In this document: positions 1 through 64,000 of the stretch, in pieces
Position numbering within the stretch: the first letter of the stretch is position 1
How the letters are laid out: each line of letters begins with the position of its first letter
Origin: Candidatus Limnocylindrales bacterium
GTDB lineage: Bacteria; Desulfobacterota; Binatia; UBA1149; CAITLU01
Assembly (NCBI GenBank): GCA_035571835.1
Contig: DATNBU010000025.1
Location: 1-64,000 of the forward strand
Direction: 5' to 3'
DNA length: 64,000 nt
Program-made: the position numbers and the translations under genes
The notes under the pieces: model-generated
Told to the model about the DNA's origin: nothing
The model's input: the letters and a program-made list of their open reading frames with translations, nothing else
Databases searched by the model: none

Positions 1-1
1 A

Positions 2-640
2 GTCTCGGCGCCCTGCTCGGGTGACGCGCTGATTCTGTTCCCGCCGAGCGACTCGAAAGGAATCACGCTCAACCTGGGTGGCCTTCCGCTCGTTGGCACC
101 GGCAATGGCGTGGGCATCAAGGTGCTGCGCGGCGGCAAGCTCGGCTCGGCCATCGTCGGCGGAGGCGAGGATCACGGGGCAAGGGCCGAGATCCTGCGCT
201 TCGGAACCGGCATCAAGGCCTCGGGTCGAACCCTGCTCACCGAGATCAGCAACATCGATGTTCACGACAACCACCGGGACGGCCTTCAGATCCGCACCAG
301 CGGAGTCGTCGTCCGCGACGTGACCAGCCACGCGAACGGACGCGACGGCGTTGTCGTCTCCGGACACGGCAACGAAGTCTCCGGAGTCGTCTCCAAGGGA
401 AATCTCCGCGACGGTCTTCAGGTGCGCGGCACCGGCGCAGCAGTCCGCGCCGAGACGTCCGGCAATCGCCGCAACGGTACGACGGTCGGAGGCCGCGGCA
501 ACGAGCTTGCCGGCGTCGAGTCGTCGGGCAACGGCGGTGTCGGTCTGCGCGCCAACGGGGCGGATCACGAGCTTTCGGGCGTGACGTCGTCCGGAAATGC
601 GAGCGGCGAAGTCTCGGGCCGCGCGGGAGCAGCGAAATGA
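2..640 (+). CDS. right-handed beta-helix repeat protein (5' partial)
   Basis: The frame is open from the left window edge, so the N-terminus is missing; the last 212 residues are visible. They consist of short Gly/Asn/Val-rich repeats in which phrases such as SGNGGVGLRANG and HANGRDGVVVSG recur about every 22 residues. This is the typical pattern of a parallel beta-helix (pectate-lyase-like or NosD/PbH1 repeats). Such proteins are usually exported surface or polysaccharide-binding proteins. No catalytic motif can be recognised in the visible part. The stop codon overlaps an ATG at 637, but the next gene probably starts further on at 679. Function unknown. Confidence 0.75.
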   Translation, partial: VSAPCSGDALILFPPSDSKGITLNLGGLPLVGTGNGVGIKVLRGGKLGSAIVGGGEDHGARAEILRFGTGIKASGRTLLTEISNIDVHDNHRDGLQIRTSGVVVRDVTSHANGRDGVVVSGHGNEVSGVVSKGNLRDGLQVRGTGAAVRAETSGNRRNGTTVGGRGNELAGVESSGNGGVGLRANGADHELSGVTSSGNASGEVSGRAGAAK

Positions 641-678
641 TGCCGCGCATGCACGAGAGAAAGGGATCGGAGAAGACG

Positions 679-3327
679 ATGAAGGCGGTTCTTTCAGGCG
701 CGCTTTTCTCAGGATGGCTCTCGGCGGCTTTCGTACTGATGGCGACCGCATCGGCACACGCCGGCGTGCCGGCGACGTTTGCCGGAGACATCTGCCCCGG
801 CACGTGCACGAACAACGCCGCCGTCTGTCACAAGGACGCGGACTGCACGGGCGGCGCGACGTGCGCACTGCCGGCCGTCTGCAACGTGACGCAGCAGTAC
901 GACATTACTCCCGGCGCGATCCTCGACTTCAAGACGTCGACGGTCAACGTGAACGGCGCCGGACAGTTCAATTTCGACGTCAACAGCGGCTCGATTCTCT
1001 CGGGGCCACTCAATGTGTCGACGGCGGGCACGGCCATCGACGCGAACGGAATCGGCACCAGCGGCAGCGACAGCGGATCGATTCACATCGATGCGCGGCG
1101 GCTCTGCAACGCCGGACCGGTTCCGTGCGTGAACCTTGCGGACTGCCAGCTCGGCGCGTGCGATACGCGGCGCTGCACCGGAAGGGCGACGCAGCATTGC
1201 CTCGGCGATACCGATTGCGTGGGTGCGTGCGTCAACCGGCGCTGCAACAACACCAAGATCTTCACGCGCTGTACGAGCAACACGGATTGCAATTTCGGAA
1301 CATGCCCTGCGCAGCTTCAGTGCAGGAACCGCGATTTCAATCCGGTATCGTGCTCCTCCAATACCGACTGCGAGTTCGGCGACTGCACGATCGGCACGGC
1401 ATCGATTTCGATGGGCGGAGCGATCGTCGGCAACTCGGACTTCCCGGCATCGATCACGATGCGGGCGGCCGACAACATCTCGATTTCCAAGAGCGTCAAT
1501 CTTACCGGCAGCGCGTTCGACTCCGACGGCGGCGACATCACGGTCGAAGCGATGTCCGGCGCTGTGACCGTGACCGGCAACATTGTGGCCGACTCCGGCG
1601 GTGACGGTCAGGGCGGCTCGGTCGAGCTCGATGGCGGGACCGACGTCACCGTTGCCGCGGACATCGACGTCACCGGCGGTGATTTCGACGGCGGCTCGGT
1701 CGAGATCAACGCCGACCGCGATGCATTCATCAACAGGAGCCTGCTCGCCAACGCGAATTCCGGCGAAGGCTACGGCGGCGAGCTGCTGCTTCATGCCGAG
1801 CGCGACATGTTCTTCACGGGCGCTTCCGCGCTCAGCAGGACCAAGATCGAGACGAGCGGCCATACGAGCGCCGACAACTCCGCCGGCGACGGCGGCAGCC
1901 AGGACTTCTCGACTGGTCGCGATCTGTCCATGAACGTGAACACGCGAATGACCGGAAACGGCGCGAGCCCGAACGGCTACGGCTCGGACTTTTCGTTCGA
2001 CGTCGGACGCAACCTCGTCCTCGACGGCGGCATGATCGCGAAGGCCGAAGGCGTGCACGGCCAGGGCGGCCAGCTCGACATCTTCGCCGACGGCACCGCG
2101 AAAGTATCCTCGACGGCGACGATCGACCTGACCGGCGGCGATTCGGGCGGCGGAGACATGGGGCTCGAGAGCACCGGCAACACCGACTTCGCCGGCATTG
2201 CCGACGTGACCGGCAGCAACGGCGGCGCCGGCGGCTCGACGTTCCTCTATTCGAGCGCCGACACGTCGGTCTCCGGTTCGCTCGTCATCACGAGCCTGAA
2301 CGGAGGAAATCACGAAGTCGACGCCTGCCGCGTCACGCTTACAGGTACGGGCAAGATCACGTCCACGGCCGCGAACGGCGAGAACAAGCTGCTCTCGCGC
2401 GAAAGCATGAAGCTGCTGGCCGGCAGCAAGATGACGACCGGCGTATCCGGAAAGAACGAGCTCGAATACCGCTCGCCCGCGAAGCCGCCGGTCATCCAGG
2501 GCACGGTCACGCCGGCGCCGATCAAGATCGTCAACGAGCAGCTGACCGGCTGCCCGATCTGCGGCAACAACGAGATCGACCAGGGCGAGACCTGCGATGA
2601 CGGCAATACTGCCGATGGCGACGCGTGCACGAGCACGTGCCAGAACGCAAAGTGCGTGCAGCAGACGGCCGCTCCCGGATATCCGACCGTTCCGCTGTGC
2701 TCGGACAACGACAACTGCTCGACGGACACCTGCAACACGGCGCTCAACGGCGGCACGTGCCAGCACTCGGCCAAGACCTGCGACGACTCGATCGCGTGCA
2801 CGTCCGATTCCTGCAATCCGGTGACCGGTAACTGTGTCAACATCGGCAACGACAACCAGTGCAACGACCAGAATCCGTGCACCAACGACGTCTGCGCGCC
2901 GGGGACCGGATGTACGGGCGTGGCCAACGCGGAACCCTGCGACGACAACGACGCATGCACCGAGAACGACGGCTGTGTCGCGAAGGAATGCCAGGGCACT
3001 CCGGTCCAGGGATGCGCGGTTTGCGGCGACGGCGTGAGGACGTCGGATGAAGCATGCGACGACGGAAACGCGAGCTACGTGCAGGGTGAATACTGCGGCG
3101 TCGCGTGCGCGCTGATCCCGTGCGGCAAAATGTCCGACACCAGCACGGCGCTGAAGTCGAGCGATGCGCTGTATGTGCTCAAGGCCGCCGTCAATCCGCA
3201 GCTCAAGTGCACGCTTCAGGTCTGCGACGTCGACGGCAGCGGCAAGGTTGCGGCCGGCGACGCACTGCGAATTCTGAAAGTGGCAGTCGGACAGGTCGTG
3301 GCATTGCTCTGTCCGGCCGCGCCCTGA
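679..3327 (+). CDS. secreted cysteine-rich, Gly/Asp-repeat protein with dockerin-like C-terminus
   Basis: 882 residues. I chose the ATG at 679 over the in-frame ATG at 637 because a GGAG lies just upstream and a clean signal peptide follows (MKAVLSGALFSGWLSAAF..., cleavage near ASAHA). The order is: Cys-rich segments with repeated N-T-D-C-x-x-G-x-C motifs (about residues 35-250); Gly/Asp/Ser-rich beta-helix-like repeats (about 250-580); a Myxococcus cysteine-rich repeat (CGNNEIDQGETCDDGN) and more Cys-rich repeats; then a dockerin-like module with an EF-hand-like DVDGSGKVAAGDAL loop at the extreme C-terminus. It is predicted to be exported and disulfide- and calcium-rich. The same terminal module closes the secreted protein at 5735. 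Molecular role unknown. Confidence 0.85.
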   Translation: MKAVLSGALFSGWLSAAFVLMATASAHAGVPATFAGDICPGTCTNNAAVCHKDADCTGGATCALPAVCNVTQQYDITPGAILDFKTSTVNVNGAGQFNFDVNSGSILSGPLNVSTAGTAIDANGIGTSGSDSGSIHIDARRLCNAGPVPCVNLADCQLGACDTRRCTGRATQHCLGDTDCVGACVNRRCNNTKIFTRCTSNTDCNFGTCPAQLQCRNRDFNPVSCSSNTDCEFGDCTIGTASISMGGAIVGNSDFPASITMRAADNISISKSVNLTGSAFDSDGGDITVEAMSGAVTVTGNIVADSGGDGQGGSVELDGGTDVTVAADIDVTGGDFDGGSVEINADRDAFINRSLLANANSGEGYGGELLLHAERDMFFTGASALSRTKIETSGHTSADNSAGDGGSQDFSTGRDLSMNVNTRMTGNGASPNGYGSDFSFDVGRNLVLDGGMIAKAEGVHGQGGQLDIFADGTAKVSSTATIDLTGGDSGGGDMGLESTGNTDFAGIADVTGSNGGAGGSTFLYSSADTSVSGSLVITSLNGGNHEVDACRVTLTGTGKITSTAANGENKLLSRESMKLLAGSKMTTGVSGKNELEYRSPAKPPVIQGTVTPAPIKIVNEQLTGCPICGNNEIDQGETCDDGNTADGDACTSTCQNAKCVQQTAAPGYPTVPLCSDNDNCSTDTCNTALNGGTCQHSAKTCDDSIACTSDSCNPVTGNCVNIGNDNQCNDQNPCTNDVCAPGTGCTGVANAEPCDDNDACTENDGCVAKECQGTPVQGCAVCGDGVRTSDEACDDGNASYVQGEYCGVACALIPCGKMSDTSTALKSSDALYVLKAAVNPQLKCTLQVCDVDGSGKVAAGDALRILKVAVGQVVALLCPAAP

Positions 3328-3341
3328 TCGCATCTCTACCG

Positions 3342-3392
3342 CCCGGCGGCCGAATGTGAGCGCGCTCGCGCGTTGCAATTCGGCCGTCCGGG
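3342..3392 (+). terminator. long hairpin downstream of the dockerin-like protein
   Basis: An interrupted inverted repeat: cccgg plus cggccgaat (3342-3355) pairs with attcggccg plus ccggg (3378-3392), with one bulged base and a GC-rich 22-nt loop. It lies 14 bases after the stop codon. There is no T-tract, so it is a possible 3'-end or mRNA-stabilising hairpin rather than a classic intrinsic terminator. Confidence 0.4.
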
Positions 3393-3410
3393 AGTAGCCT
3401 CCGCCGCACG

Positions 3411-3899
3411 ATGTATCGAAGCTGGGCGTACATTCTGATGATTTTCGCGACGCTCGTGGGAATCGTCGCGCTCGTGTGGCCAAGCCCGCAGGTTCAGACC
3501 ATCGAAGAGATCGCTTCGGTTGCGCCCGCCAGCGCGCCGCGCGCCGAGGCGCCGGCCCGGCCTGCGAAGCCGGTAGCCAAAGGTCCGCAGGCGAAAGCGA
3601 AGCCTGCGACTGCCGAGCCGCCACCGCCGCCGGTGGTCAAGAAAATGCCGGCGCCGAACACGACGACGCGAAGGGCCGGTCCTCTCGTGCAGAACGGCCT
3701 CGAGCCGCAGGTGCCGATCACCAAGCCGGAAGACAAGCCGGTGACTCCGCCGCCGCCGAAAACGTTCGGCGCGCCGCCGCATCCGATCGGCGCAGCGCCG
3801 CCGAGGTCGATGGCCAGCCGGCCGCCTCTGTCTCCTCGTCCGCCGGTCATGCCGCACATGGGAACCAATGCTCAGCCAAGGGGCGCGAACACACCGTGA
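3411..3899 (+). CDS. membrane-anchored Pro/Ala-rich protein, unknown
   Basis: 162 residues. One N-terminal membrane segment (about residues 6-24, AYILMIFATLVGIVALVW) is followed by a long low-complexity tail rich in Pro, Ala, Lys and Arg with no cysteines. The likely topology is an uncleaved anchor with the tail outside the membrane. The TGA stop overlaps the GTG start of tadA (GTGA), so the two are probably co-transcribed and translationally coupled. A TonB-like or scaffold role can be imagined from composition only. I recognise no family. Confidence 0.6.
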   Translation: MYRSWAYILMIFATLVGIVALVWPSPQVQTIEEIASVAPASAPRAEAPARPAKPVAKGPQAKAKPATAEPPPPPVVKKMPAPNTTTRRAGPLVQNGLEPQVPITKPEDKPVTPPPPKTFGAPPHPIGAAPPRSMASRPPLSPRPPVMPHMGTNAQPRGANTP

Positions 3900-4366
3900 G
3901 CGCGGACTGCCGGGACGGCAGCGACGCAGGATGGATGCAGCAGGCAATGCTGGAAGCGCGCCGCGCCGACGGCGTGGACGAAGTTCCGGTCGGTGCGGTC
4001 CTCGTCCGTGACGGCGCGGTGCTCGCGCGCGGCCACAACCGCACCATCGTCGATACCGACCCGACCGCTCACGCCGAGATCATCGCACTGCGTGCCGCCG
4101 CACTGGCCACTGGCGATCATCGAGTAGGCGGAACGCTCTACGTGACTCTCGAACCATGCTCGATGTGCATGGGCGCGATGATCCAGGCCCGTGTCGAGCG
4201 CCTGGTGTTCGCGACGCGTGATCCGAAAGCCGGCGCGGCCGTCTCGCTGTATTCGATCGGAAGCGACGTGCGCCTGAATCATCGCTTCGCGTCGAGCGAA
4301 GGTCCTCTGGCCCGAGAATCCGCCGAGTTGCTGCGCACATTCTTTCAGCGCCGCCGGTCGGAATGA
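3896..4366 (+). CDS. tadA: tRNA-specific adenosine deaminase TadA
   Basis: 156 residues from the GTG at 3896, which overlaps the preceding stop; an ATG at 3935 is an alternative start. TadA converts adenosine 34 to inosine in tRNA-Arg(ACG), an essential step for decoding CGN codons. The zinc deaminase signature is complete: T-A-H59-A-E61 supplies the zinc ligand and proton shuttle, and P-C88-S-M-C91 supplies the other two ligands. The length is typical. The 3' end is about 90 bases before tRNA-Ser. Closely related nucleoside deaminases share the fold, but length and motif spacing favour TadA. Confidence 0.93.
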   Translation: MSADCRDGSDAGWMQQAMLEARRADGVDEVPVGAVLVRDGAVLARGHNRTIVDTDPTAHAEIIALRAAALATGDHRVGGTLYVTLEPCSMCMGAMIQARVERLVFATRDPKAGAAVSLYSIGSDVRLNHRFASSEGPLARESAELLRTFFQRRRSE

Positions 4367-4422
4367 TCCGGCATCTTGCAGCGGCGCCAGATGGACAGAG
4401 GTTGCACCGGAAGGCAGCCGCG

Positions 4423-5481
<1,059 letters not shown>

Positions 5482-5734
5482 AACGCCCCTGCTATCCGCG
5501 GAAAACCCGAAACCGCAGGGCTGCCTCGATCGCGTGAAAGCGTCGGGTTGATCCGGCGCACGGGCTTATGGGAAAGCGCGATGCAATCGTGTGTCCGGTC
5601 GACGCTGCGCATCGCCTCGCCGATCCGAAAAAAATTGCACGTTTTTGGTGAGCCGTGATGCGACGCGACAGCAGAAAGTCAGATGTTTACGCAGACCGTG
5701 CGTGTTACAGTCCGGCACTCTGGAGGCCCTGCGA

Positions 5735-6466
5735 ATGCGTGTTCTGCTGACCGGTCTTGCCGTTGCCGCGCTTGCCACAATCAACGTGGGAGCCCCCGAT
5801 GCGATCGCCGCGCCGGATAAGTCCTGCGTTTTCACGATCTCGATGACGTCCGGAAGCGAGGTCAACAACCTCGATTTCACCGTCAACTACACGGCCGTCG
5901 GCGGCGACGTCTCGGGCACGCAGACCAATCCGGTCTGTGCGCGAGCGCTGCCGGGCCAGGCCTTCGCCGTATTTCACGATGACGATGCCGGCCATCTCAA
6001 GGTAGCGCTCATCCGGCTGACGCATTTTTCGGCTCCGGTACCGCTGGCCGGCTGCCAGATCCTCTACGACACCACGAAGCCGGAGCCGTCGGATTTCTTC
6101 GTCACGGTCACCAACGCAGGCCGCGACGGAGACGATACGCAGATCGCTCCGCTGCCAGTCGTCGCTGTGACCAATGTCGAGTGTCCCGGCGAGTTGCCGA
6201 CCATCACGACGACGACGACGCTTCCCGACACCACCACGACCACGCTCATCCTCGGCGGAGACCGCTGCGGATTTCCGATCACCGACGGCGAAGTGCCCGC
6301 CGCATCGGATGCGCTGGCCGCTCTCAAGGCCGGGGTCGGCCTGCTTCAGTGCGACGATTGCGTCTGTGACATCAACGCGAGCGGATCGGTGGGGGCCAGC
6401 GATGCGCTGGGCATCCTGCGTGCGGCAGTCGGAATCGAAACCCCGCTCGACTGTCCCGCCTGTTGA
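5735..6466 (+). CDS. secreted protein with Thr-rich linker and dockerin-like C-terminus
   Basis: 243 residues from the ATG at 5735, with tggagg 8-15 bases upstream. A signal peptide (MRVLLTGLAVAALATI..., cleavage near AIAA) is followed by a beta-rich domain with paired cysteines (about residues 25-150). Then come a Thr-rich linker (TTTTTLPDTTTTTLILGG) and a C-terminal module containing ASDALAALKAGVG and CDINASGSVGASDAL. That module resembles the terminal module of the protein at 679, including the final CPA. The linker-plus-module arrangement suggests a folded exported domain presented or retained at the surface. The N-terminal domain is not recognised. Confidence 0.75.
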   Translation: MRVLLTGLAVAALATINVGAPDAIAAPDKSCVFTISMTSGSEVNNLDFTVNYTAVGGDVSGTQTNPVCARALPGQAFAVFHDDDAGHLKVALIRLTHFSAPVPLAGCQILYDTTKPEPSDFFVTVTNAGRDGDDTQIAPLPVVAVTNVECPGELPTITTTTTLPDTTTTTLILGGDRCGFPITDGEVPAASDALAALKAGVGLLQCDDCVCDINASGSVGASDALGILRAAVGIETPLDCPAC

Positions 6467-6484
6467 CCCAGCGCGGCCCCTGCC

Positions 6485-6518
6485 GGGGAGCGGGTCTGCG
6501 CGGCGCAGGCCCGTCCCC
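6485..6518 (+). terminator. strong GC hairpin, probable terminator
   Basis: GGGGAGCGGGTCTGCGC pairs with GCGCAGGCCCGTCCCC with one bulge and one G-U pair, and is followed by the pyrimidine-rich run atccttccttt. It sits 18 bases after the stop of the preceding gene and separates it from the bufferin operon. Confidence 0.55.
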
Positions 6519-6530
6519 ATCCTTCCTTTC

Positions 6531-6560
6531 GGACGTCGCCGGACGTCGCCGGACGTTTCC
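6531..6560 (+). repeat. 10-bp tandem repeat (ggacgtcgcc)
   Basis: Two perfect copies of ggacgtcgcc and a partial third (ggacgtttcc) in the leader region of the bufferin operon. Each contains the palindrome gacgtc. It could be a binding-site array or simple slippage. Confidence 0.6.
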
Positions 6561-6612
6561 CGGCCATTTCGCGGTTCACCTTCGCCTAGCGTTGATTTTC
6601 GCAAGCGCCGGC

Positions 6613-6639
6613 GTAACCGCTGGCCCCGGTCGGCGTCGG
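6613..6639 (+). promoter_or_regulatory. candidate ECF-type promoter for the buf operon
   Basis: GTAACC (6613-6618) is followed after 15 bases by CGTCGG (6634-6639). The GTAAC -35 element resembles promoters read by ECF sigma factors. Some bufferin operons are known to be under ECF control. No sigma gene is visible nearby, so this is inference from motif similarity only. Confidence 0.3.
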
Positions 6640-6722
6640 AAGGCTCGTCGGTGCCGATCTCAAAAAAAACAACATGCGGCCGGCACAGCCGGACGCCGCA
6701 ACCGACCGAAGGAGACTCACTC

Positions 6723-6995
6723 ATGACCAAGACCAACAAGACCCTGATGACCGCCGCGCTCGGCGGCCTGATGCTGGCGGCGACGATCACGGCTTCCTCG
6801 GCGGAAGAGAAGGCAGCCGCCGGTGCGGCCACCGGCAAGACCGGCGAATGTCACGGCGTCAATTCGTGCAAGGGAACCAGCGCCTGCAACACGGCCGACA
6901 ACAGCTGCGCCGGCAAGAATTCGTGCAAGGGCAAGGGCTGGGTCAAGATGACCAAGGCCGAGTGCGACGCGAAAGGCGGCAAGTTCACGGAGTAA
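6723..6995 (+). CDS. bufA: bufferin-type RiPP precursor (BufA2-like)
   Basis: 90 residues, with AAGGAG 8-13 bases upstream. The N-terminal signal peptide (TLMTAALGGLMLAATITASSA) precedes a core with six cysteines at 43, 49, 55, 62, 68 and 81. Two halves repeat the pattern C-x-G-x-N-S-C-K-G (ECHGVNSCKG and SCAGKNSCKG), then comes a KMTKAECDAKGGKF tail. Bufferins are periplasmic copper-binding peptides whose cysteines are converted to thiooxazole-type groups by an MNIO enzyme. The next two genes encode exactly that enzyme and its partner. The export signal and core agree with the BufA2 subtype. The number of modified cysteines cannot be read from sequence. Confidence 0.87.
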   Translation: MTKTNKTLMTAALGGLMLAATITASSAEEKAAAGAATGKTGECHGVNSCKGTSACNTADNSCAGKNSCKGKGWVKMTKAECDAKGGKFTE

Positions 6996-7004
6996 CCGCG
7001 CCCA

Positions 7005-7919
7005 GTGCAGCAGACTGTAGAAAATGCGGTGGGAGTCGGGCTCCGGTCCGAACACTACCCGCATCTGCTCGAGAGGCCTCGAACCACGGTCCAGTGGTTC
7101 GAGGCCATCTCGGAAAACTACATGGACACCGCCGGCCGCCCTCTCGCCGTCCTCGAAAAAATCCGCTCGAGCTTTCCCGTTGCGCTGCACGGCGTCTCGC
7201 TGTCGATCGGCTACAAGCCGCCGCACGGCAATGCCGTCCTGCAGGAAGCGTTCGGCGAGCAGCGGACGCGATACCTTTCGCGTCTGAGGGAGCTCGTTCG
7301 CCGCATCGATCCGATGATCGTCTCCGATCATCTGTGCTGGACCGGCGTTCCGGGCGGCAACGTGCACGACCTTCTTCCGACGCCGTTTACCGATGAGGCG
7401 CTCGACTGGATCACGTCGCAGGTCGACGAGGTGCAACAGGCGCTCGGGCGTTCGATCGTGCTCGAGAACGTGTCGAGCTACCTGACCTGGGCGTCGTCGA
7501 CGCGAAGCGAACAGGAATTCCTCGTCGAGGTTGCGCGAAGGTCGGGCTGCAGGATCCTGCTCGACATCAACAACGTCTACGTGAGCGCGCGCAACCACGG
7601 CTTCGATGCGCGCGAATATCTCGGAGCGATCCCCGCCGATCTCGTTGCCCAGGTCCATCTTGCCGGGCATACCGATTGCGGCACGCATCTGTTCGACACG
7701 CATTCGGCGCCGGTCTGCGACGATGTCTGGGACCTGTTCGCCGAAACGATCGTGCGTCTTCCGGGCGTTCCGGTGCTGATCGAATGGGACGCCGAAATTC
7801 CTCCGTTCGAACGGCTGGAAGCGGAAGCTCAACAGGCGGCGAAGCGCGCATCCGATGCGAAACGGCTTGCCCACCGCGATGCCGCCCCAGGATCCGCCGC
7901 CGAAATCGCGGCAGCCTGA
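7005..7919 (+). CDS. bufB: MNIO-family RiPP-modifying oxidase BufB (DUF692)
   Basis: 304 residues from the GTG at 7005, 9 bases after bufA. It is a multinuclear non-heme iron oxidase of the MbnB/TglH/DUF692 family with a TIM-barrel fold. Expected metal-binding positions are present: E37-N38, H62 (ALHGVSLS), H109 (SDHLCW), E154-N155 (LENVSSY), D187-I-N-N, H198, H218-L-A-G-H222, D231-T-H233 and E260. The predicted reaction is oxidative remodelling of BufA cysteines into a copper-chelating form. It acts in the cytoplasm before export. A mildly Ala-rich C-terminal tail extends past the barrel. Only a GTG start and a weak Shine-Dalgarno are visible, so translation may be coupled to bufA. Confidence 0.93.
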   Translation: MQQTVENAVGVGLRSEHYPHLLERPRTTVQWFEAISENYMDTAGRPLAVLEKIRSSFPVALHGVSLSIGYKPPHGNAVLQEAFGEQRTRYLSRLRELVRRIDPMIVSDHLCWTGVPGGNVHDLLPTPFTDEALDWITSQVDEVQQALGRSIVLENVSSYLTWASSTRSEQEFLVEVARRSGCRILLDINNVYVSARNHGFDAREYLGAIPADLVAQVHLAGHTDCGTHLFDTHSAPVCDDVWDLFAETIVRLPGVPVLIEWDAEIPPFERLEAEAQQAAKRASDAKRLAHRDAAPGSAAEIAAA

Positions 7920-7926
7920 GCCGCCG

Positions 7927-8730
7927 ATGCATTCGCGCGACGACATTCCCGCTCTCTCGCTCCGGCAGGCAGCGTTCGCGCGCGCCGTCTCCTCCGCCGA
8001 CGGCATCTGGCCCGACGATCTTCTTGCCGGCGTGATTCCCGGCGGAACGCTCGACGCGGCTGCTGCGCTTGCCGTGTATCGCAACGGATACTTTGCACGC
8101 CTGACCGAGCAGCTCGGCGAGACGTACAGGACGATCTGGCGCGCGCTCGGCGACGAGACTTTTTTCTTGCTGTGCGCTGCATACATCCGCACGCATCCGT
8201 CGACGTCGTACAACCTGTCCGAGTACGGCCGGGAATTTGCCGAGTTCCTCGCAACCACGCCGGAGGCAGCCGACGCCGTGTTCCTGCCGGAGCTCGCCCG
8301 CTTCGAGCTCGCGTTTCACGACCTGTTTCACGCGCCCGCGCACGAGCCGCTCGATGCCGCCGCGCTGGCGGCGATCGGCGATCTCACCGGCGTTCGTCTT
8401 CATTTCGGCAGCGCCGTCCGACTGATGGCGTGCGGGCACGCGGTGCGCGATCTTTTCGGCCATCGCCACGACCCGGACGATGCGGAGCCGCCGCAGCTCG
8501 ACATCGACCGGCCGCAGTGGATCGTGATGTGCAAGCGCGGCACGGATGTCGTGCTCGAGGAGATCGGCCGCAGCGCATTCGTCACGCTCGAAGCGCTCGC
8601 TCGCGGAGTCTCGATCGACGAAGCTCTTGACGAGGCGGCTACCGTAGATCCGGAGTTTTCCGCCGCCGACGTGTCGCGCTTGTTCGAGACGATCGCGCTC
8701 TGCGGGCTCGTCACCGGCTGGTCGCGCTGA
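7927..8730 (+). CDS. bufC: BufC, DUF2063-domain partner of the MNIO enzyme
   Basis: 267 residues from the ATG at 7927, 7 bases after bufB. In-frame ATGs at 7855 and 7882 would add a Pro-rich extension overlapping bufB. The N-terminal DUF2063 region (about residues 10-110: LRQAAFARAV, VYRNGYFARLTEQLGETY, YIRTHPSTSYNLSEYGREF) is typical. A C-terminal wHTH-like domain follows (about 175-265). In characterised MNIO systems this partner carries the RiPP recognition element that delivers the precursor to the oxidase. Its place directly after bufA and bufB completes a minimal bufABC operon; no DoxX-type bufD follows. The start codon is uncertain. Confidence 0.85.
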   Translation: MHSRDDIPALSLRQAAFARAVSSADGIWPDDLLAGVIPGGTLDAAAALAVYRNGYFARLTEQLGETYRTIWRALGDETFFLLCAAYIRTHPSTSYNLSEYGREFAEFLATTPEAADAVFLPELARFELAFHDLFHAPAHEPLDAAALAAIGDLTGVRLHFGSAVRLMACGHAVRDLFGHRHDPDDAEPPQLDIDRPQWIVMCKRGTDVVLEEIGRSAFVTLEALARGVSIDEALDEAATVDPEFSAADVSRLFETIALCGLVTGWSR

Positions 8731-8919
8731 GTCGCAGTGGTCGCGCCGAGACGGAATGCTGCGTCTCTGTCACACCTCAGAAGTGTGAACTCCGTTCGTT
8801 ATCTCGCGCGCGACGCGTCCGGGCGAACACTCGCTCAACCCGCCGGTTCTGCGCACTTCGCTGCGTAAGCTGGTTTGAGCGAGCCGCCAAGGCTGCTACG
8901 TTGGCTGCGAGGAACTCGC

Positions 8920-9564
8920 GTGATCCCGCTGCCGCAGCACATCCGCATCTTTCCACTGAGCGAAGTGGTGCTGTTCCCCGATACGCTGCTGCCGCTGCAC
9001 ATCTTCGAGCCTCGCTACCGCAAGATGCTCGCCGATTCGCTCGCGAGCGACCGCCTGATCGGGATGGTGCTGCTCAAGGATCCCCAGGCCGAGCCGCGGC
9101 CGAGCGTGTATCCGATCGGATGCGCCGGAACGATCGTCGAGCACAAGCCGTTTGCCGACGGACGCTCGCTCGTCGTGCTCAAGGGCATGGTCAAGTTCCG
9201 CATCCGCCGCGAGCTCGACGTCGATGAGCCGTATCGCGTCGTCGAAGCGCAGGCGCTTTACGAAGGGCCGCCGCCGATGGACAAGGTTCGCGGCTGGCGC
9301 GACGAGCTCCACGATTGCGTGCGCGATCTCGTCCGGGCCGCGTCGGGCGAAGAAGACACGGTCGAAAAGCTTTTCGAGAAGATCGACCTGCTGGTCATGA
9401 CCAACGCGCTGTCGGCAAGCCTTCCGCTCGACGTTCTCGAAAAGCAGAGCCTGCTCGAATGCCCGACCGTCGAGGATCGCGAGCAGCGCCTTGCGGAGAT
9501 CCTCCGCTTCAAGACCATCGAAGCCGAGCTCGGTCTCGATGCGTCGCGTCCGAGCGATTCCTGA
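8920..9564 (+). CDS. LON peptidase substrate-binding (N-terminal) domain protein
   Basis: 214 residues from the GTG at 8920, chosen because GAGGAA lies 5-10 bases upstream; a TTG at 8875 would add 15 residues. The protein starts PLPQHIRIFPLSEVVLFPDTLLPLHIFEPRYR, the hallmark of the Lon N-terminal substrate-binding domain (PF02190). It has no ATPase or protease domain. The C-terminal half is a helical bundle (about residues 115-205) including a LLECPTVEDREQRLAEIL-like segment typical of stand-alone LON proteins. These are thought to bind unfolded or substrate peptides; the exact role is unknown. Confidence 0.88.
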   Translation: MIPLPQHIRIFPLSEVVLFPDTLLPLHIFEPRYRKMLADSLASDRLIGMVLLKDPQAEPRPSVYPIGCAGTIVEHKPFADGRSLVVLKGMVKFRIRRELDVDEPYRVVEAQALYEGPPPMDKVRGWRDELHDCVRDLVRAASGEEDTVEKLFEKIDLLVMTNALSASLPLDVLEKQSLLECPTVEDREQRLAEILRFKTIEAELGLDASRPSDS

Positions 9565-9630
9565 CCGCCGGGCTGCTCTTCTGTTCCGACCAGCGAAGTC
9601 ATTCCCCAATCCGTCTGCCGAGGTGATGCG

Positions 9631-10296
9631 TTGAAACTGCCCCGTCCTGCACGCTGCGTGATCTTCGACCTCGACGGCGTCCTGCTCGACACCGAGCACT
9701 TCTACACCGAAGTCAGCGTCGAGATCTGCAGCCAGTACGGCAAGACGTTCGACTGGTCGGTCAAGCGCAACATGATCGGGCGCCCGTCGTTCGAGTCCGC
9801 CTGCTACCTCGTCGATGCACTGTCGCTGCCGATCACGCCCGAGGAATACCTCGCGAGGCGTGCGCTGCGGCTGGCCGAGCTCTTTCCGACGTCTCTCGAA
9901 AAACCCGGCGCCGAGGCATTCACGCGCGCGCTCGCGGCGCGACGCGTACCGATCGCGGTCGCGACCAGCAGCGAGCGCGATCTGTTCGAGCTCAAGACGT
10001 CGCAGCATCGCGACTGGTTCTCGCTGTTCGGCGCCGTCGTGGTCGGCGACGATCCGCGCGTGAAGAAGGGCAAGCCTGCGCCCGACGTCTTCCTCGTCGC
10101 GGCGGAAGATCTCGGCATACGCGCAGAAGACTGCGTGGTGTTCGAGGATGCGCCCGCCGGGCTCGACGCCGCGCATGCGGCGCGCATGCAGGTCGTTGCC
10201 ATTCCGGACGACGCCATGGATCGTGCGGTCTACGACGCGGCGGATCTCGTCATCGGCGCGTATTCGGAGATAAAACCCGAGGATCTCGGGCTGTAG
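9631..10296 (+). CDS. HAD-superfamily phosphatase (pseudouridine-5'-phosphatase-like)
   Basis: 221 residues from the TTG at 9631, preceded by gaggtga. HAD motif I is FDLDGVLLDTE (nucleophile D13, acid D15). Motif II is at VATSSER, the motif III lysine is in KKGKPAPDVF and motif IV is FEDAPAGLDAA. The helical C1 cap lies at about residues 20-95. The overall pattern matches HAD subfamily IA enzymes such as the HDHD1/GS1 pseudouridine-5'-phosphatase and beta-phosphoglucomutase-like proteins. The substrate cannot be assigned. It is probably cotranscribed with the LON-domain gene 66 bases upstream. Confidence 0.9.
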   Translation: MKLPRPARCVIFDLDGVLLDTEHFYTEVSVEICSQYGKTFDWSVKRNMIGRPSFESACYLVDALSLPITPEEYLARRALRLAELFPTSLEKPGAEAFTRALAARRVPIAVATSSERDLFELKTSQHRDWFSLFGAVVVGDDPRVKKGKPAPDVFLVAAEDLGIRAEDCVVFEDAPAGLDAAHAARMQVVAIPDDAMDRAVYDAADLVIGAYSEIKPEDLGL

Positions 10297-10333
10297 CGAA
10301 AGCCATCCGCCGGGTTGCGCGGGGGCGCTGCCG

Positions 10334-10747
10334 TCAGCGCTTCCCCCAGTGAAACTCGACCGGCACGTCGATCGCCGGAAGGATGCTGAGCCGCACCGGG
10401 CAGGTGTGCGCCGCGTTCTCCAGCGTGCGCCGCGCTTCATCATCGAGCGCCGCGGGAGAATCGACGACGACGCCGAGCTGGCGGATGCGGCGCGGGCCGT
10501 CGGTCGTCATCTCCTTGGCGATCCGCATGCTCGTGCCGTCGATGTTCCACCCGTGACGGTCGGCGACGATTCCCATGATCGTTGCCATGCAGGTGCCGAG
10601 CGCAGTCGCGACCAGGTCCGTCGGCGAGAACGACTCGCCGCGTCCCTGGTTGTCGACCGGCGCATCCGTCGCGAGCGTGCTGCCCGATGGTTCGTGAACC
10701 GCGCTGCAGTGAAGCCCGCCTTCATATCGCACGTCGATGCGTACCAT
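10334..10747 (-). CDS. OsmC family peroxiredoxin-like protein
   Basis: 137 residues. OsmC/Ohr-fold thiol peroxidases detoxify organic hydroperoxides with two cysteines. Here C53 (ALGTCMATIMGI) and C116 (AAHTCPVRLSI) are in the expected places. It is the general OsmC/YhfA-like form rather than a classical Ohr. It lies 10 bases downstream of the CoA-racemase gene on the same strand, so the two probably share a transcript. Confidence 0.9.
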   Translation of the reverse strand: MVRIDVRYEGGLHCSAVHEPSGSTLATDAPVDNQGRGESFSPTDLVATALGTCMATIMGIVADRHGWNIDGTSMRIAKEMTTDGPRRIRQLGVVVDSPAALDDEARRTLENAAHTCPVRLSILPAIDVPVEFHWGKR

Positions 10748-10757
10748 TGCTTACTCC

Positions 10758-11897
10758 TCAGCCGACCGCGCCGAGGCCTCGCAGCTCGGCGATGGTGTCG
10801 GTCGCAAGGCCGGCCGATGCCAGAACTTCGTCGGTATGCGCGCCGGGCAGCGGCGCATGCGTTGCACCGCTGCCCGGCGTACGCGAAAGACGCGGCGCCG
10901 GCGCCGGCATCTTCTTGCCGCCGATGCCGTCGACGAACACGTTGCGCGCGACGTTGGCCGGATGCTCGGCCGCTTCGTCGAGCCCGAGCACCGGCGCCAC
11001 GCACGCATCGGTGCCGTCGAAGATCGCCGACCACTCCGCGCGGGTCCTGGTCGCGAACGTCTTCGTGAACAGCTCGCGCGTCGCGGCCCACGCGCCGCGA
11101 TCCATCTGATGAGGCAGCGAGTCGGCATCGAGGCCGAGCCCTTCGAGAAGCTTCGCGTAGAACTGCGGCTCGATCGCGCCGACCGCCATGAACTCGCCGT
11201 CGGCCGTGCGGTACGTGTCGTAAAACGGCGCGCCGGTATCGAGCAGGTTGGTTCCGCGCTCCTTCGACCAGAAGCCCGCGTGGAAGAAGCCGAACAGGAA
11301 CGACGTCAGGTGTGCGGCGCCGTCGACCATCGCCGAATCGATGACCTGGCCCTTGCCCGAACGGCTGCGCTCGAACAGCGCAAGCACGATGCCGAGCGCG
11401 CACAGCATGCCGCCGCCGGCAAAGTCGCCGAGCAGGTTGATCGGCGGCAGCGGCTTGTCGCCCGGGCGGCCGAACAGGCTGAGCGCGCCGGAGATTGCGA
11501 TGTAGTCGATGTCATGTCCGGCCATCGACGCATACGGGCCGTCCTGTCCCCAGCCGGTAAGCCGCGCGAACACCAGGCCGGGATTTCGGGCGAGGGCGAC
11601 ATCGGGTCCAGCCCCCAGTTTCTCCATCACGCCGGGCCGGAACGGATCGATTACGACATCCGATGCGTCGAGCAGCGCGAGCAGCGTCTCGACCCCGCGC
11701 GGGTGTTTCATGTTGATCCCGATCGATCGCTTGCCGCGCGCCAGATAGTCGCGGGTGGCGTCGGGCCGCGACCCGATCGTAGGGCTGCGGTCGACCCTGA
11801 CGACGTCCGCGCCGAAGTCGGCGAGCAGCATTCCCGCATACGGAGCGGGCGCGAGCCCCGCCATTTCGATCACCCGGATTCCGGAAAGAGGTCCCAT
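10758..11897 (-). CDS. alpha-methylacyl-CoA racemase (CaiB/BaiF family)
   Basis: 379 residues, family III CoA-transferase fold. The racemase catalytic residues align with mycobacterial MCR with a constant shift of two: H128 (SMAGHDIDY), D158 (NLLGDFAGGG) and E243 (VGAIEPQF). True CoA transferases have a catalytic Asp in another context. The predicted role is interconversion of R and S 2-methylacyl-CoA esters, allowing beta-oxidation of branched chains such as sterol side chains or phytanate-type acids. This fits the enoyl-CoA hydratases elsewhere in the window. The gene ends 10 bases before the OsmC gene. Confidence 0.9.
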   Translation of the reverse strand: MGPLSGIRVIEMAGLAPAPYAGMLLADFGADVVRVDRSPTIGSRPDATRDYLARGKRSIGINMKHPRGVETLLALLDASDVVIDPFRPGVMEKLGAGPDVALARNPGLVFARLTGWGQDGPYASMAGHDIDYIAISGALSLFGRPGDKPLPPINLLGDFAGGGMLCALGIVLALFERSRSGKGQVIDSAMVDGAAHLTSFLFGFFHAGFWSKERGTNLLDTGAPFYDTYRTADGEFMAVGAIEPQFYAKLLEGLGLDADSLPHQMDRGAWAATRELFTKTFATRTRAEWSAIFDGTDACVAPVLGLDEAAEHPANVARNVFVDGIGGKKMPAPAPRLSRTPGSGATHAPLPGAHTDEVLASAGLATDTIAELRGLGAVG

Positions 11898-12109
11898 GGT
11901 CCTGTCCTTGCAACGAAAACGCGTCGCGAGCGGCGGCGCTGCGTGTTCGCACCGTCGTTGAGGTGTGAAAAGCGGCGCCTGCGACGACGCTGCGTGTCAG
12001 TCGATCCGCGCGACGACCTACGATGCAAGGCCGCCGGTGTCAACGCGATATCTGTTGCGACGGCGCACCGTTATGCTCCGGAAACCCTTGCATTCCCGCA
12101 TATGTAGCG

Positions 12110-12139
12110 TTGACATGCCACGCGCGAACCGGGCATAGT
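12110..12139 (+). promoter_or_regulatory. candidate sigma-70 promoter for the large cysteine-repeat protein
   Basis: TTGACA at 12110-12115 and CATAGT at 12134-12139 are separated by 18 bases. They lie in the 311-base gene-free interval between the racemase start (11897) and the next gene (12209). I see no other gene in that interval apart from the short leader frame at 12165. Confidence 0.45.
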
Positions 12140-12164
12140 CCCACATCGCCAAGGGGGTGAAGCG

Positions 12165-12212
12165 ATGCTTTCTTCGCTCGTACGGACCCCGGCTGGAAGG
12201 TCCTTCTTATGA
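12165..12212 (+). CDS. 15-residue upstream leader frame overlapping the next start
   Basis: An ATG at 12165 is preceded at ideal distance by gggggtga (12152-12159), one of the strongest ribosome-binding sites in the window. The frame MLSSLVRTPAGRSFL ends in a TGA that overlaps the ATG of the 1187-residue protein in the form ATGA. This arrangement would couple translation. The frame may instead be fortuitous, with the purine tract acting on the transcript in another way. Confidence 0.35.
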   Translation: MLSSLVRTPAGRSFL

Positions 12213-15200
12213 AATCGAAAAGTGCTCGTGTGGCAAGCCTCCCGTTCGCACTCGTCGCCTCCGTGGCGACGATGTTGTCGATGTTTTCGCCGCTGGCCGC
12301 CACCGAGGCGAGCGCCCAGATCGTCACGGATTCCGACCGTTGCCGCGAGGATCTTTCCACCGGCCAGCGCCGCTACATCGAGCGGCTGTTCAAGGCGCGC
12401 ATCCAGTGCGAGACCCGCGTCATCCTGGGATCGCTTCCGCCCGACACCAACTGCCTGACCGGCCGCGGCGACACCGCGATGGATAAGCGGCTGCGCAAGG
12501 CCGAAGACGCGCTCAGCGTCATCGGCCGCGACTGCAGCGGCGTCAACCTTTCCGCGCTCGGGTTTCCCGGCTCGTGTCCTGATCTGACGGGCGGGACGTT
12601 CGATACCGAAGACTTCAAGACCTGCGTGGTCGACAGCACCAACGCGATGCTGACGTCGCTGCTCGATTTCTATTACCCGCCGGTTCACCACTTCTTCCGC
12701 GGAAGCGATGCCAAGTGCCTCAACGGCTCTGCGCGCAACGCCATGCGCAGTTTCATCGGAAGCGTCGACGCGCGCGAAGACTGCCTTCTCGGGCAGGATT
12801 TCGGCGTGATCGCCCAGAGCGTCAAGTGCCGCAACGAGATCCAGCCGTACGGGTCCGGTACCGGCAGCGCCGACGTCGACAACGAAATCGGCCAGGCCTA
12901 CGTGCGTCTTCTCGGCGCCATCCCGACCGCGTGCGCCGACGTCAACATCGACGATCTCGACTACCAGTCGAGCTGCATCGATCCGACCGGCGGCCAGTTC
13001 ACGATCTTCGATCTCAAGAAATGCCTGTTCGCTGCCAATCGCGCGCAGACGCTCATCGGGGTCAACGTTCCGTTCCCTGAGAACTCGGTCTGCGGCGATG
13101 GCGTCAAGAGCAGCAGCGAAGAGTGCGACGACGCGAACTCGGTCAACACCGACGCGTGCACGGCGGGTTGCAAGAATGCCAGGTGCGGCGACGGCTTCGT
13201 GCGCGCGGGTGTGGAACAGTGTGATGACGGGAACTCCGTCAACACCGACAGCTGCTCGAACACGTGCACGACCAACATTCCCGCCGAGTGCCACAATGGC
13301 ACCAAAGAAGGCGCCGAACAGTGTGACGACGGCAATACGGTCAATACCGATACCTGCGTGGGAACGTGCATGAACGCGCGCTGCGGAGACGGATTCGTCT
13401 GCAGTGCCGCCGGATGCACCAGCGGCTCGACCGGCGGTGCCGAAGCGTGCGACGACGGGAACACCGTCGATACCGACAACTGCAAGAACAATTGCACACT
13501 TGGCAGTCCGTGCGGCAATGGTGTCAAAGAGGGCGCCGAAGAGTGCGACGACCACAATAGCGTCGACTGCGACGGCTGCAGCGCGCTCTGCCTCACCGAG
13601 TTCTGCGGCGACAACATCCGCTGCCCCAACACGGAAGAGTGCGACGACGGCGTCGACAACTCCGACACGACGCCGAATGCGTGCCGCACGACCTGCAAGA
13701 ATCCGAAGTGCGGCGACGGCGTCACCGACGTCATCGCCAACGGCGAGGATTGCGACGACGGCAATACCGTCGACACCGACGCATGCCCGAACAGCTGCTT
13801 CATCTGCGGAAACAACAAGAAGCAGCCAGGCGAAGAGTGCGACGGCACCGATCACGCACTCTGCCCGGCGGGTGAGGGCTGCCTCGATTGCGACTGCGCC
13901 GGCGTCTGCCCGGTCAAGGGCGAGCTGGTGCTCTACTCGCAGATCGGAGTCGACTGCACCACGAATACGGATTGCCCGGTCGGCACCTGCGACCAGTCGC
14001 TCGGCCGTTGCAGAACGGCCACGCGGCTCGACAGCGGATGGATCGGTTCGGCGTACGATGCCGACATCAACAACGAGGTCCACGTAACGGGCGTCCTGTC
14101 ATGCCCCGGAAGCGGACCGACCTGCGGTCTTTGCAACGTGACCAACGTCGACGCCTCGACCGGCAACTGCCGCTGCAGCAGCCTCGGATTCCAGACCCTG
14201 CCGGGCCTCGGGAACCAGCAGATCTGCGACGTGCCGTTCCAGCAGAACGTACCGGCATGCAAAGAGTGCAACGCAGCTTCCGGTAACAAGAAATCACAGG
14301 CGTGCAGCGCCACGACCGACTGTCTCGATGACTCTCCGCAGTGCGGCAAAACGGTCAGAGTCTGCTCGAACTCGTCAACTACGGTCTGCACGTCGGACAC
14401 GGTTTGCACGAATATTTCCGCCGGCGGCAAGTGCCTGCCGCTCAGGTCATGCTCGAACGAACAGACGAAAAGTTGCACAGCGAACGCCGACTGCGCCAAC
14501 GCGACGGCAAAGTGCCAGTCGCAGAAATGTTCAAACGACACTACGCACGTCTGCGCCTCGAACGCCGATTGCCAGGCCGGCGTCTGCAATCCGAGCAAGA
14601 CGCAGTGCAGGACCGAGTCGATCTTCTGCTCGACCAACCAGGATTGCTGGCATCAAGGAGATTGCACGGAGCTCGGCGATTGCGCGTGCTACTTCGGCGC
14701 ACCGTTCCCGCTTTCGTCGGGCGGAGTGCCGGCGTGCGTGTCCAACCGTTTCTCGAAACCGGTTTCCGGAACAGCCAACGTCGACCTTGGTTCCGGGTCG
14801 ATTTCCGCGAGTCTGAGAACGCAGGTGTTCCTCGGACAATCCGGCAACAACAATCCGTGTCCGACGTGCGGCGGGATCTGTTCGACCAATGCCGATGCGA
14901 CCTGCGATCGCGACCTCGATTGTAAAGGCGGCGGCACCTGTACCCATATGGATCCGGTTCCCAATGACGGACAGCGCGGTGGGGTTTGCACGGCAGGACA
15001 GAACATCAAGCTTCCGTGCGACGTAACGGCCACCAACACGACGTTCCCTGCTCACAATGACGGTATCGATTCCGGCGGCGGGTACAGTCTCGACTGTTTC
15101 CCGAGTGCCGGAAAGAACGTCTCGGGTACGGGTCTCGTCATCGATCTGACGCAGACCACCGGCACGTCGACGCTCACTTCGCATGTGCCATGCGGCGGGA

Positions 15201-15772
15201 TTGACGCGCTGTGCCCGTGCCTCGTATGCGACGGCAATCCGCTCGAGGACATCCCGTGCAATACCGACGAGCAATGCGCGGCCCTCGGCTTCGGAGCATG
15301 TACATCGTCAGGCGCGGGGGGCTTCCCTGAGCCGAACGCGTGCGACAACCGAGCCTGTACCGCGTTGCCGGACGGAACCGGAGTGTGCACGACTGGGCCG
15401 GACGAGCACTTCTGCGACCTGCTGTTGCGCTCGAACGGCAAGGGATTCATCCCCTGCAACCCCGATGATCCGAATGTTGACAACAGGGGCTGCGGCAAAC
15501 CCACCGATGGTGCGTTCTACTACGGGCAATGCACTCTCAGTGACCGGCGACTCTGCCTGCCTGATCCGATCGTCGCGACGGGTACGCCGAGCACGACCGC
15601 GCCGATCGGTGCAGCGACGTTCTGCATTCCGCCGACGGCCAACCCGGGCATCAACAACGCCGCCGGACTCCCGGGCCCGGGGCGCGTCGTGAACCAGGCG
15701 AAGGCCAGGACGTTCTGCGATGCGGCCATGACGAGAGAGTACGTTCCGGGCGTGGGGTGCCCGGCGCCGTAA
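12209..15772 (+). CDS. large secreted protein with Myxococcus cysteine-rich (DUF4215) repeats
   Basis: 1187 residues with an N-terminal signal peptide (cleavage near ATEASAQ). An N-terminal helical Cys-containing region (about residues 40-290) is followed by about eight Myxococcus cysteine-rich repeats with cores like CDDGNTVNTDxC (about 290-560). A second Cys-rich region (about 560-960) carries repeated T-x-D-C and S-N-x-D-C motifs. A Gly/Cys-rich C-terminus has no membrane anchor, LPXTG or MYXO-CTERM tail. It is predicted to be exported and heavily disulfide-bonded. Its T-N-x-D-C motifs are shared with the protein at 679. Function unknown; a surface or matrix role is likely. Confidence 0.88.
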   Translation: MKSKSARVASLPFALVASVATMLSMFSPLAATEASAQIVTDSDRCREDLSTGQRRYIERLFKARIQCETRVILGSLPPDTNCLTGRGDTAMDKRLRKAEDALSVIGRDCSGVNLSALGFPGSCPDLTGGTFDTEDFKTCVVDSTNAMLTSLLDFYYPPVHHFFRGSDAKCLNGSARNAMRSFIGSVDAREDCLLGQDFGVIAQSVKCRNEIQPYGSGTGSADVDNEIGQAYVRLLGAIPTACADVNIDDLDYQSSCIDPTGGQFTIFDLKKCLFAANRAQTLIGVNVPFPENSVCGDGVKSSSEECDDANSVNTDACTAGCKNARCGDGFVRAGVEQCDDGNSVNTDSCSNTCTTNIPAECHNGTKEGAEQCDDGNTVNTDTCVGTCMNARCGDGFVCSAAGCTSGSTGGAEACDDGNTVDTDNCKNNCTLGSPCGNGVKEGAEECDDHNSVDCDGCSALCLTEFCGDNIRCPNTEECDDGVDNSDTTPNACRTTCKNPKCGDGVTDVIANGEDCDDGNTVDTDACPNSCFICGNNKKQPGEECDGTDHALCPAGEGCLDCDCAGVCPVKGELVLYSQIGVDCTTNTDCPVGTCDQSLGRCRTATRLDSGWIGSAYDADINNEVHVTGVLSCPGSGPTCGLCNVTNVDASTGNCRCSSLGFQTLPGLGNQQICDVPFQQNVPACKECNAASGNKKSQACSATTDCLDDSPQCGKTVRVCSNSSTTVCTSDTVCTNISAGGKCLPLRSCSNEQTKSCTANADCANATAKCQSQKCSNDTTHVCASNADCQAGVCNPSKTQCRTESIFCSTNQDCWHQGDCTELGDCACYFGAPFPLSSGGVPACVSNRFSKPVSGTANVDLGSGSISASLRTQVFLGQSGNNNPCPTCGGICSTNADATCDRDLDCKGGGTCTHMDPVPNDGQRGGVCTAGQNIKLPCDVTATNTTFPAHNDGIDSGGGYSLDCFPSAGKNVSGTGLVIDLTQTTGTSTLTSHVPCGGIDALCPCLVCDGNPLEDIPCNTDEQCAALGFGACTSSGAGGFPEPNACDNRACTALPDGTGVCTTGPDEHFCDLLLRSNGKGFIPCNPDDPNVDNRGCGKPTDGAFYYGQCTLSDRRLCLPDPIVATGTPSTTAPIGAATFCIPPTANPGINNAAGLPGPGRVVNQAKARTFCDAAMTREYVPGVGCPAP

Positions 15773-15804
15773 GCGTTCGTCGTTCGCATCTCTTGCGGAC
15801 AAAG

Positions 15805-15839
15805 AAAAAGGCCCGCTCGGAAACGAGCGGGCCTTTTTC
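15805..15839. terminator. bidirectional intrinsic terminator
   Basis: A near-perfect hairpin, ggcccgctcg-gaaa-cgagcgggcc, is flanked by aaaaa on the left and ttttt on the right. It therefore ends transcription in both directions. It lies exactly between the convergent cysteine-repeat gene (ends 15772) and the histidine kinase gene (ends 15867). Confidence 0.93.
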
Positions 15840-15866
15840 GTTCGGCCGGATGCGGCATCGCGTGCG

Positions 15867-17588
15867 CTAAGCCAGCGACTCTCCGCCCAGCGCCGCAAGC
15901 GACGGAATCACCACCACCATCCTCGTCCCGCCTTCTTCCGGACCTTCCGCCCAGATCGCACCGGCGTGATAGCGCATCACTTCGCGGCAGATTGCGAGGC
16001 CGAGCCCCGTGCCTCGCGGCTTCGCTCCGCCGCCTCCCTGCCGGAAGCGTTCGAAGACGATCTCGCGCTCGTCCTCCGGAATTCCGGGGCCGCTGTCGGT
16101 GACCGTCACGCGCAGCGCGGTGGCTTCGCCGTACGGCGCAACGCGTGCGTCGATCCGCACCTGCCCGCCGCGCGGCGTGAACTTGAGCGAGTTGCTGCAG
16201 AGGTTGGCAAACACCTGGATCAGCCGGTCGCGGTCGCCGAAAATGACCGGCAGCTCGTCGTCGCCGGTAAGCAGAAGCTCGACGCCGCTCTCCTGGTAGA
16301 GCGGCCGGAACGTCATCTCCACGTGTTCGAGCAGCTCGTACGGATCGGCGATCGGTTTGAGCTGCCACTCGCCGACACCGGACTCGATCTTGGAAATGTC
16401 GAGCAGATCGTTGATCAGGCGCGTGAGCCGTTCGCTTTCCTCGATGATGACCTTGCTGAAGCGCTTGGCGCTGTTGGCGTCGCGGTCGCTGTAGCGCTGG
16501 ATGATCTTGGCGGCGGACGAGATCGCGGCGATCGGCGTGCGCAGCTCGTGCGAGACGTTGCCGAGGAACTCGGACTTGAGCCGGTCGAACTCGGTCAGCC
16601 GCTCCGCAGTCGCCTGGAGCTCGGCCGTGCGTTCGCCGACCTTCGACTCGAGCAGGCGCGAATGCTCTTCGATCTCGGCGCGCAGCTTCTTCTCCTGGTC
16701 GGTCGCGGCTTCGGCGCGCTGCTTGGCGACGAGCAGCTCGCCGACGCTCGCGCGGATCGAGCGCCGCATTGCTTCGAACTGGCGCGCGAGCATGCCGATC
16801 TCGTCGCTCGACTGCACCGCCCGGATCTCCTGGTCGAGATTGCCCGTCGCGATCGCGGCGGCTTCCTCGGCGAGCTGCGTGAGCGGGCTCAGCAGGCGGC
16901 GGCTCGTCCAGATCGAAGCGACGAGTCCCATCACGCCGACGAGGCCGGCCACCAGCATCGCGAGCGACACCGAGCGCGCGAGCACGAGACGTCCGTGCGC
17001 GACCGCAGCTTCGGCACGTCGCTGGATCGGCGAGAGATCGAAACCGAGAACGAGCCATCCCCATTCCCGTCCGCCGACCGTCAGCGGCCGCGTGATCTCG
17101 ACGACCGAACGCCCGTCGTCGCCATGCAGGAAGCGCGGCTTCTCGGTCGGAGTTTCGGTCGAGCGGCTGCCGACCTGCCGTGAGTCCGTGTGCACGATGA
17201 CCACGCGGCTCGAGTTGACGAGATATGCGTAGGCGAGGTTTTCGTTTTTCGCCTGCAGGCCGCGCACCGTGTCGGTCAGGAACGTGAAGTCGTAGCCGGC
17301 GATCGCGATCTCCATGCTCGCCGCCATGCCGTCGGCAAGAAGCTTTCCGCGCTCGACCATGCTGCGCTCGAGCTCGGCCGACGCCTTGTTGATCTCGTTG
17401 GTCAGCACGTCGGACTGGCGCAGCATGAGGATGACCGACAGCACGGCGATGCACAGGAACAGCGCGACCGCACCGGCGAACGCGAGCCGCAGGTGCAGCC
17501 CGTAGCCGCGACGCAGCCAGGCAAGCGCGCGGCGGATGCCTGGCCGGCGTTCTGGCATCGAGGTCGTGACTGCTGCCGGTTCCGCCAT
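15867..17588 (-). CDS. membrane sensor histidine kinase
   Basis: 573 residues. TM1 at about 32-56 and TM2 at about 206-227 enclose a ~150-residue extracytoplasmic sensor domain. HAMP follows (about 228-280), then a coiled coil (285-335), HisKA with the phospho-acceptor H347 (GNVSHELRTP), and HATPase_c (about 440-565) with an N-box (NLCSNSLKFTP), G1 (DSGPGIP) and G2 (GTGLGLAI). It autophosphorylates and should donate to a response regulator, but none is encoded nearby. The gene starts 6 bases after the stop of a periplasmic PhnD-like binding protein, which is the obvious candidate ligand-presenting partner. Confidence 0.93.
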   Translation of the reverse strand: MAEPAAVTTSMPERRPGIRRALAWLRRGYGLHLRLAFAGAVALFLCIAVLSVILMLRQSDVLTNEINKASAELERSMVERGKLLADGMAASMEIAIAGYDFTFLTDTVRGLQAKNENLAYAYLVNSSRVVIVHTDSRQVGSRSTETPTEKPRFLHGDDGRSVVEITRPLTVGGREWGWLVLGFDLSPIQRRAEAAVAHGRLVLARSVSLAMLVAGLVGVMGLVASIWTSRRLLSPLTQLAEEAAAIATGNLDQEIRAVQSSDEIGMLARQFEAMRRSIRASVGELLVAKQRAEAATDQEKKLRAEIEEHSRLLESKVGERTAELQATAERLTEFDRLKSEFLGNVSHELRTPIAAISSAAKIIQRYSDRDANSAKRFSKVIIEESERLTRLINDLLDISKIESGVGEWQLKPIADPYELLEHVEMTFRPLYQESGVELLLTGDDELPVIFGDRDRLIQVFANLCSNSLKFTPRGGQVRIDARVAPYGEATALRVTVTDSGPGIPEDEREIVFERFRQGGGGAKPRGTGLGLAICREVMRYHAGAIWAEGPEEGGTRMVVVIPSLAALGGESLA

Positions 17589-17594
17589 TGCCGG

Positions 17595-18581
17595 TTACTT
17601 CCTGTGCGACCGCGTCGGTCGCGGACGGCTCGAGGACGCAGGCTTCGCCGCTTCCTTCTTTGCTGCAGCGGCGGGTGTCGGCTGTGCGTGATGTTTTTCG
17701 TCGCCGCCGGGCGGTGTGCGGGCTTCGGCCGGAGCTGCAGCGGATGGCACGGCCACGAAGCTGTCGAACCCGAGCATCGCAAGCACGTCGGTCCCTCCGG
17801 GAACGTCGGGCAGCCGCAGCAGCAGATCGCGCAGCCGCTCGGCCTGGCGGTGCTCGGCCTGACTCGACGCAAATACAGGAGGAAGCCGGACTTCCGGCGA
17901 GAATGCGAGAACGCGCAGCCGCTCCGCTTCCGCGGCGTTGGTGCGCGCCAGCTGCTGGTACTCCTGACTCGTCACCAACGCGGCATCGACCTGCCCGAAG
18001 CTGAGCGCGAGCAGCGCATCGACGTCCTTCGGCACCGGGACGATCCTTGCCGAATCGGCGGCCAGATGGAACGCATCGAGCACCGCCTCCGGCGAGCCGT
18101 TGCTCATCGAGTGCACGGTCGCAGCGATCGAGCCGTGCGCAAGGTCGTCGATCGAATCGATGCCGGGCCTCGTCATGAGCGCCTTTCGATAGGTGCTCTT
18201 GCCGTGATGCAAGGGCTCGGCGATGACGGTCAGCGAAAGCCCGGGCAGCGGTGCGGGGCTGCCCGCGAGCCAGGCCGGAGCCATCAGGAATTCCGGCGGC
18301 GCCTCCTTCATCTGTCGTTCGAAGTCTTCGTATTTGGTGAACGCCTGGAACGACACCGGCACGCCGCCGGCAGCGAACGAAGCTTCGACCGCGGCCGTCA
18401 GCTTGCCGAGGTCGGGAGGGCGCCAGTCGGGACTGAAAAAGTAGAGCAGCGCCGTGCCGGGCTGCCGCGCGACTGCGGCGGGCGGAGGCTCGAGGGACGG
18501 CAGTTCCTGTGCTGCGCAAACGCCGCGTACCGCGGGCGAGGCGGCCAGAAGGACGGCCGCAAGGAGTCTCCGCACGAGCAC
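17595..18581 (-). CDS. PhnD/TAXI-like periplasmic substrate-binding protein
   Basis: 328 residues with an N-terminal signal peptide (about residues 1-24). The body resembles phosphonate-binding (PhnD/SsuA2) proteins: LLYFFSPDWRPPDLGKL, FLMAPAWLAG, a central IDDLAHGSIAATVHS segment and FGQVDAALVTSQEYQQL. The C-terminal ~50 residues are a basic Ala/Pro/Lys/Arg tail. No transporter permease or ATPase is adjacent; instead a sensor kinase follows after 6 bases. I therefore infer it binds a small ligand and reports to the kinase, as in two-component systems with solute-binding accessory proteins. Ligand unknown. Confidence 0.8.
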   Translation of the reverse strand: MLVRRLLAAVLLAASPAVRGVCAAQELPSLEPPPAAVARQPGTALLYFFSPDWRPPDLGKLTAAVEASFAAGGVPVSFQAFTKYEDFERQMKEAPPEFLMAPAWLAGSPAPLPGLSLTVIAEPLHHGKSTYRKALMTRPGIDSIDDLAHGSIAATVHSMSNGSPEAVLDAFHLAADSARIVPVPKDVDALLALSFGQVDAALVTSQEYQQLARTNAAEAERLRVLAFSPEVRLPPVFASSQAEHRQAERLRDLLLRLPDVPGGTDVLAMLGFDSFVAVPSAAAPAEARTPPGGDEKHHAQPTPAAAAKKEAAKPASSSRPRPTRSHRK

Positions 18582-18711
18582 CGCGGCAGTCTAGCATGCA
18601 CGCCAACCCGCGCAGGCCGGCGGCGACCGGCCGCAGCACCGAGAATCCCGGCCGGCAATCCCGGCTGTCGGGCTCAGCGCCGCGCTGGCGACGGATACCG
18701 TTCACGCTACG

Positions 18712-19626
18712 TTGCGCCTCGTGCTCGACGCCGCCGACGAAGGCTTCCATGCCTGGCCCGCCGATCCGGGAACCACGTGGAAGGAAAACTGGTACTGGAA
18801 CCTTGCCGACCGTGCGGCCGGCGTGTGGGGTTTCTGCCATGCGTCGTTCGTGCGCTCGCACGGCAAAGCGGTCTTCGCGGCGTGTTTCATGGTCGACGGT
18901 CGCGTGCGCTTTCACCGCAACGAGATCGATATCGCCGCAGGGCCTGCGCTCGACGACGGAACGCTCGCAGTCAGGATCGTCAGTCCGCACGAGCATCATC
19001 ACGTCGTCGTCGACACGTCCGAATACCGGCTCGACCTCGATTATCGCGCGCGCTTCGCGCCGTTCAGCTACTCGGCAAGGAAGCTTGCCGCCAACCGTCA
19101 GTCGATTCCGCATCTTCGCCTGAAGCGCTACGAGCAGGGCATGCGCGTTTCCGGAACGCTGACGCGCAAGGACGACGCGCGCGTGACAGCGATTGACTGC
19201 CTCGGCCATCGCGATCACAGCTGGGGAAAGCGCGACGAGTCGAAGATCGACGGCTGGAACTGGGCCGCCGTGCAGCTTCCCGAAAAGACCATCAATCTCA
19301 CGCGCTCGTTCAGCGGGGACGCGTACAACATCAACGGGTTCGTGTCCGGTGCCGACGGCAACGTGGGTGTCGTCGAAGTGGATTTCGAGACGCTCGAGAC
19401 CGAAGCCGACGGCCGCACGCCCGTCGCCACGCGCTACACGTTCCGCGACGAGCGCGGGCAGCAGTGGCATCTGCGCTCGCGGAGGTTCTCGGATCTGTTC
19501 GAGCCGCTGCGCGAGCTTCGCGCCGCCCAGAAGACGATCATCTTCGAGAATTTTGCGGACTATGAGCTCGAGGAAACCGGCGAGAAGGGCTGGGGAATCG
19601 ACGAGTACCAGCGCCACTATCGCTGA
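18712..19626 (+). CDS. lipocalin-like DUF7064/CrtC-related protein
   Basis: 304 residues; the start is TTG at 18712 or GTG at 18721. The N-terminal half (WYWNLADRAAGVWGFCHASF) and the central motif CLGHRDHSWGKRD match a large family found mostly in lipid- and steroid-degrading actinobacteria and proteobacteria. That family is distantly related to the CrtC/AttH lipocalin fold. No catalytic mechanism is established for the branch. Conserved H, D and W residues in the motif suggest a binding or hydratase-type site. It is divergent from the kinase operon across about 130 bases. Confidence 0.65.
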   Translation: MRLVLDAADEGFHAWPADPGTTWKENWYWNLADRAAGVWGFCHASFVRSHGKAVFAACFMVDGRVRFHRNEIDIAAGPALDDGTLAVRIVSPHEHHHVVVDTSEYRLDLDYRARFAPFSYSARKLAANRQSIPHLRLKRYEQGMRVSGTLTRKDDARVTAIDCLGHRDHSWGKRDESKIDGWNWAAVQLPEKTINLTRSFSGDAYNINGFVSGADGNVGVVEVDFETLETEADGRTPVATRYTFRDERGQQWHLRSRRFSDLFEPLRELRAAQKTIIFENFADYELEETGEKGWGIDEYQRHYR

Positions 19627-19653
19627 GCGTCGTCGAGGGCGCGGCGCTGCGCG

Positions 19654-20241
19654 CTAAGCGACGGTCGCCGTCACGAGTGCATCCCGGGAGACGAACCCTT
19701 CGCGGTCGCGCGTGTAGACCATCTCGACCACGGCGCTTCCCGGACGGCGATCGCTTCGCCGCATGCGGCTCTGCATCTGGAATCCGCAGCGCTCGAGGAT
19801 GCGAAGCGACGCGGCGTTCGACGAGCGCACCACCGCGCGAAGGCGATCGAGCGAGAGCTTTTCGTACGCGACCGGATACGCCGTCGCGACCGCCTGTCCT
19901 GCGATCCCGCGGCCCCAGTACGCCTCTCCGATCCAGTATCCGATTTCGCCGGTGCGCGGCGTGTTCGCGGTGACGACGTCGACGCTGATGCCGCCGACGG
20001 CAAGACCGTCCACTTCGATTGCAAGCTGCAGCCCGCGCTCGCGGCCGCCGATCGTCCGCGAGATCCACGAGCGTGCCGCGGCCGTGGTGTACGGCCGCGG
20101 AAAGCGCGAGCGCAGGTTGATCCACACGTTTCGGTTGTCGGCGTTTGCCGCAAGCGATTCGGCGTCGTCGAGACGCCAGCCTCTCAGCATGAAGCCATTG
20201 CCCTCGAAACCGTAGCCCTGAATTGATTGTGCGCCCGCCAT
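19654..20241 (-). CDS. GNAT family N-acetyltransferase (RimJ/RimL type)
   Basis: 195 residues from the ATG at 20241; an internal ATG at 20190 would give a shorter form. The RimJ/RimL-like pattern is clear: an N-terminal LRGWRLDDAESLAANADNRNVW region, then GEIGYWIGEAYWGRGIAGQA, which is motif A with the acetyl-CoA pyrophosphate loop, and ASLRILERCGFQMQSRMR. It transfers acetyl groups to an amine substrate, perhaps a protein N-terminus or an antibiotic; the substrate is not predictable. It is divergent from the enoyl-CoA hydratase gene. Confidence 0.9.
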   Translation of the reverse strand: MAGAQSIQGYGFEGNGFMLRGWRLDDAESLAANADNRNVWINLRSRFPRPYTTAAARSWISRTIGGRERGLQLAIEVDGLAVGGISVDVVTANTPRTGEIGYWIGEAYWGRGIAGQAVATAYPVAYEKLSLDRLRAVVRSSNAASLRILERCGFQMQSRMRRSDRRPGSAVVEMVYTRDREGFVSRDALVTATVA

Positions 20242-20358
20242 CCTCGTCCGCCGCTTCCCCTGTGCCCGCCACCGGTAGGCCGAGCGAGTGTAGCAATCCG
20301 GCGAGTCTCCGGGAAGCCGGGGGGTTGCAATCCCTTCCGTGCTGCCCATCATGCGCCC

Positions 20359-21198
20359 GTGGCCGCAGCGTCCTACGAACACATCACCTACGAAGTCTCC
20401 GGCGGCGTTGCGACCTGTACGCTGTCGCGACCGGAGCAGCTCAACGCCTACACGCCGCGCATGGGCATCGAGCTGCGTGATGCCATGTATGCCGCCGCCG
20501 CCGACGACAGCGTGCGCGTCATCATCCTGACCGGGGCCGGGCGCGGATTCTGTGCCGGCGCCGACATGAAGCTGCTCGGCGCGTTCAGCGGCGCCGGCCG
20601 CATGACGGGGCAGGGCGATCTGCCGGCGATCACGCATCCCGAGCCGCCGGGCCCGGTGCGCCCCGACTTCAAGACCGAGTACAGCTACCTGATGTCGATC
20701 CCGAAGCCGATCATCGCGGCGATCAACGGGCCGGCTGCCGGCGTCGGATTCGTCTTCGCGTTGTTCTGCGACATCCGGCTTGCCGCGGCGTCGGCAAGAA
20801 TGGGCGCGATCTTCTCGCGGCGCGGGCTCATCGCCGAGTACGGGATCAGCTGGATTCTTCCGCGCCTCGTCGGCCTGGCCAATGCCAATGACATCCTGTT
20901 CTCCGGACGCCTCGTCACCGCGAGCGAAGCCGAGCGCATGGGCCTCGTCAGCCGCGTGATCGACGACGCCGACTTTGCCGCCGAGGTGCGCGAGTATGCC
21001 AACGATCTCGTGCGCCGCTCGTCGCCGCGCTCCATTCGCGTGATGAAACGGCAGGTGTACGAGGACCAGACCAACACGCTTGCCGAATCGGTCGACGTCG
21101 CGCTGCGCGAAATGCACGAAAGCCTGCGCTCGGAGGATTTCCGCGAGGGCGTTGCGCATTTCATGGAAAAGCGCGAGCCGAAGTTTACCGGCAAGTAG
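20359..21198 (+). CDS. enoyl-CoA hydratase/isomerase family protein
   Basis: 279 residues from the GTG at 20359. Crotonase fold: the oxyanion-hole segments are GAGRGFCAGADM and GPAAGVGFVFALFCDIRLAA. The usual catalytic region follows (FSRRGLIAEYGISWILPRLVG), with an acidic residue in the position expected of hydratases. It acts in beta-oxidation of fatty, branched or aromatic acyl-CoAs. It is one of three crotonases in the window, none of them next to a matching dehydrogenase/thiolase operon. The 3' end overlaps the convergent HNH gene by 14 bases. Confidence 0.92.
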   Translation: MAAASYEHITYEVSGGVATCTLSRPEQLNAYTPRMGIELRDAMYAAAADDSVRVIILTGAGRGFCAGADMKLLGAFSGAGRMTGQGDLPAITHPEPPGPVRPDFKTEYSYLMSIPKPIIAAINGPAAGVGFVFALFCDIRLAAASARMGAIFSRRGLIAEYGISWILPRLVGLANANDILFSGRLVTASEAERMGLVSRVIDDADFAAEVREYANDLVRRSSPRSIRVMKRQVYEDQTNTLAESVDVALREMHESLRSEDFREGVAHFMEKREPKFTGK

Positions 21199-23239
21199 CG
21201 TAGACGTCGCCCACGAGGCGCATGAGCGTGAGCCCGCCCGGCCGGCACCCGAGCTCCCAGACGATTCCGTCGGGCGCGGGTCCACTGGCCTTTACGATCC
21301 CCGCATGAATCCCGTGCAGATGGTGCGCCGCACACACCGTCGTGCGGTTGTCCTGCGCGTTGCCGCCGCCGTGTGATCGGAACGTGACGTGATGATCGTG
21401 CAGGTTGCGCCGCGAGCTGCAGGCGGGAACCGTGCAGCGCCATCCGTCGCGCTCGAATATCGGGTCGCGATGTCGCGGGACGCTGGTCCATTCGCGGATC
21501 GCCATCGCGAGAATCCGCTCGAACGTGCGCCAGCGAGCTTCCGGATGGCGCCGATGCACGACGAAAGCAGTCTCGGCCAGCACGGCCACGGAAACCGGAA
21601 CACGAAATGTGAGATGCACCGCACCGTGCGGGTGGAGGTCGGTCAGTCGCACCGCGCCATCCGCACGCATTTGGACTTCTTCGAGATCGGCGCTCGGGCT
21701 GTCGTCGACCGGGATTCGTGCACCGGCGACAGGCGGCGCGGGAAGATCATTGTTTTCGTCTGCCGCGGCAAGCGCGGCGGCGACTTCATCCTTGAGCCTG
21801 CGAAGCGTCACACTACGAGCGCGCTCGATCCATGCGCGGACGTGACGGTCGTTCAGCACCGGCATGAGAACGACCGCAGCCAGATGCGAGATGCGCCCGT
21901 CCCGCCACGCCTCGCGAAAAACCGAATTGACGCGCCAGCATGCGCGCTCGATCGCGATCAGACTCCACGCCTTGCTCGGACAGAAGCCCAGTCGTGACGC
22001 GACGTACAGCCTGACCGTGGCAAAGCCGATCTCGCGAAAGAGCCTGCGGTCGATGCCGATGCGAAGCAGCGCCGCCATCTGGGAGTCGATCCGCTGCGCG
22101 GCGCGCTGAATCACGCGCAGACGTCGATCGAGCTCGACCGCATCGAGTGCGTCGACGTCGCGGCCGAGCGCATCGAGCTGCGCGGCCGGTCCCGCCCCGC
22201 GTCGCGGGCAGGCGAGCCAGTCAAAGCCCTCGCAGACACCGGCCTCCGCCAGAAATCCGCGGATGGCAGCTTCACCGCGCGTTTCGCGGTTTTGATGGTT
22301 CGCGAGAAATCGCTGCGCCATGCCGTCGAGCGGTGGAAGCCAACGCCCTCCGGCCGCATCGTGCGCCGGAGCTGCAGCCATCGCCTCCGCCAGTACGAGC
22401 TCGAGCGACTGCGCGGCATTCAGCGGTGCGCCGGCGCTCCGGCTTGCGAGCTCGTGCGCCACGCGAAACAGCCGGCGGCCGGTACGCGAAACTACAATAC
22501 GCAGTCTGACCTCCGGGTCAGTGTTCTCGGCATTGCCCGTCTCCACGGCGCCCGCCGAAGAATCCGCTTGATCCGCAGATGGCGTGCCCGTTGTTTCGAG
22601 CTCGCGAACGAATGCCTCGAGTTTTCGCGTAGTCATTGTCCCGGCGTACTCGAGAAGAGACGCGTCATTCTCACGAGTGGCGACGCGCACGAGAGTTCGA
22701 ACCGTCGTCCATCCGATCTCGCCGTGTTCGAGCGCAGCGCGCAAAGCGGGCAACGCGTCGAGCAGCGTCATCACGCGAGCATCGTCTTCGAGTGTGCGGG
22801 GAGCGATGCCGAGTCTTTCGCGCGTGTAGTCCGGCAGCCGCACGAACCCGAGCGGCCGCCACGCGCGCTGCTGCAGAAACCTGCGCGACAGACGTGCCTG
22901 AAGCACGCGGCAGTGCGCGTCCATCGACGCGAGCGACGTCAGCTCGCGGTCGAGCACGACGGCGGCATCTGTGCGCCAGCCGCCGCGGATCGCTGCGTCC
23001 GGCGGATGCATCAGTGCGGGGTCGACGATGTCGAGGAAAGAAAGGCCTTCGGTTCGTTGCTGCTGTTCGAGTGAAATCGCATCGAAGACGCCTCCGATGA
23101 TCGCGCCACCGGAGACGCCGCCGGAGCCTGAAAAAAATGCATCCAGACCGGCCCAGATCCATAGCGAATAAATAACGAAACTAAACGCAACCTGCAAGGC
23201 TTTTTTCGATGTTTTCACGCAGGGCGAGCCGTGCGTCAC
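21185..23239 (-). CDS. DUF222-like protein with C-terminal HNH nuclease domain
   Basis: 684 residues as read; the first ~75 are a dubious hydrophobic and Gly-rich leader, and the start may lie near the M in LMHPPDAAIRGG. A long helical region (about residues 80-560) resembles the DUF222 segment often fused to HNH nucleases. The C-terminal HNH domain (about 585-640) reads RDGWRCTVPAC...LHDHHVTFRSHGG...TTVCAAHHLHG, with zinc cysteines and the His-His-Asn metal site. Such genes are multicopy in myxobacteria and related genomes and are probably nucleases of mobile or competence-related origin. Function unproven. Confidence 0.82.
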   Translation of the reverse strand: MTHGSPCVKTSKKALQVAFSFVIYSLWIWAGLDAFFSGSGGVSGGAIIGGVFDAISLEQQQRTEGLSFLDIVDPALMHPPDAAIRGGWRTDAAVVLDRELTSLASMDAHCRVLQARLSRRFLQQRAWRPLGFVRLPDYTRERLGIAPRTLEDDARVMTLLDALPALRAALEHGEIGWTTVRTLVRVATRENDASLLEYAGTMTTRKLEAFVRELETTGTPSADQADSSAGAVETGNAENTDPEVRLRIVVSRTGRRLFRVAHELASRSAGAPLNAAQSLELVLAEAMAAAPAHDAAGGRWLPPLDGMAQRFLANHQNRETRGEAAIRGFLAEAGVCEGFDWLACPRRGAGPAAQLDALGRDVDALDAVELDRRLRVIQRAAQRIDSQMAALLRIGIDRRLFREIGFATVRLYVASRLGFCPSKAWSLIAIERACWRVNSVFREAWRDGRISHLAAVVLMPVLNDRHVRAWIERARSVTLRRLKDEVAAALAAADENNDLPAPPVAGARIPVDDSPSADLEEVQMRADGAVRLTDLHPHGAVHLTFRVPVSVAVLAETAFVVHRRHPEARWRTFERILAMAIREWTSVPRHRDPIFERDGWRCTVPACSSRRNLHDHHVTFRSHGGGNAQDNRTTVCAAHHLHGIHAGIVKASGPAPDGIVWELGCRPGGLTLMRLVGDVYATCR

Positions 23240-23513
23240 GCGAATATTCCATTCGTGTCATAGATCGCTGTTCATCGTCCGGTGCCGTTTAGAACCGTCG
23301 GTGGGTGCGTGGTGACTTCACGTTGCGTTAGCGGATTTCGACAAGGAATGCCGTAGCTGGGACCGAAGTCCTGGACAGTCATTGCGATAGCGGGATTCAG
23401 CGACGAACGCCTGCCGCTGTATCAACGTCGCGGCCACGCGCTTGTGACTGCGGCGCGCAGACGGATATGGTCCCGCGCAACATCGCCTTCACGCGGCGCT
23501 CCACCTTCCGGAT

Positions 23514-25427
23514 ATGAGTCTCTTCAAAAAACTGTTCGGCCAGAAGCCCCATGCTGACAAGCCTGCGGAAGCGGGCATCGACGCGGGTGGTGCGCCCGCC
23601 GATCCCGCGAGCGATCCCAACATGGTTCGCGTCTATGACTCCTATGATCGGGAGCTTTTCATCACGAGACAGGTGTGGCGCGACTCGATACTGCCAGGCC
23701 AGATGAAGAAAGTCTGGGATGATCCCGACTCCCTGTACTCGACGATCGTTCAATCTCTCAAAGACGGTTTTGCGGCTGAGATGATCCAGCCAGCGGAACG
23801 TCTGGGAGAGATCGACCATGACGCGCAACGTGCCATTGTTGTGCTCGCAACAGTTTACCGAATGCAGAAGCGGCTCAACGAATCGGATGAGATTCTACGG
23901 CGACATATCGCACGCCATGGCGAGTCCGGGGTCATTCTGACCAATCTCGCAAAAGTTCACGCGGATCGCGGAGAGCATGACGAGGTGCTGCAAACTCTCT
24001 GGCGCGGCTTGCAACTCGATCCGAATCAAGAAAACGGCCTGGGCTGGTACGAAGCCATCCATCGCGAAAAGGACGGAGCCACCGCTGGTCTCGAGGCATT
24101 CCGACGGGTCGCTGCCCTACCCGGTGCATGGCGCGCGCGACTATGGCTGGCTCGCGATGCCCTTGCTCGTCGCGATCTATCGGCAGCTCTTCGGCTCTAC
24201 GACGAAGCGCTGAGTCTCGCCCCCACTCCGAAGCCGATCGATCTGCTGCAGCAGATCAGCGGCGATCTTGGTACCCAAGGTTATCTGGAGCAGATCCTCG
24301 CGTTGGCCGAGCCGCACTTCGACCCGAATGTTCACGGAGTCGCGATAGGGAACAATCTGATCAAAGCTCATCTGGATCTCGGTCAGCTCGACGCGGCCCA
24401 ACGGATGCTCGATCGGTTGTTCTCGTTCAAACGTCCAGACTGGCACGAAACCCTGGCGTTCTGGGACACGGAAATCGCAAGGAATCGGGCGGCGAAGGCC
24501 GGAGCCGATCTGCCTGCTGTGCCCAAGATCACGACTGTCGTGGTCGATGGTCCACTCTGGCTCCGAGCATCAACTGGTGCTGCCGGTCTGGTACCGGCAA
24601 AGCGGCCCGGCGCCGTCATCGTTGCTTGCCTTGGCAGCAGTTTCACCGCTCCGGATGTATCCAGTGGCAGCGTCCGGATGCAGCTGAGCGACGTTCCCGG
24701 TCGGACGAGCCGTGCATTGCCGCTCTATCTTGCCGAGCAGCTTCATCTGCGAACCGATGCTGTCGGTCGTGTTCTTCAACCTTGGATTCAGGAAGGTCAC
24801 TGCGGTTTTGTGCTCTGTGGAGACCCTTGGAGTGACGAACGAGCCGTGGCTCAGGCCCGAGGCGGGAACCAGTCGGCGGACTACGTCGTCGTGCTTCACC
24901 TAGACGGTGTCGCGAACCCATGGTCCGCCACACTGCGACTTGTGCGAATCTCGGATGGCTCTCTTCTCGGTACAGCTGTCGCTACATTTACTGCTCAGAG
25001 CCCGCAGCCTGGCTTCGATCGCCTGGCGACTGCGCTCATGGAACTCATCGCCTCAAACGCAGGTGTTCGTCGCGCGACCGCGCCGGATTTTTATCAGGTT
25101 CCTGCGGGTGCCGATTTTGCTGCATACCAGCTCCGCCTCGAACAGGCGTTGGCCGTGTCGTTGACAGCCACCTGCAGACCGGAGCCAGGCTTTCTCAACG
25201 GTGAACGTGAGATCGTCGCGGGGAATCTGCAGCTCTGTTCGAATCAACCCTCAAATCCCACGCCGCGCCTGCTGCTCGTGCACACGCTCCTTCAACTTCA
25301 AAAGCTGCGTCCCGACGTCGTTCTCGAGTTCAAGGACAAGATTGCACTCCTGCAGAAAGAAAAGCCGCTGACTGGTCCGGCAGGGGGAATCGTTCATTCC
25401 ATTCTCGGATCGATGTTCGAGAACTGA
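23514..25427 (+). CDS. TPR-containing protein of unknown function
   Basis: 637 residues. The N-terminus MSLFKKLFGQKPH has no signal peptide. Helical tetratricopeptide-like repeats cover about residues 85-330 (ATVYRMQKRLNESDEILRRH, LAKVHADRGEHDEVLQTLW, NLIKAHLDLGQLDAAQRML). A mixed alpha/beta domain with PGAVIVACLGSSF and DYVVVLHLDG follows (about 345-520), then a helical C-terminus. The sequence is less G+C rich than its neighbours, hinting at a different origin. TPRs mediate protein contacts, so a scaffold or regulatory role is possible. I recognise no family for the middle domain. Confidence 0.7.
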   Translation: MSLFKKLFGQKPHADKPAEAGIDAGGAPADPASDPNMVRVYDSYDRELFITRQVWRDSILPGQMKKVWDDPDSLYSTIVQSLKDGFAAEMIQPAERLGEIDHDAQRAIVVLATVYRMQKRLNESDEILRRHIARHGESGVILTNLAKVHADRGEHDEVLQTLWRGLQLDPNQENGLGWYEAIHREKDGATAGLEAFRRVAALPGAWRARLWLARDALARRDLSAALRLYDEALSLAPTPKPIDLLQQISGDLGTQGYLEQILALAEPHFDPNVHGVAIGNNLIKAHLDLGQLDAAQRMLDRLFSFKRPDWHETLAFWDTEIARNRAAKAGADLPAVPKITTVVVDGPLWLRASTGAAGLVPAKRPGAVIVACLGSSFTAPDVSSGSVRMQLSDVPGRTSRALPLYLAEQLHLRTDAVGRVLQPWIQEGHCGFVLCGDPWSDERAVAQARGGNQSADYVVVLHLDGVANPWSATLRLVRISDGSLLGTAVATFTAQSPQPGFDRLATALMELIASNAGVRRATAPDFYQVPAGADFAAYQLRLEQALAVSLTATCRPEPGFLNGEREIVAGNLQLCSNQPSNPTPRLLLVHTLLQLQKLRPDVVLEFKDKIALLQKEKPLTGPAGGIVHSILGSMFEN

Positions 25428-25466
25428 TCAGGGGCGTACACACATCCATGTCACGCCGAACATCAG

Positions 25467-26489
25467 TCACTTGATCAATCGCACGCGCTCGACGAAATCC
25501 TCCGGAAGCCGCGTATCCTCACGCCGAATGCGGCTCCATGCGAACGCTTCGATGAGCTCCTGCGCACTCGCAGCGACCGGACGGTCGATGAGCCCGAGCG
25601 ACCACGCGAGGTAGCCGACGAGCTGTTCGGCGCGCACACCGGCCTCGCGCAGCGACGCGAGCGTGATGGCGCGGTCGCGCTTGGAAAGCTTTTCACCCGC
25701 GGCGTTACGGACCACCGGCACATGCGCATGCACCGGCCGCCGCGCGCCGAGCGCTTCGAGAAGCTGGATCTGGCGACCGGTCGATCCGATCAGGTCCGCG
25801 CCGCGCACGACCTCGTCGATCCGCATCAGCCAGTCGTCGACGACGACGGCGAGCTGATACGCATAGAGCCCGTCTCGCCGCTTGAGCACGAAGTCGCCGG
25901 CGACCGGGTCCGCGATCGGGCCGTACACGCGATCGACGAACGCGACGGGCTCGTCGCTTACGCGAAAGCGCAGCGCAGCCGCCGGTGCAGGATCGCTGCG
26001 CAGTCTTTCGTACCAGCCATCTTCGAGCTGTGACGGCCGCGCGGAGACGGGGTACGGAGCTTCCTCGTCCGGTCCGTGCGGTGCGGACGACATCGATGCC
26101 AGATCCTTGCGCGACAGCGTGCACGGGAACAGGCGGCCCGCATCGTGAAGCACGCGCAGCGCGGCCTCGTAGACCTCGCCGCGCTCGGACTGCACGTACG
26201 GTGCGAACGGTCCGCCGGATTGCGGATCCTCGTCCCAGTCGAGCCCAAGCCACGCCAGATCCGAGATGTGCTCTTCAGCGCTGCCGGCGACGATACGGGG
26301 CGGGTCGAGGTCTTCGATGCGCCACACGAAGCTTCCGCCGCGCGAACGGATGCTCAACCACGCGACCAGCGCAGTGCGCGCATTGCCGACGTGCATCGGA
26401 CCGGTGGGCGACGGCGCATAGCGTCCGCGTGGGCTCGCGGCCGCTGCATCCGGCGGTGGCGAGAGGCTCGATCGAGCGTCATCGTTCAC
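25467..26489 (-). CDS. gluQ: glutamyl-Q tRNA(Asp) synthetase
   Basis: 340 residues: a glutamyl-tRNA synthetase catalytic core without the anticodon-binding domain, the hallmark of GluQ-RS. The enzyme attaches glutamate to the queuosine base of tRNA-Asp. Class I motifs are present: the HIGH equivalent at PSPTGPMHVGNAR and KLSKRD near residue 270. The zinc motif usual in GluQ-RS (C-x-C...Y-x3-C) is reduced to one cysteine (LFPCTLSRKDL), so the zinc site appears lost. A full GltX truncated at the C-terminus is the alternative. Confidence 0.88.
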   Translation of the reverse strand: MNDDARSSLSPPPDAAAASPRGRYAPSPTGPMHVGNARTALVAWLSIRSRGGSFVWRIEDLDPPRIVAGSAEEHISDLAWLGLDWDEDPQSGGPFAPYVQSERGEVYEAALRVLHDAGRLFPCTLSRKDLASMSSAPHGPDEEAPYPVSARPSQLEDGWYERLRSDPAPAAALRFRVSDEPVAFVDRVYGPIADPVAGDFVLKRRDGLYAYQLAVVVDDWLMRIDEVVRGADLIGSTGRQIQLLEALGARRPVHAHVPVVRNAAGEKLSKRDRAITLASLREAGVRAEQLVGYLAWSLGLIDRPVAASAQELIEAFAWSRIRREDTRLPEDFVERVRLIK

Positions 26490-26729
26490 AGCCGCATCCT
26501 AGCGCGATGCACGGGCGAAGCATGCTCCGGCAGGAGATCGCACCGTGCCAACTCGTGGAAAATGCGCGTGCGCGCTTTCCGCTGCACGGAATGCGCGGCG
26601 ACATGTCGCGCACCGACGCGGATTCGTATAGTTGCGTCGGGCGGCGGCGTCAGCGAGCCGACCGAGCGGCAAGTCGGGGATGGCGAGCGCGTCGAGGCGC
26701 GCGAGCAAGTGGAGAATGGAGAAGTGGTC

Positions 26730-27332
26730 ATGGCGATTTCTGTACAGCTCATCGTTGCGCTCGTGGTCGGGGTCGGCATCGGCCTTGTCGCCGGCTACCT
26801 CACGTTCCCGGCGATCCGCGAGGCCAAGCGCCTGCGCATCCAGCTCGACGGAATTCTCGCAGAGCACGAGACGTACAAGAAGTCGGTCAGCGCGCACTTC
26901 CGCAAGACCGGCGAGCTGGTCGGCGAGATGACGCGCAGCTATGCTGCCGTCTACGACCACCTCGCAACCGGCGCGCGCAGCTTTGCCGCCGAAGCCGCCT
27001 CTGAGATGACGCTTCCATTCGGGCCGTCTCCGGGAATGCTGGCTTCGCCTGTGATCGAAACGGCATCAGAACCGTCGTCGCCGGGTGCGTCGATGGAGCC
27101 GTCGCCGGCTCCCTCGATGGACCCCTCGCCGGCTGCTGCGATGAAAGCGCCGTCCGCCGCTGCGATGGACTCGTCGCCGGATTCTCCCGCGATGGAATCG
27201 ACCGACGCTGCGCTCGACGGCTCGATGCTGGCCGCCGAAGTATTCGTCGGCACCGAAGGCGCGCTCGATTCGTCGTCGGACACGACGACGTCGGCCGATG
27301 GCTCCGCCGACGCCGAATCTCGCAAAGCGTGA
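26730..27332 (+). CDS. YhcB/ZapG-like (DUF1043) membrane protein
   Basis: 200 residues from the ATG at 26730. One N-terminal membrane helix (about 5-26) with Gly-rich LVVGVGIGLVAGYLTF is followed by a coiled-coil segment (REAKRLRIQLDGILAEHETYKK) and the DUF1043 signature SVSAHFRKTGELVGEMTRSYAAVYDHLA. The remaining ~100 residues are a low-complexity Ser/Pro/Ala/Met/Asp tail not found in standard family members. DUF1043 proteins localise at the division site and link envelope growth with septation. The end overlaps the most upstream possible start of the next gene, but the likely start of that gene is 43 bases beyond. Confidence 0.82.
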   Translation: MAISVQLIVALVVGVGIGLVAGYLTFPAIREAKRLRIQLDGILAEHETYKKSVSAHFRKTGELVGEMTRSYAAVYDHLATGARSFAAEAASEMTLPFGPSPGMLASPVIETASEPSSPGASMEPSPAPSMDPSPAAAMKAPSAAAMDSSPDSPAMESTDAALDGSMLAAEVFVGTEGALDSSSDTTTSADGSADAESRKA

Positions 27333-27375
27333 CGCAACCTCGGCAATCTCGGCAACTCGGGCACCGCCGCATCGC

Positions 27376-28737
27376 ATGAGCGAGCTGCTGCGCGGCGACG
27401 CCGCACGGCTGCGGCTGCTCTACGAGCTCGGCTCGGCGTTCGCCGAGCGCGTCGAGCTCGCCGAGCTGTGCGCGTTCGTGCTGGCGAGCTGTCGCGACGT
27501 GCTCGACGCCGAGAGCGCCTCGATCCTGCTGCTCGATGCCGAGCGCGGCGAGCTGTTCTTTCCATACGTTTCCGACTCGTCGCCCGAAGTCGTCGAGCGG
27601 CTTCTGTCCATGCGCTTCCCCGCGGAGCAAGGCATCGCGGGACGGGTGCTGCGCAGCGGAGAGTCGGCGCTCGTCGACGACGTGGCGGCCGATCCGTCGT
27701 TCTATCCGGCCGTCGACCGACATTCGCACACGACGACGCGAAGCCTGCTGTGCTCTCCGCTCGCGGCCGCGCGCGGTGCGATCGGCGTCGTGCAGGTTCG
27801 CAACCGGCGCGGCGGCGGCGCGTTCTCGCCGGACGACCTCGAGTTCCTCGATGCGCTCGCCGGCAGCATCGCCGTCGCGCTCGAGAATGCGCGGCTTTAT
27901 GCACAGCTGAAGAGCCAGGTTGCGGCGCTCGAGCTTGCGGTCGTGGAGCACAAGCAGCTCACCGCGCTGCATCACGAGCTCGACATCGCGGCCGGCATCC
28001 AGCAGTCGATCCTTCCCGGCACGTTCCCGCCGTTTCCCGATCGCCGCGAGATCGACGTCTTCGCGGCGATGCTGCCCGCGAAGGAAGTCGGCGGGGATTT
28101 CTACGATTTCTTCTTCGTCGACGATCACCGGCTCGGCTTCGTGGTCGGCGACGTCTCGGGAAAAGGGATGCCGGCGGCGCTGTTCATGGCCGTCAGCCGT
28201 ACGTTCCTCAAGTCGATCGCCACGCACGGCCTCGCTCCGCGCGAATGCCTCGAGCGCGTCAACGAGCTCCTCTACTTCGAAAACCGGCTCGAGATGTTCG
28301 TGAGCGTCTTCTACGGCGTGCTCGACGTTCGCACCGGCGACGTCGAGTACAGCAACGGCGGCCACAATCCGCCCCTCGTGCTGCGTCGCGGCGGCACGAT
28401 CGAATCGCTCGCCGGTACCGGTGGAACGGTGCTCGGCATTCTTCCGGGGCTCAGGTATCGCTCGGGAAGCGCGCGTCTTGCCGACGGCGAGACGATGTTT
28501 CTCTACAGCGACGGCATCACCGAGGCGATGAACGCCGGCGGAGAGTGCTTCGGAGAATCGCGGCTCACCGCATCGCTCGCACGCGTGGGGAGCGGCGATC
28601 CGCGGGCGCTGGTCGAACGCGCCGTCGCCGACGTCGAGACGTGGGCCGCGGGCGAGGCGCAAAGCGACGACATCACCGCGCTGTCGGTCACATGGCATGG
28701 CGCGCGACGGCGCGCGGCGGATCCGGCGCAGCCTTGA
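27376..28737 (+). CDS. GAF-domain PP2C (SpoIIE/RsbU-type) phosphatase
   Basis: 453 residues from the ATG at 27376; an in-frame start at 27298 would overlap the previous gene. A GAF sensor domain (about residues 14-172) is joined by a helix (173-215) to a PPM/SpoIIE phosphatase domain (about 220-445). Metal-binding motifs are intact: EVGGDFYDFF, GDVSGKGMPAALFM, LYSDGITEA and QSDDITAL. Such enzymes dephosphorylate STAS-domain anti-anti-sigma factors in partner-switching pathways. A STAS protein (30498-31754) and an RsbW-like kinase (33829-34290) are encoded within 5 kb, so the three probably form one module. Confidence 0.93.
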   Translation: MSELLRGDAARLRLLYELGSAFAERVELAELCAFVLASCRDVLDAESASILLLDAERGELFFPYVSDSSPEVVERLLSMRFPAEQGIAGRVLRSGESALVDDVAADPSFYPAVDRHSHTTTRSLLCSPLAAARGAIGVVQVRNRRGGGAFSPDDLEFLDALAGSIAVALENARLYAQLKSQVAALELAVVEHKQLTALHHELDIAAGIQQSILPGTFPPFPDRREIDVFAAMLPAKEVGGDFYDFFFVDDHRLGFVVGDVSGKGMPAALFMAVSRTFLKSIATHGLAPRECLERVNELLYFENRLEMFVSVFYGVLDVRTGDVEYSNGGHNPPLVLRRGGTIESLAGTGGTVLGILPGLRYRSGSARLADGETMFLYSDGITEAMNAGGECFGESRLTASLARVGSGDPRALVERAVADVETWAAGEAQSDDITALSVTWHGARRRAADPAQP

Positions 28738-28766
28738 GCAGGACCACCGCAGCGCGGTAGCGCCCG

Positions 28767-29579
28767 TCAGACGTAGGCGCCGCGAAGGACTTCTGCTGCG
28801 CTCTCGTCGAGCTGCTCGCTGCGGCGGACTTCTTCGAATCGCGCGAGCAGCTCCGGCACGCGCAGCCGCTTCTTTTCGGCGCCGCGGAAGTCATGAAGGA
28901 TTTCGCCCTGGTTCATCATGATCAGCCGGTCGCCGAGATTGACGGCCTGCTGCATCGAATGCGTGACCATCAGCGTCGTCAGGCGATCTCGCGCGACGAT
29001 CTCACCGGTCAGCCGGATCACCTGGTCGGCGCTTTTCGGGTCGAGCGCTGCCGTGTGCTCGTCGAGCAGCAGCAGCGACGGGCGCCGCCACGTTGCCATC
29101 AGCAGCGTCAGCGCCTGGCGCTGGCCGCCGGAAAGCGTGCCGATCGGATTCTCGAGGCGATGCTCGAGGCCCATGCCGAGCGTGCGCACGCGCTCCTGCA
29201 TGTCGCGGCGAAGCCTTGGCGACAGCGCCCAGCCGAGCCCGCGCGCAAGTCCACGGCGGGTCGCCAGCGCGATGTTCTCGGCGATCGACATATCCGGAGC
29301 GGTGCCCGCGAACGGATTCTGGAACACGCGGCCCACGAGGCTCGCACGCCGGTGCTCAGGCCACGTGGTGACGTCCTGGCCAGCGATGCGGATTGAGCCG
29401 TCGTCGACTTCGAAACTGCCGGCAACGGCGTTGAGCAGCGTCGACTTTCCGGAGCCGTTGGTTCCGATCACCATCAGGAACGATCCGTCGTCGATCGACA
29501 CGCTCACGCCGCGCAGCGCACGCACTTCGTTGGGCGTGCCGGCGTGGAACGTCTTTACGACCCGGCTCACGTCAAGCAT
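28767..29579 (-). CDS. ABC transporter ATP-binding protein
   Basis: 270 residues. Walker A is GTNGSGKST (about 39-47), followed by Q-loop FQNPFAGT, signature LSGGQRQAL, Walker B LLLLDEHTAALD and H-loop VTHSM. The closest functional group is the ATPase of PF04392-type amino-acid/TrpXYZ-like uptake systems, which pairs with the permease that overlaps it by 8 bases upstream. It couples ATP hydrolysis to import of the ligand bound by the double-domain protein at 31774-33786. Confidence 0.92.
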   Translation of the reverse strand: MLDVSRVVKTFHAGTPNEVRALRGVSVSIDDGSFLMVIGTNGSGKSTLLNAVAGSFEVDDGSIRIAGQDVTTWPEHRRASLVGRVFQNPFAGTAPDMSIAENIALATRRGLARGLGWALSPRLRRDMQERVRTLGMGLEHRLENPIGTLSGGQRQALTLLMATWRRPSLLLLDEHTAALDPKSADQVIRLTGEIVARDRLTTLMVTHSMQQAVNLGDRLIMMNQGEILHDFRGAEKKRLRVPELLARFEEVRRSEQLDESAAEVLRGAYV

Positions 29580-30501
29580 GCGACCACCGCCGGCGGATGC
29601 GCGCGAAGTAATCGGGGAGCACCAGCGCTGCGAACACGAAAAAAGCCGTCAGCAGCTTGAGATCGTTCGGGTTGAGCCCGGCGCGCAGTGCGATCGCGAT
29701 CAGCAGCCGGAACAGGATCGATCCCATCGCGGCGCCGACGATCAGGAACCCGAGCTTCGTGCTGCCGACCAGCGCCTCGCCGAGAATCACGCTGGCCAGG
29801 CCCCAGACGACCATGCCGATTCCCATCTGCACGTCGGCAAAACCCTGGTACTGCGCGAGCAGCGCACCGGCCAGTGCCGCAAGCCCGTTCGAGACCGCGA
29901 GTCCGAGAATCATCATGTTGCCGACGTCGACGCCGAGCGCACGGATCATCTGGCTGTTGTTGCCGGTCGCGCGCATCGCGGTTCCGAGGTTGGTGCGAAG
30001 AAACGCATAGAGAATGCTGCCGACCACGGCCACGACGATCGCCGAGAGCACGAGCACGGCCGCGTCGCGCGCTGCGACCTCCCATCCGAGAAGCACGAGA
30101 CTGTCGCGGCCGCCGAGAAGCGCAATGCCGAGATGCTCGGCGCGGGTTGCCAGCGTATCGGCCGCAAGCAGCGGAACGTTGCTCTTCCCCATCACGTGCA
30201 GGTTGATCGAGTAGAGCGCGGTCATCACGAGGATTCCCGAAAGCAGGCCGTTGATCCGGAAGCGCGCGTGAAGAACGCCGGTGGTTGCGCCGGCGATCAT
30301 TCCGGCGCCGAGTGCGGCAAGGCTTGCGAGAAACGGATTGGTTCCGCCGACCAGCAGCACGGCGGCCGTCGCGGCGCCGAGCGTAATCGAACCATCGACG
30401 GTGATGTCGGGGAAGTTGAACACGCGGAAGCTCAGGAACACGCCGAGCCCGAGCAGCGACAGAATGAGGCCCATCGTCATTGCGCCGAGGAGAAGCGTCA
30501 T
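29572..30501 (-). CDS. ABC transporter permease
   Basis: 309 residues from the ATG at 30501, which overlaps the TGA of the upstream STAS gene as ATGA; a start at 30534 is also possible. There are about eight or nine hydrophobic spans with the branched-chain-amino-acid-type permease pattern (FNFPDITVDGSITLGAA and GNNSQMIRALGVD). The pattern is shared with the TrpY/ABC_sub_bind system permeases. It forms the membrane channel with the ATPase gene that follows with 8-base overlap. The order binding protein, STAS protein, permease, ATPase is an operon. Confidence 0.92.
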   Translation of the reverse strand: MTLLLGAMTMGLILSLLGLGVFLSFRVFNFPDITVDGSITLGAATAAVLLVGGTNPFLASLAALGAGMIAGATTGVLHARFRINGLLSGILVMTALYSINLHVMGKSNVPLLAADTLATRAEHLGIALLGGRDSLVLLGWEVAARDAAVLVLSAIVVAVVGSILYAFLRTNLGTAMRATGNNSQMIRALGVDVGNMMILGLAVSNGLAALAGALLAQYQGFADVQMGIGMVVWGLASVILGEALVGSTKLGFLIVGAAMGSILFRLLIAIALRAGLNPNDLKLLTAFFVFAALVLPDYFARIRRRWSHA

Positions 30502-31754
30502 GAGCGAACGTCTCCGATCGGGGCAACCCAGCATGCGCCGCGGATGAGCTCGCTCTGGCCGGCGCCGACGCCCGCGCGATCGTCGGCCAGAAGATGGATC
30601 ACGCTCTGAAGGCTCTCGTTTTCGAACAGCGACGCGACGGTGTCGTGCAGGTTGATCCGGCCTTTGGCGAGCGGCCGGCTCGGAAAGATCGCCGCGTGAA
30701 AGTGTCCTGTGGTCTTCTGCGGCGAGCTCGCCAGCGGCCGCAGGAACGGATCGAGCAGTGCATGCGGGCTCGTCGATGCGACGCCGGCAATGAGCGCGAG
30801 CTGGCGGCGGTGCGACGGCTCGCTCGAATAGGAAAGCCAGTCGCGGATCTGCGGATAGGCGAACATCGATGACGAAGATTCACCGAGCGCCGGCGACCGG
30901 CGCAGCGTTGCACCGACGAGCCCCGCCGTCTCGGCGAGCATCACGATGCCGACGTGCTCGCCGCCGCCGGCCGCGAGCGCCTGCCGGACGATGCTCGACA
31001 GCGCGAGCGGATCGCCTTTGGTGCGTTCCTCGAAGCGCATGAGCTTGCGGAATCCGCCGTCGCAGACGAGCGCGTAAAGAACGCTGATGCCGGAGACGAA
31101 CGATCCGGTCGACAGGAGATAGTCGGGCACATTGGTGCCGTCGGTCGGCAGCCACGCCGCCGCGCCGGCCACCGCGACGAGCTCGCCGAACCTGCCGCAG
31201 CTGTCGGCGAAGCTTCCGAAAGCGCCGAGGCCGATCGCGAACGTCGTCGCCGGAAGCGCGAGCGTGCGGCAATCGGTCTCGCTGAAGGATTGCTCGAGCC
31301 GCAGCGGTGAGCCGACGACCTCGCAGGTCAGCGCAGCGCCAGCTGCGAGCTCGTAGACTTCGTATCGCCCGTCCTCCGTCTCGAGTCGCTCGACGATGTC
31401 CGGTGCGCTTCGCTGGGAAGACTCGCCGGTGGAGGTCGCCAGCAGCGTCTCCAGGCCGGCCATGCGGATCACGCTTCGCACCGGCTCGGCAGGATCGATC
31501 ACCTGAAGGGAGCCGCCGAGCGAGCCGAGCTGCTTGTAGAACTTGACGAGAACCCGAAGACCGACCGAGCTCATGTACGAGACGCCCGACATCCGGATGC
31601 GGATGCGATGGCCGCCGCCCGTGACGGCGTCTTCGAGGCTTCGCGACAGATGGTCGGCCCAGTACGCGTCGAGTCGTCCGTCGATGCGCACGTCGAGGTA
31701 TTCGCCCTGCTGCTCGGTGGTTATGTCCATCGCGGCTGCTCCGGCATTGCCCAA
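30498..31754 (-). CDS. STAS-domain protein with long unknown C-terminal domain
   Basis: 418 residues; M9 at 31730 is another possible start. The N-terminal STAS domain (about 9-108) has the anti-anti-sigma signature around GVSYMSSVGLRVLVKF, with candidate phosphorylation serines S62/S63. The remaining ~310 residues are an unrecognised Gly/Ala/Leu-rich domain (about 125-410), soluble in appearance. It is embedded between the binding-protein and permease genes of an ABC operon, 19 bases after the former and overlapping the latter by 4 bases. I infer that phosphorylation by the nearby RsbW-like kinase and dephosphorylation by the GAF-PP2C protein control it. Confidence 0.82.
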   Translation of the reverse strand: MGNAGAAAMDITTEQQGEYLDVRIDGRLDAYWADHLSRSLEDAVTGGGHRIRIRMSGVSYMSSVGLRVLVKFYKQLGSLGGSLQVIDPAEPVRSVIRMAGLETLLATSTGESSQRSAPDIVERLETEDGRYEVYELAAGAALTCEVVGSPLRLEQSFSETDCRTLALPATTFAIGLGAFGSFADSCGRFGELVAVAGAAAWLPTDGTNVPDYLLSTGSFVSGISVLYALVCDGGFRKLMRFEERTKGDPLALSSIVRQALAAGGGEHVGIVMLAETAGLVGATLRRSPALGESSSSMFAYPQIRDWLSYSSEPSHRRQLALIAGVASTSPHALLDPFLRPLASSPQKTTGHFHAAIFPSRPLAKGRINLHDTVASLFENESLQSVIHLLADDRAGVGAGQSELIRGACWVAPIGDVRS

Positions 31755-31773
31755 ACGTGACTGCAGAACATGG

Positions 31774-33786
31774 TCATGGCTTGCCGATCACTTTGGTTGC
31801 ACGCTCGACGAGCGAGCGCGGGATGCGGATGCCCGCCGAGCGCGCCGCATCGAGATTGACCATGACGTGTACGGTTTCCAGCGACTGGAACGGAATCGTC
31901 GACGGATGCTCACCGCGCATGACGCGCGCCGCGATCAGTCCGGCCTGATGCCCGCCGTCGAAGTAATCCCTGGCAGCGACGACCACTGCACCTTCCTGCA
32001 GATTGCTCGTCGATACGCCGAACACCGGCACGCGCGCCTGCCGCGCCGGCAGCGCGACGCTCGTGAATGCGGTGTTGGTCATGTTCGATCCCACCTGGCA
32101 GATCGCGTCGACTTTCTGCGACAGCAGCGAAAGCGTTGCATCGCTGACTTCGGACGACGAATTGACGGGCAGCGTGACGAGCTCGAATCCCTGCGCCTTT
32201 GCGAGCTCGAGAAGCCGATCCTTGTTGAAGACCGAGTTGACTTCGGCCGGCACGAACAGCGTCCCGAGGCGGTGCGCATTCGGAACGACTTCGTGGACGA
32301 GGCGCAGCAGCTCGTCGTACGGGCCGAGCGTCGAAACGCCGGTCACGTTCGGCAGGTGATCGGTCGCGCTCGTGCCGGCGCCGGCCGCCATCGGATTCGC
32401 GACGTACGTGAAGACGATCGGGCTCTTTCGCGCACGTTGCAGGGCCGCCTGAAGCGTCGGGCTCGAGAACGTCACGAGCATGTCGGTGCCGTCGGTGATT
32501 GCCGCATCGACGAGCGCGCTGAGCGTCGGCATGTCGCCGTTGGCGTTGCGGCTCCTGACCGCGTAGTCGCGGCCTTCGACGAGGCCCGAGTCGGCGAGGC
32601 CCTGGCGGACGCCGCGCTCGGAGTCTTCGACGTCGAGCGACGTGATGTAGGCGAGCAGGTCGACGTTCCATTTGCGCGCGAGCGGGCCGGCCGGTCGGGA
32701 AGAGGGCGGTCCTGCGGCCTTGACGGAAGCCTCTGCCGTCCGCTTCGAGGCAGCATCGCTGCGTGCGCTCGCAACCACATCCTCGGGAAGCTTCCACGGA
32801 TCGCGAAGTCCGGCGAGCGCAGACTCGTTGATCGCGACTCTTTCCGGCATCACGTTCTCGACCGGAATCTCCCGCGGATCGGCGCCGCGCAGCACGCGCG
32901 CCGCAAGCTGTCCGGCAAGATGGCCGACTTCGCGGAAGTCCGGCCCGATGTCGAACAGCCCGCCGCGCTCGGCGGCGCCCGACATGCTGGTGAAGACCGG
33001 AATGTGCGCGTTGTGCGCCGCCTCGATGATGACGTCGATCGCCGTCATCGCGGCCACGTCACCGCCGACCCACAGCGCGTCGACGTTGCGTCCGATCAGC
33101 GACCGGATCCCTTCGGCAACCGCCGACGAATTTTCGGCGTTGGCCTCGAGAAGCTCGATGTGAAGATTGCGGCAGACCTCGCGCGCAAGCTTTACGTTCG
33201 CCTCCGAGTTGCTCTCTCCCGGATTCCAGACGACGCCGACGCGTGCGAGCCCGGGAAAGCTTCGCTTTGCAACATCGAACGTCTTTGCGACCGGGTTCAT
33301 GCTGCCGTAGCCGGTCATGTACGGCGGATGTTCGAGGTGGTTCTCGCGGCTGATGCCGACTCCGGCGCCGTACGGATCGGAAACGAGCGCGAACACGTGA
33401 CGCGTTTTTCCCTCGCGGTTCGCGTTGGCCACCGCCTGGAGGCTCAGCGTGGAAACCGTGACGACCAGGTCGTACTGGCCGGACGTGATGTCTCGGGCGA
33501 TCGTGCTCGACGTTGCCGCGTCGCCCTCGGCGTTGTAGCGACGGATCGAGATTGATCTTCCGTCCTCGAAACCCGCGCTCGCGAGCGCTTCGAGTATGCC
33601 GGTTACGCCCTGATCGAGCAGAGCCTGCGAGGTCTGCTGCATGATGGCGATCCGCGGAATTCCGGATGCCTTCGTTGCAGAGTCGGCCGAAGTCTTTCGC
33701 CGGTCGAGGTCCGACAGCAGCAGGATGGCGGCCGCGAGCACGATGAGGCCGACTCCGAGCGACAGACGTTGGATCGCGTTCCACAT
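31774..33786 (-). CDS. tandem (double) ABC substrate-binding protein
   Basis: 670 residues. An N-terminal membrane segment (about 8-26) is followed by two copies of the ABC_sub_bind (PF04392, TrpX-like) domain, about residues 44-335 and 375-660. Both halves carry matching features: the V-T-x-S-x-x-L-Q-A core (TVSTLSLQAVANA / TFSSPTLQAALQRA), the V-x-N-P region and a terminal G-x-x-A-x-R-V-L/M-R-G motif. They are joined by a low-complexity Ala/Ser linker. Most family members have a single domain, so two ligand sites on one tether are unusual. It is first in the operon and divergent from the RsbW-like gene, with only 42 bases between starts. Confidence 0.9.
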   Translation of the reverse strand: MWNAIQRLSLGVGLIVLAAAILLLSDLDRRKTSADSATKASGIPRIAIMQQTSQALLDQGVTGILEALASAGFEDGRSISIRRYNAEGDAATSSTIARDITSGQYDLVVTVSTLSLQAVANANREGKTRHVFALVSDPYGAGVGISRENHLEHPPYMTGYGSMNPVAKTFDVAKRSFPGLARVGVVWNPGESNSEANVKLAREVCRNLHIELLEANAENSSAVAEGIRSLIGRNVDALWVGGDVAAMTAIDVIIEAAHNAHIPVFTSMSGAAERGGLFDIGPDFREVGHLAGQLAARVLRGADPREIPVENVMPERVAINESALAGLRDPWKLPEDVVASARSDAASKRTAEASVKAAGPPSSRPAGPLARKWNVDLLAYITSLDVEDSERGVRQGLADSGLVEGRDYAVRSRNANGDMPTLSALVDAAITDGTDMLVTFSSPTLQAALQRARKSPIVFTYVANPMAAGAGTSATDHLPNVTGVSTLGPYDELLRLVHEVVPNAHRLGTLFVPAEVNSVFNKDRLLELAKAQGFELVTLPVNSSSEVSDATLSLLSQKVDAICQVGSNMTNTAFTSVALPARQARVPVFGVSTSNLQEGAVVVAARDYFDGGHQAGLIAARVMRGEHPSTIPFQSLETVHVMVNLDAARSAGIRIPRSLVERATKVIGKP

Positions 33787-33828
33787 TGGTGGGGAGGGAG
33801 CCGCGTGTTAGAACGGAGCGGCATCGTC

Positions 33829-34290
33829 ATGGCAAGCGAACCGCCGCAGCATACGGACGCGGGCGCGCGCGCCGACACGACCATTGTTCTCCAGAACGAT
33901 CTCGTCGAGCTCGAGCGACTCGGGGCGCTGGTGGCTTCGCTCGGACGCGAGTGCGAGTGGCCCGATGGCATCGCGCAACATGTCGAGCTCGCGCTCGACG
34001 AGATCGTCACCAACATCATCTCGTACGCGTACGACGACGACGGGCCGCATGACATCGTGATCCGGCTTGCGGCCTCCCGCGACGAAGTGCGCGTGGAGGT
34101 CGCCGACGACGGCCGGCCGTTCGATCCCGTGACCGCACCGGAAGCAGTGACCGGCGGAGCGATCGATGAGCGGCCGGTCGGCGGGCTCGGATGGCATCTC
34201 GTGCGCAGCGTCGTCGACGTGCTCGAGTACCATCGCATCGGCGGCCGCAACGTCGTGACGTTCGTGAAGCGGCTGGCCGCCCTCTCGTAG
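33829..34290 (+). CDS. RsbW/SpoIIAB-like anti-sigma serine kinase (HATPase_c_2)
   Basis: 153 residues from the ATG at 33829, with ggag 10 bases upstream; GTG at 33805 and a start at 33769 are alternatives. GHKL ATP-binding fold of the small partner-switching kinases: N-box HVELALDEIVTNIISYAY (E58, N62), G1 VADDGRPFDP and G2 GGLGWHLVRSVVD. There is no histidine-kinase dimerisation domain. It should phosphorylate a STAS protein or bind a sigma factor. The neighbouring STAS protein and GAF-PP2C phosphatase are the natural partners. It is divergent from the ABC operon. Confidence 0.9.
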   Translation: MASEPPQHTDAGARADTTIVLQNDLVELERLGALVASLGRECEWPDGIAQHVELALDEIVTNIISYAYDDDGPHDIVIRLAASRDEVRVEVADDGRPFDPVTAPEAVTGGAIDERPVGGLGWHLVRSVVDVLEYHRIGGRNVVTFVKRLAALS

Positions 34291-34304
34291 TACTCGGAAC
34301 CGGA

Positions 34305-34354
34305 AAATCGGGGTCAGACACCGATTTCCCGAAATCGGTGTCTGACCCCGATTT
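34305..34354 (+). repeat. perfect 23-bp inverted repeat (REP-like family)
   Basis: Two 23-base arms (34305-34327 and 34332-34354) are exact reverse complements around the loop cccg. The core is ggtgtctgaccccgattt. The same core recurs elsewhere in intergenic space, so this is a dispersed REP-like element. Lying 15 bases after a stop codon, it could also end transcription. Confidence 0.85.
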
Positions 34355-34493
34355 CTGCCCATGCGGCCGGGCCGGCAAACCCCGTTGCTGGCCTCCGGAC
34401 CGACCGGTAGATTCAGTTGCATACAGCTTTGTAGGTAGCGGTCCCCGCCGATCGGCTGTCACGGCCGGTCCGGTCGCTGAAAAGGAGCGAGTC

Positions 34494-37391
34494 ATGGCCT
34501 GGAGAGGCGCCTTCCGTCAGTCCTCCGTCCGGTTTCTTCAGTGTTTTCGCGAGCCTCGCGCAGCTCGTGCGGTGCTGGCGGCCGCGGCTCTGGCCATTGT
34601 GCCGGCGGTCGCCCGGGGCGGCCTGCCCGAGGATTCGCTGCCGGCGGTCGCGAGCGGCGCACGGCCGGGACCCGACGTCCTCTATTCCGCGGCGCCGGCG
34701 GCCCCGCAGCTCGAAAACCGCGATCCGCGCTTCAAGGCGGCGCCGCTTCTGGTTTCCGGCAACGAGGCCTACGCCGACGGCGAGTACCTCTACCAGGACT
34801 TCCTGTACGACGACTACGGCAGCGATACCGACGGCAAAGGCGCACACCCGTTGTCCGAGCAGACCGGCGACATCAGCTATCCGACCGATGTTGCCCGTTA
34901 CGGAAACAATTCGGCCGATCTCGTCGAGCTGCGCATCGCCGCGACCGAAACCGACGTCGCATACCGCATTACCCTCAACACGCTGCTGGTCGCCGACAGC
35001 ACCATCGTCACGCTCGCGTTCGATTCGGATCGCAATGCACTGACCGGTGCGGCAACGCTTCCTCGCGACCCCGGCGCGTCGTTTCCCGGAACCGACGAAG
35101 TGCTGACGATCTGGGGCGCCGGTGCCGAATACTCGCGCCAGACAATGCTCGGCTGGACGACGACTCCACTTGCAGCGAGCGTGGATCTCGAAGCCAACCA
35201 GATTACGGTCGTCGTTCCGCGCTCGGTCTCCGATCCGCACGGCATCTGGCGCGCGACGATTGCAACAGGACTTTACGATCCGGCAACCGGCGGCTGGCTG
35301 AAGCCGTTCGTCGAGGCCAGTGCGACGACGCCAGGCGGCGCGGGTCCGCTCGACCCGCTACCGTCGGGCATCTTCAATCTCGGCTTCCGCTTCGATGAAG
35401 CCGTGCTCAGCGCAGACACTCCGCCGGACAGTGATCAGGCGGTCGCCATCCGAAGCCACGCGCCGACGACGTATGCGCACGACATCGACTTCTCGATGCT
35501 CGACGCGCACGCGAGCTGGTCGAGCGTACCGGCCAGCGGGACACAGGTGCGCATGTTCCCGAGCCGACTCGTGGTCGGCGAAGGGCGGGACCTCAACGAC
35601 TTCCCCGGCTATCGCGGACAGCTGCAGCCGTACTCGCTCTACGTTCCGACGACGTATGTCGCCGGTACGCCGTCACCGTTCATGCTCAACCTGCATTCGC
35701 TGGGCGAGCACTACTGGCAGTACAACGGCCTCAACATGACGCAGCAGATCGGCGAGCAGCGCGGCAGCCTGGTGGCGACGTCGCTGTCGCGCGGCGACGA
35801 CGGCTGGTACCAGCACGAAGCCGAGTACGACGTCTTCGAAATGTGGAACGACGTTGCGCGCCGCTTCAATCTCGATCCCGACCGCATGGCGATCAGCGGC
35901 TACTCGATGGGCGGCTACGCGACATACCGGCTCGGCACGCTGTATCCGGACCTGTTCGCGAAGGCGTTCTCGCAGGTCGGCCCTCCGGCCGAAGGCATCT
36001 GGCTGCCGCCCGCACCGCCGACGGGCAGCTATCGCGGCGACGATTTCACGAGCAACCCCGAGCCCGCCGATGCGACGCTGACCAATCTGTGGCTCGAGAA
36101 TGCACGCAACGTTCCGTACCTGAATCTTGCCGCCAGCACCGACGAGCTCGTTCCGCTCGTCGGCCCGCGCGCACAGAACATCGGCGATCCGGCAAGCGGT
36201 GTGCGCGGTTTCGACCAGCTCGGCTACCGCTTCCGCTTCCTCGTCTTCGCTCCGTGCGACCACCTCGCGCTGGCGGTGCTCGACGACTTCCCGATGGCGG
36301 CCGAATTTCTCGGCGACGCTGCGGTCGATCGCAACCCGGTGCACGTCACGTTCGCCTACGTTCCGGCAAGCGACGATGCCGCGCTCGGTCTCGTGCACGA
36401 TCATGCGTACTGGGTCTCGGCGCTCACTCTTGCGGACACGAGTGCGGGCCTGACATCCAAGGGCGTCGTCGACGCGTTCAGCCATGCGTTCGGTGTCGGC
36501 GATCCGGAAAGCGTTGCGGGCAGCGGCGCAGGCACGGTCGGACCGATTTCGTACGTCGAGCTCAACCGTTCGTGGAACGATGCACCGGCGATCGCGACCG
36601 AGAACCGGCTCGACCTGACGCTGACCAATCTCGCATCGGTGCACATCGACGTCGCACGCGCGGGCCTCAACGGATCGCGCGCTCTCGTCGTGCATACCAA
36701 CGCCGACGGCGCGTCGTCGGTTTCGCTCGACGGCGTGTTCGCGGCCGGCAGCCAGGTACGCGAGGACGATGTCGCGGTAAGCGGCGCATCGGTCGACGCG
36801 GACGGTGCGGTACTTCCGGTCGCCGCGGGAGAGCACACGTATGTGATCAGCGCCGGACAGGCGTGCTCGAGCGCGCCTCGCAGCGGCTGCCGCGGGAGCC
36901 TTCGCTCCGGCGCTTCCCGCATGACGATGGTTCGCGGCGCGCGCGAAGACGGAAACAGGCTGACGTGGAGCTGGGGCGACGGCGCCGCGACGAGCGCGAA
37001 CGACTTCGGAGATCCGATGGCGAGCACGAGCTACGCTGTCTGTGTGTACGACAGCACCGGCCAGCAGATCGTCGAAGCTTCGGCGCTGTCCGAGCCGATC
37101 TGCCTCGAGATCGGCGAATCGTGCTGGGAGCAGGGTCGCCGCGGCCTGTCCTACCGAAGCTCGACCTCCGGGCCGTCCGGCCTGACCAGTCTCCGGCTCG
37201 AGCCCGGTGAAGACTCCGAGGCAGGCATTGCCGCCGGTGCTCGCGGCGCATTGCTGGCGATCCCGGAGCTCCCGCTGACTGCGCTGCCGTTGACTGTCCA
37301 GCTGCAGGCGAGCGGCGGCGGATGCTGGGAGAGCCGCTTCACAGACGCTTCGCGCAACGACGGGCGGCGGTTCAAAGCCCGCGGACAATAA
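34494..37391 (+). CDS. secreted alpha/beta-hydrolase (esterase/peptidase-like), multidomain
   Basis: 965 residues; the start ATG at 34494 has aaaggag 7 bases upstream. A signal segment (about 25-45) is followed by a beta-rich N-terminal domain similar to glucodextranase/DOMON-like regions (about 100-330). An alpha/beta-hydrolase domain (about 370-640) has the nucleophile elbow G-Y-S-M-G-G. Its candidate acid lies in ASTDELVPL and its candidate histidine in PCDHLALAV. Beta-sandwich segments and a Cys-rich C-terminus follow. This is an exported esterase or depolymerase of the PHB-depolymerase/feruloyl-esterase/prolyl-oligopeptidase type. The substrate is not evident. Confidence 0.82.
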   Translation: MAWRGAFRQSSVRFLQCFREPRAARAVLAAAALAIVPAVARGGLPEDSLPAVASGARPGPDVLYSAAPAAPQLENRDPRFKAAPLLVSGNEAYADGEYLYQDFLYDDYGSDTDGKGAHPLSEQTGDISYPTDVARYGNNSADLVELRIAATETDVAYRITLNTLLVADSTIVTLAFDSDRNALTGAATLPRDPGASFPGTDEVLTIWGAGAEYSRQTMLGWTTTPLAASVDLEANQITVVVPRSVSDPHGIWRATIATGLYDPATGGWLKPFVEASATTPGGAGPLDPLPSGIFNLGFRFDEAVLSADTPPDSDQAVAIRSHAPTTYAHDIDFSMLDAHASWSSVPASGTQVRMFPSRLVVGEGRDLNDFPGYRGQLQPYSLYVPTTYVAGTPSPFMLNLHSLGEHYWQYNGLNMTQQIGEQRGSLVATSLSRGDDGWYQHEAEYDVFEMWNDVARRFNLDPDRMAISGYSMGGYATYRLGTLYPDLFAKAFSQVGPPAEGIWLPPAPPTGSYRGDDFTSNPEPADATLTNLWLENARNVPYLNLAASTDELVPLVGPRAQNIGDPASGVRGFDQLGYRFRFLVFAPCDHLALAVLDDFPMAAEFLGDAAVDRNPVHVTFAYVPASDDAALGLVHDHAYWVSALTLADTSAGLTSKGVVDAFSHAFGVGDPESVAGSGAGTVGPISYVELNRSWNDAPAIATENRLDLTLTNLASVHIDVARAGLNGSRALVVHTNADGASSVSLDGVFAAGSQVREDDVAVSGASVDADGAVLPVAAGEHTYVISAGQACSSAPRSGCRGSLRSGASRMTMVRGAREDGNRLTWSWGDGAATSANDFGDPMASTSYAVCVYDSTGQQIVEASALSEPICLEIGESCWEQGRRGLSYRSSTSGPSGLTSLRLEPGEDSEAGIAAGARGALLAIPELPLTALPLTVQLQASGGGCWESRFTDASRNDGRRFKARGQ

Positions 37392-37404
37392 GCTCTTTCC
37401 GCAC

Positions 37405-37445
37405 CGGGGACGGGCACGGGTCTTTCGGATCCGTGTCTGTCCCCG
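37405..37445 (+). repeat. REP-like imperfect inverted repeat
   Basis: cggggacgggcacgg (37405-37419) pairs with ccgtgtctgtccccg (37431-37445) with two G-U-compatible mismatches and an 11-base loop. It belongs to the same family as 34305-34354, and lies 14 bases after the secreted hydrolase stop codon. Confidence 0.65.
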
Positions 37446-37499
37446 TTTCCCGAGCGTGACGTACTACACATAAAAGACACTTTGTATCCCCTAAAACTA

Positions 37500-37528
37500 T
37501 TGACCATCCCGCCTCGCTTTTGCTAGTT
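37500..37528 (+). promoter_or_regulatory. candidate promoter of the Cys-rich secreted protein
   Basis: TTGACC (37500-37505) and CTAGTT (37523-37528) are 17 bases apart, with TG just before the second box as in an extended -10. They lie in a locally AT-rich stretch, 31 bases before the ATG at 37560. Confidence 0.35.
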
Positions 37529-37559
37529 CTTGGCCATCATCAGGGGAGGTGATAGCCAA

Positions 37560-38207
37560 ATGGTTCATTCGTACGCGAAACGCGTATTTTTCCTGGCAGT
37601 TTGTCTTGGGTTTCTCGGAAGTCTCGCAACCGGCGCGTCCGCAGGCGATGCGGAGAAGTGCCGGGCAGCAGAGCTCGGGGCGGCCGGCAAGGCCTGCTCG
37701 ACGATTTTCAAGAAGTGCTACGGGCCCAGCGCCAAGGGCGGCATGCCGGTCGACATGATCTGCATGAGCGACACGCTCGTGACGCTGCTCGCCGACCTCG
37801 ACAAGGCCGAGGCGGCCGGCGGCTGCGAGCACACTCGCCTCAGTGCTTCGATCTGGGAGCGCCTCGGTGGTCTTGCCGATGACGTCGCCAACGGAGAGCT
37901 CGTTTTCCGGACCGGTGGGGTCTGCGCGGCCAAGAAGCTGAAGGCGGTGGCCAAGGTGTGCCAGTCGTTCGGCAAGTGCTACGCCGCTTCCGCGAAGGAA
38001 TCGGCGGACGTCACACCGGCTGCAGGCTGCCTCGCGGATGCGTCCGGCAAGTTCTCGGCGGCGTTCACCAAGATCGAAAGCGTGATGACGTGCACGCCGG
38101 TCGACAACGCCGACAGCATCGAAGCGCTCGTCGGAAGTGCGTTCGTGGACCTGTCGGATCTGTCGACGACGGGCACCACGAGCACGACGTTGCCGCCGTC
38201 GCCTTAA
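37560..38207 (+). CDS. secreted cysteine-rich helical protein with Thr-rich tail
   Basis: 215 residues from the ATG at 37560, preceded by a strong ggaggtga. A signal peptide (FFLAVCLGFLGSLATGASAG) is followed by two helical Cys-containing repeats: CRAAELGAAGKACSTIFKKC and, later, AAKKLKAVAKVCQSFGKCY. The protein ends with STTGTTSTTLPPSP, resembling the TTTTLP linkers of other exported proteins here but without a dockerin-like module behind it. It may be a truncated member of that class or use the tail as a processing signal. Function unknown. Confidence 0.75.
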   Translation: MVHSYAKRVFFLAVCLGFLGSLATGASAGDAEKCRAAELGAAGKACSTIFKKCYGPSAKGGMPVDMICMSDTLVTLLADLDKAEAAGGCEHTRLSASIWERLGGLADDVANGELVFRTGGVCAAKKLKAVAKVCQSFGKCYAASAKESADVTPAAGCLADASGKFSAAFTKIESVMTCTPVDNADSIEALVGSAFVDLSDLSTTGTTSTTLPPSP

Positions 38208-38416
38208 GCGCGCACGTTCGTCATTGCTGGAATCGCGGAGCCGGGACCTTCGACCGGCTCCGCCATTTCTGCCAGTCGAGCGTCACTTCCTGCCAGATCG
38301 ATTGCGCGGAGTCCGGGCGCTCGCGCCGGCGCGTTCCGGCGCGCGCTGCGGATTTGTGACGTCCCTGCGTCGTGCCAGAGTGCCCCGCCGCCGCATCAGC
38401 GGCAGAGGAGCGAGCA

Positions 38417-38926
38417 ATGACGCATTTCGACGGGATCCAGATTTTCACGAAGACCCTGAACAATCTCGTACGGTGGATGGAGAAGGCCGAGGCGCACGCG
38501 AAGGAAAAATCCTTCGACGTGGATGTCCTCATCGATGCACGGCTTGCGCCGGACCAGTTCACGTTCGTCAAGCAGGTCCAGGCCGCGTGCGACCAGGCGA
38601 AATACACTGCGCTTTACCTCGGCGGTCAGCCGCTGGTGCCGCATCCCGATACCGAGCGCACGTTCGGCGAGCTGAAGCAGCGCATTGCCAGCTGCATCAA
38701 GACCGTCGAAGCCGTCGCGGAGAAGAACTATGAGGGCGCCGAAGAGCGCAAGGTCGCGCCGCCGTGGCTCGGCGGCGCATGGATGCGCGGCGACGATTAC
38801 TTCGCGCACATGGCGATTCCGAATTTCTTCTTCCACGTGACGATGGCGTACGCGATTCTGCGCCATAACGGCGTCACGCTCGGCAAGATGGACTACATCG
38901 GCTCGATGCCGATCCAGCAGGGCTGA
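38417..38926 (+). CDS. DUF1993 family protein
   Basis: 169 residues from the ATG at 38417, with ggag 6-9 bases upstream. The sequence (IFTKTLNNLVRWMEKAEAHA, LAPDQFTFVKQVQAACDQAK, TFGELKQRI) matches DUF1993. This is a four-helix DinB-like family with unknown biochemical role that occurs widely in proteobacteria and fungi. The C-terminal AHMAIPNFFFHVTMAYAILRHNGV is the most conserved part of the family. No membrane segment or signal is present. It is convergent with the next enoyl-CoA hydratase gene, 8 bases apart. Confidence 0.9.
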   Translation: MTHFDGIQIFTKTLNNLVRWMEKAEAHAKEKSFDVDVLIDARLAPDQFTFVKQVQAACDQAKYTALYLGGQPLVPHPDTERTFGELKQRIASCIKTVEAVAEKNYEGAEERKVAPPWLGGAWMRGDDYFAHMAIPNFFFHVTMAYAILRHNGVTLGKMDYIGSMPIQQG

Positions 38927-38934
38927 GCCGGCTG

Positions 38935-39735
38935 CTAACGAAATCGCGGAGGCCGCTTTTCGAGAAATGCGGAAACGGCCTCCGCGTGCTCGGCACTTTT
39001 CCAGCACTCGCGCAGCATCGCGCTCTCGAGCGCCTGCACGAGATCGAGATCGGTCTCCGAAGCGTTGCGCGTCAGCAGCGCTTTCGTCATGCGAAGCTGA
39101 GGGTCGGGGTTGGACGCGATCTGGCGCGCGAGCTCGAGCGCTTCGTCGACCACGGTCCCCGGCGAGGCGAGGCGATCGGCAAGCCCGATCTCCGCCGCCT
39201 CCGCTCCTGCGCAAAGTCGGCCGGAAAGACAGAGCTCGCTCGCCTTACCGAGCCCGACACGGGCGACCAGAAGGCGAGTGCTCGCAAGCTCCGGCACAAG
39301 CCCGACCTTGATGAACAGCATGCCGAACTTCGCCTTCTCGCACGCAACGATGACGTCGAACGGAAGGATCATCGTCATGCCTATGCCGACGGCCGCGCCG
39401 TTGACGGCGGCGACGAGCGGCTTCGACTCGCGGCACAGCCGCACCCAGTCGATGCCTGCCGGCATGCCGCCCTGTCCGGCCTGCGTGTTTGCTCCCGGAT
39501 CCTGGCCGCTGATGCGTTTCTGAAACGTCTCGGCCATGTCGGCGCCTGCGCAGAAGCCGCGCCCCGCGCCGGTCATCACGATCGCGCCGATCGAACGGTC
39601 GGCGTTCGCGCACGCGATCGCATCGGCCTGTTCCTCGGCCATCGCCGGCGTCCACGCGTTCAGCTTGTCGGGACGGTTCAGCGTGATGAGCGCAACGTCG
39701 CCGCGGGTCTCGTAAAGGATCCGTTCGTAATTCAT
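38935..39735 (-). CDS. enoyl-CoA hydratase/isomerase family protein
   Basis: 266 residues from the ATG at 39735. Crotonase motifs: TGAGRGFCAGADM (oxyanion hole) and GAAVGIGMTMILPFDVIVA. In the second catalytic region the usual hydratase Glu position falls in FIKVGLVPELASTRLL, where a Glu is retained. The C-terminus SAFLEKRPPRFR is typical of the enoyl-CoA hydratase/2-(1,2-epoxy-1,2-dihydrophenyl)acetyl-CoA isomerase (PaaG) group. It probably acts on a fatty or aromatic acyl-CoA. The gene stands alone. Confidence 0.92.
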   Translation of the reverse strand: MNYERILYETRGDVALITLNRPDKLNAWTPAMAEEQADAIACANADRSIGAIVMTGAGRGFCAGADMAETFQKRISGQDPGANTQAGQGGMPAGIDWVRLCRESKPLVAAVNGAAVGIGMTMILPFDVIVACEKAKFGMLFIKVGLVPELASTRLLVARVGLGKASELCLSGRLCAGAEAAEIGLADRLASPGTVVDEALELARQIASNPDPQLRMTKALLTRNASETDLDLVQALESAMLRECWKSAEHAEAVSAFLEKRPPRFR

Positions 39736-39749
39736 CCCGGATCCGTAGC

Positions 39750-39774
39750 AGAAAAAGGGGACAGGTACATTTTC
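39750..39774 (-). repeat. REP-like half element
   Basis: aaaaaggggacaggtacatttt is a degenerate single arm of the REP-like family (core ggtgtctgtcccc read on the minus strand). It lies immediately upstream of the enoyl-CoA hydratase start and has no recognisable second arm. Confidence 0.4.
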
Positions 39775-39850
39775 GTAACCAGGTGATTTCCCTCGAAATG
39801 TTATTTTCGCCCCTCGCAACGACGCGCGCGACAGCACAAGATGCCGGGCC

Positions 39851-40759
39851 ATGACAACGGCGCGACGAATCAGCATCCTCTGCCGACTGTGCGGTTTGGC
39901 GCCGACGCTGGCGCTCCTGGCGCTCACGCCGATGGCGCTTCCGGCAGCCGCGTTCGCTCTCGACGACGATTTCTCCGCGCCGCTGTCGGCGACCTGGAGC
40001 GCGCCGAGGACCGAAGAGCCGGGCTCGTCAGTATCGGCTCCGGTTGCCGACGAGGATGCGGTCGACGGCAACGTCCTCGAGCTCGTGTTCCCGGGCGAGA
40101 CCGCACCGGAAGACAGCGGGCCGGCCTTCGCGACCGAAATCGAAACCGCCACGCCTGCCGGATACGGCACATACGAAGCCCGCCTTCGCACGCCGAAGGC
40201 GAGCCATGCAACCGGCCTCGTCTCGGCGTTCTTCACGTACTTCAACGACGGCGCCGATCACGACTTCGACGGCATCATCGACAACCACGAAATCGACATC
40301 GAGCTTCTCGCCGCCGAGCCGAGCACGATCTACATGAGCGTCTGGACCGAGTACCAGTACGAAGGCGGCGTCGAGACGTTCCGCAAGACGACGCGCAAGG
40401 TTGATCTGCGAAGCGGCCGCGTGTGGGAGACGCCGCCGGGAGGCGAGGGCAGCTACGATCTCGTCGAGGCCCAGCCGCTCGCGTGGAGCGCGCGCAGGTT
40501 TCGCGCGTGGCGCGCGTTCGCAACGTATCGCTTCGCGTGGTCGGCGGGCGCGGTCGAATATTCGATCGACCTCGGCGACGGTGCAGGCTTCCGCACGCTG
40601 TGGACGCTGACGGGCGCAGCGAACGAGACGATCCCGTCGATTGCCGCGCCGCTGCTCTTCAACCTCTGGCACAACGCGTATCACTGGAATTCGGGAAAGG
40701 AGTCGCGCGTCCCGCGGCGGAACGCCGCGTTTCACGTCGATTCCGTCTCCATCCACTGA
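39851..40759 (+). CDS. secreted glycoside hydrolase family 16-like protein
   Basis: 302 residues. A hydrophobic signal segment (about 15-36) ends near AAAFA. The fold is a concanavalin-like jelly roll: FATEIETATPAGYGTYEARLR and the catalytic signature N-H-E147-I-D149-I-E151-L fit the GH16 consensus E-[ILV]-D-x-E with both glutamates present. GH16 enzymes cleave beta-1,3/1,4-glucans or related galactans. The usual aromatic sugar-binding residues cannot be judged, so substrate and even activity are open. Confidence 0.78.
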   Translation: MTTARRISILCRLCGLAPTLALLALTPMALPAAAFALDDDFSAPLSATWSAPRTEEPGSSVSAPVADEDAVDGNVLELVFPGETAPEDSGPAFATEIETATPAGYGTYEARLRTPKASHATGLVSAFFTYFNDGADHDFDGIIDNHEIDIELLAAEPSTIYMSVWTEYQYEGGVETFRKTTRKVDLRSGRVWETPPGGEGSYDLVEAQPLAWSARRFRAWRAFATYRFAWSAGAVEYSIDLGDGAGFRTLWTLTGAANETIPSIAAPLLFNLWHNAYHWNSGKESRVPRRNAAFHVDSVSIH

Positions 40760-40843
40760 GCCCGAGCGCTCGTCCGGGACAATCCGGCGGGCGGCCCGTA
40801 TGCCCCGATAGTCGAACGGAATTATCCGGCGCGCCGATATTTG

Positions 40844-40871
40844 TTGACACGAATATATTCCCGGGTGTACA
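40844..40871 (+). promoter_or_regulatory. candidate promoter/operator before the FAD monooxygenase
   Basis: TTGACA (40844-40849) overlaps a perfect 10-bp palindrome GAATATATTC (40851-40860), and TGTACA (40866-40871) can serve as a -10. A MarR-family regulator is encoded downstream in the same operon, and MarR proteins bind AT-rich palindromes. Autoregulation here is inference. Confidence 0.4.
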
Positions 40872-40914
40872 CCGTCCCCCGGCTGCCGCGACCGGCGGCC
40901 CGGAGGTATCTTCC

Positions 40915-42750
40915 ATGGCCCGTGACCTCGAAGTTCCCGTCCTCATCGTCGGCGGCGGCGGAGCCGGCCTGACTGCGTCGATGCTCCTTTCGCAACTCGG
41001 CGTGGAAACCTGGCTCGCAAGCTCCCTGCCGACCACGTCGAGCCTTCCGAAAGCGCACGTGCTCAACCAGCGCGCCATGGAAATCATGGGCGATGTCGGG
41101 CTGGCCGAAGAGATCTACGAACGTGGTACGCCGCCCGCCAACATGAAGGCCACCGCGTTCTACGCAGGCTTCGCCGGCCCCGGCGCCGATCATGGCCGCA
41201 TGCTGATGAAGATGGACTGCTGGGGTGCCGGCTACACCGACATCGACTGGATGGCCGCAAGTCCGCGCCGGCAGTCGAATCTTCCGCAGATCCGTCTCGA
41301 GCCGATCCTCAAGCGTCGCGCGGAAGAGCTTGCCCCCGGGCGCGTTCATTTCCACCACGAAGTGACGAGCCTCGTGCAGGACGAACGCGGCGCTACCGCG
41401 ACGATCCTCGACAGGAATGCCGGCAGCGAGTACCGCGTGCGCGCGCAGTACGTGCTCGCATGCGATGCGGGCCGCACGATCGGTCCGATGTGCGGCGTCG
41501 AGTTCGAAGGCGCGCGCGGCATCCAGAACGAAGTTTCGATTCATCTGTCCGCCGATCTGTCGAAGTGGGCCCGCGACGACGACGTGCTCATCCGCTGGAT
41601 CTGGGTTCCCGAGCGCGGCGCGCTGGCCGTACTTGTGCCCATGGGGCCCGATCACTGGGGACCCGAATCCGAAGAGTGGGTCTTCCACATCAACTACGCC
41701 ACCGACGATCCGCGCGCGCTCGATGATGCAAAAGTCATCGCCGACATGCGCGAAGCCCTCGGCATCGGCGATCACCCGGTCGACGTGCACAAGGTTTCGC
41801 GCTGGTCCATGGAAGGCGTCGTGGCGTCGAGCTTCCAGGTCGGCCGCGTGTTCATGGTCGGCGACGCGGCGCATCGCCATCCGCCGACCGGAGGTCTCGG
41901 CCTTACGAGCGGCATGCACGACGCGCACAATCTTTGCTGGAAACTGGCTGCCGTGCTGCGCGGTCACGCCGGCCCGCGGCTGCTCGAAAGCTACGAAGCC
42001 GAGCGCAAACCGGTCGACGCGCGCAACGTGCAGCGCTCGCTCGAGAACGCGTACAACCACATGGTGATCGGTGAAAAACTCGGCCTGATGGCCTCTGCTT
42101 CCGCGGAAGAAAACTGGGCGCGGCTCCGTCGCCTGTGGAGCGGCCGTCCCGAGGACGCTGCGCACCGCCGCGCGGTTCGAAATGCGATCGCCTCGCAGTC
42201 GATGGAGTTCCGCGAGCACGTCGTCGAATACGGCTACACGTACGATTCGACTGCCGTCGTGCCGGACGGCACTGCCGCGCGCGCAGCGCTGGACGACGTG
42301 CGTCTCTACGAGCCGAGCACGTGCCCCGGGCATCCGCTTCCGCATGCATGGATCGAGGACGACGAGGGGAGGCGGTTGTCCACGCTCGATCTCGTGCGTC
42401 CCGGCCGGTTCCTGCTCATTGCCGGCGAAGAAGGTGCGGAGTGGTGCGAAGCCGGCGAGGCACTTGGCGATGCGCACGGACTTCCGCTCGACGTGGTGCG
42501 CATCGGCCATCTCGACGGCGACCTGCTCGATGTCTGCTGCCACTGGCTGCGCCGGCGCGAGATCGCAGCGGGAGGCGCAGTGCTCGTGCGCCCCGATCGT
42601 TTCGTGGCGTGGCGCTCGCTCGGTGCTGCGAATGACGCGCTCGCCGAGCTGCGCGCCGCGTTTGCCGGGGTGCTCGATCGCACGCTCGACCATGCCATCG
42701 CGCCGCGGGCATACAGCGAGCTCGTGACGGAGATGCGCCATGCCGGCTAA
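40915..42750 (+). CDS. FAD-dependent aromatic monooxygenase (PheA/TfdB-like)
   Basis: 611 residues from the ATG at 40915, with ggaggt upstream. The FAD-binding motif VLIVGGGGAGLTASMLLSQLG is at the N-terminus. The DG-like motif is in VLACDAGRTIG, and the second FAD motif is VFMVGDAAHRHPPTGGLGLTSGMHDAHNLCWKL. The C-terminal ~150 residues have the thioredoxin-like fold seen in phenol 2-monooxygenases. These enzymes hydroxylate phenolic or polyketide-type aromatics with NAD(P)H and O2. The 3' end overlaps a marR gene by 11 bases. The exact substrate is unknown. Confidence 0.92.
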   Translation: MARDLEVPVLIVGGGGAGLTASMLLSQLGVETWLASSLPTTSSLPKAHVLNQRAMEIMGDVGLAEEIYERGTPPANMKATAFYAGFAGPGADHGRMLMKMDCWGAGYTDIDWMAASPRRQSNLPQIRLEPILKRRAEELAPGRVHFHHEVTSLVQDERGATATILDRNAGSEYRVRAQYVLACDAGRTIGPMCGVEFEGARGIQNEVSIHLSADLSKWARDDDVLIRWIWVPERGALAVLVPMGPDHWGPESEEWVFHINYATDDPRALDDAKVIADMREALGIGDHPVDVHKVSRWSMEGVVASSFQVGRVFMVGDAAHRHPPTGGLGLTSGMHDAHNLCWKLAAVLRGHAGPRLLESYEAERKPVDARNVQRSLENAYNHMVIGEKLGLMASASAEENWARLRRLWSGRPEDAAHRRAVRNAIASQSMEFREHVVEYGYTYDSTAVVPDGTAARAALDDVRLYEPSTCPGHPLPHAWIEDDEGRRLSTLDLVRPGRFLLIAGEEGAEWCEAGEALGDAHGLPLDVVRIGHLDGDLLDVCCHWLRRREIAAGGAVLVRPDRFVAWRSLGAANDALAELRAAFAGVLDRTLDHAIAPRAYSELVTEMRHAG

Positions 42751-43249
42751 GGCGAAACGCCTGCTCGAATCGCCTGCCGACAAGCTCGCGCGCGAGGCGT
42801 TCATCAATCTGTTCCTCGCGTCGGGCCGGCTGACTGCCGAAGTCGAGCAGCTGTGCCGTGAAGAGCAGATCACGATGTCGCATTTCACCGTGCTGTGGTT
42901 CCTTTCGCAGCGCGAGGAGCCGGAAGGTGTACCGATGGGAACGGTGATCGACGGCCATCTGAACCGCGCTTCGGATGCCACGCGCCTGGCCGATCGATTG
43001 ACGTCTCTCGGCTATATCGAGCGCCTTGCGTCGCCTGCCGACCGCCGCGTCGTCCTGGTGCGAGTGACCGACGCCGGCCGCGACGTCTTCCTGCGGCTCA
43101 CGCGCCGGATCCGCGCGCTCCACCGCGAGCAGTGGAAGGCGCTCAGCGCTAAAGAGCTGCGCGAGCTTCGACGCCTTCTCGTCAAGGTGATGTGGGGCGA
43201 GGACGCTTCGCGCGACAAGATGCATCCGCTTGCGGCCGGCGAGCGATAG
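42740..43249 (+). CDS. MarR family transcriptional regulator
   Basis: 169 residues, starting inside the last 11 bases of the monooxygenase gene. A winged-helix domain spans residues 30-135: recognition region NRASDATRLADRLTSLGYIERLASPADRRVVLVRVTDAG. The latter part is the classic MarR wing with D-R-R. It most likely represses the monooxygenase and responds to its substrate. A palindrome at 40851-40860 is a candidate site. Confidence 0.93.
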   Translation: MPAKAKRLLESPADKLAREAFINLFLASGRLTAEVEQLCREEQITMSHFTVLWFLSQREEPEGVPMGTVIDGHLNRASDATRLADRLTSLGYIERLASPADRRVVLVRVTDAGRDVFLRLTRRIRALHREQWKALSAKELRELRRLLVKVMWGEDASRDKMHPLAAGER

Positions 43250-43497
43250 TCGATGCCCGCGACCGCCCAGTCTCCATCGCGTTCACCATGCTCCCTTGCC
43301 TGCGCTGCCCTGCAGGCAGCCACGTCTCAAACCTCGCGTCGACGACAGTTTCGCGTGATGGGATTAGAGTTCGATGAGAAGCCGAGAAGAATCCGGTTTG
43401 CGATCGTCGTTTCGCGTTGGCGAAGGCCGGTCGCTATCGTCCCCGGGCGGTGCGGCGCTGACCAACAGGCCCCGCACGCGGACGAGGTACCCGAGCG

Positions 43498-44736
43498 ATG
43501 TCCGAATCCGAGTTCGACCTGTCCACGATCGATATCTTCGGCGCCGACCACTACGTGGCCAACGGCTATCCGCACCGCGAGTGGAAGTACCTGCGCAGGC
43601 ATTCTCCCGTGCACTGGTACGACGTGCGTTCCGACGTCGATCCGTTCTGGGTCATCACGAAGCATCGCGACGTGATCGAGCTTTCGAAGCAGCCCGAGAT
43701 TTTCAAGATCGAGCCGCGCCTTGCGATGTTTCCGCGCCGCGAGGATCCGCCCACGAGGCCGCGCTCGCTGCTCAACATGGATCCGCCCGACCACGGCGAG
43801 TACCGGCGCGTGTCGGCCAAGCAGTTCACGCCGCGTACCGTGACGGGGCTCGCGCCGCACGTCGACGAGCTTACCTGCGAGACTCTCGACGCCGCCGCCG
43901 CGAAGGGGTCTGGCGATTTCGTTGCTGACATCTCCGCGCCGATCACGATCGGCGTGATCGCCGACATGCTCGGAGTTCCGCCGGCCGACCGGCCGCTGCT
44001 GTTTCGTTGGACCAACGAGGTGATCGCGCCCGAGGATCCGGAGTTCCAGACGGGCCGTCCGGGCGAGACGTTCGAGAAGGCACGCGTCGAGCTGTTCACG
44101 TACTTCAAGACGATGTCGGACGAGCGCCGGAAAACTCCCACCAGCGACATCGTCAGCACGGTCGCCAACGGCACCGTGCAGGGTGACCCGCTGCCCGACT
44201 TCGAGCTGCTGTCGTACTACTTCCTTCTGGTCGCCGCCGGCAACGAAACCACGCGCAACGCGATGACCGGAGGCATGATCGCGTTTCTCGAGAACCCGCA
44301 TGAATGGGAGAAGCTGCGCAAGAACCCCGAGCTTCTCGACTCGGCCGTCGAGGAAATCGTGCGCTGGACGACGCCGGTCATCCAGTTCGCGCGCACTCCG
44401 ACCCAGGACTACGTGCTGCGCGGCAAGACGATTCGCGCGGGCCAGCCGTGCTGCCTCGTGTATCCGTCCGCCAATCGCGACGAGGAAGTGTTTCCCGACG
44501 GCGACGTGTTCCGCATCGACCGCCATCCGAACGACCATGTCGGCTTCGGCCGCGGCGAGCACGTCTGCCTCGGCGCGCACCTCGCGCGCCTCGAGTTGCG
44601 TACCGCCTTCCGGCATCTGGCCGAGCGGCTCGAGCATGCCGAGCTGACGGGACCGGTCGATCGCGCACGCTCGTCGTTCGTCGGCGGCATCAAGCGCGCG
44701 CCGATGAAGTGGTCGATCCGCGAGCGGGCGGCCTGA
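43498..44736 (+). CDS. cytochrome P450
   Basis: 412 residues, the length of bacterial soluble P450s. The I-helix is LLVAAGNETTRNA (AGNETT in place of AGxDT). The ExxR pair is E286-I-V-R289, and the heme loop is FGRGEHVCLGAHLAR with ligand C357. The sequence resembles CYP125/CYP142/CYP226-like enzymes that oxidise steroid side chains, terpenes or long alkyl chains, but I cannot assign the subfamily. Redox partners are not encoded nearby. The downstream AhpD-like gene begins 8 bases after the stop, so the two are co-transcribed. Confidence 0.95.
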   Translation: MSESEFDLSTIDIFGADHYVANGYPHREWKYLRRHSPVHWYDVRSDVDPFWVITKHRDVIELSKQPEIFKIEPRLAMFPRREDPPTRPRSLLNMDPPDHGEYRRVSAKQFTPRTVTGLAPHVDELTCETLDAAAAKGSGDFVADISAPITIGVIADMLGVPPADRPLLFRWTNEVIAPEDPEFQTGRPGETFEKARVELFTYFKTMSDERRKTPTSDIVSTVANGTVQGDPLPDFELLSYYFLLVAAGNETTRNAMTGGMIAFLENPHEWEKLRKNPELLDSAVEEIVRWTTPVIQFARTPTQDYVLRGKTIRAGQPCCLVYPSANRDEEVFPDGDVFRIDRHPNDHVGFGRGEHVCLGAHLARLELRTAFRHLAERLEHAELTGPVDRARSSFVGGIKRAPMKWSIRERAA

Positions 44737-44744
44737 TCGCGGCG

Positions 44745-45818
44745 ATGGACACGCTGACAGACGTCGAATGGGAGAGTTGCACCCTCGAGCCGCACGTCGA
44801 TCCCGAGCTCGAACGCTGGGTCCGCAGGATGCTCGGCATCACTCCGCCCCCGACGCGCTACTTCAGCCGCTGCCCGTGGATCATGCGCGCGTTCGTGCGC
44901 TTCGACGAAAGCCTTCTGCCGCTCCAGCACATCGACCTGCAGACCGCGCGCTTCATCGCGCTCGTCGTCAGCCAGGACAACTCGTGCCGGTTCTGTTACG
45001 CCGCCAACCGGAGCGTGCTCAAGTTCATCGGCGTGCCCGACAACGTCGTCAGCGGCCTCGAGCAGGAGCTGCTCGTTGCATCCGACCCCGACCTCAAGGA
45101 CGACCTCGCGTTCGCGCGCAGCGTGTCGCGAGCGGATCCGATTCCCGCGGACGAGTGCCGGAGACTCGTCTCCGCCGGGCGCGCTCGCGGCCGCATCCAG
45201 GAAATCGCGTTCGTCGCGGCCTGCCATACCTATTACAACCGGCTCGCGACGCTCCCTGCGCTCCCGCTGGTCGAAGTCGAACACCTGCTCGACGCGTGGT
45301 GGATGCGACTGCTGCGGCCGGCGATCGCATGGAAGATGCGACGTCCGTCGACCAGCCGCGTCGACGATTCGGCGCTCGACCTGGGCTCGACGCCGTTCCC
45401 CTACCTGATCGATGCCCTTCGTGATCTTTCGATCGCGAGGCCGTTTGCCGCGGTGCTGTCCGAAGCATGGCAGTCGCCGGCACTCAGCGAACGCACGCGC
45501 GCGCTGTGCTTTGCGGTCATTGCTCACGGTCTCGGAGCATCCGTCGCCGAACGCGAAGCGCACGCGCTGCTGGTCCGGGCCGGTATGGACGACGCGCAGG
45601 TGCAGTCGGCGCTGGCGAATCTGACGGCGCCCGGCATGAGCGATGCCGAAGTCGCCGTCGCACGCTTCGCGCGCGATACGATCCGGTACAAGCCCGCCCT
45701 CGTGCAGCGCAGCGCGCGCGCTCTGTGCGAGGTGCTGGCGCCGGAGCAGTACATCGACGTCATCGGGGTGACTTCGCTGGCGAACGCCGTGTGCCGGCTC
45801 GAGGTCGTGCTGGCGTGA
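44745..45818 (+). CDS. carboxymuconolactone decarboxylase/AhpD-like protein
   Basis: 357 residues from the ATG at 44745. The CxxC redox motif of the AhpD fold is in SQDNSCRFCYAANRS (C81, C84), preceded by the helix LQTARFIALVV. The rest of the protein is helical and larger than usual for the family, with a second AhpD-like half (about residues 200-340) that lacks the CxxC. Family members act as alkylhydroperoxidases or decarboxylases. It is between the P450 and a cyclase, and its stop overlaps the cyclase GTG. Confidence 0.78.
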   Translation: MDTLTDVEWESCTLEPHVDPELERWVRRMLGITPPPTRYFSRCPWIMRAFVRFDESLLPLQHIDLQTARFIALVVSQDNSCRFCYAANRSVLKFIGVPDNVVSGLEQELLVASDPDLKDDLAFARSVSRADPIPADECRRLVSAGRARGRIQEIAFVAACHTYYNRLATLPALPLVEVEHLLDAWWMRLLRPAIAWKMRRPSTSRVDDSALDLGSTPFPYLIDALRDLSIARPFAAVLSEAWQSPALSERTRALCFAVIAHGLGASVAEREAHALLVRAGMDDAQVQSALANLTAPGMSDAEVAVARFARDTIRYKPALVQRSARALCEVLAPEQYIDVIGVTSLANAVCRLEVVLA

Positions 45819-46579
45819 GCGTCGTCGTCGCTGCGGCGATACTCCTTTTGGTTGCTGTCGGCGTCGCGTGGGCGCGCGAACGGCGCCTTCGCAGGCGACT
45901 GCGCGGCGCGCTCGACACGGCGACACGCGAGCTCGAGCGGCTGCAGGCTGCATTCTCTCGCTTCGCGCCGAGTGCCGTCGTCGATCGCATCGCCGCCGGA
46001 GACAAAGCACCGGACGCCGCGCGCAAGGACGTGACGATTCTGTTCGCCGACCTGGTCGGCTCGAGCGCACTGGCCGAACGAACCGACCCCGCGGTCCTCG
46101 TCGACGTGCTCAACGATTATTTCGCACGCGCGAGCCGGGTACTCGTGGCCCATCACGGCCACGTCTCCAAGTTCATCGGTGACGGTCTGCTCGCGCTGTT
46201 CGGCGCACACGAAGGCAACCCGTGGCAGGCCAACGACGCCGCCGATGCTGCGCTTGCGATGCGCGCCGAGCTGGCGAGCCTGAATCGCGAACTGGCTTCC
46301 CGCGGCTTTACTCCGCTTGCCGTCGGGATCGGGATTCATCGCGGCCCGGTCATCGCGGGAGTGATCGGCAACGATTATCTGACGGAGTTCACCGTGATCG
46401 GCTCGGCCGTCAATCTTGCGGCGAGGGTCGAGCACCTGACAAGGCAGCACGGCGTCGACATTCTCGTGACTGCGGAGATGCGCGACTGCCTCGATCCGCG
46501 CTTCGTCCTGCGCGAGATGCCGGCGACCGAGGTGCGGGGATTTCGCGAGCCGGTGGTCACGTATGCGCTCGAAGGCTGA
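45815..46579 (+). CDS. membrane-anchored class III adenylate/guanylate cyclase
   Basis: 254 residues from the GTG at 45815, overlapping the previous TGA. One N-terminal membrane helix (3-19) and a short coiled coil precede the cyclase domain (about residues 70-250). Metal-binding aspartates are D79 (ILFADLVGSS) and D123 (KFIGDGLLALFG). K119 and T193 are the purine-specifying positions, and N200 and R204 (VNLAARVE) are transition-state residues. The catalytic site is therefore complete and ATP is the likely substrate. No obvious sensor domain is present, so signal input may come from the membrane part or a partner. Confidence 0.9.
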   Translation: MSVVVAAAILLLVAVGVAWARERRLRRRLRGALDTATRELERLQAAFSRFAPSAVVDRIAAGDKAPDAARKDVTILFADLVGSSALAERTDPAVLVDVLNDYFARASRVLVAHHGHVSKFIGDGLLALFGAHEGNPWQANDAADAALAMRAELASLNRELASRGFTPLAVGIGIHRGPVIAGVIGNDYLTEFTVIGSAVNLAARVEHLTRQHGVDILVTAEMRDCLDPRFVLREMPATEVRGFREPVVTYALEG

Positions 46580-46624
46580 TCGCAGCGCATCCTGAAGAAG
46601 CAGCAGCCATGGAGGGCTACGAAG

Positions 46625-46732
46625 ATGCCAACGTGTCGAGTTTGCGCAAGCACCAACGTCGATACCATCACTGAGGTCGGCGGCACCACCTTCTATCACT
46701 GCCTGGACTGCGATGAGACGTTCGGTGGCTGA
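46625..46732 (+). CDS. small zinc-ribbon-like protein (35 residues)
   Basis: ATG at 46625 with ggaggg 9-14 bases upstream, ending TGA at 46730-46732. The protein has two CxxC pairs, CRVC and CLDC, 18 residues apart, with hydrophobic residues between (TEVGGTTFYH). The design matches a minimal zinc ribbon. It sits between the cyclase and the VOC gene on the same strand. Its tiny size makes a chance frame possible, but the paired CxxC and ribosome site argue for a gene. Confidence 0.55.
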   Translation: MPTCRVCASTNVDTITEVGGTTFYHCLDCDETFGG

Positions 46733-46796
46733 CCCGGGATCCGGCAGCCCACCGGCATCCGCGAGAGCAGGGAGCATCCCGCGCAAGGAGTCGGCC

Positions 46797-47231
46797 ATGT
46801 TCAACCGTATCAGTCACATCGGAATCGTCGTGGCGAGTATCGAGCAGGCGCTGCTTGTCTGGCGTGACAGGCTCGGCTTCCGGCAGTGCGCCGAGGCGCA
46901 CTTCAAGGAGGAGGGGATCCGCAGCGTCTTCCTCTCGTTGTCCGGCAATCTCGGCGAAATGAGCATCGAGCTCATGGAGCCCGTCGACCAGTCCGACATG
47001 ACCAATCCCGTGGCGCGTCGTCTCGCCAGAAGCGGCGAGGGCTTCTATCACCTCGCGCTGGTCACGGACGACGTTGCCGCAAGCGGGCAGGCGCTGCGCG
47101 AGACCGGTCTTGCGATTCTCGAGCGGCCGCCGGTGGGCAATGCGGAGCAAGCGCGTTGGCTGATCAATCCCAAGGCGGCAAGCGGCGTGATGGTCGAGGG
47201 CATCGAGGAATGGAAGGAGAAAGGCTTGTGA
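46797..47231 (+). CDS. VOC-superfamily protein (methylmalonyl-CoA epimerase-like)
   Basis: 144 residues from the ATG at 46797, with aaggag upstream. Two beta-alpha-beta-beta-beta modules form the vicinal-oxygen-chelate fold. H7 (ISHIGIVV), Glu residues in MSIELMEPV, and H in GFYHLALVTDD correspond to the usual metal ligands, and VEG near the end supplies the last Glu. The pattern SHIGIVVASIEQALLVWRDRLG resembles methylmalonyl-CoA epimerase. The gene overlaps the following SDR start (GTGA). Confidence 0.88.
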   Translation: MFNRISHIGIVVASIEQALLVWRDRLGFRQCAEAHFKEEGIRSVFLSLSGNLGEMSIELMEPVDQSDMTNPVARRLARSGEGFYHLALVTDDVAASGQALRETGLAILERPPVGNAEQARWLINPKAASGVMVEGIEEWKEKGL

Positions 47232-48052
47232 GTACCCGAAGTCTCGACGGCCGCGTCGCGATCGTTACCGGCGCTGCGCAGGGCATCGGCCGAGCCACCG
47301 TGCTCAAGCTGGCATCCAGCGGAGCGGCGGTTCTGGCCAACGATCTGGACGCCGAGCGACTTGCCGGGCTGAAGTCCGACGTCGAGCAGGCCGGAGGACG
47401 CTGCGAAGTATTTCCGGGAGACGTGACAGCGACCGACTTCGGCGATCGCGCCGTCGCAAGCTGCCTCGAGTGTTTCGGCGAGCTGCACATCGTCGTCAAC
47501 AATGCCGGGTACATCTGGAACTCGCGCATCGCGAGTCACACCGACGAGCAGTGGTACGCGATGATCGACGTGCACGCGACGGCGCCGTTCCGGCTGCTGC
47601 GTGCCGCCGGCCGTCACTTTCGCGAGATGTCCATGAGCGGGCAGTCCGTCCAGGCGCGCAAGGTGGTGAACGTATCGTCGATCTCCGGTCTGTTCGGTGA
47701 GGCGACGCAGTTCAGCTATTCGGCGGCCAAGTCGGCGCTGGTCGGAATGACAAGATCGCTCGCGAAGGACTGGGGGCGTTACAACGTGACGGTCAACTGC
47801 GTCGCGTTCGGATTCATCGAGACGCGCCTCACGCAGACGTTCGAGAAGGACATCCCGCAGATCGCGATCGGCGAGCGCAGCGTTAAGGTGGGAGTAGGCG
47901 CCGCGCAGGCGGAAGTGATGAAAGCGATTACGCCTCTCGGGCGCTCCGGGACCGTCGAGGAAGCCGCCGGGGCGATCTATCTGTTCTGTCTGCCGGAATC
48001 GGATTTCATCAGCGGAGAGACGGTCGTTGCGTCGGGCGGACTACGTATGTGA
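47228..48052 (+). CDS. short-chain dehydrogenase/reductase
   Basis: 274 residues from the GTG at 47228. Rossmann motif TGAAQGIG (residues 14-21), NNAG (91-94) and catalytic Ser in VVNVSSISG with Y164-x3-K168 (FSYSAAK). D38 and D41 after strand 2 suggest NAD preference. The C-terminal VVASGGL is typical. Classical SDRs oxidise or reduce hydroxy groups of acyl-ACP/CoA, steroid or sugar substrates; the VOC neighbour with overlapping start indicates a joint pathway step on a CoA ester, but the substrate is not evident. Confidence 0.92.
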   Translation: MSTRSLDGRVAIVTGAAQGIGRATVLKLASSGAAVLANDLDAERLAGLKSDVEQAGGRCEVFPGDVTATDFGDRAVASCLECFGELHIVVNNAGYIWNSRIASHTDEQWYAMIDVHATAPFRLLRAAGRHFREMSMSGQSVQARKVVNVSSISGLFGEATQFSYSAAKSALVGMTRSLAKDWGRYNVTVNCVAFGFIETRLTQTFEKDIPQIAIGERSVKVGVGAAQAEVMKAITPLGRSGTVEEAAGAIYLFCLPESDFISGETVVASGGLRM

Positions 48053-48305
48053 CGAGGGCAGCGTCTTCGCGCCGCATCGCCGGGATTGCTAGAGTTGAAA
48101 ACGAATCGCCGGGGTTATTCTGCAAGCTCAATATCCCATGACGCGACGGCTCAGCGAATATTGAGGTTTGTACCCGAATCAGCGTGAAAAACTTTCCGAC
48201 CTCCTTAGCAATGTAGCTTGTCCCGAAAGTGCACACTCGGAACATTTTCTTGATTGGGATCTCGTTCTATTGGATTCAGCAGGTGGTCCGTCATTAGGCG
48301 CGTGT

Positions 48306-49721
48306 TTACTCGGCATCTGGCTGTTCCCAGGCAAGTCCCGCAGGACAATCCGGTGTCCAGACGTTGGTATCCTCCCAAACTAAACAATCGAGAGTAACTT
48401 CAACTTCGCAGTTCCAGTGATCGTCGTAGTTATAGTGATGCGAATCGACGATTTTTGTTCTTAAGGTCGTATAGTTTGGTGTACCGAGGTCGCTACGGCA
48501 GGATGCGCCAAGGCTTTTCAGCTTTTCAGTCTTTGCATGAATCTCGCAATATCCCTCGCTGTAAGCGTCGTGGATGTATTCCGTGTCGGAATATTCCTTC
48601 TTCTGCTTTTCTTTCTTGGTGGTCCAATGCCCTTTGCGGCATATCAGTGAGATCGGAAGTTTAGTGACCTCCCCGGCGACGATAGTGAAGTCCTTAGAAC
48701 GCTCCGGAACGGCAAAATCTTTTTCGAGCGAAACGATCGAATGAGATCCCGCCGGCAACTCGAAGTCCGTTTCGGAACTATCCAACGTCGCTGTCAGCGT
48801 TCCTATCTTCAAGCGAACGCCATTCGGTCTCCCCGATAGACGTAGAACGCCTCTCTCGCCGTTCTTGAGTTCGAGTATTCGGAGACGAGATGTTGCCAGC
48901 TTTCGGACTTCATCGTCCGTCGAAACGTACGGTAGGTCCAATGAGTACTGCTCGAGAAACTCCTTCCACAATGCGGCTTCACCAGCTGTAGTGAGATCCG
49001 ATGCCTTATCGATCGTCGTTGTTAGCTCATCGTACCGGGCCCGCATCTGCTCCGCGACTTGTTGTTGTTTCGCAAGAGAATCTGCCGCGTTATTGTTCGT
49101 CTTCAGGGAATCCCACAGGCGTCCCAGAAACCTGTTTACAAAATCCTGTCTAAGAACAGTCCCGACGTACTCGCCGTCGTGAGCCGCTACTGTGACCAAT
49201 AACCCGGCGAGCGAATCTTTAATCCACAACGGGCTTCCGCTTTGGCCTTCTAACAGCTGTGTGCCTGCGTGGGCCGGAACGATCTCAATCTCGAGGTCTC
49301 CTACGCGCTTTACGAGAACCGGAATATTGGTAACCGTACCATCCGAGCCCATAGTACGCAGGGTTCCGCTGTCCTGACGAAGGGTCTGCGGTACCGAGCT
49401 GCCGTCTTGCCAACTTGAGTCGGAACACGGAGTTGAGTTCGTGGCTGAGACGACTCCTATGTCATAAGGAGGCGGCTCGCTTTTCAATACCGTACCCTCA
49501 ACGACACCGGATGGCGTGGTAAGTTTCACTTTTCCGCCGATCGGCCCGACAACGTGTCCGGCAGAAATCACGTAGCAAACGTTACCGACGGGGCGGCTGA
49601 TTCCCTGACCATAGACTTGGCCAATTTCGTCGTCGACTCGCTGAATGAAAACATCGGAAGCGAGCGCGCCGCGAGACAGCAGCAGTAGCCCCAGTATGGA
49701 AAATACATGCTTACGGATCAT
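48306..49721 (-). CDS. secreted trypsin-like serine protease with PEGA-like domain
   Basis: 471 residues. Signal peptide: about 1-21 (VFSILGLLLLSRGALA). The triad of the chymotrypsin fold is visible as H56 (VISAGHVV), D87 (PPYDIGVV) and S161 (GQSGSPLW). A coiled-coil segment follows (about 205-245), then a PEGA-like beta domain (about 285-355, ELPAGSHSIVSLE) and a Cys-containing C-terminus (360-471). Codon use is visibly AT-richer than in neighbours. Its start overlaps the stop of the next upstream gene by 4 bases, making it the last of a three-gene operon. Confidence 0.8.
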   Translation of the reverse strand: MIRKHVFSILGLLLLSRGALASDVFIQRVDDEIGQVYGQGISRPVGNVCYVISAGHVVGPIGGKVKLTTPSGVVEGTVLKSEPPPYDIGVVSATNSTPCSDSSWQDGSSVPQTLRQDSGTLRTMGSDGTVTNIPVLVKRVGDLEIEIVPAHAGTQLLEGQSGSPLWIKDSLAGLLVTVAAHDGEYVGTVLRQDFVNRFLGRLWDSLKTNNNAADSLAKQQQVAEQMRARYDELTTTIDKASDLTTAGEAALWKEFLEQYSLDLPYVSTDDEVRKLATSRLRILELKNGERGVLRLSGRPNGVRLKIGTLTATLDSSETDFELPAGSHSIVSLEKDFAVPERSKDFTIVAGEVTKLPISLICRKGHWTTKKEKQKKEYSDTEYIHDAYSEGYCEIHAKTEKLKSLGASCRSDLGTPNYTTLRTKIVDSHHYNYDDHWNCEVEVTLDCLVWEDTNVWTPDCPAGLAWEQPDAE

Positions 49722-50548
49722 GAGTTGCTATCTTTTTTCCACCAAGTCGCCCATCCCAGGAGCGCAACTGTCGCGGCCCAGAAACTTCTCAGGACAGGAT
49801 CGTTGGCAATTCGGTCGAGTAGGGACCCCTGTACCGCGTAGCCCTGCGAGCCGAAGCGCTTGATTCGCGCTTCTCCACCGGCCGTACTGTAAGACGCATT
49901 CAATCCTGGACGCTCGTCAACGAATATGAGGCCGAAACTTGGTCCACTCGCGTCGTCGATCTCGACATCCTCGCCCGGATCCAAGTCTACGCTGGTGGAC
50001 TCGAACCGAGAGCGACCGACAAGTGTCGGGCAAAGAAGTGAAAGCTTTCCTTCTTTTAGCAGAGGGGATGAGCCTCCGTAGGAGGTTTGAGAACCCAATT
50101 TGATTTGTCCGACGACTGGGAAAACGAAGCTCTCATTCGATCGAGTTAGGATCGCTTCATCGACGCGCACTACGATTTCAGGTGGCAGCCGATCGACGGT
50201 CGAGTTTTCGTCAAACTTCTCTCCAACGCTACTTTCCGTTCCGGTACACCGCGCCCGAATCATCAGCGGTCCGTGACCGATCCGGTTTACGAGTATTTCT
50301 ACATCAGGACGAAACTGGATAGGGCCGGTGAAAATTTCCTCATTTCCCTCATAGTCGGAAATTACGGCGTTCGAAAAGTTCCATAACGGGAAGAGCGTCT
50401 GAGCCGTTTGAATCGTCAGGCTCTCTGTTTCCGCTTTGATTTTGAACGTCAATGGAATTGGCCAGAGAGTCGCAAGCATGGCAGCCAAGACGCATCCTAC
50501 GAACGTCAGATTCCACCATCGCGAGTATTTCTGACGTCGCTTCACCAT
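49718..50548 (-). CDS. two-span membrane protein with extracellular domain, unknown
   Basis: 276 residues. TM1 is near residues 12-33 (WWNLTFVGCVLAAMLATLWPIPL) and TM2 near 255-270 (FWAATVALLGWATWWKK), with a large beta-rich region between that is predicted outside the membrane. Few cysteines, no recognised catalytic motif. It lies between two other exported proteins: it starts immediately after the stop of the first and overlaps the start of the protease by 4 bases. It is AT-richer than the surrounding genome. Function unknown; perhaps an anchor or inhibitor for the protease. Confidence 0.72.
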   Translation of the reverse strand: MVKRRQKYSRWWNLTFVGCVLAAMLATLWPIPLTFKIKAETESLTIQTAQTLFPLWNFSNAVISDYEGNEEIFTGPIQFRPDVEILVNRIGHGPLMIRARCTGTESSVGEKFDENSTVDRLPPEIVVRVDEAILTRSNESFVFPVVGQIKLGSQTSYGGSSPLLKEGKLSLLCPTLVGRSRFESTSVDLDPGEDVEIDDASGPSFGLIFVDERPGLNASYSTAGGEARIKRFGSQGYAVQGSLLDRIANDPVLRSFWAATVALLGWATWWKKDSNS

Positions 50549-51292
50549 CTAGGGGATAACCACCTCCGCAACCGTAGGGACAAGCTTCTTGCCGAATGAA
50601 TACGGTTGAACCTTGACGCGGATCGAAGATGTTTTGGGCAGCATCGGCAGTTGGCAGAGAGTGTTGTATGAGACGAAAGTACCATTCTGAAGGCGCGTGC
50701 AGCGGTAATCGCGCGACGCATCGGCGAGGTTTGTTACTTTCACATCATCAGCCTGCCCCGGATTGATCAACAGAAGCAGTGTTTTCGGTTCTTCTCTCGG
50801 CCTCTGCCAACCTATAGTTGCTAAGCGTCGCGATGGCTCACCGGTACTGCCGGAATGGCAGTTTAGCTCCGCAAGCAAAGCCAACTCCGAGGCGCGAAGC
50901 GTTGCCAGCCATGCGGAGTGTTTCGTCGGGAAGCTCAGGGTGACCTCGCGGGAAGTAACGCCCGTCAGATCGTACTCGAGTTGAGCGTTGTATCGACCGT
51001 CACTTGAGCGTACGTGCACGCAAGTCATCTCCCAGTTGCCGGATGGAAGACGCAACGTCAGTTCATGAATCCGGACGTTGGATTCAAGGTCGTCGACAAA
51101 GGTCATTCCGACTAATGGACTCTGACCGTTCACCCCGACGCGTTCCGGTAGAGAATCCGGCTCATTGAATGCCGTTGGCGCCAACGGTTGATCCTCTGCG
51201 AAGGCCGTACATATTGAGTTCGCTGCGATTATGCAGATGAAAATCGGGTAACGGAATGAGCGCGTCTGCCGAATGGTAGCGAAAAATGCCAT
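50549..51292 (-). CDS. secreted protein of unknown function
   Basis: 247 residues with a signal peptide (PIFICIIAANSICTAFA, cleavage near residue 32). The mature part is beta-rich with four cysteines (in MTCVHV, ELNCHSG, DYRCTRL, NTLCQLP). No family is recognised. It is the first gene of the three-gene operon; its stop is directly followed by the ATG region of the membrane protein, so translation is probably coupled. Base composition is again AT-rich relative to flanking genes. Confidence 0.68.
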   Translation of the reverse strand: MAFFATIRQTRSFRYPIFICIIAANSICTAFAEDQPLAPTAFNEPDSLPERVGVNGQSPLVGMTFVDDLESNVRIHELTLRLPSGNWEMTCVHVRSSDGRYNAQLEYDLTGVTSREVTLSFPTKHSAWLATLRASELALLAELNCHSGSTGEPSRRLATIGWQRPREEPKTLLLLINPGQADDVKVTNLADASRDYRCTRLQNGTFVSYNTLCQLPMLPKTSSIRVKVQPYSFGKKLVPTVAEVVIP

Positions 51293-51404
51293 GACAGACG
51301 GCTACCGCCGTTCCACAGTTGACGCAATAGATTCGTTCCCACCGAAGTTCGATGAAATATCTTGTAAGCGTCACACACCATGGCGCCTTGCACGCGGCTC
51401 AGGC

Positions 51405-52505
51405 TCAGACGTTGAACCGGAAATGCATCACGTCCCCATCCGCAACCACGTAGTCCTTGCCTTCGACGCGAAACACCCCCGCTGACCGGCAACCCGCTTC
51501 GCCCTTGTTCGCAACATAGTCGCGAAACGCGATCACTTCCGCGCGGATGAACCCTTTCTCGAAGTCGGTGTGAATGACCGACGCCGCTTTCGGCGCCTTC
51601 CATCCTTTCTCGATCGTCCACGCGCGGACTTCCTTCGGCCCGGCCGTGAAGTAACTGACGAGCCCGAGGATCGAGTAGCCTTCGCGGATCACCTGCTCGA
51701 TTCCGCTTTCGCTGACGCCGTACGACGCGAGGAACTCGGCGCGCTCGGCGTCGTCCATGCCGACGAGCTCGGCTTCGACCTTGGCGGAAATCTTGATCAC
51801 GTGTGCCTTGCGCGGCGCGGCCCAGGCTCGAAGCGCCGTCACGTGGGCGTTGTCCTCGGCGAGCGAATCCTCGTCGACGTTGGCGCAGTAGATGATCGGC
51901 TTGGCAGTGATCAGGTGGACCTCGGTGAAAACCTCGGCGCCGACCGGCGTTTCGCGCTCGGCAAATGCGACGGCCGGCTTGCCGCCGCTGATGTGCTCGA
52001 GGAGGCGCTTCGCGCACTCGAGCTGCGCGGCGGCTTCCTTGTCGCCTTTGGCCTTGCGCGTAAGGCGCTCGATGCGGTTCTCGACGGCCTGGATATCGGC
52101 AAGCGCGAGCTCGGTCTCGATCACCTCGACGTCGCGGACCGGATCGATGACGCCGTCGACGTGCACGACGTCGGGGTCGTCGAAGCAGCGCACCACGTGA
52201 ACGATGGCCGAGGTCTCGCGGATGTGCGCGAGGAACTGGTTGCCGAGCCCTTCGCCGGTGCTCGCGCCACGCACCAGCCCGGCGATGTCGACGAACTCGA
52301 CGGTCGCCGCCAGCACGCGCTCCGGATCGACGATCCGGGCGAGCTCGGCAAGCCGGGAGTCGGGGACGGGTACCACGGCCTTGTTCGGCTCGATGGTACA
52401 GAACGGATAATTCGCCGCCTCCGCGTTCTGCGCCTTGGTCAGCGCGTTGAACAGCGTGGATTTTCCGACGTTGGGCAGACCGACGATTCCAATACTGAGG
52501 GCCAC
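51405..52505 (-). CDS. ychF: redox-regulated ATPase/GTPase YchF
   Basis: 366 residues from the GTG at 52505, chosen because ggag lies 5 bases upstream and the length then matches the family (~363). Walker A is GLPNVGKST, G3 is DIAGLVRG and the nucleotide-specificity motif is in YCANVDED (N-x-x-E type, favouring ATP). A TGS domain closes the C-terminus (AWTIEKG...HTDFEKGFIRAEVI...DVMHFRFNV). YchF binds ribosomes and modulates translation of stress genes. It is highly conserved. Confidence 0.96.
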   Translation of the reverse strand: MALSIGIVGLPNVGKSTLFNALTKAQNAEAANYPFCTIEPNKAVVPVPDSRLAELARIVDPERVLAATVEFVDIAGLVRGASTGEGLGNQFLAHIRETSAIVHVVRCFDDPDVVHVDGVIDPVRDVEVIETELALADIQAVENRIERLTRKAKGDKEAAAQLECAKRLLEHISGGKPAVAFAERETPVGAEVFTEVHLITAKPIIYCANVDEDSLAEDNAHVTALRAWAAPRKAHVIKISAKVEAELVGMDDAERAEFLASYGVSESGIEQVIREGYSILGLVSYFTAGPKEVRAWTIEKGWKAPKAASVIHTDFEKGFIRAEVIAFRDYVANKGEAGCRSAGVFRVEGKDYVVADGDVMHFRFNV

Positions 52506-52890
52506 ATGTTCTCCGGAGCCGGCTTGGTTAGCCCTTCCTGTGCGCGCGGGCAAAAAACCGGTCCGCGAAGACGGGGGACAGGCACTTCGATCGCGTGCCG
52601 CGACGACGCGACTACGGCGGAAAATCCAGCGTTTTTCGGACGGTTCTGCACATCGAATCTACGCTGTGGAAGTCTTCAATTTGGCCGCGCGGTCAGAGCC
52701 GGGGCCTGCGTGGCAGCAAGCCGCTGCACAAAGCGCCGAATCCTGCCGGATGGCGGCGCAGATGCCCCGCAGAGTCCCCGGATCCCCTTTCTGGCAGTGC
52801 CGGTGCCGGTTACCATCCTGTTAGCGAATCGCACGACGCACGGTCTTCGGGGGCGGAGGCCGTCGGGCGACAAGTGGGAGTCCGAACGCA
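52506..52890. other. gene-free interval with a degenerate REP-like element
   Basis: This 385-base gap between divergent ychF and the NTF2-like gene holds no convincing gene. At 52572-52599 is a degenerate REP-like arm (cgggggacaggcac followed by cgcgtgccg) able to form a small hairpin. A GGAG at about 52876 serves the following gene. Confidence 0.5.
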
Positions 52891-53439
52891 ATGCTCAGAA
52901 CCTGGTGTCTCAGCGCGGCAGCGTTGGCACTGCTCGTCGTCGGAGCAGTCAGCGCCGAGTCCGACCCCGAAAAGGTCGCGCTGTCGATGCCTGCGCCCGC
53001 ACTGGTCAACGGCCCGGCGGCCTCGGCCGCGGACGCCGCCAAGGTCCGGTTCGCCATCGAGAAGGCCAACGCCCAGTGGCTGGCCGCCTTCCAGCAGAAT
53101 GACGCGACCGCACTTGCCCGGATCTACGCCGACGACGCCACGCTGTTTCCGCCTTCCAACGTCGGCCTCGAAGGCCGCGACAGCATCGTCGAGTACTTCC
53201 AGGCGCAGCGGAAGGCGGGCATGGGCGATGCGACCCTGAAAACACTCGACGTCGTCTGCGTGGGCGACGTCGCCTACGAAGTCGGAACCTACGGCTTCCG
53301 CTTCGGGTCGAGTGCCGCAGCCGATGCAGGTCGCTACTTCGCGATCTGGAAAGGGCTTCCGGACGGAAGCTGGCACTACCAGGTCGGCATCTGGAGCAGC
53401 AACCGCGACGTTGCCGTCGAGGCGACCGACCGCCGCTGA
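52891..53439 (+). CDS. secreted SnoaL/NTF2-like (DUF4440) protein
   Basis: 182 residues. A signal peptide (about 1-22) ends near AVSAE, followed by an Ala/Pro linker and an NTF2-fold domain (about 50-170): ANAQWLAAFQQNDATALARIYADDATLFPPSNVGLEGRDSI is the typical first half. NTF2-like cavities bind or transform small molecules, but no catalytic residues can be assigned with confidence. The gene begins after a REP-containing gap and stands alone on its strand. Confidence 0.85.
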   Translation: MLRTWCLSAAALALLVVGAVSAESDPEKVALSMPAPALVNGPAASAADAAKVRFAIEKANAQWLAAFQQNDATALARIYADDATLFPPSNVGLEGRDSIVEYFQAQRKAGMGDATLKTLDVVCVGDVAYEVGTYGFRFGSSAAADAGRYFAIWKGLPDGSWHYQVGIWSSNRDVAVEATDRR

Positions 53440-53540
53440 TTCTTCGCTTCGCTCGTGGCCCGCCGGCCAGTAACGCTTCGCTCGCTGCCTCGCTTTCCTC
53501 TATGCTCCGCCGCTCGCGCGCCGCGCGACACCACTCCGAG

Positions 53541-54713
53541 ATGACAAGCGCCCCGGTCCCTTCGTCGCCGCTCGATGCGGCGCGCTCGCTCTACACGACT
53601 TTGTCGGACGCATCTCCGCGCATCGAAGCCGAGCGGCGACTTCCGCCCGACATCGTCGCTGCGCTCAAGGCGTCGCGGCTGTTCCGGCTGTGCGTGCCCG
53701 AGCGTTACGCCGGGCTCGAAGCATCGCCGGCCACGCTGGTCGAGTGCGTTGCCGAGCTCGCGCGCGCCGACGGATCGGCCGGATGGTGCGTTGCCATCGG
53801 CGCGACCAGCGGGCTGCTCGGCGGCTACCTTCCCGATGCCGATGCGAAAGAAGTCTATGCGAGCGATCCCGACAGCGTCGCCGGCGGCGTGTTCGCGCCG
53901 AAAGGAAAAGCCGTCGCGGAAGGCGAATCGTACCGCGTGCGCGGCCGCTGGGCGTTTGCGAGCGGGATCCAGCACTGTTCGTGGCTGATGGGCGGCTGCG
54001 TCGTGTTCGAAGACGGCAAGCCGCTGACGCTGCCCGGCGGTCTTCCCGATTCGCGCCTCGTCGTCTATCCGGCGGCCGAAGCCGTCGTGCACGACACCTG
54101 GTCGGTCTCCGGTCTCTGCGGGACCGGAAGTCACGACATGGAAGTGAGCGACGTGCTCGTGCCGCGGACGCGCTCGGTTTCGCTGATGTCCGACCGTCCG
54201 CGGATCGAATCGGCACTGTACAAGTTCCCGGTATTCGGCTGCCTGGCGATCGGCATTGCGGCGGTTTCGCTCGGGCTCGCGCGCCGCGCGATCGACGAGC
54301 TCGTCGAGCTTGCCGGCGGCAAGACTCCTGCCGCGAGCCGAAGGACCCTCGCCGAGCGCGGCTACGTGCAGATGCAGATCGCCGAGGCCGAGGCTGCGCA
54401 GCGAAGCGCACGCGCGTTCCTGCTGGATACGATCGGTGAGATTTACGAGCACGCCTCGCGCGGCAACGACATCGAGCTCCGGCAGCGCGCGCTCCTGCGG
54501 CTGGCGGCGACGCATACCGTGACGCTCTCCAAGCGCGCGGTCGACGCGATGTACGACGCCGGCGGCGGCTCGTCGATCTACCGCTCGTCGCCGCTGCAGC
54601 GCTGCTTCCGCGACGTGCACACCGCATCGCAGCACATGATCATCTCGTCGTCGACCCTCGAGCTTGCCGGCCGCGTTTTCGCCGGCCTCGAAACCGACGC
54701 GTGGCAGCTGTGA
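53541..54713 (+). CDS. acyl-CoA dehydrogenase-fold flavoprotein (HsaA/hydroxylase-like)
   Basis: 390 residues from the ATG at 53541; an in-frame ATG at 53502 exists. The sequence pattern LARADGSAGWCVAIGATSGLLGGYL and GRWAFASGIQHCSWLMGG fits the acyl-CoA dehydrogenase superfamily branch of flavin-dependent hydroxylases (HsaA, HpaB-like, class D). It lacks the typical ACAD catalytic Glu. HsaA hydroxylates the steroid ring intermediate 3-HSA. The C-terminal half is a helical bundle. The stop codon touches a REP-like element. Confidence 0.85.
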   Translation: MTSAPVPSSPLDAARSLYTTLSDASPRIEAERRLPPDIVAALKASRLFRLCVPERYAGLEASPATLVECVAELARADGSAGWCVAIGATSGLLGGYLPDADAKEVYASDPDSVAGGVFAPKGKAVAEGESYRVRGRWAFASGIQHCSWLMGGCVVFEDGKPLTLPGGLPDSRLVVYPAAEAVVHDTWSVSGLCGTGSHDMEVSDVLVPRTRSVSLMSDRPRIESALYKFPVFGCLAIGIAAVSLGLARRAIDELVELAGGKTPAASRRTLAERGYVQMQIAEAEAAQRSARAFLLDTIGEIYEHASRGNDIELRQRALLRLAATHTVTLSKRAVDAMYDAGGGSSIYRSSPLQRCFRDVHTASQHMIISSSTLELAGRVFAGLETDAWQL

Positions 54714-54714
54714 A

Positions 54715-54735
54715 AATCGGGGTCATACCCCGATT
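54715..54735 (+). repeat. short REP-like palindrome
   Basis: aatcggggt-cat-accccgatt is a perfect 9-bp inverted repeat immediately after the stop codon of the flavoprotein gene. It shares the gaaaatcggggtca start with the element at 34305, so it is a shortened family member. Confidence 0.65.
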
Positions 54736-54755
54736 CTTTTGCCGGAGGCGCTCCG

Positions 54756-55559
54756 TTGCACGACATCACCAGGTCCCACTTCGAGACGATTCGCTTCGAG
54801 CGCAACGGCGACGTGCTGGTCGCGACCATCGACCGCAAGGACAGCGACCTCAATGCCGTCAATGACGTTCTTCACGAAGACCTGACCAGGCTCTTCCGCG
54901 AGCTCCGGCAGGAAACGATCGCGCGCGCCGTGCTGCTGACCGGACGCGGAAAGGCATTCAGCGCCGGCGGCGACTTCGCATGGTTTCCGCAGTTGCAGGA
55001 GCCCGGGCGCATGGATGCGCTGCGGCGCGATGCAAAGCAGCTCATCTGGGACCTGCTCGACGTGGAGATCCCGATCGTTGCGGCGGTCAACGGCCACGCG
55101 ATGGGGCTCGGCGCGTCGATCGCACTGCTTTGCGACGTGATCTTCATGGCCGACACGGCGACCATCGGCGATCCGCACGTGCGCGTCGGCATCGTGGCCG
55201 GCGACGGCGGCACGGCGATCTGGCCGCTCGCGGTCGGACCGGCGCTCGCCAAGCAGTATCTGCTCACGGGTGATCCGGTCAGCGCCGAGGACGCGCAGCG
55301 CATGGGCCTCGTCAACCGCGTGCTTCCTGCGGCGGAGCTGCTCGACGGAGCGATGGCGTTTGCCCGAAGGCTTGCAGCCGGCGCGCCGCTCGCCGTCCGT
55401 TACACCAAGATCGCAGTGAACAAGCTCATCAAGGACGCGCTAAACATCTCATTTGACACGTCGACCGCACTCGAGATCGTCACGTTCCAGAGCGAGGATC
55501 ACGCCGAAGCGCTCGCCGCGCTTCGCGAGAAGCGAAAGCCCGTCTTCCACGGCCGCTAG
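54756..55559 (+). CDS. enoyl-CoA hydratase/isomerase family protein
   Basis: 267 residues from the TTG at 54756, preceded by ggaggcg at optimal distance. Crotonase features are GRGKAFSAGGDFAWF (oxyanion loop, GGDF variant) and GHAMGLGASIALLCDVIFMA. The segment VGIVAGDGGTAIWPL carries the region of the second catalytic residue (Asp instead of Glu, as in several isomerase/hydrolase members). It probably acts on acyl-CoAs in fatty or steroid degradation. The gene is separated from the flavoprotein by only 42 bases, suggesting co-transcription. Confidence 0.91.
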   Translation: MHDITRSHFETIRFERNGDVLVATIDRKDSDLNAVNDVLHEDLTRLFRELRQETIARAVLLTGRGKAFSAGGDFAWFPQLQEPGRMDALRRDAKQLIWDLLDVEIPIVAAVNGHAMGLGASIALLCDVIFMADTATIGDPHVRVGIVAGDGGTAIWPLAVGPALAKQYLLTGDPVSAEDAQRMGLVNRVLPAAELLDGAMAFARRLAAGAPLAVRYTKIAVNKLIKDALNISFDTSTALEIVTFQSEDHAEALAALREKRKPVFHGR

Positions 55560-55600
55560 CCGCCGGCGCAACGAATGGCGGGACCGGCGGCGCGACCGCC

Positions 55601-55652
55601 CGAAATCGGTGTCTGTCCCCGATTACACGAAATCAGTGTCTGTCCCCGATTT
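55601..55652 (+). repeat. tandem pair of REP-like units
   Basis: Two 25-base direct copies, 55601-55625 and 55628-55652, differ at only two or three positions, both containing gtgtctgtccccgatt. Unlike other members of the family they are direct rather than inverted. They lie between the enoyl-CoA hydratase stop and the phosphofructokinase start. Confidence 0.85.
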
Positions 55653-55720
55653 CGGCGTGATTCGCGGGGCAAAATTGTACCTGTGACCGATTCGGCAATA
55701 ATGCGCGGAATCTCGAAGCA

Positions 55721-56995
55721 ATGAGCGGCAAACTGGCAATACTGGTCGGCGGCGGGCCCGCACCGGGCATCAACTGCGTGATCGGCGCGGCGACGATCCG
55801 CGCACGCCTCTCCGGGGTCGAGGTTCTCGGCATCCGCGATGGTTTCGAGCACATCATGGCGGGCGATACGTCGATGGTGGTGCCGCTCGAGATCGAGGAA
55901 GTCAGCCGCATTCATTTTCGCGGCGGCTCGATCCTCGGCATCGCCAGGGCCAATCCCACCAAGGACCCGGCGCTGCTCGAGACCACGGTCCGTTCTCTTC
56001 TCAGCCTCGGCGTCGACAAGCTGCTGACGATCGGCGGCGACGACACCGCGTTCTCGGCGCTGCGCATCGAAGCGGCCGCGGCCGGCCGCCTGCGCGTCGC
56101 GCACGTGCCGAAGACCATCGACAACGATCTCGACCTTCCGCCCGACATCGACACGTTCGGATTCCAGACCGCGCGCGCCGTCGGCGCCGAGCTCGTCAAG
56201 AACCTGATGGTCGACGCGTACACGACGCATCGCTGGTACTTCGTGATCGCCATGGGGCGCAAGGCCGGCCACCTCGCGCTCGGCATCGGCAAGGCCGCCG
56301 GCGCGACGCTGACGCTGGTCCCCGAAGAATTCGGCGCCGGTACGTTCCCGCTGTCGATGCTCGTCGACACGCTCGCCGGTGCGATCATCAAGCGAAGCGC
56401 GGCCGGGCGCCAGCACGGCGTTGCGGTGATCGCCGAAGGCGTCGTGCTCAGCGTACGGCCTCAGGATCTGGCCGATCTCGACGATGTCGAGCGCGACGAG
56501 CACGGGCACGTGCGCATCGCGGAAGTCGACATCGGCGATCTGCTGAAGGTCGCGGTGCGCGAGCGGCTGACGAAGCTCGGCGTCAAGACGACGATCGTCT
56601 CGAAGGACATCGGCTACGAGCTGCGCTGCGCGGATCCGGTGCCGTACGACATGGAATACACGCGCGACCTCGGCTACTGCGGCGCCAAATTTCTGCTCGA
56701 CGGCGGCAACGCGGCGATGGTCTCGATGCAGGGAGGCAACTTCGTTGCGGTGCCGTTCGAGTCGATGCTCGATGCGAAGACAGGGCGCGCGAGGGTGCGC
56801 CTTGTGAACATTTCTTCCACGCGATACGCGATCGCGCGGCGATACATGATCCGGCTGCGCGCAGACGATTTCAGCGACGAAGCCAGCGTCGCGTCGCTGG
56901 CCGCAGTCGCCAGCCTGAGCCCGGCCGAGTTCCGGCAGCAGTTCGGCTATCTCGTCGACTCCGAGCCCGAAGGGCTGCGCGTGGTGAACAGTTGA
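55721..56995 (+). CDS. pfp: diphosphate-type 6-phosphofructokinase
   Basis: 424 residues. The N-terminal ILVGGGPAPGINCVIGA is the phosphate-binding loop. The residues that select PPi instead of ATP are present: G105-G-D-D108 (instead of GGDGS) and PK131-TIDND. Catalytic TIDND and GRKAGHLALGIGKA are intact, and MEYTRDLGYCGA is present near the end. It should catalyse reversible phosphorylation of fructose 6-phosphate using pyrophosphate, working in both glycolysis and gluconeogenesis. The stop overlaps a TTG start possible for the next gene, but that gene more likely begins at 57046. Confidence 0.92.
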   Translation: MSGKLAILVGGGPAPGINCVIGAATIRARLSGVEVLGIRDGFEHIMAGDTSMVVPLEIEEVSRIHFRGGSILGIARANPTKDPALLETTVRSLLSLGVDKLLTIGGDDTAFSALRIEAAAAGRLRVAHVPKTIDNDLDLPPDIDTFGFQTARAVGAELVKNLMVDAYTTHRWYFVIAMGRKAGHLALGIGKAAGATLTLVPEEFGAGTFPLSMLVDTLAGAIIKRSAAGRQHGVAVIAEGVVLSVRPQDLADLDDVERDEHGHVRIAEVDIGDLLKVAVRERLTKLGVKTTIVSKDIGYELRCADPVPYDMEYTRDLGYCGAKFLLDGGNAAMVSMQGGNFVAVPFESMLDAKTGRARVRLVNISSTRYAIARRYMIRLRADDFSDEASVASLAAVASLSPAEFRQQFGYLVDSEPEGLRVVNS

Positions 56996-57045
56996 GCGCG
57001 ATCGTTGGCCCGAGCGCGATCCTTCGACCTGAAGCAGAACCCCAC

Positions 57046-58236
57046 ATGTCGAGCTTGCGAAGACTCCTAGCCGCCGGGCTGCTCATTCCGCTTCTTGCCG
57101 AAGCGGGATGCTCGCGCTCGTCGGCGCCGGAAGCTCCGGTGCGGCCGCCGGTGCTCGTCAAGGTCGCTCCCGCCGAGCGGCGCGACGTGCCGTTCATCGT
57201 TCGCGCCCCGGGGCTCGTGGTCGCGAGCGAGACCGTCGAGGTTCACGCGCGCGTCGATTCGCAGGTCATGGCAGTGCACTTTCGCGAAGGCGACATGGTG
57301 CACGCCGGCCAGCTCCTGTTCACGCTCGACGACCGTACGATGATGGCCGATCTTCGCCGCCAGGAAGCCACGCTCGCTACCGCGCAGGCCGAGCTCGAGA
57401 ACGCCCGCCGCCAGTACGACCGCGCGCGCAAGCTTGCGGCCGGCGGCTTCGAATCGACCGCCGAGCTCGACAAGGCGCGCGCAGATTTCGAGTCGAACGA
57501 AGCGCGCGCCGGCGCAACCCGTGCCGAGATCGAGCGTCTGCACGTGCTGCTCGGCTACACCAAGATCACGGCGGCGATCGACGGGCGCGTCGGATCGATC
57601 ACGGCAACCGTCGGCAACACGGTCAAGGCCAACGACGCAGGCACGCCGCTGGTCGTGATCAACCAGGTCTCGCCGATCCGCGTGCAGATCGGTCTTCCGC
57701 AGCAGGCGCTCGCGCCGCTTCGCGAGCTCATGGCAAAAAGCGAGGTGCCGGTGCGCGTGATCCGCGACGGCATCGAGCTGGCCGACAAAGGCCGGATCGA
57801 ATTCGTCGACAACTCGATCAACCGCACGACGGCAACGTTCGAGTGCCGCGCCGAGTTTGCGAACAAGGACGAGGCGCTGTGGCCCGGCATGATCGTCGAG
57901 ATCGTGATCCAGCTCGGCGAGGACACCGGCGTGATCGCGGTTCCGGAGATCGCCGTCCAGCACACGGCCGGAGGCGACTTCGTCTTCACTGTCGTCGACT
58001 CGAAGGCGGTACGCCGCCCGGTCACGGTACGCCGCTATGGTGATGGCGTCGCCGTTGTGACCGACGGTCTCCAGGGCGGCGAGCAGGTGGTCACCGACGG
58101 CATGCTCTCGCTGTCCGAAGGAAGCCCGGTCGACGTACCCGACCAGAACGCTGCCAAGGCAACGCCCGACGGCGCCGGATCCAAGCCAGCGCCGGACGGC
58201 GCCAGGCCGGCGCCCGGCGAACCCGCAAAGAAATGA
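57046..58236 (+). CDS. RND efflux periplasmic adaptor
   Basis: 396 residues from the ATG at 57046. A signal segment (LLAAGLLIPLLAEAGCS) has a cysteine that may be lipidated, although the lipobox is imperfect. A HlyD/AcrA-like layout follows: lipoyl halves (VVASETVEVHARVDSQVMAVHFREGD and VGSITATVGNTVKANDAGTPLVVI), an alpha-hairpin coiled coil (about 100-165), and a beta-barrel with membrane-proximal domain. The C-terminus is Pro/Ala-rich. Its TGA overlaps the ATG of the RND pump (ATGA), so they form an operon. No outer-membrane factor gene is adjacent. Confidence 0.93.
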   Translation: MSSLRRLLAAGLLIPLLAEAGCSRSSAPEAPVRPPVLVKVAPAERRDVPFIVRAPGLVVASETVEVHARVDSQVMAVHFREGDMVHAGQLLFTLDDRTMMADLRRQEATLATAQAELENARRQYDRARKLAAGGFESTAELDKARADFESNEARAGATRAEIERLHVLLGYTKITAAIDGRVGSITATVGNTVKANDAGTPLVVINQVSPIRVQIGLPQQALAPLRELMAKSEVPVRVIRDGIELADKGRIEFVDNSINRTTATFECRAEFANKDEALWPGMIVEIVIQLGEDTGVIAVPEIAVQHTAGGDFVFTVVDSKAVRRPVTVRRYGDGVAVVTDGLQGGEQVVTDGMLSLSEGSPVDVPDQNAAKATPDGAGSKPAPDGARPAPGEPAKK

Positions 58237-61200
58237 CGCTGTCGGATTTCTGCATCCGGCGGCCGGTCTTCACGATCCTGCTGATGGCTGCGCTTCTGGT
58301 CGGCGGGCTTGCCGGCTACCGCACGCTCGCGGTCAGCGCGCTTCCGAAAGTCGACTTTCCGACGATCTCGGTGACGGCCAACCTCTCGGGCGCAAGCCCG
58401 GAGACGATGGCGTCCGCGGTGGCGACACCGCTCGAGCGCCAGTTCTCGACGATCGCCGGCGTCACGTCGATGACGTCGACGAGCTTCCTCGGACGCACCG
58501 AGATCACGATCCAGTTCGACCTCGACCGCAATCTGGACGGCGCGGCGCTCGACGTGCAGTCGGCGATTTCGGCGACGCTGCGGCGCCTGCCGCCGCAGAT
58601 GACGTCGCCGCCGTCATTCCAGAAGGTCAACCCGGCCGACCAGCCGGTGCTGTTCGTCGCGCTCTCCTCTGACTCGCTGCCGCTGTCGCAGGTCAACGAA
58701 GTGGCCGACACGATGCTCGCGCAGCGCATCTCGACGCTGTCGGGCGTCGCGCAGGTCATCATCTTCGGTACCCAGAAGTACGCGGTGCGGGTGCGCGCAG
58801 ACGCCAACCGGCTGCTGTCGATGGGCCTCAGCTTCGACGATCTGCGGCGTGCGATCGCGGCGGCGGCATCGAACGCGCCGGTCGGGGTCATCAGCGGCGA
58901 GAAGCAGCTGTTCAACATCGACATCACCAACTCGCCGAGCAATGCGGCGACCTTCGGCGACGTGATCGTGGCCTGGCGCGAGGGCTCACCGCTGCGGCTG
59001 CGCGACGTGGCCACCGTGACCGATTCGGTAGAGGACGACCGCTCGATCGGCCGCATGAACGGCCTGCCGGCGATCGTCATCGCGATCCAGCGCCAGCCGG
59101 ATGCGAACACGATCTCGGTCGTGCGCTCTGTCCAGAAGCTGCTGGAGCGGGTCAAAGGCGACATTCCCGCGTCGATCCGGATGACCGAGATGCTCGACCG
59201 GTCGGTTTCGGTCGAGACGGCCGTGCACGACGTCCAGTTCACGCTCGGCCTGACAATCCTGCTCGTGATCGGCGTGATCTACGCGTTCCTGCGCGATCTT
59301 CGCGCCACGCTGATCTCGGCGATCGCCGTGCCGCTGTGCATCGTCGGCACGTGGGGCGGCATGAGCCTGCTCGGGTTCAGCATCAACAACGTTTCGCTGC
59401 TCGCGCTGACGCTCTGCGTGGGCTTCGTCGTCGACGATGCGATCGTGATGCTCGAGAACGTCGTGCGCCACATGGAGGGCGGGCTGCCGGCCAAGGAGGC
59501 CGCGTTCCGCGGCGCGCGCGAAATCCAGTTCACGATCCTTTCGATCACGTTCTCGCTGGTCGCCGTCTTCATCCCGATCCTGTTCATGGGCGGCGTCGTC
59601 GGACGCATCTTCCACGAGTTCGCGGTGACGATCAGCATGGCCATCCTGATCTCGGCGTTCGTCGCGCTTACGCTGACGCCGATGCTCTGCAGCCGCATGC
59701 TCAAGGCAGCTCCCGAAGGCGCCGACCACGGCCATGCCGCCGCCAACGTCGGTGGTTTCCGCGCACTGACCAATCTCTACGCGCGCACGCTCGACTGGTC
59801 GCTCGCGCACCGGCGCATCATGCTCGGCGTCACGCTCGCGACGCTCGGGCTCAGCATCTGGGGATTCGGCGCGGCGCCGAAAGGTTTCTTTCCGCTCGAA
59901 GACATCGGTTTCATCTTCGGCCAGACCGAGGCCGCGCAGGACATCTCGTTCGACGCGATGGTGGCCAAGCAGGAGCGCATCAGCGACATCATCCGCGCCG
60001 ACCCTGCCATCGACAACATGTTCTTCGGCATCGGCGGCGGCCGCGGCTCGAGCAATGCGGCGCGCATGTTCCTCGGACTTAAGCCGGTCGGCCAGCGCGA
60101 CTCGATCTTCGTGGTGATCGGGCGGCTGCGAAAAGCCGTCAGCGAAGTCGAAGGCATCAACGTGTTCCTGCAGCCGGTGCAGAACCTCTCGGTCGGCACG
60201 CGCCTGACCAAGAGCATGTACCAGTACACGCTCCAGTCGACGGATTTTCCGCTGTTGTCGGTGTGGTCCGAAAAGCTGCGTGAGGCGATGGTCGCCGACA
60301 CCCGATTCCGCGACGTGACATCCGACCTTCAGCTGAAGAGCCTCAAGGCGCGCGTCGAGATCGACCGCGCGAAGGCTGCGGCTGCCGGAATCACCGATGA
60401 CGACGTGCGGCGAGCGCTCTACGCGTCGTTCGGCGACGCGCAGGTGGCGACGCTGTACACGCCGGCCAACCAGTATGCCGTCATCGTCGAGCGAAGCGGC
60501 GGCAAGGAGCTCACGCCGGAGGCGCTCGCGAGCACGCCGGTCCAGGGCACCGGGCCGGTCTCGGTGTCGCTCTCGTCGATCGCCGAGGTCACGCGCGGCA
60601 TCGGCCCGTTGTCGGTCAATCATCAGGGACAGATGCCGTCGGTGACGGTCTCTTTCGATCTCAACGGCGGCGCGGCACTGAGCGACGCGGTCAAGGCGAT
60701 CAACCAGATCTCCCGGAACATCGGGCTGCCGGCGTCGATCAGCGGCGGGTTTGCCGGGTCGGCGCAGGTCTTCGAGGATTCGGCGAGAGGGCAGGGCGCT
60801 CTGGTGCTGCTGGCGATCGTCGTCATCTACATCATCCTCGGAATGCTCTACGAGAGCTTCATTCACCCGATCACGATCCTGTCGGGACTTCCGTCGGCGG
60901 GCATCGGCGCGCTGCTCGCACTGCGGCTGATGAGCATGGACCTGAGCGTCATTGCGTTCGTCGGCGTGATCCTGCTGATCGGCATCGTCAAGAAGAACGC
61001 GATCATGATGGTCGACTTCGCAATCCAGTCGCGCGCCGAGGGTAACGACCCGCTGACCGCGATCCGCACCGCGTGCCTGCTGCGCTTCCGCCCGATCATG
61101 ATGACGACGATGGCGGCGTTCTTCGGCACGCTTCCGATCGCGCTCGGCATCGGCGCCGGCGCCGAGCTTCGCCAGCCGCTCGGTGTCGCGGTGGTCGGCG

Positions 61201-61313
61201 GACTGGTCGTCTCGCAGTTCCTGACCCTTTACATCACACCGGTCGTCTACCTGTACCTCGAGCGCTGGTCGCGCACGTCGCGGCAGGTCGTGGTTCCGAT
61301 CTCGCCGGCATAG
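58233..61313 (+). CDS. RND efflux transporter permease (HAE-1, MdtB/MuxB-like)
   Basis: 1026 residues, the full RND length with two tandem halves: TM1 near 12-30, the large periplasmic loop to about 335, TM2-6, then a repeat. The proton-relay aspartates are in GFVVDDAIVMLENVVRHME and a later conserved Lys is in VGVILLIGIVKKNAIMMVDFA. The N-terminal MTLSDFCIRRPVFTILLMAAL is characteristic. It exports drugs, dyes, bile acids or other amphiphiles with the adaptor encoded immediately upstream. Confidence 0.96.
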   Translation: MTLSDFCIRRPVFTILLMAALLVGGLAGYRTLAVSALPKVDFPTISVTANLSGASPETMASAVATPLERQFSTIAGVTSMTSTSFLGRTEITIQFDLDRNLDGAALDVQSAISATLRRLPPQMTSPPSFQKVNPADQPVLFVALSSDSLPLSQVNEVADTMLAQRISTLSGVAQVIIFGTQKYAVRVRADANRLLSMGLSFDDLRRAIAAAASNAPVGVISGEKQLFNIDITNSPSNAATFGDVIVAWREGSPLRLRDVATVTDSVEDDRSIGRMNGLPAIVIAIQRQPDANTISVVRSVQKLLERVKGDIPASIRMTEMLDRSVSVETAVHDVQFTLGLTILLVIGVIYAFLRDLRATLISAIAVPLCIVGTWGGMSLLGFSINNVSLLALTLCVGFVVDDAIVMLENVVRHMEGGLPAKEAAFRGAREIQFTILSITFSLVAVFIPILFMGGVVGRIFHEFAVTISMAILISAFVALTLTPMLCSRMLKAAPEGADHGHAAANVGGFRALTNLYARTLDWSLAHRRIMLGVTLATLGLSIWGFGAAPKGFFPLEDIGFIFGQTEAAQDISFDAMVAKQERISDIIRADPAIDNMFFGIGGGRGSSNAARMFLGLKPVGQRDSIFVVIGRLRKAVSEVEGINVFLQPVQNLSVGTRLTKSMYQYTLQSTDFPLLSVWSEKLREAMVADTRFRDVTSDLQLKSLKARVEIDRAKAAAAGITDDDVRRALYASFGDAQVATLYTPANQYAVIVERSGGKELTPEALASTPVQGTGPVSVSLSSIAEVTRGIGPLSVNHQGQMPSVTVSFDLNGGAALSDAVKAINQISRNIGLPASISGGFAGSAQVFEDSARGQGALVLLAIVVIYIILGMLYESFIHPITILSGLPSAGIGALLALRLMSMDLSVIAFVGVILLIGIVKKNAIMMVDFAIQSRAEGNDPLTAIRTACLLRFRPIMMTTMAAFFGTLPIALGIGAGAELRQPLGVAVVGGLVVSQFLTLYITPVVYLYLERWSRTSRQVVVPISPA

Positions 61314-61363
61314 GCGGGGCGGTGGAGTCGAGGGCGGGCGTGTTTAAGGCAGCGGCAGGGAGC

Positions 61364-61789
61364 ATGACGTCGATCGACACGCTGGCGGCAGCTTTCATCG
61401 ATCTCACGCTTCCCAAGAAAGAGTGGACTCATCTGGCGCATCTCCGCGTCGGCCTCTGGCACCTCCTGCATCATTCGCCCGAGGAGGCACTGTCGCTGCT
61501 GCGCGTCCGCATTCGTACGCTCAATGAGAGCCACGGCGTCGAGAACTCGGAAACCGGCGGCTATCACGAATCGATCACGCGCTTCTACGTGTGGCAGATC
61601 GGGGAGTTTCTCGAAGCGGCCGGCCGCGAGCGGCCGATTGACGAGCTGGCTGCCGAGCTCATCGCCGAGCACGGCGACAAGAACCTGCCGCTACGCTACT
61701 GGAGCAAGGACCGGTTGATGTCGCGTGATGCGCGCGTCGGCTGGGTCGAGCCCGATCTCGAGCCTTTGCGGGCGCCGGCGTTGAAGTAA
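61364..61789 (+). CDS. conserved small protein of unknown function
   Basis: 141 residues from the ATG at 61364, with aggg a few bases upstream. It is soluble and helical, without signal or membrane segment. The most distinctive parts are EWTHLAHLRVGLWHLLHHSP and ETGGYHESITRFYVWQIG, which together carry several His, Trp and Tyr residues. This resembles a family of uncharacterised bacterial proteins, but no biochemical role is known to me. It lies between the RND pump and the proline iminopeptidase, 6 bases ahead of the latter. Confidence 0.7.
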   Translation: MTSIDTLAAAFIDLTLPKKEWTHLAHLRVGLWHLLHHSPEEALSLLRVRIRTLNESHGVENSETGGYHESITRFYVWQIGEFLEAAGRERPIDELAAELIAEHGDKNLPLRYWSKDRLMSRDARVGWVEPDLEPLRAPALK

Positions 61790-61795
61790 AAGGCA

Positions 61796-62821
61796 GTGGC
61801 AGGTTTCATGAGTCGTCGATCTTCGCGCGCTCTCGAGCTTTTTCCCGCGACCCCGCCGTACAGGAGCGGCCGCCTGCAGGTCTCTGATCTGCACAATCTT
61901 CACTTCGAGGAGTACGGCACGCCTCACGGAAAACCGGTCGTCTTCCTGCACGGAGGTCCGGGCGGCGGCATTCGGCCCGACTACGCGCGCTACTTTCACC
62001 CGAAGAAATGGCGCGTGATTCTTTTCGACCAGCGAGGCTGCGGCAGAAGCCGGCCGCACGCGGAGCTTCGCGAGAACACGACATGGGATCTCGTCGAGGA
62101 CATCGAAAAACTCCGCATCCATCTCGAGATCGAGCGCTGGTGCGTGTTCGGCGGAAGCTGGGGCAGCACGCTCGCACTCGCGTACGCGGAAAAAAATCCA
62201 CAGCGCTGCACGGAGCTGATTCTCCGCGGGATATTCCTGCTCCGGCAGAGCGAGCTTCACTGGTTCTACCAGGAAGGCGCAAGCCACCTCTTTCCGGAGG
62301 AGTGGGAGAAGTACCTCGAGCCGATCCCGGTTCGCGAGCGAGGCAATCTCATTGCCGCCTATTATAAGCGTCTCGTCAGCAGCAACGCTGCGACGCGACG
62401 GAAAGCGGCGCGCGCATGGACTTTGTGGGAGGCTGCGACGAGCAAGCTCATCGTCGACGAGGAGTTCCTCAAGTCCTACCGGCGAGCACGCTTTGCCGAC
62501 GCGTTCGCGCGCATCGAGGCGCACTACTTCATCAACCGCGGCTTTCTTCGCCGCGACGACCAGCTGCTTCGCGATACGAGGAAGATTCGCCACATCCCGG
62601 GCGTCATCGTGCAGGGGCGCTATGACGTCGTCTGCCCGATGCGGTCGGCTTGGGATCTGTCGCGCGCGTGGCCCGCGGCGGAGCTGGTCGTGGTGCCGGA
62701 TGCCGGGCACTCGATGACCGAGGCCGGCATCCGCAGCGCGCTCATCGACGCGACGGAGCGGTTCGGCCAGGCTTCCGTAGGTACAGGCTTTGCGAACGTG
62801 TGCTCAAGAGGAGCGCAATGA
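61796..62821 (+). CDS. pip: proline iminopeptidase (alpha/beta-hydrolase)
   Basis: 341 residues from the GTG at 61796, with an ATG at 61808 as alternative. Alpha/beta-hydrolase of the S33 family: oxyanion motif HGGPGGG (about 52-58), nucleophile elbow G-G-S121-W-G, FDQRGCGRSRPH, candidate acid in GRYDVVCP and His in PDAGHS. The cap domain lies at about 160-250. These cleave N-terminal proline from peptides. The final ~25 residues are a short extension beyond the usual end. Confidence 0.92.
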   Translation: MAGFMSRRSSRALELFPATPPYRSGRLQVSDLHNLHFEEYGTPHGKPVVFLHGGPGGGIRPDYARYFHPKKWRVILFDQRGCGRSRPHAELRENTTWDLVEDIEKLRIHLEIERWCVFGGSWGSTLALAYAEKNPQRCTELILRGIFLLRQSELHWFYQEGASHLFPEEWEKYLEPIPVRERGNLIAAYYKRLVSSNAATRRKAARAWTLWEAATSKLIVDEEFLKSYRRARFADAFARIEAHYFINRGFLRRDDQLLRDTRKIRHIPGVIVQGRYDVVCPMRSAWDLSRAWPAAELVVVPDAGHSMTEAGIRSALIDATERFGQASVGTGFANVCSRGAQ

Positions 62822-62905
62822 AGGTCGCGAGGCCCGGCGACATTCTGTTGCATAGCTAGTTGGCGCATCGGCGTGGCGCGTTCGACCCCTAAAAGAAGCG
62901 AAATA

Positions 62906-62931
62906 GACGTACGTCAAGCTTGACGTACGTC
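62906..62931 (+). promoter_or_regulatory. perfect 26-bp palindrome (operator) overlapping a promoter
   Basis: gacgtacgtcaag followed by its exact reverse complement, centred on AAGCTT. Each half contains ACGTACGT. It overlaps the -35 element (TTGACG, 62920-62925) of the following gene, so a bound dimer or tetramer would block transcription. The regulator is not encoded in the visible part. Confidence 0.75.
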
Positions 62932-62947
62932 AGGATTAATCTAGTAT
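62920..62947 (+). promoter_or_regulatory. sigma-70 promoter of the right-edge ATPase gene
   Basis: TTGACG (62920-62925) and TAGTAT (62942-62947) are 16 bases apart. Transcription would begin around 62954, only about 15 bases before the ATG at 62969, giving a nearly leaderless mRNA. Confidence 0.55.
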
Positions 62948-62968
62948 GCCTCGCGAGGTGTATCTTCA

Positions 62969-64000
62969 ATGGGTGATTTGAAGCCAATGAGGGCAAACCC
63001 GGGGGGTGAGATCGCCCCCGAGTACGCGGTGGGCCGGGGACAATTGGTAAAAAGGCTATGGGAGACGATCCGCAATCAGAGCGTCGTCATGGTGGCGGAA
63101 AGACGCATTGGAAAAACGACAACCGTTAAGAAGATGCGCGCCGAAACCCCGAGCGGAATGCGCCTAATTTATCGGGACGTTGAAGGGATCAGTACACCGC
63201 TCGAATTTGCCGAATCGGTGGCGAGAGATGTTGAAGCCAGTACCGGTCCGACGAGCGCCGCGATGCTTAAAATTCGGCGACTCCTCACTCAGTTGGCCGG
63301 GGCTGAAGTTGGCGGGGTCCTTAAGTTCCCTCCGGAGATTGCGCGGCACTGGAAAACTCTCCTCGAGTCGGCAGTCGGGACGCTTACGGAGGACGCTCCC
63401 ACCACGACCTATGTATTCACATGGGACGAACTACCGCTGATGCTCGACAATGTCCGCCGAACCTCCGGCGAGGAAACGGCGATGGAGATACTCGATTGCC
63501 TCAGGTCGCTACGGCAAGCTCACTCGAACTTGCGCATGATTTTCACCGGGTCCGTCGGATTGCATCACGTCCTCACACGACTTCGGGATGAAGGGCATCT
63601 TAACGATGCGACGAATGACATGCGCACGATGGAAATCACGCCGCTGAGTCCGCAAGACGGATGCGACCTAGCGCGTGCCCTTATACTCGGCGAAGGCTTG
63701 GAGTGCGGTGACTTGGCGTCAAGCGCTAGGGTCGTGAGCGATCAGGCGGACCATATCCCGTTTTATATTCATCACATCGTGGCTCGCATGCGGGACTTGG
63801 GAGACGTTGCCACCGAGGAACTCGCGCTCCGCGTCGTCAGGGAGGCGCTGATGGATGCGCACGATATTTGGCACCTTGAGCACTTCCGCGCGCGGCTCGA
63901 TGAGCGTTACGGGGCCGACAAGCTTCCAGTTGTGTTGGCCATTCTTGACCACGTAGCCGTATGTGAGGAGCCTGTGCCCCTGGCCGTGCTATCTCGGCAC
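62969..64000 (+). CDS. AAA/ATPase_2-like P-loop ATPase (3' partial)
   Basis: 344 residues visible; the frame is open at the right edge. The P-loop is A-E-R-R-I-G-K-T-T-T (about residues 43-52), the R-x-G-K-T form seen in archaeal-type ATPase_2 and STAND-like proteins. The Walker B equivalent is TYVFTWDELPLML, followed by sensor-like MIFTGSVGLHHVL. A helical lid/winged-helix part then begins. Codon use is noticeably less G+C rich than upstream genes, and the promoter is of a different style. Such ATPases occur in mobile or defence loci, but with the C-terminus missing no function can be given. Confidence 0.82.
   Translation, partial: MGDLKPMRANPGGEIAPEYAVGRGQLVKRLWETIRNQSVVMVAERRIGKTTTVKKMRAETPSGMRLIYRDVEGISTPLEFAESVARDVEASTGPTSAAMLKIRRLLTQLAGAEVGGVLKFPPEIARHWKTLLESAVGTLTEDAPTTTYVFTWDELPLMLDNVRRTSGEETAMEILDCLRSLRQAHSNLRMIFTGSVGLHHVLTRLRDEGHLNDATNDMRTMEITPLSPQDGCDLARALILGEGLECGDLASSARVVSDQADHIPFYIHHIVARMRDLGDVATEELALRVVREALMDAHDIWHLEHFRARLDERYGADKLPVVLAILDHVAVCEEPVPLAVLSRH

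Follow-up and report, generated by a model that had tools for sequence, protein, structure and literature searches.

A conserved three-gene module linking a trypsin-like protease to two partner families, on plasmids and in distant bacteria

Three adjoining genes in DNA of atypical composition

The window, as we call the whole 64,000-nt (64-kb) stretch of DNA analysed here, carries on its minus strand three genes, A, B and C, which encode two putatively exported proteins and a predicted inner-membrane protein (Table 1). B begins at 50548, directly after the end of A at 50549 (0 nt between them), and shares 4 nt with C; on recheck, the coordinates, strand and spacing given for this tightly packed set in the original prediction were all correct. 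On its two sides stand an SDR gene (end at 48052) and a ychF frame (end at 51405), and promoter and terminator scans at the module gave no signal above that of shuffled sequence.

Table 1. Positions of the module genes and of their main features in the window
Feature	Position	Strand	Description
Gene A	50549..51292	-	Beta-rich protein of 247 aa, predicted to be exported; Cys198/Cys213 invariant over the 17 aligned rows, a further Cys pair at 91/145
Gene B	49718..50548	-	Predicted 276-aa inner-membrane protein; beta domain between two helices, periplasmic by inference
Gene C	48306..49721	-	Predicted exported 471-aa trypsin-like (HtrA-related) serine protease; C-terminal part lineage-specific
B transmembrane helix 1, residues 8-27	50468..50527	-	AF2 model
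B transmembrane helix 2, residues 251-275	49724..49798	-	AF2 model; under hydropathy cut-off in window protein
C protease domain, residues 22-205	49107..49658	-	Contains His56/Asp87/Ser161 and Cys49/Cys99
His56 codon of C	49554..49556	-	
Asp87 codon of C	49461..49463	-	
Ser161 codon of C	49239..49241	-	Within GQSGS
AT-rich stretch with module, SDR stop to ychF stop	48053..51402	.	Same-genus match starts at 51402

Measured against the 64-kb window, which served as the yardstick in place of the whole genome, the composition of the three-gene region is strongly shifted: its G+C is 0.534, against a mean of 0.657 (sd 0.015, minimum 0.601) for 2987-nt segments elsewhere in the window, and its tetranucleotide correlation is 0.209, below that of every outside segment (mean 0.600, minimum 0.226). 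The sharp difference from the flanks that had been read from the sequence alone is thus borne out by both measures, and GC3 lies at 0.57-0.61 in the module genes, against 0.85 in ychF and 0.79 in the SDR gene.

A genome of the same genus (G001) matches the window from the ychF stop at 51402 upward; in a comparison of ~10 kb beyond ychF nothing matches. A search for an empty site used this genome and a second one (G005); since G001 aligns only from 51402 upward and G005 diverges more widely, the insertion is not boundable on the SDR side. Repeats around the module are short and chance-like, and no element ends were found. Within the class of the window, a profile of the protease matches over its full length in just one of the 148 genomes searched, that of the window; 36 other genomes give hits of 19-30 bits, mostly over model positions 31-91, which look like HtrA-type proteins. 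Used as a lone query, the C protein of the window matched its own genome only, among 98. The shifted composition, the class-wide scarcity of protease matches and the synteny break at the ychF stop make horizontal acquisition of the window copy likely.

The protease and its two partners

None of the three window proteins matches a Pfam family at E up to 1 or a PADLOC-DB 2.0.0 model at E up to 10, which gives no support to membership in a known anti-phage system, and the NCBIfam search returned no credible match, its sole hit being C at E 0.12. Sec-type signal sequences can be recognised at the start of A and C, by eye rather than by a signal-peptide program.

The catalytic residues ascribed to C in the original prediction, His56, Asp87 and Ser161, were all located at codon level, and the His/Asp/Ser triad is kept in this order in all 18 C proteins. 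Two cysteines, Cys49 and Cys99, are likewise kept in 16/16 aligned rows and, by eye, in the copies L099 and L100. Searched against the PDB, a profile built from 16 C domains scored best with chains of HtrA type (lowest E 2e-6). Of these 16 domains, 11 match the Pfam family Trypsin_2 (PF13365) at E values no higher than 0.1, with 3.1e-8 as the lowest; the domain of the window protein by itself reaches E 0.037 and 15.2 bits (cut-off 27.6). By sequence comparison, C is related to the HtrA/Trypsin_2 peptidases, and the trypsin-like label is right for the family and, through the alignment, for the window protein. The C-terminal parts vary by lineage, with repeats in the Vibrio copies and no common targeting part seen; the PEGA-like domain formerly proposed there is not upheld, residues 275-365 having no Pfam match at E up to 10.

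The HtrA proteases (DegP/DegS) carry a C-terminal PDZ domain. C resembles these periplasmic enzymes in its trypsin-like family and predicted export, yet has GxSGS where the aligned DO-type chain has GNSGG, and differs further in its two conserved cysteines and two fixed partner genes. No PDZ domain was detected in the whole protein or C-terminal part of 7/18 C proteins (window, L003, L004, L005, L036, which is cut, L079 and L085), the other 11 contributing at most their protease part to the scan.

A was described at the outset as a secreted, cysteine-containing protein, and this agrees with its signal sequence and with Cys198 and Cys213, present in 17/17 rows. A second pair, Cys91/Cys145, occurs in 15/17 rows and is lost only as a pair, in L003 and L036. 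With one pair invariant and the other lost together, the cysteines of A behave like two disulfides. An AF2 model (mean pLDDT 75, 14 sequences) is mainly beta, and VIA-align gives generic Ig-like matches (best Z 4.7, rmsd 3.5, 92 aligned), Foldseek TM values being ~0.2.

The AF2 model of B (mean pLDDT 73, 14 sequences) places helices at residues 8-27 and 251-275, with a beta domain between them. At least two hydrophobic helices are found in 18/18 relatives of B, three of which have a weak third, and the two-span topology with a beta-rich domain that had been proposed therefore stands for the model and the family; in the window protein just the first helix exceeds the hydropathy cut-off. Fold searches with B gave Foldseek TM values of ~0.1 (no higher than 0.16 among the matches listed, rmsd ~20) and VIA Z scores up to 4.2, and the neurotoxin entries that head its list are meaningless at such scores. 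Neither A nor B has a credible fold match by Foldseek or VIA-align, and a PDB sequence search with either gave nothing, or matches at E 0.3 or worse.

Distribution and two forms of the module

B was found at 19 loci, the window included. A adjoins it at all of them and C lies alongside at 18, the contig ending after B at the remaining one; in two of these 18 trios (L036 and L084) the contig stops within C. The three genes are always co-directional, in the order A-B-C at 17 loci and C-A-B in V. tubiashii. Absence of the triplet elsewhere, or a normal composition, had been named as what would weaken the idea of a module; the full trio was found at 18 loci in several lineages. Together with the shifted composition, this co-occurrence supports the original view of a likely acquired module of three exported proteins, and by gene content and sequence conservation A-B-C is a conserved three-gene module.

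A tblastn search of 72,556 plasmids found the trio on three, p09022A of Vibrio sp. 09022, p1 of Pseudoalteromonas shioyasakiensis and pFP31 of V. tubiashii, a count that is a lower bound, the reach of tblastn being small here (B of p09022A finds itself alone among the plasmids, and B of L100 finds nothing). A two-row profile search of genome contigs added a trio in an uncultured Colwellia MAG; C of the window alone found none in these contigs. Single-protein scans of viral contigs with C and B gave no find, C and B were unmatched in phage records, and eight proteins compared with PHROGs had weak matches only (E 0.045 or worse).

The spread is patchy. In the phylum of the window, 3/395 genomes match the B profile, the window's own included, and a wider profile recovers the same 3/395; two other families of the phylum host the trio. 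One genus of the phylum has B in 10/23 genomes and its order in 12/257, and in the good-quality genomes of that genus the figure is 7/14, several of the non-matching genomes being incomplete. A deeper B profile gave 13/257 for the class of G198, the extra one being a 19-bit match inside a 1336-aa frame that was left uncounted. With A as the query, the order yielded these 12 genomes again, two of them with an additional, divergent hit that lies in a further trio (L099 and L100). Two genomes, G544 (L085/L099) and G614 (L079/L100), thus each carry a resident-type and a divergent mobile-type copy.

These two forms are separated in unrooted gene trees, where the window copy clusters with L003, L004, L005, L036, L099 and L100, and 12 resident-type copies stand apart; the mobile-type branches are long and several supports are low. 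The name mobile-type was chosen because three copies lie on plasmids, recombinase genes are found near three (L003, L099 and L100; serine type, read by eye) and the DNA around the window copy is atypical and adjoins a break in synteny. The trees of the three genes co-vary over 18 loci (r 0.96 for A-B, 0.93 for B-C and 0.93 for A-C) and also within the seven mobile-type loci (r 0.84, 0.70 and 0.57; 5, 11 and 13 permutations out of 2000 attained these values, in a test that disregards tree structure, shared ancestry alone yielding correlation). A literature search, with preprints and most subscription papers outside its reach, found no description of the trio, which is apparently undescribed so far. 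The module brings together two families for which the tested libraries have no model and an apparently exported protease to which they are tied, on plasmids and in distant bacteria.

Possible roles at the cell envelope

The tight linkage, the signal sequences and the conservation of the catalytic residues lead us to favour, with middling confidence, a three-part envelope protease complex or module that is carried by mobile DNA. C, the trypsin-like serine protease, would reach the periplasm (or the cell surface) by the Sec route, B would be anchored in the inner membrane by its two helices with the beta domain shown to the periplasm, and A would be exported and disulfide-bonded. A and C may assemble on the periplasmic domain of B, with A as a regulator or recognition part and C as the effector, so that proteolysis would be coupled to a membrane-linked trigger in a DegS-like manner. 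DegS is a membrane-anchored protease, and DegS-RseA is an envelope stress relay. The likeness, membrane-linked periplasmic proteolysis with a membrane partner, would be one of functional analogy. As differences, B is predicted to have two membrane spans, the window B protein matches no Pfam family, and the neighbours of the trio there are ychF and the SDR gene. The module probably guards or polices the cell envelope.

Its role can be read in several ways. The mobile form could serve in envelope immunity against phages or plasmids, B or A sensing entry and C cutting an incoming or host envelope protein, an idea that we regard as possible and hold with low confidence. Restriction-type genes lie within ~5 kb at 3/7 mobile-type loci (a raw count, with the window among the seven). 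In Colwellia these are an HNH protein (PADLOC PDC-M01B, 47 bits) and a pair read as McrBC-like, one member of which matches PADLOC REase_II (39 bits) and the other nothing; the Pseudoalteromonas locus has a methyl-directed restriction enzyme of type IV (682 bits) together with an HNH gene; and on the 31-kb Vibrio plasmid p09022A an HNH gene (76 bits) adjoins the trio. The recombinase genes noted above point the same way. However, ten window genes around the module gave one PADLOC match, to a cyclase, and ten genes in the flanks of six of the 12 resident-type loci (called with a crude ORF picker) gave a single match, to an RtcR-like regulator; the V. tubiashii copy lies near T6SS genes instead, and the absence of PADLOC matches for the window trio also argues against this reading. 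A defence role is possible. Its more specific version, a mobile, periplasm-facing immunity of Gram-negative bacteria in which B is the anchored sensor, A the recognition or regulatory part and C the effector, and in which the entry of a phage or plasmid is stopped by proteolysis at the envelope rather than in the cytoplasm, is a shade more doubtful still. If immunity were true, proteolytic defence would operate at the envelope.

As tentative as envelope immunity is envelope housekeeping, in which C and its fixed partners would serve protein maturation or quality control, one lineage having retained the set and transfer having occurred now and then. The resident form in 10/23 genomes of one genus is consistent with this, as are the HtrA kinship of C, the resident flanks, which are free of visible defence genes in the part tested, and a ~90-aa lipoprotein-like gene that stands ahead of A at 10/12 resident-type loci (L074-L080, L082-L084). 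On the other hand, the module looks dispensable, with no match in 13/23 genomes of that genus or in most of the order, and its mobile form occurs on plasmids and near recombinases.

It appears unlikely that the module is a device for competition or addiction, in which the exported A would act as inhibitor of C or as its immunity-like partner and B as the anchor. A is the first gene of the operon at 18/19 loci and is predicted to be exported like C, one copy lies near a T6SS cluster, and accessory exported proteins vary between loci; yet A of the window belongs to no Pfam family, the A profile finds no credible PDB chain, and the generic Ig-like matches of its model stay below Z 5.

In the trypsin-MBL pairs of Hachiman, AVAST, Lamassu and DRT, the protease is part of a fusion with a defence enzyme (HamA, Avs1a, LmuA) and the nuclease is a separate, typically upstream gene (PMC12799240). 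The module shares with them a trypsin-like protease and the presence of some copies on defence-rich mobile DNA; C differs in being apparently exported and linked to A and B, not fused beside an MBL nuclease. Membership in these pairs is highly improbable and goes against the gene arrangement of the window: an MBL-like gene follows the trio in V. tubiashii alone, at a sub-threshold score, whereas the window trio adjoins ychF and the SDR gene and no MBL gene, and its C protein has a putative signal sequence and no PADLOC match at E up to 10 that would show a defence-enzyme fusion.

To ask what is sensed and what is cut, the trio offers a set of genes that is well delimited, a catalytic residue in C and, in p09022A, a native plasmid of only 31 kb.

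Some further genes lie close to individual copies. The cyclase-type gene of the window (45467-46579) matches PADLOC PycC models (best 80 bits), probably a generic match, and is probably an ordinary adenylate cyclase. In V. tubiashii, the gene 144 nt downstream of C-A-B (L005:9607-10887) has a Lactamase_B (MBL) match at E 0.0015 and 18.9 bits (cut-off 22.7), and T6SS genes follow further on. An accessory protein with a signal sequence by eye and no PADLOC match is common to L004 (6957-7535, minus strand), L099 (6860-7552, plus strand) and L100 (3421-4059, plus strand), two of the pairs matching at E ~2e-5 and the third at 0.02. At L099 (12262-14751, in G544) an 829-aa protein without PADLOC match is encoded near a recombinase gene. 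A methyltransferase adjoins the module in Pseudoalteromonas (L055:28587-29180; PADLOC mad2, 57 bits), and p09022A (L056) is rich in defence-type genes, with SinI-type restriction-modification, a PDC-S26 match, a DrmC-like phospholipase D match and three further annotated HNH genes, including one that adjoins the trio.
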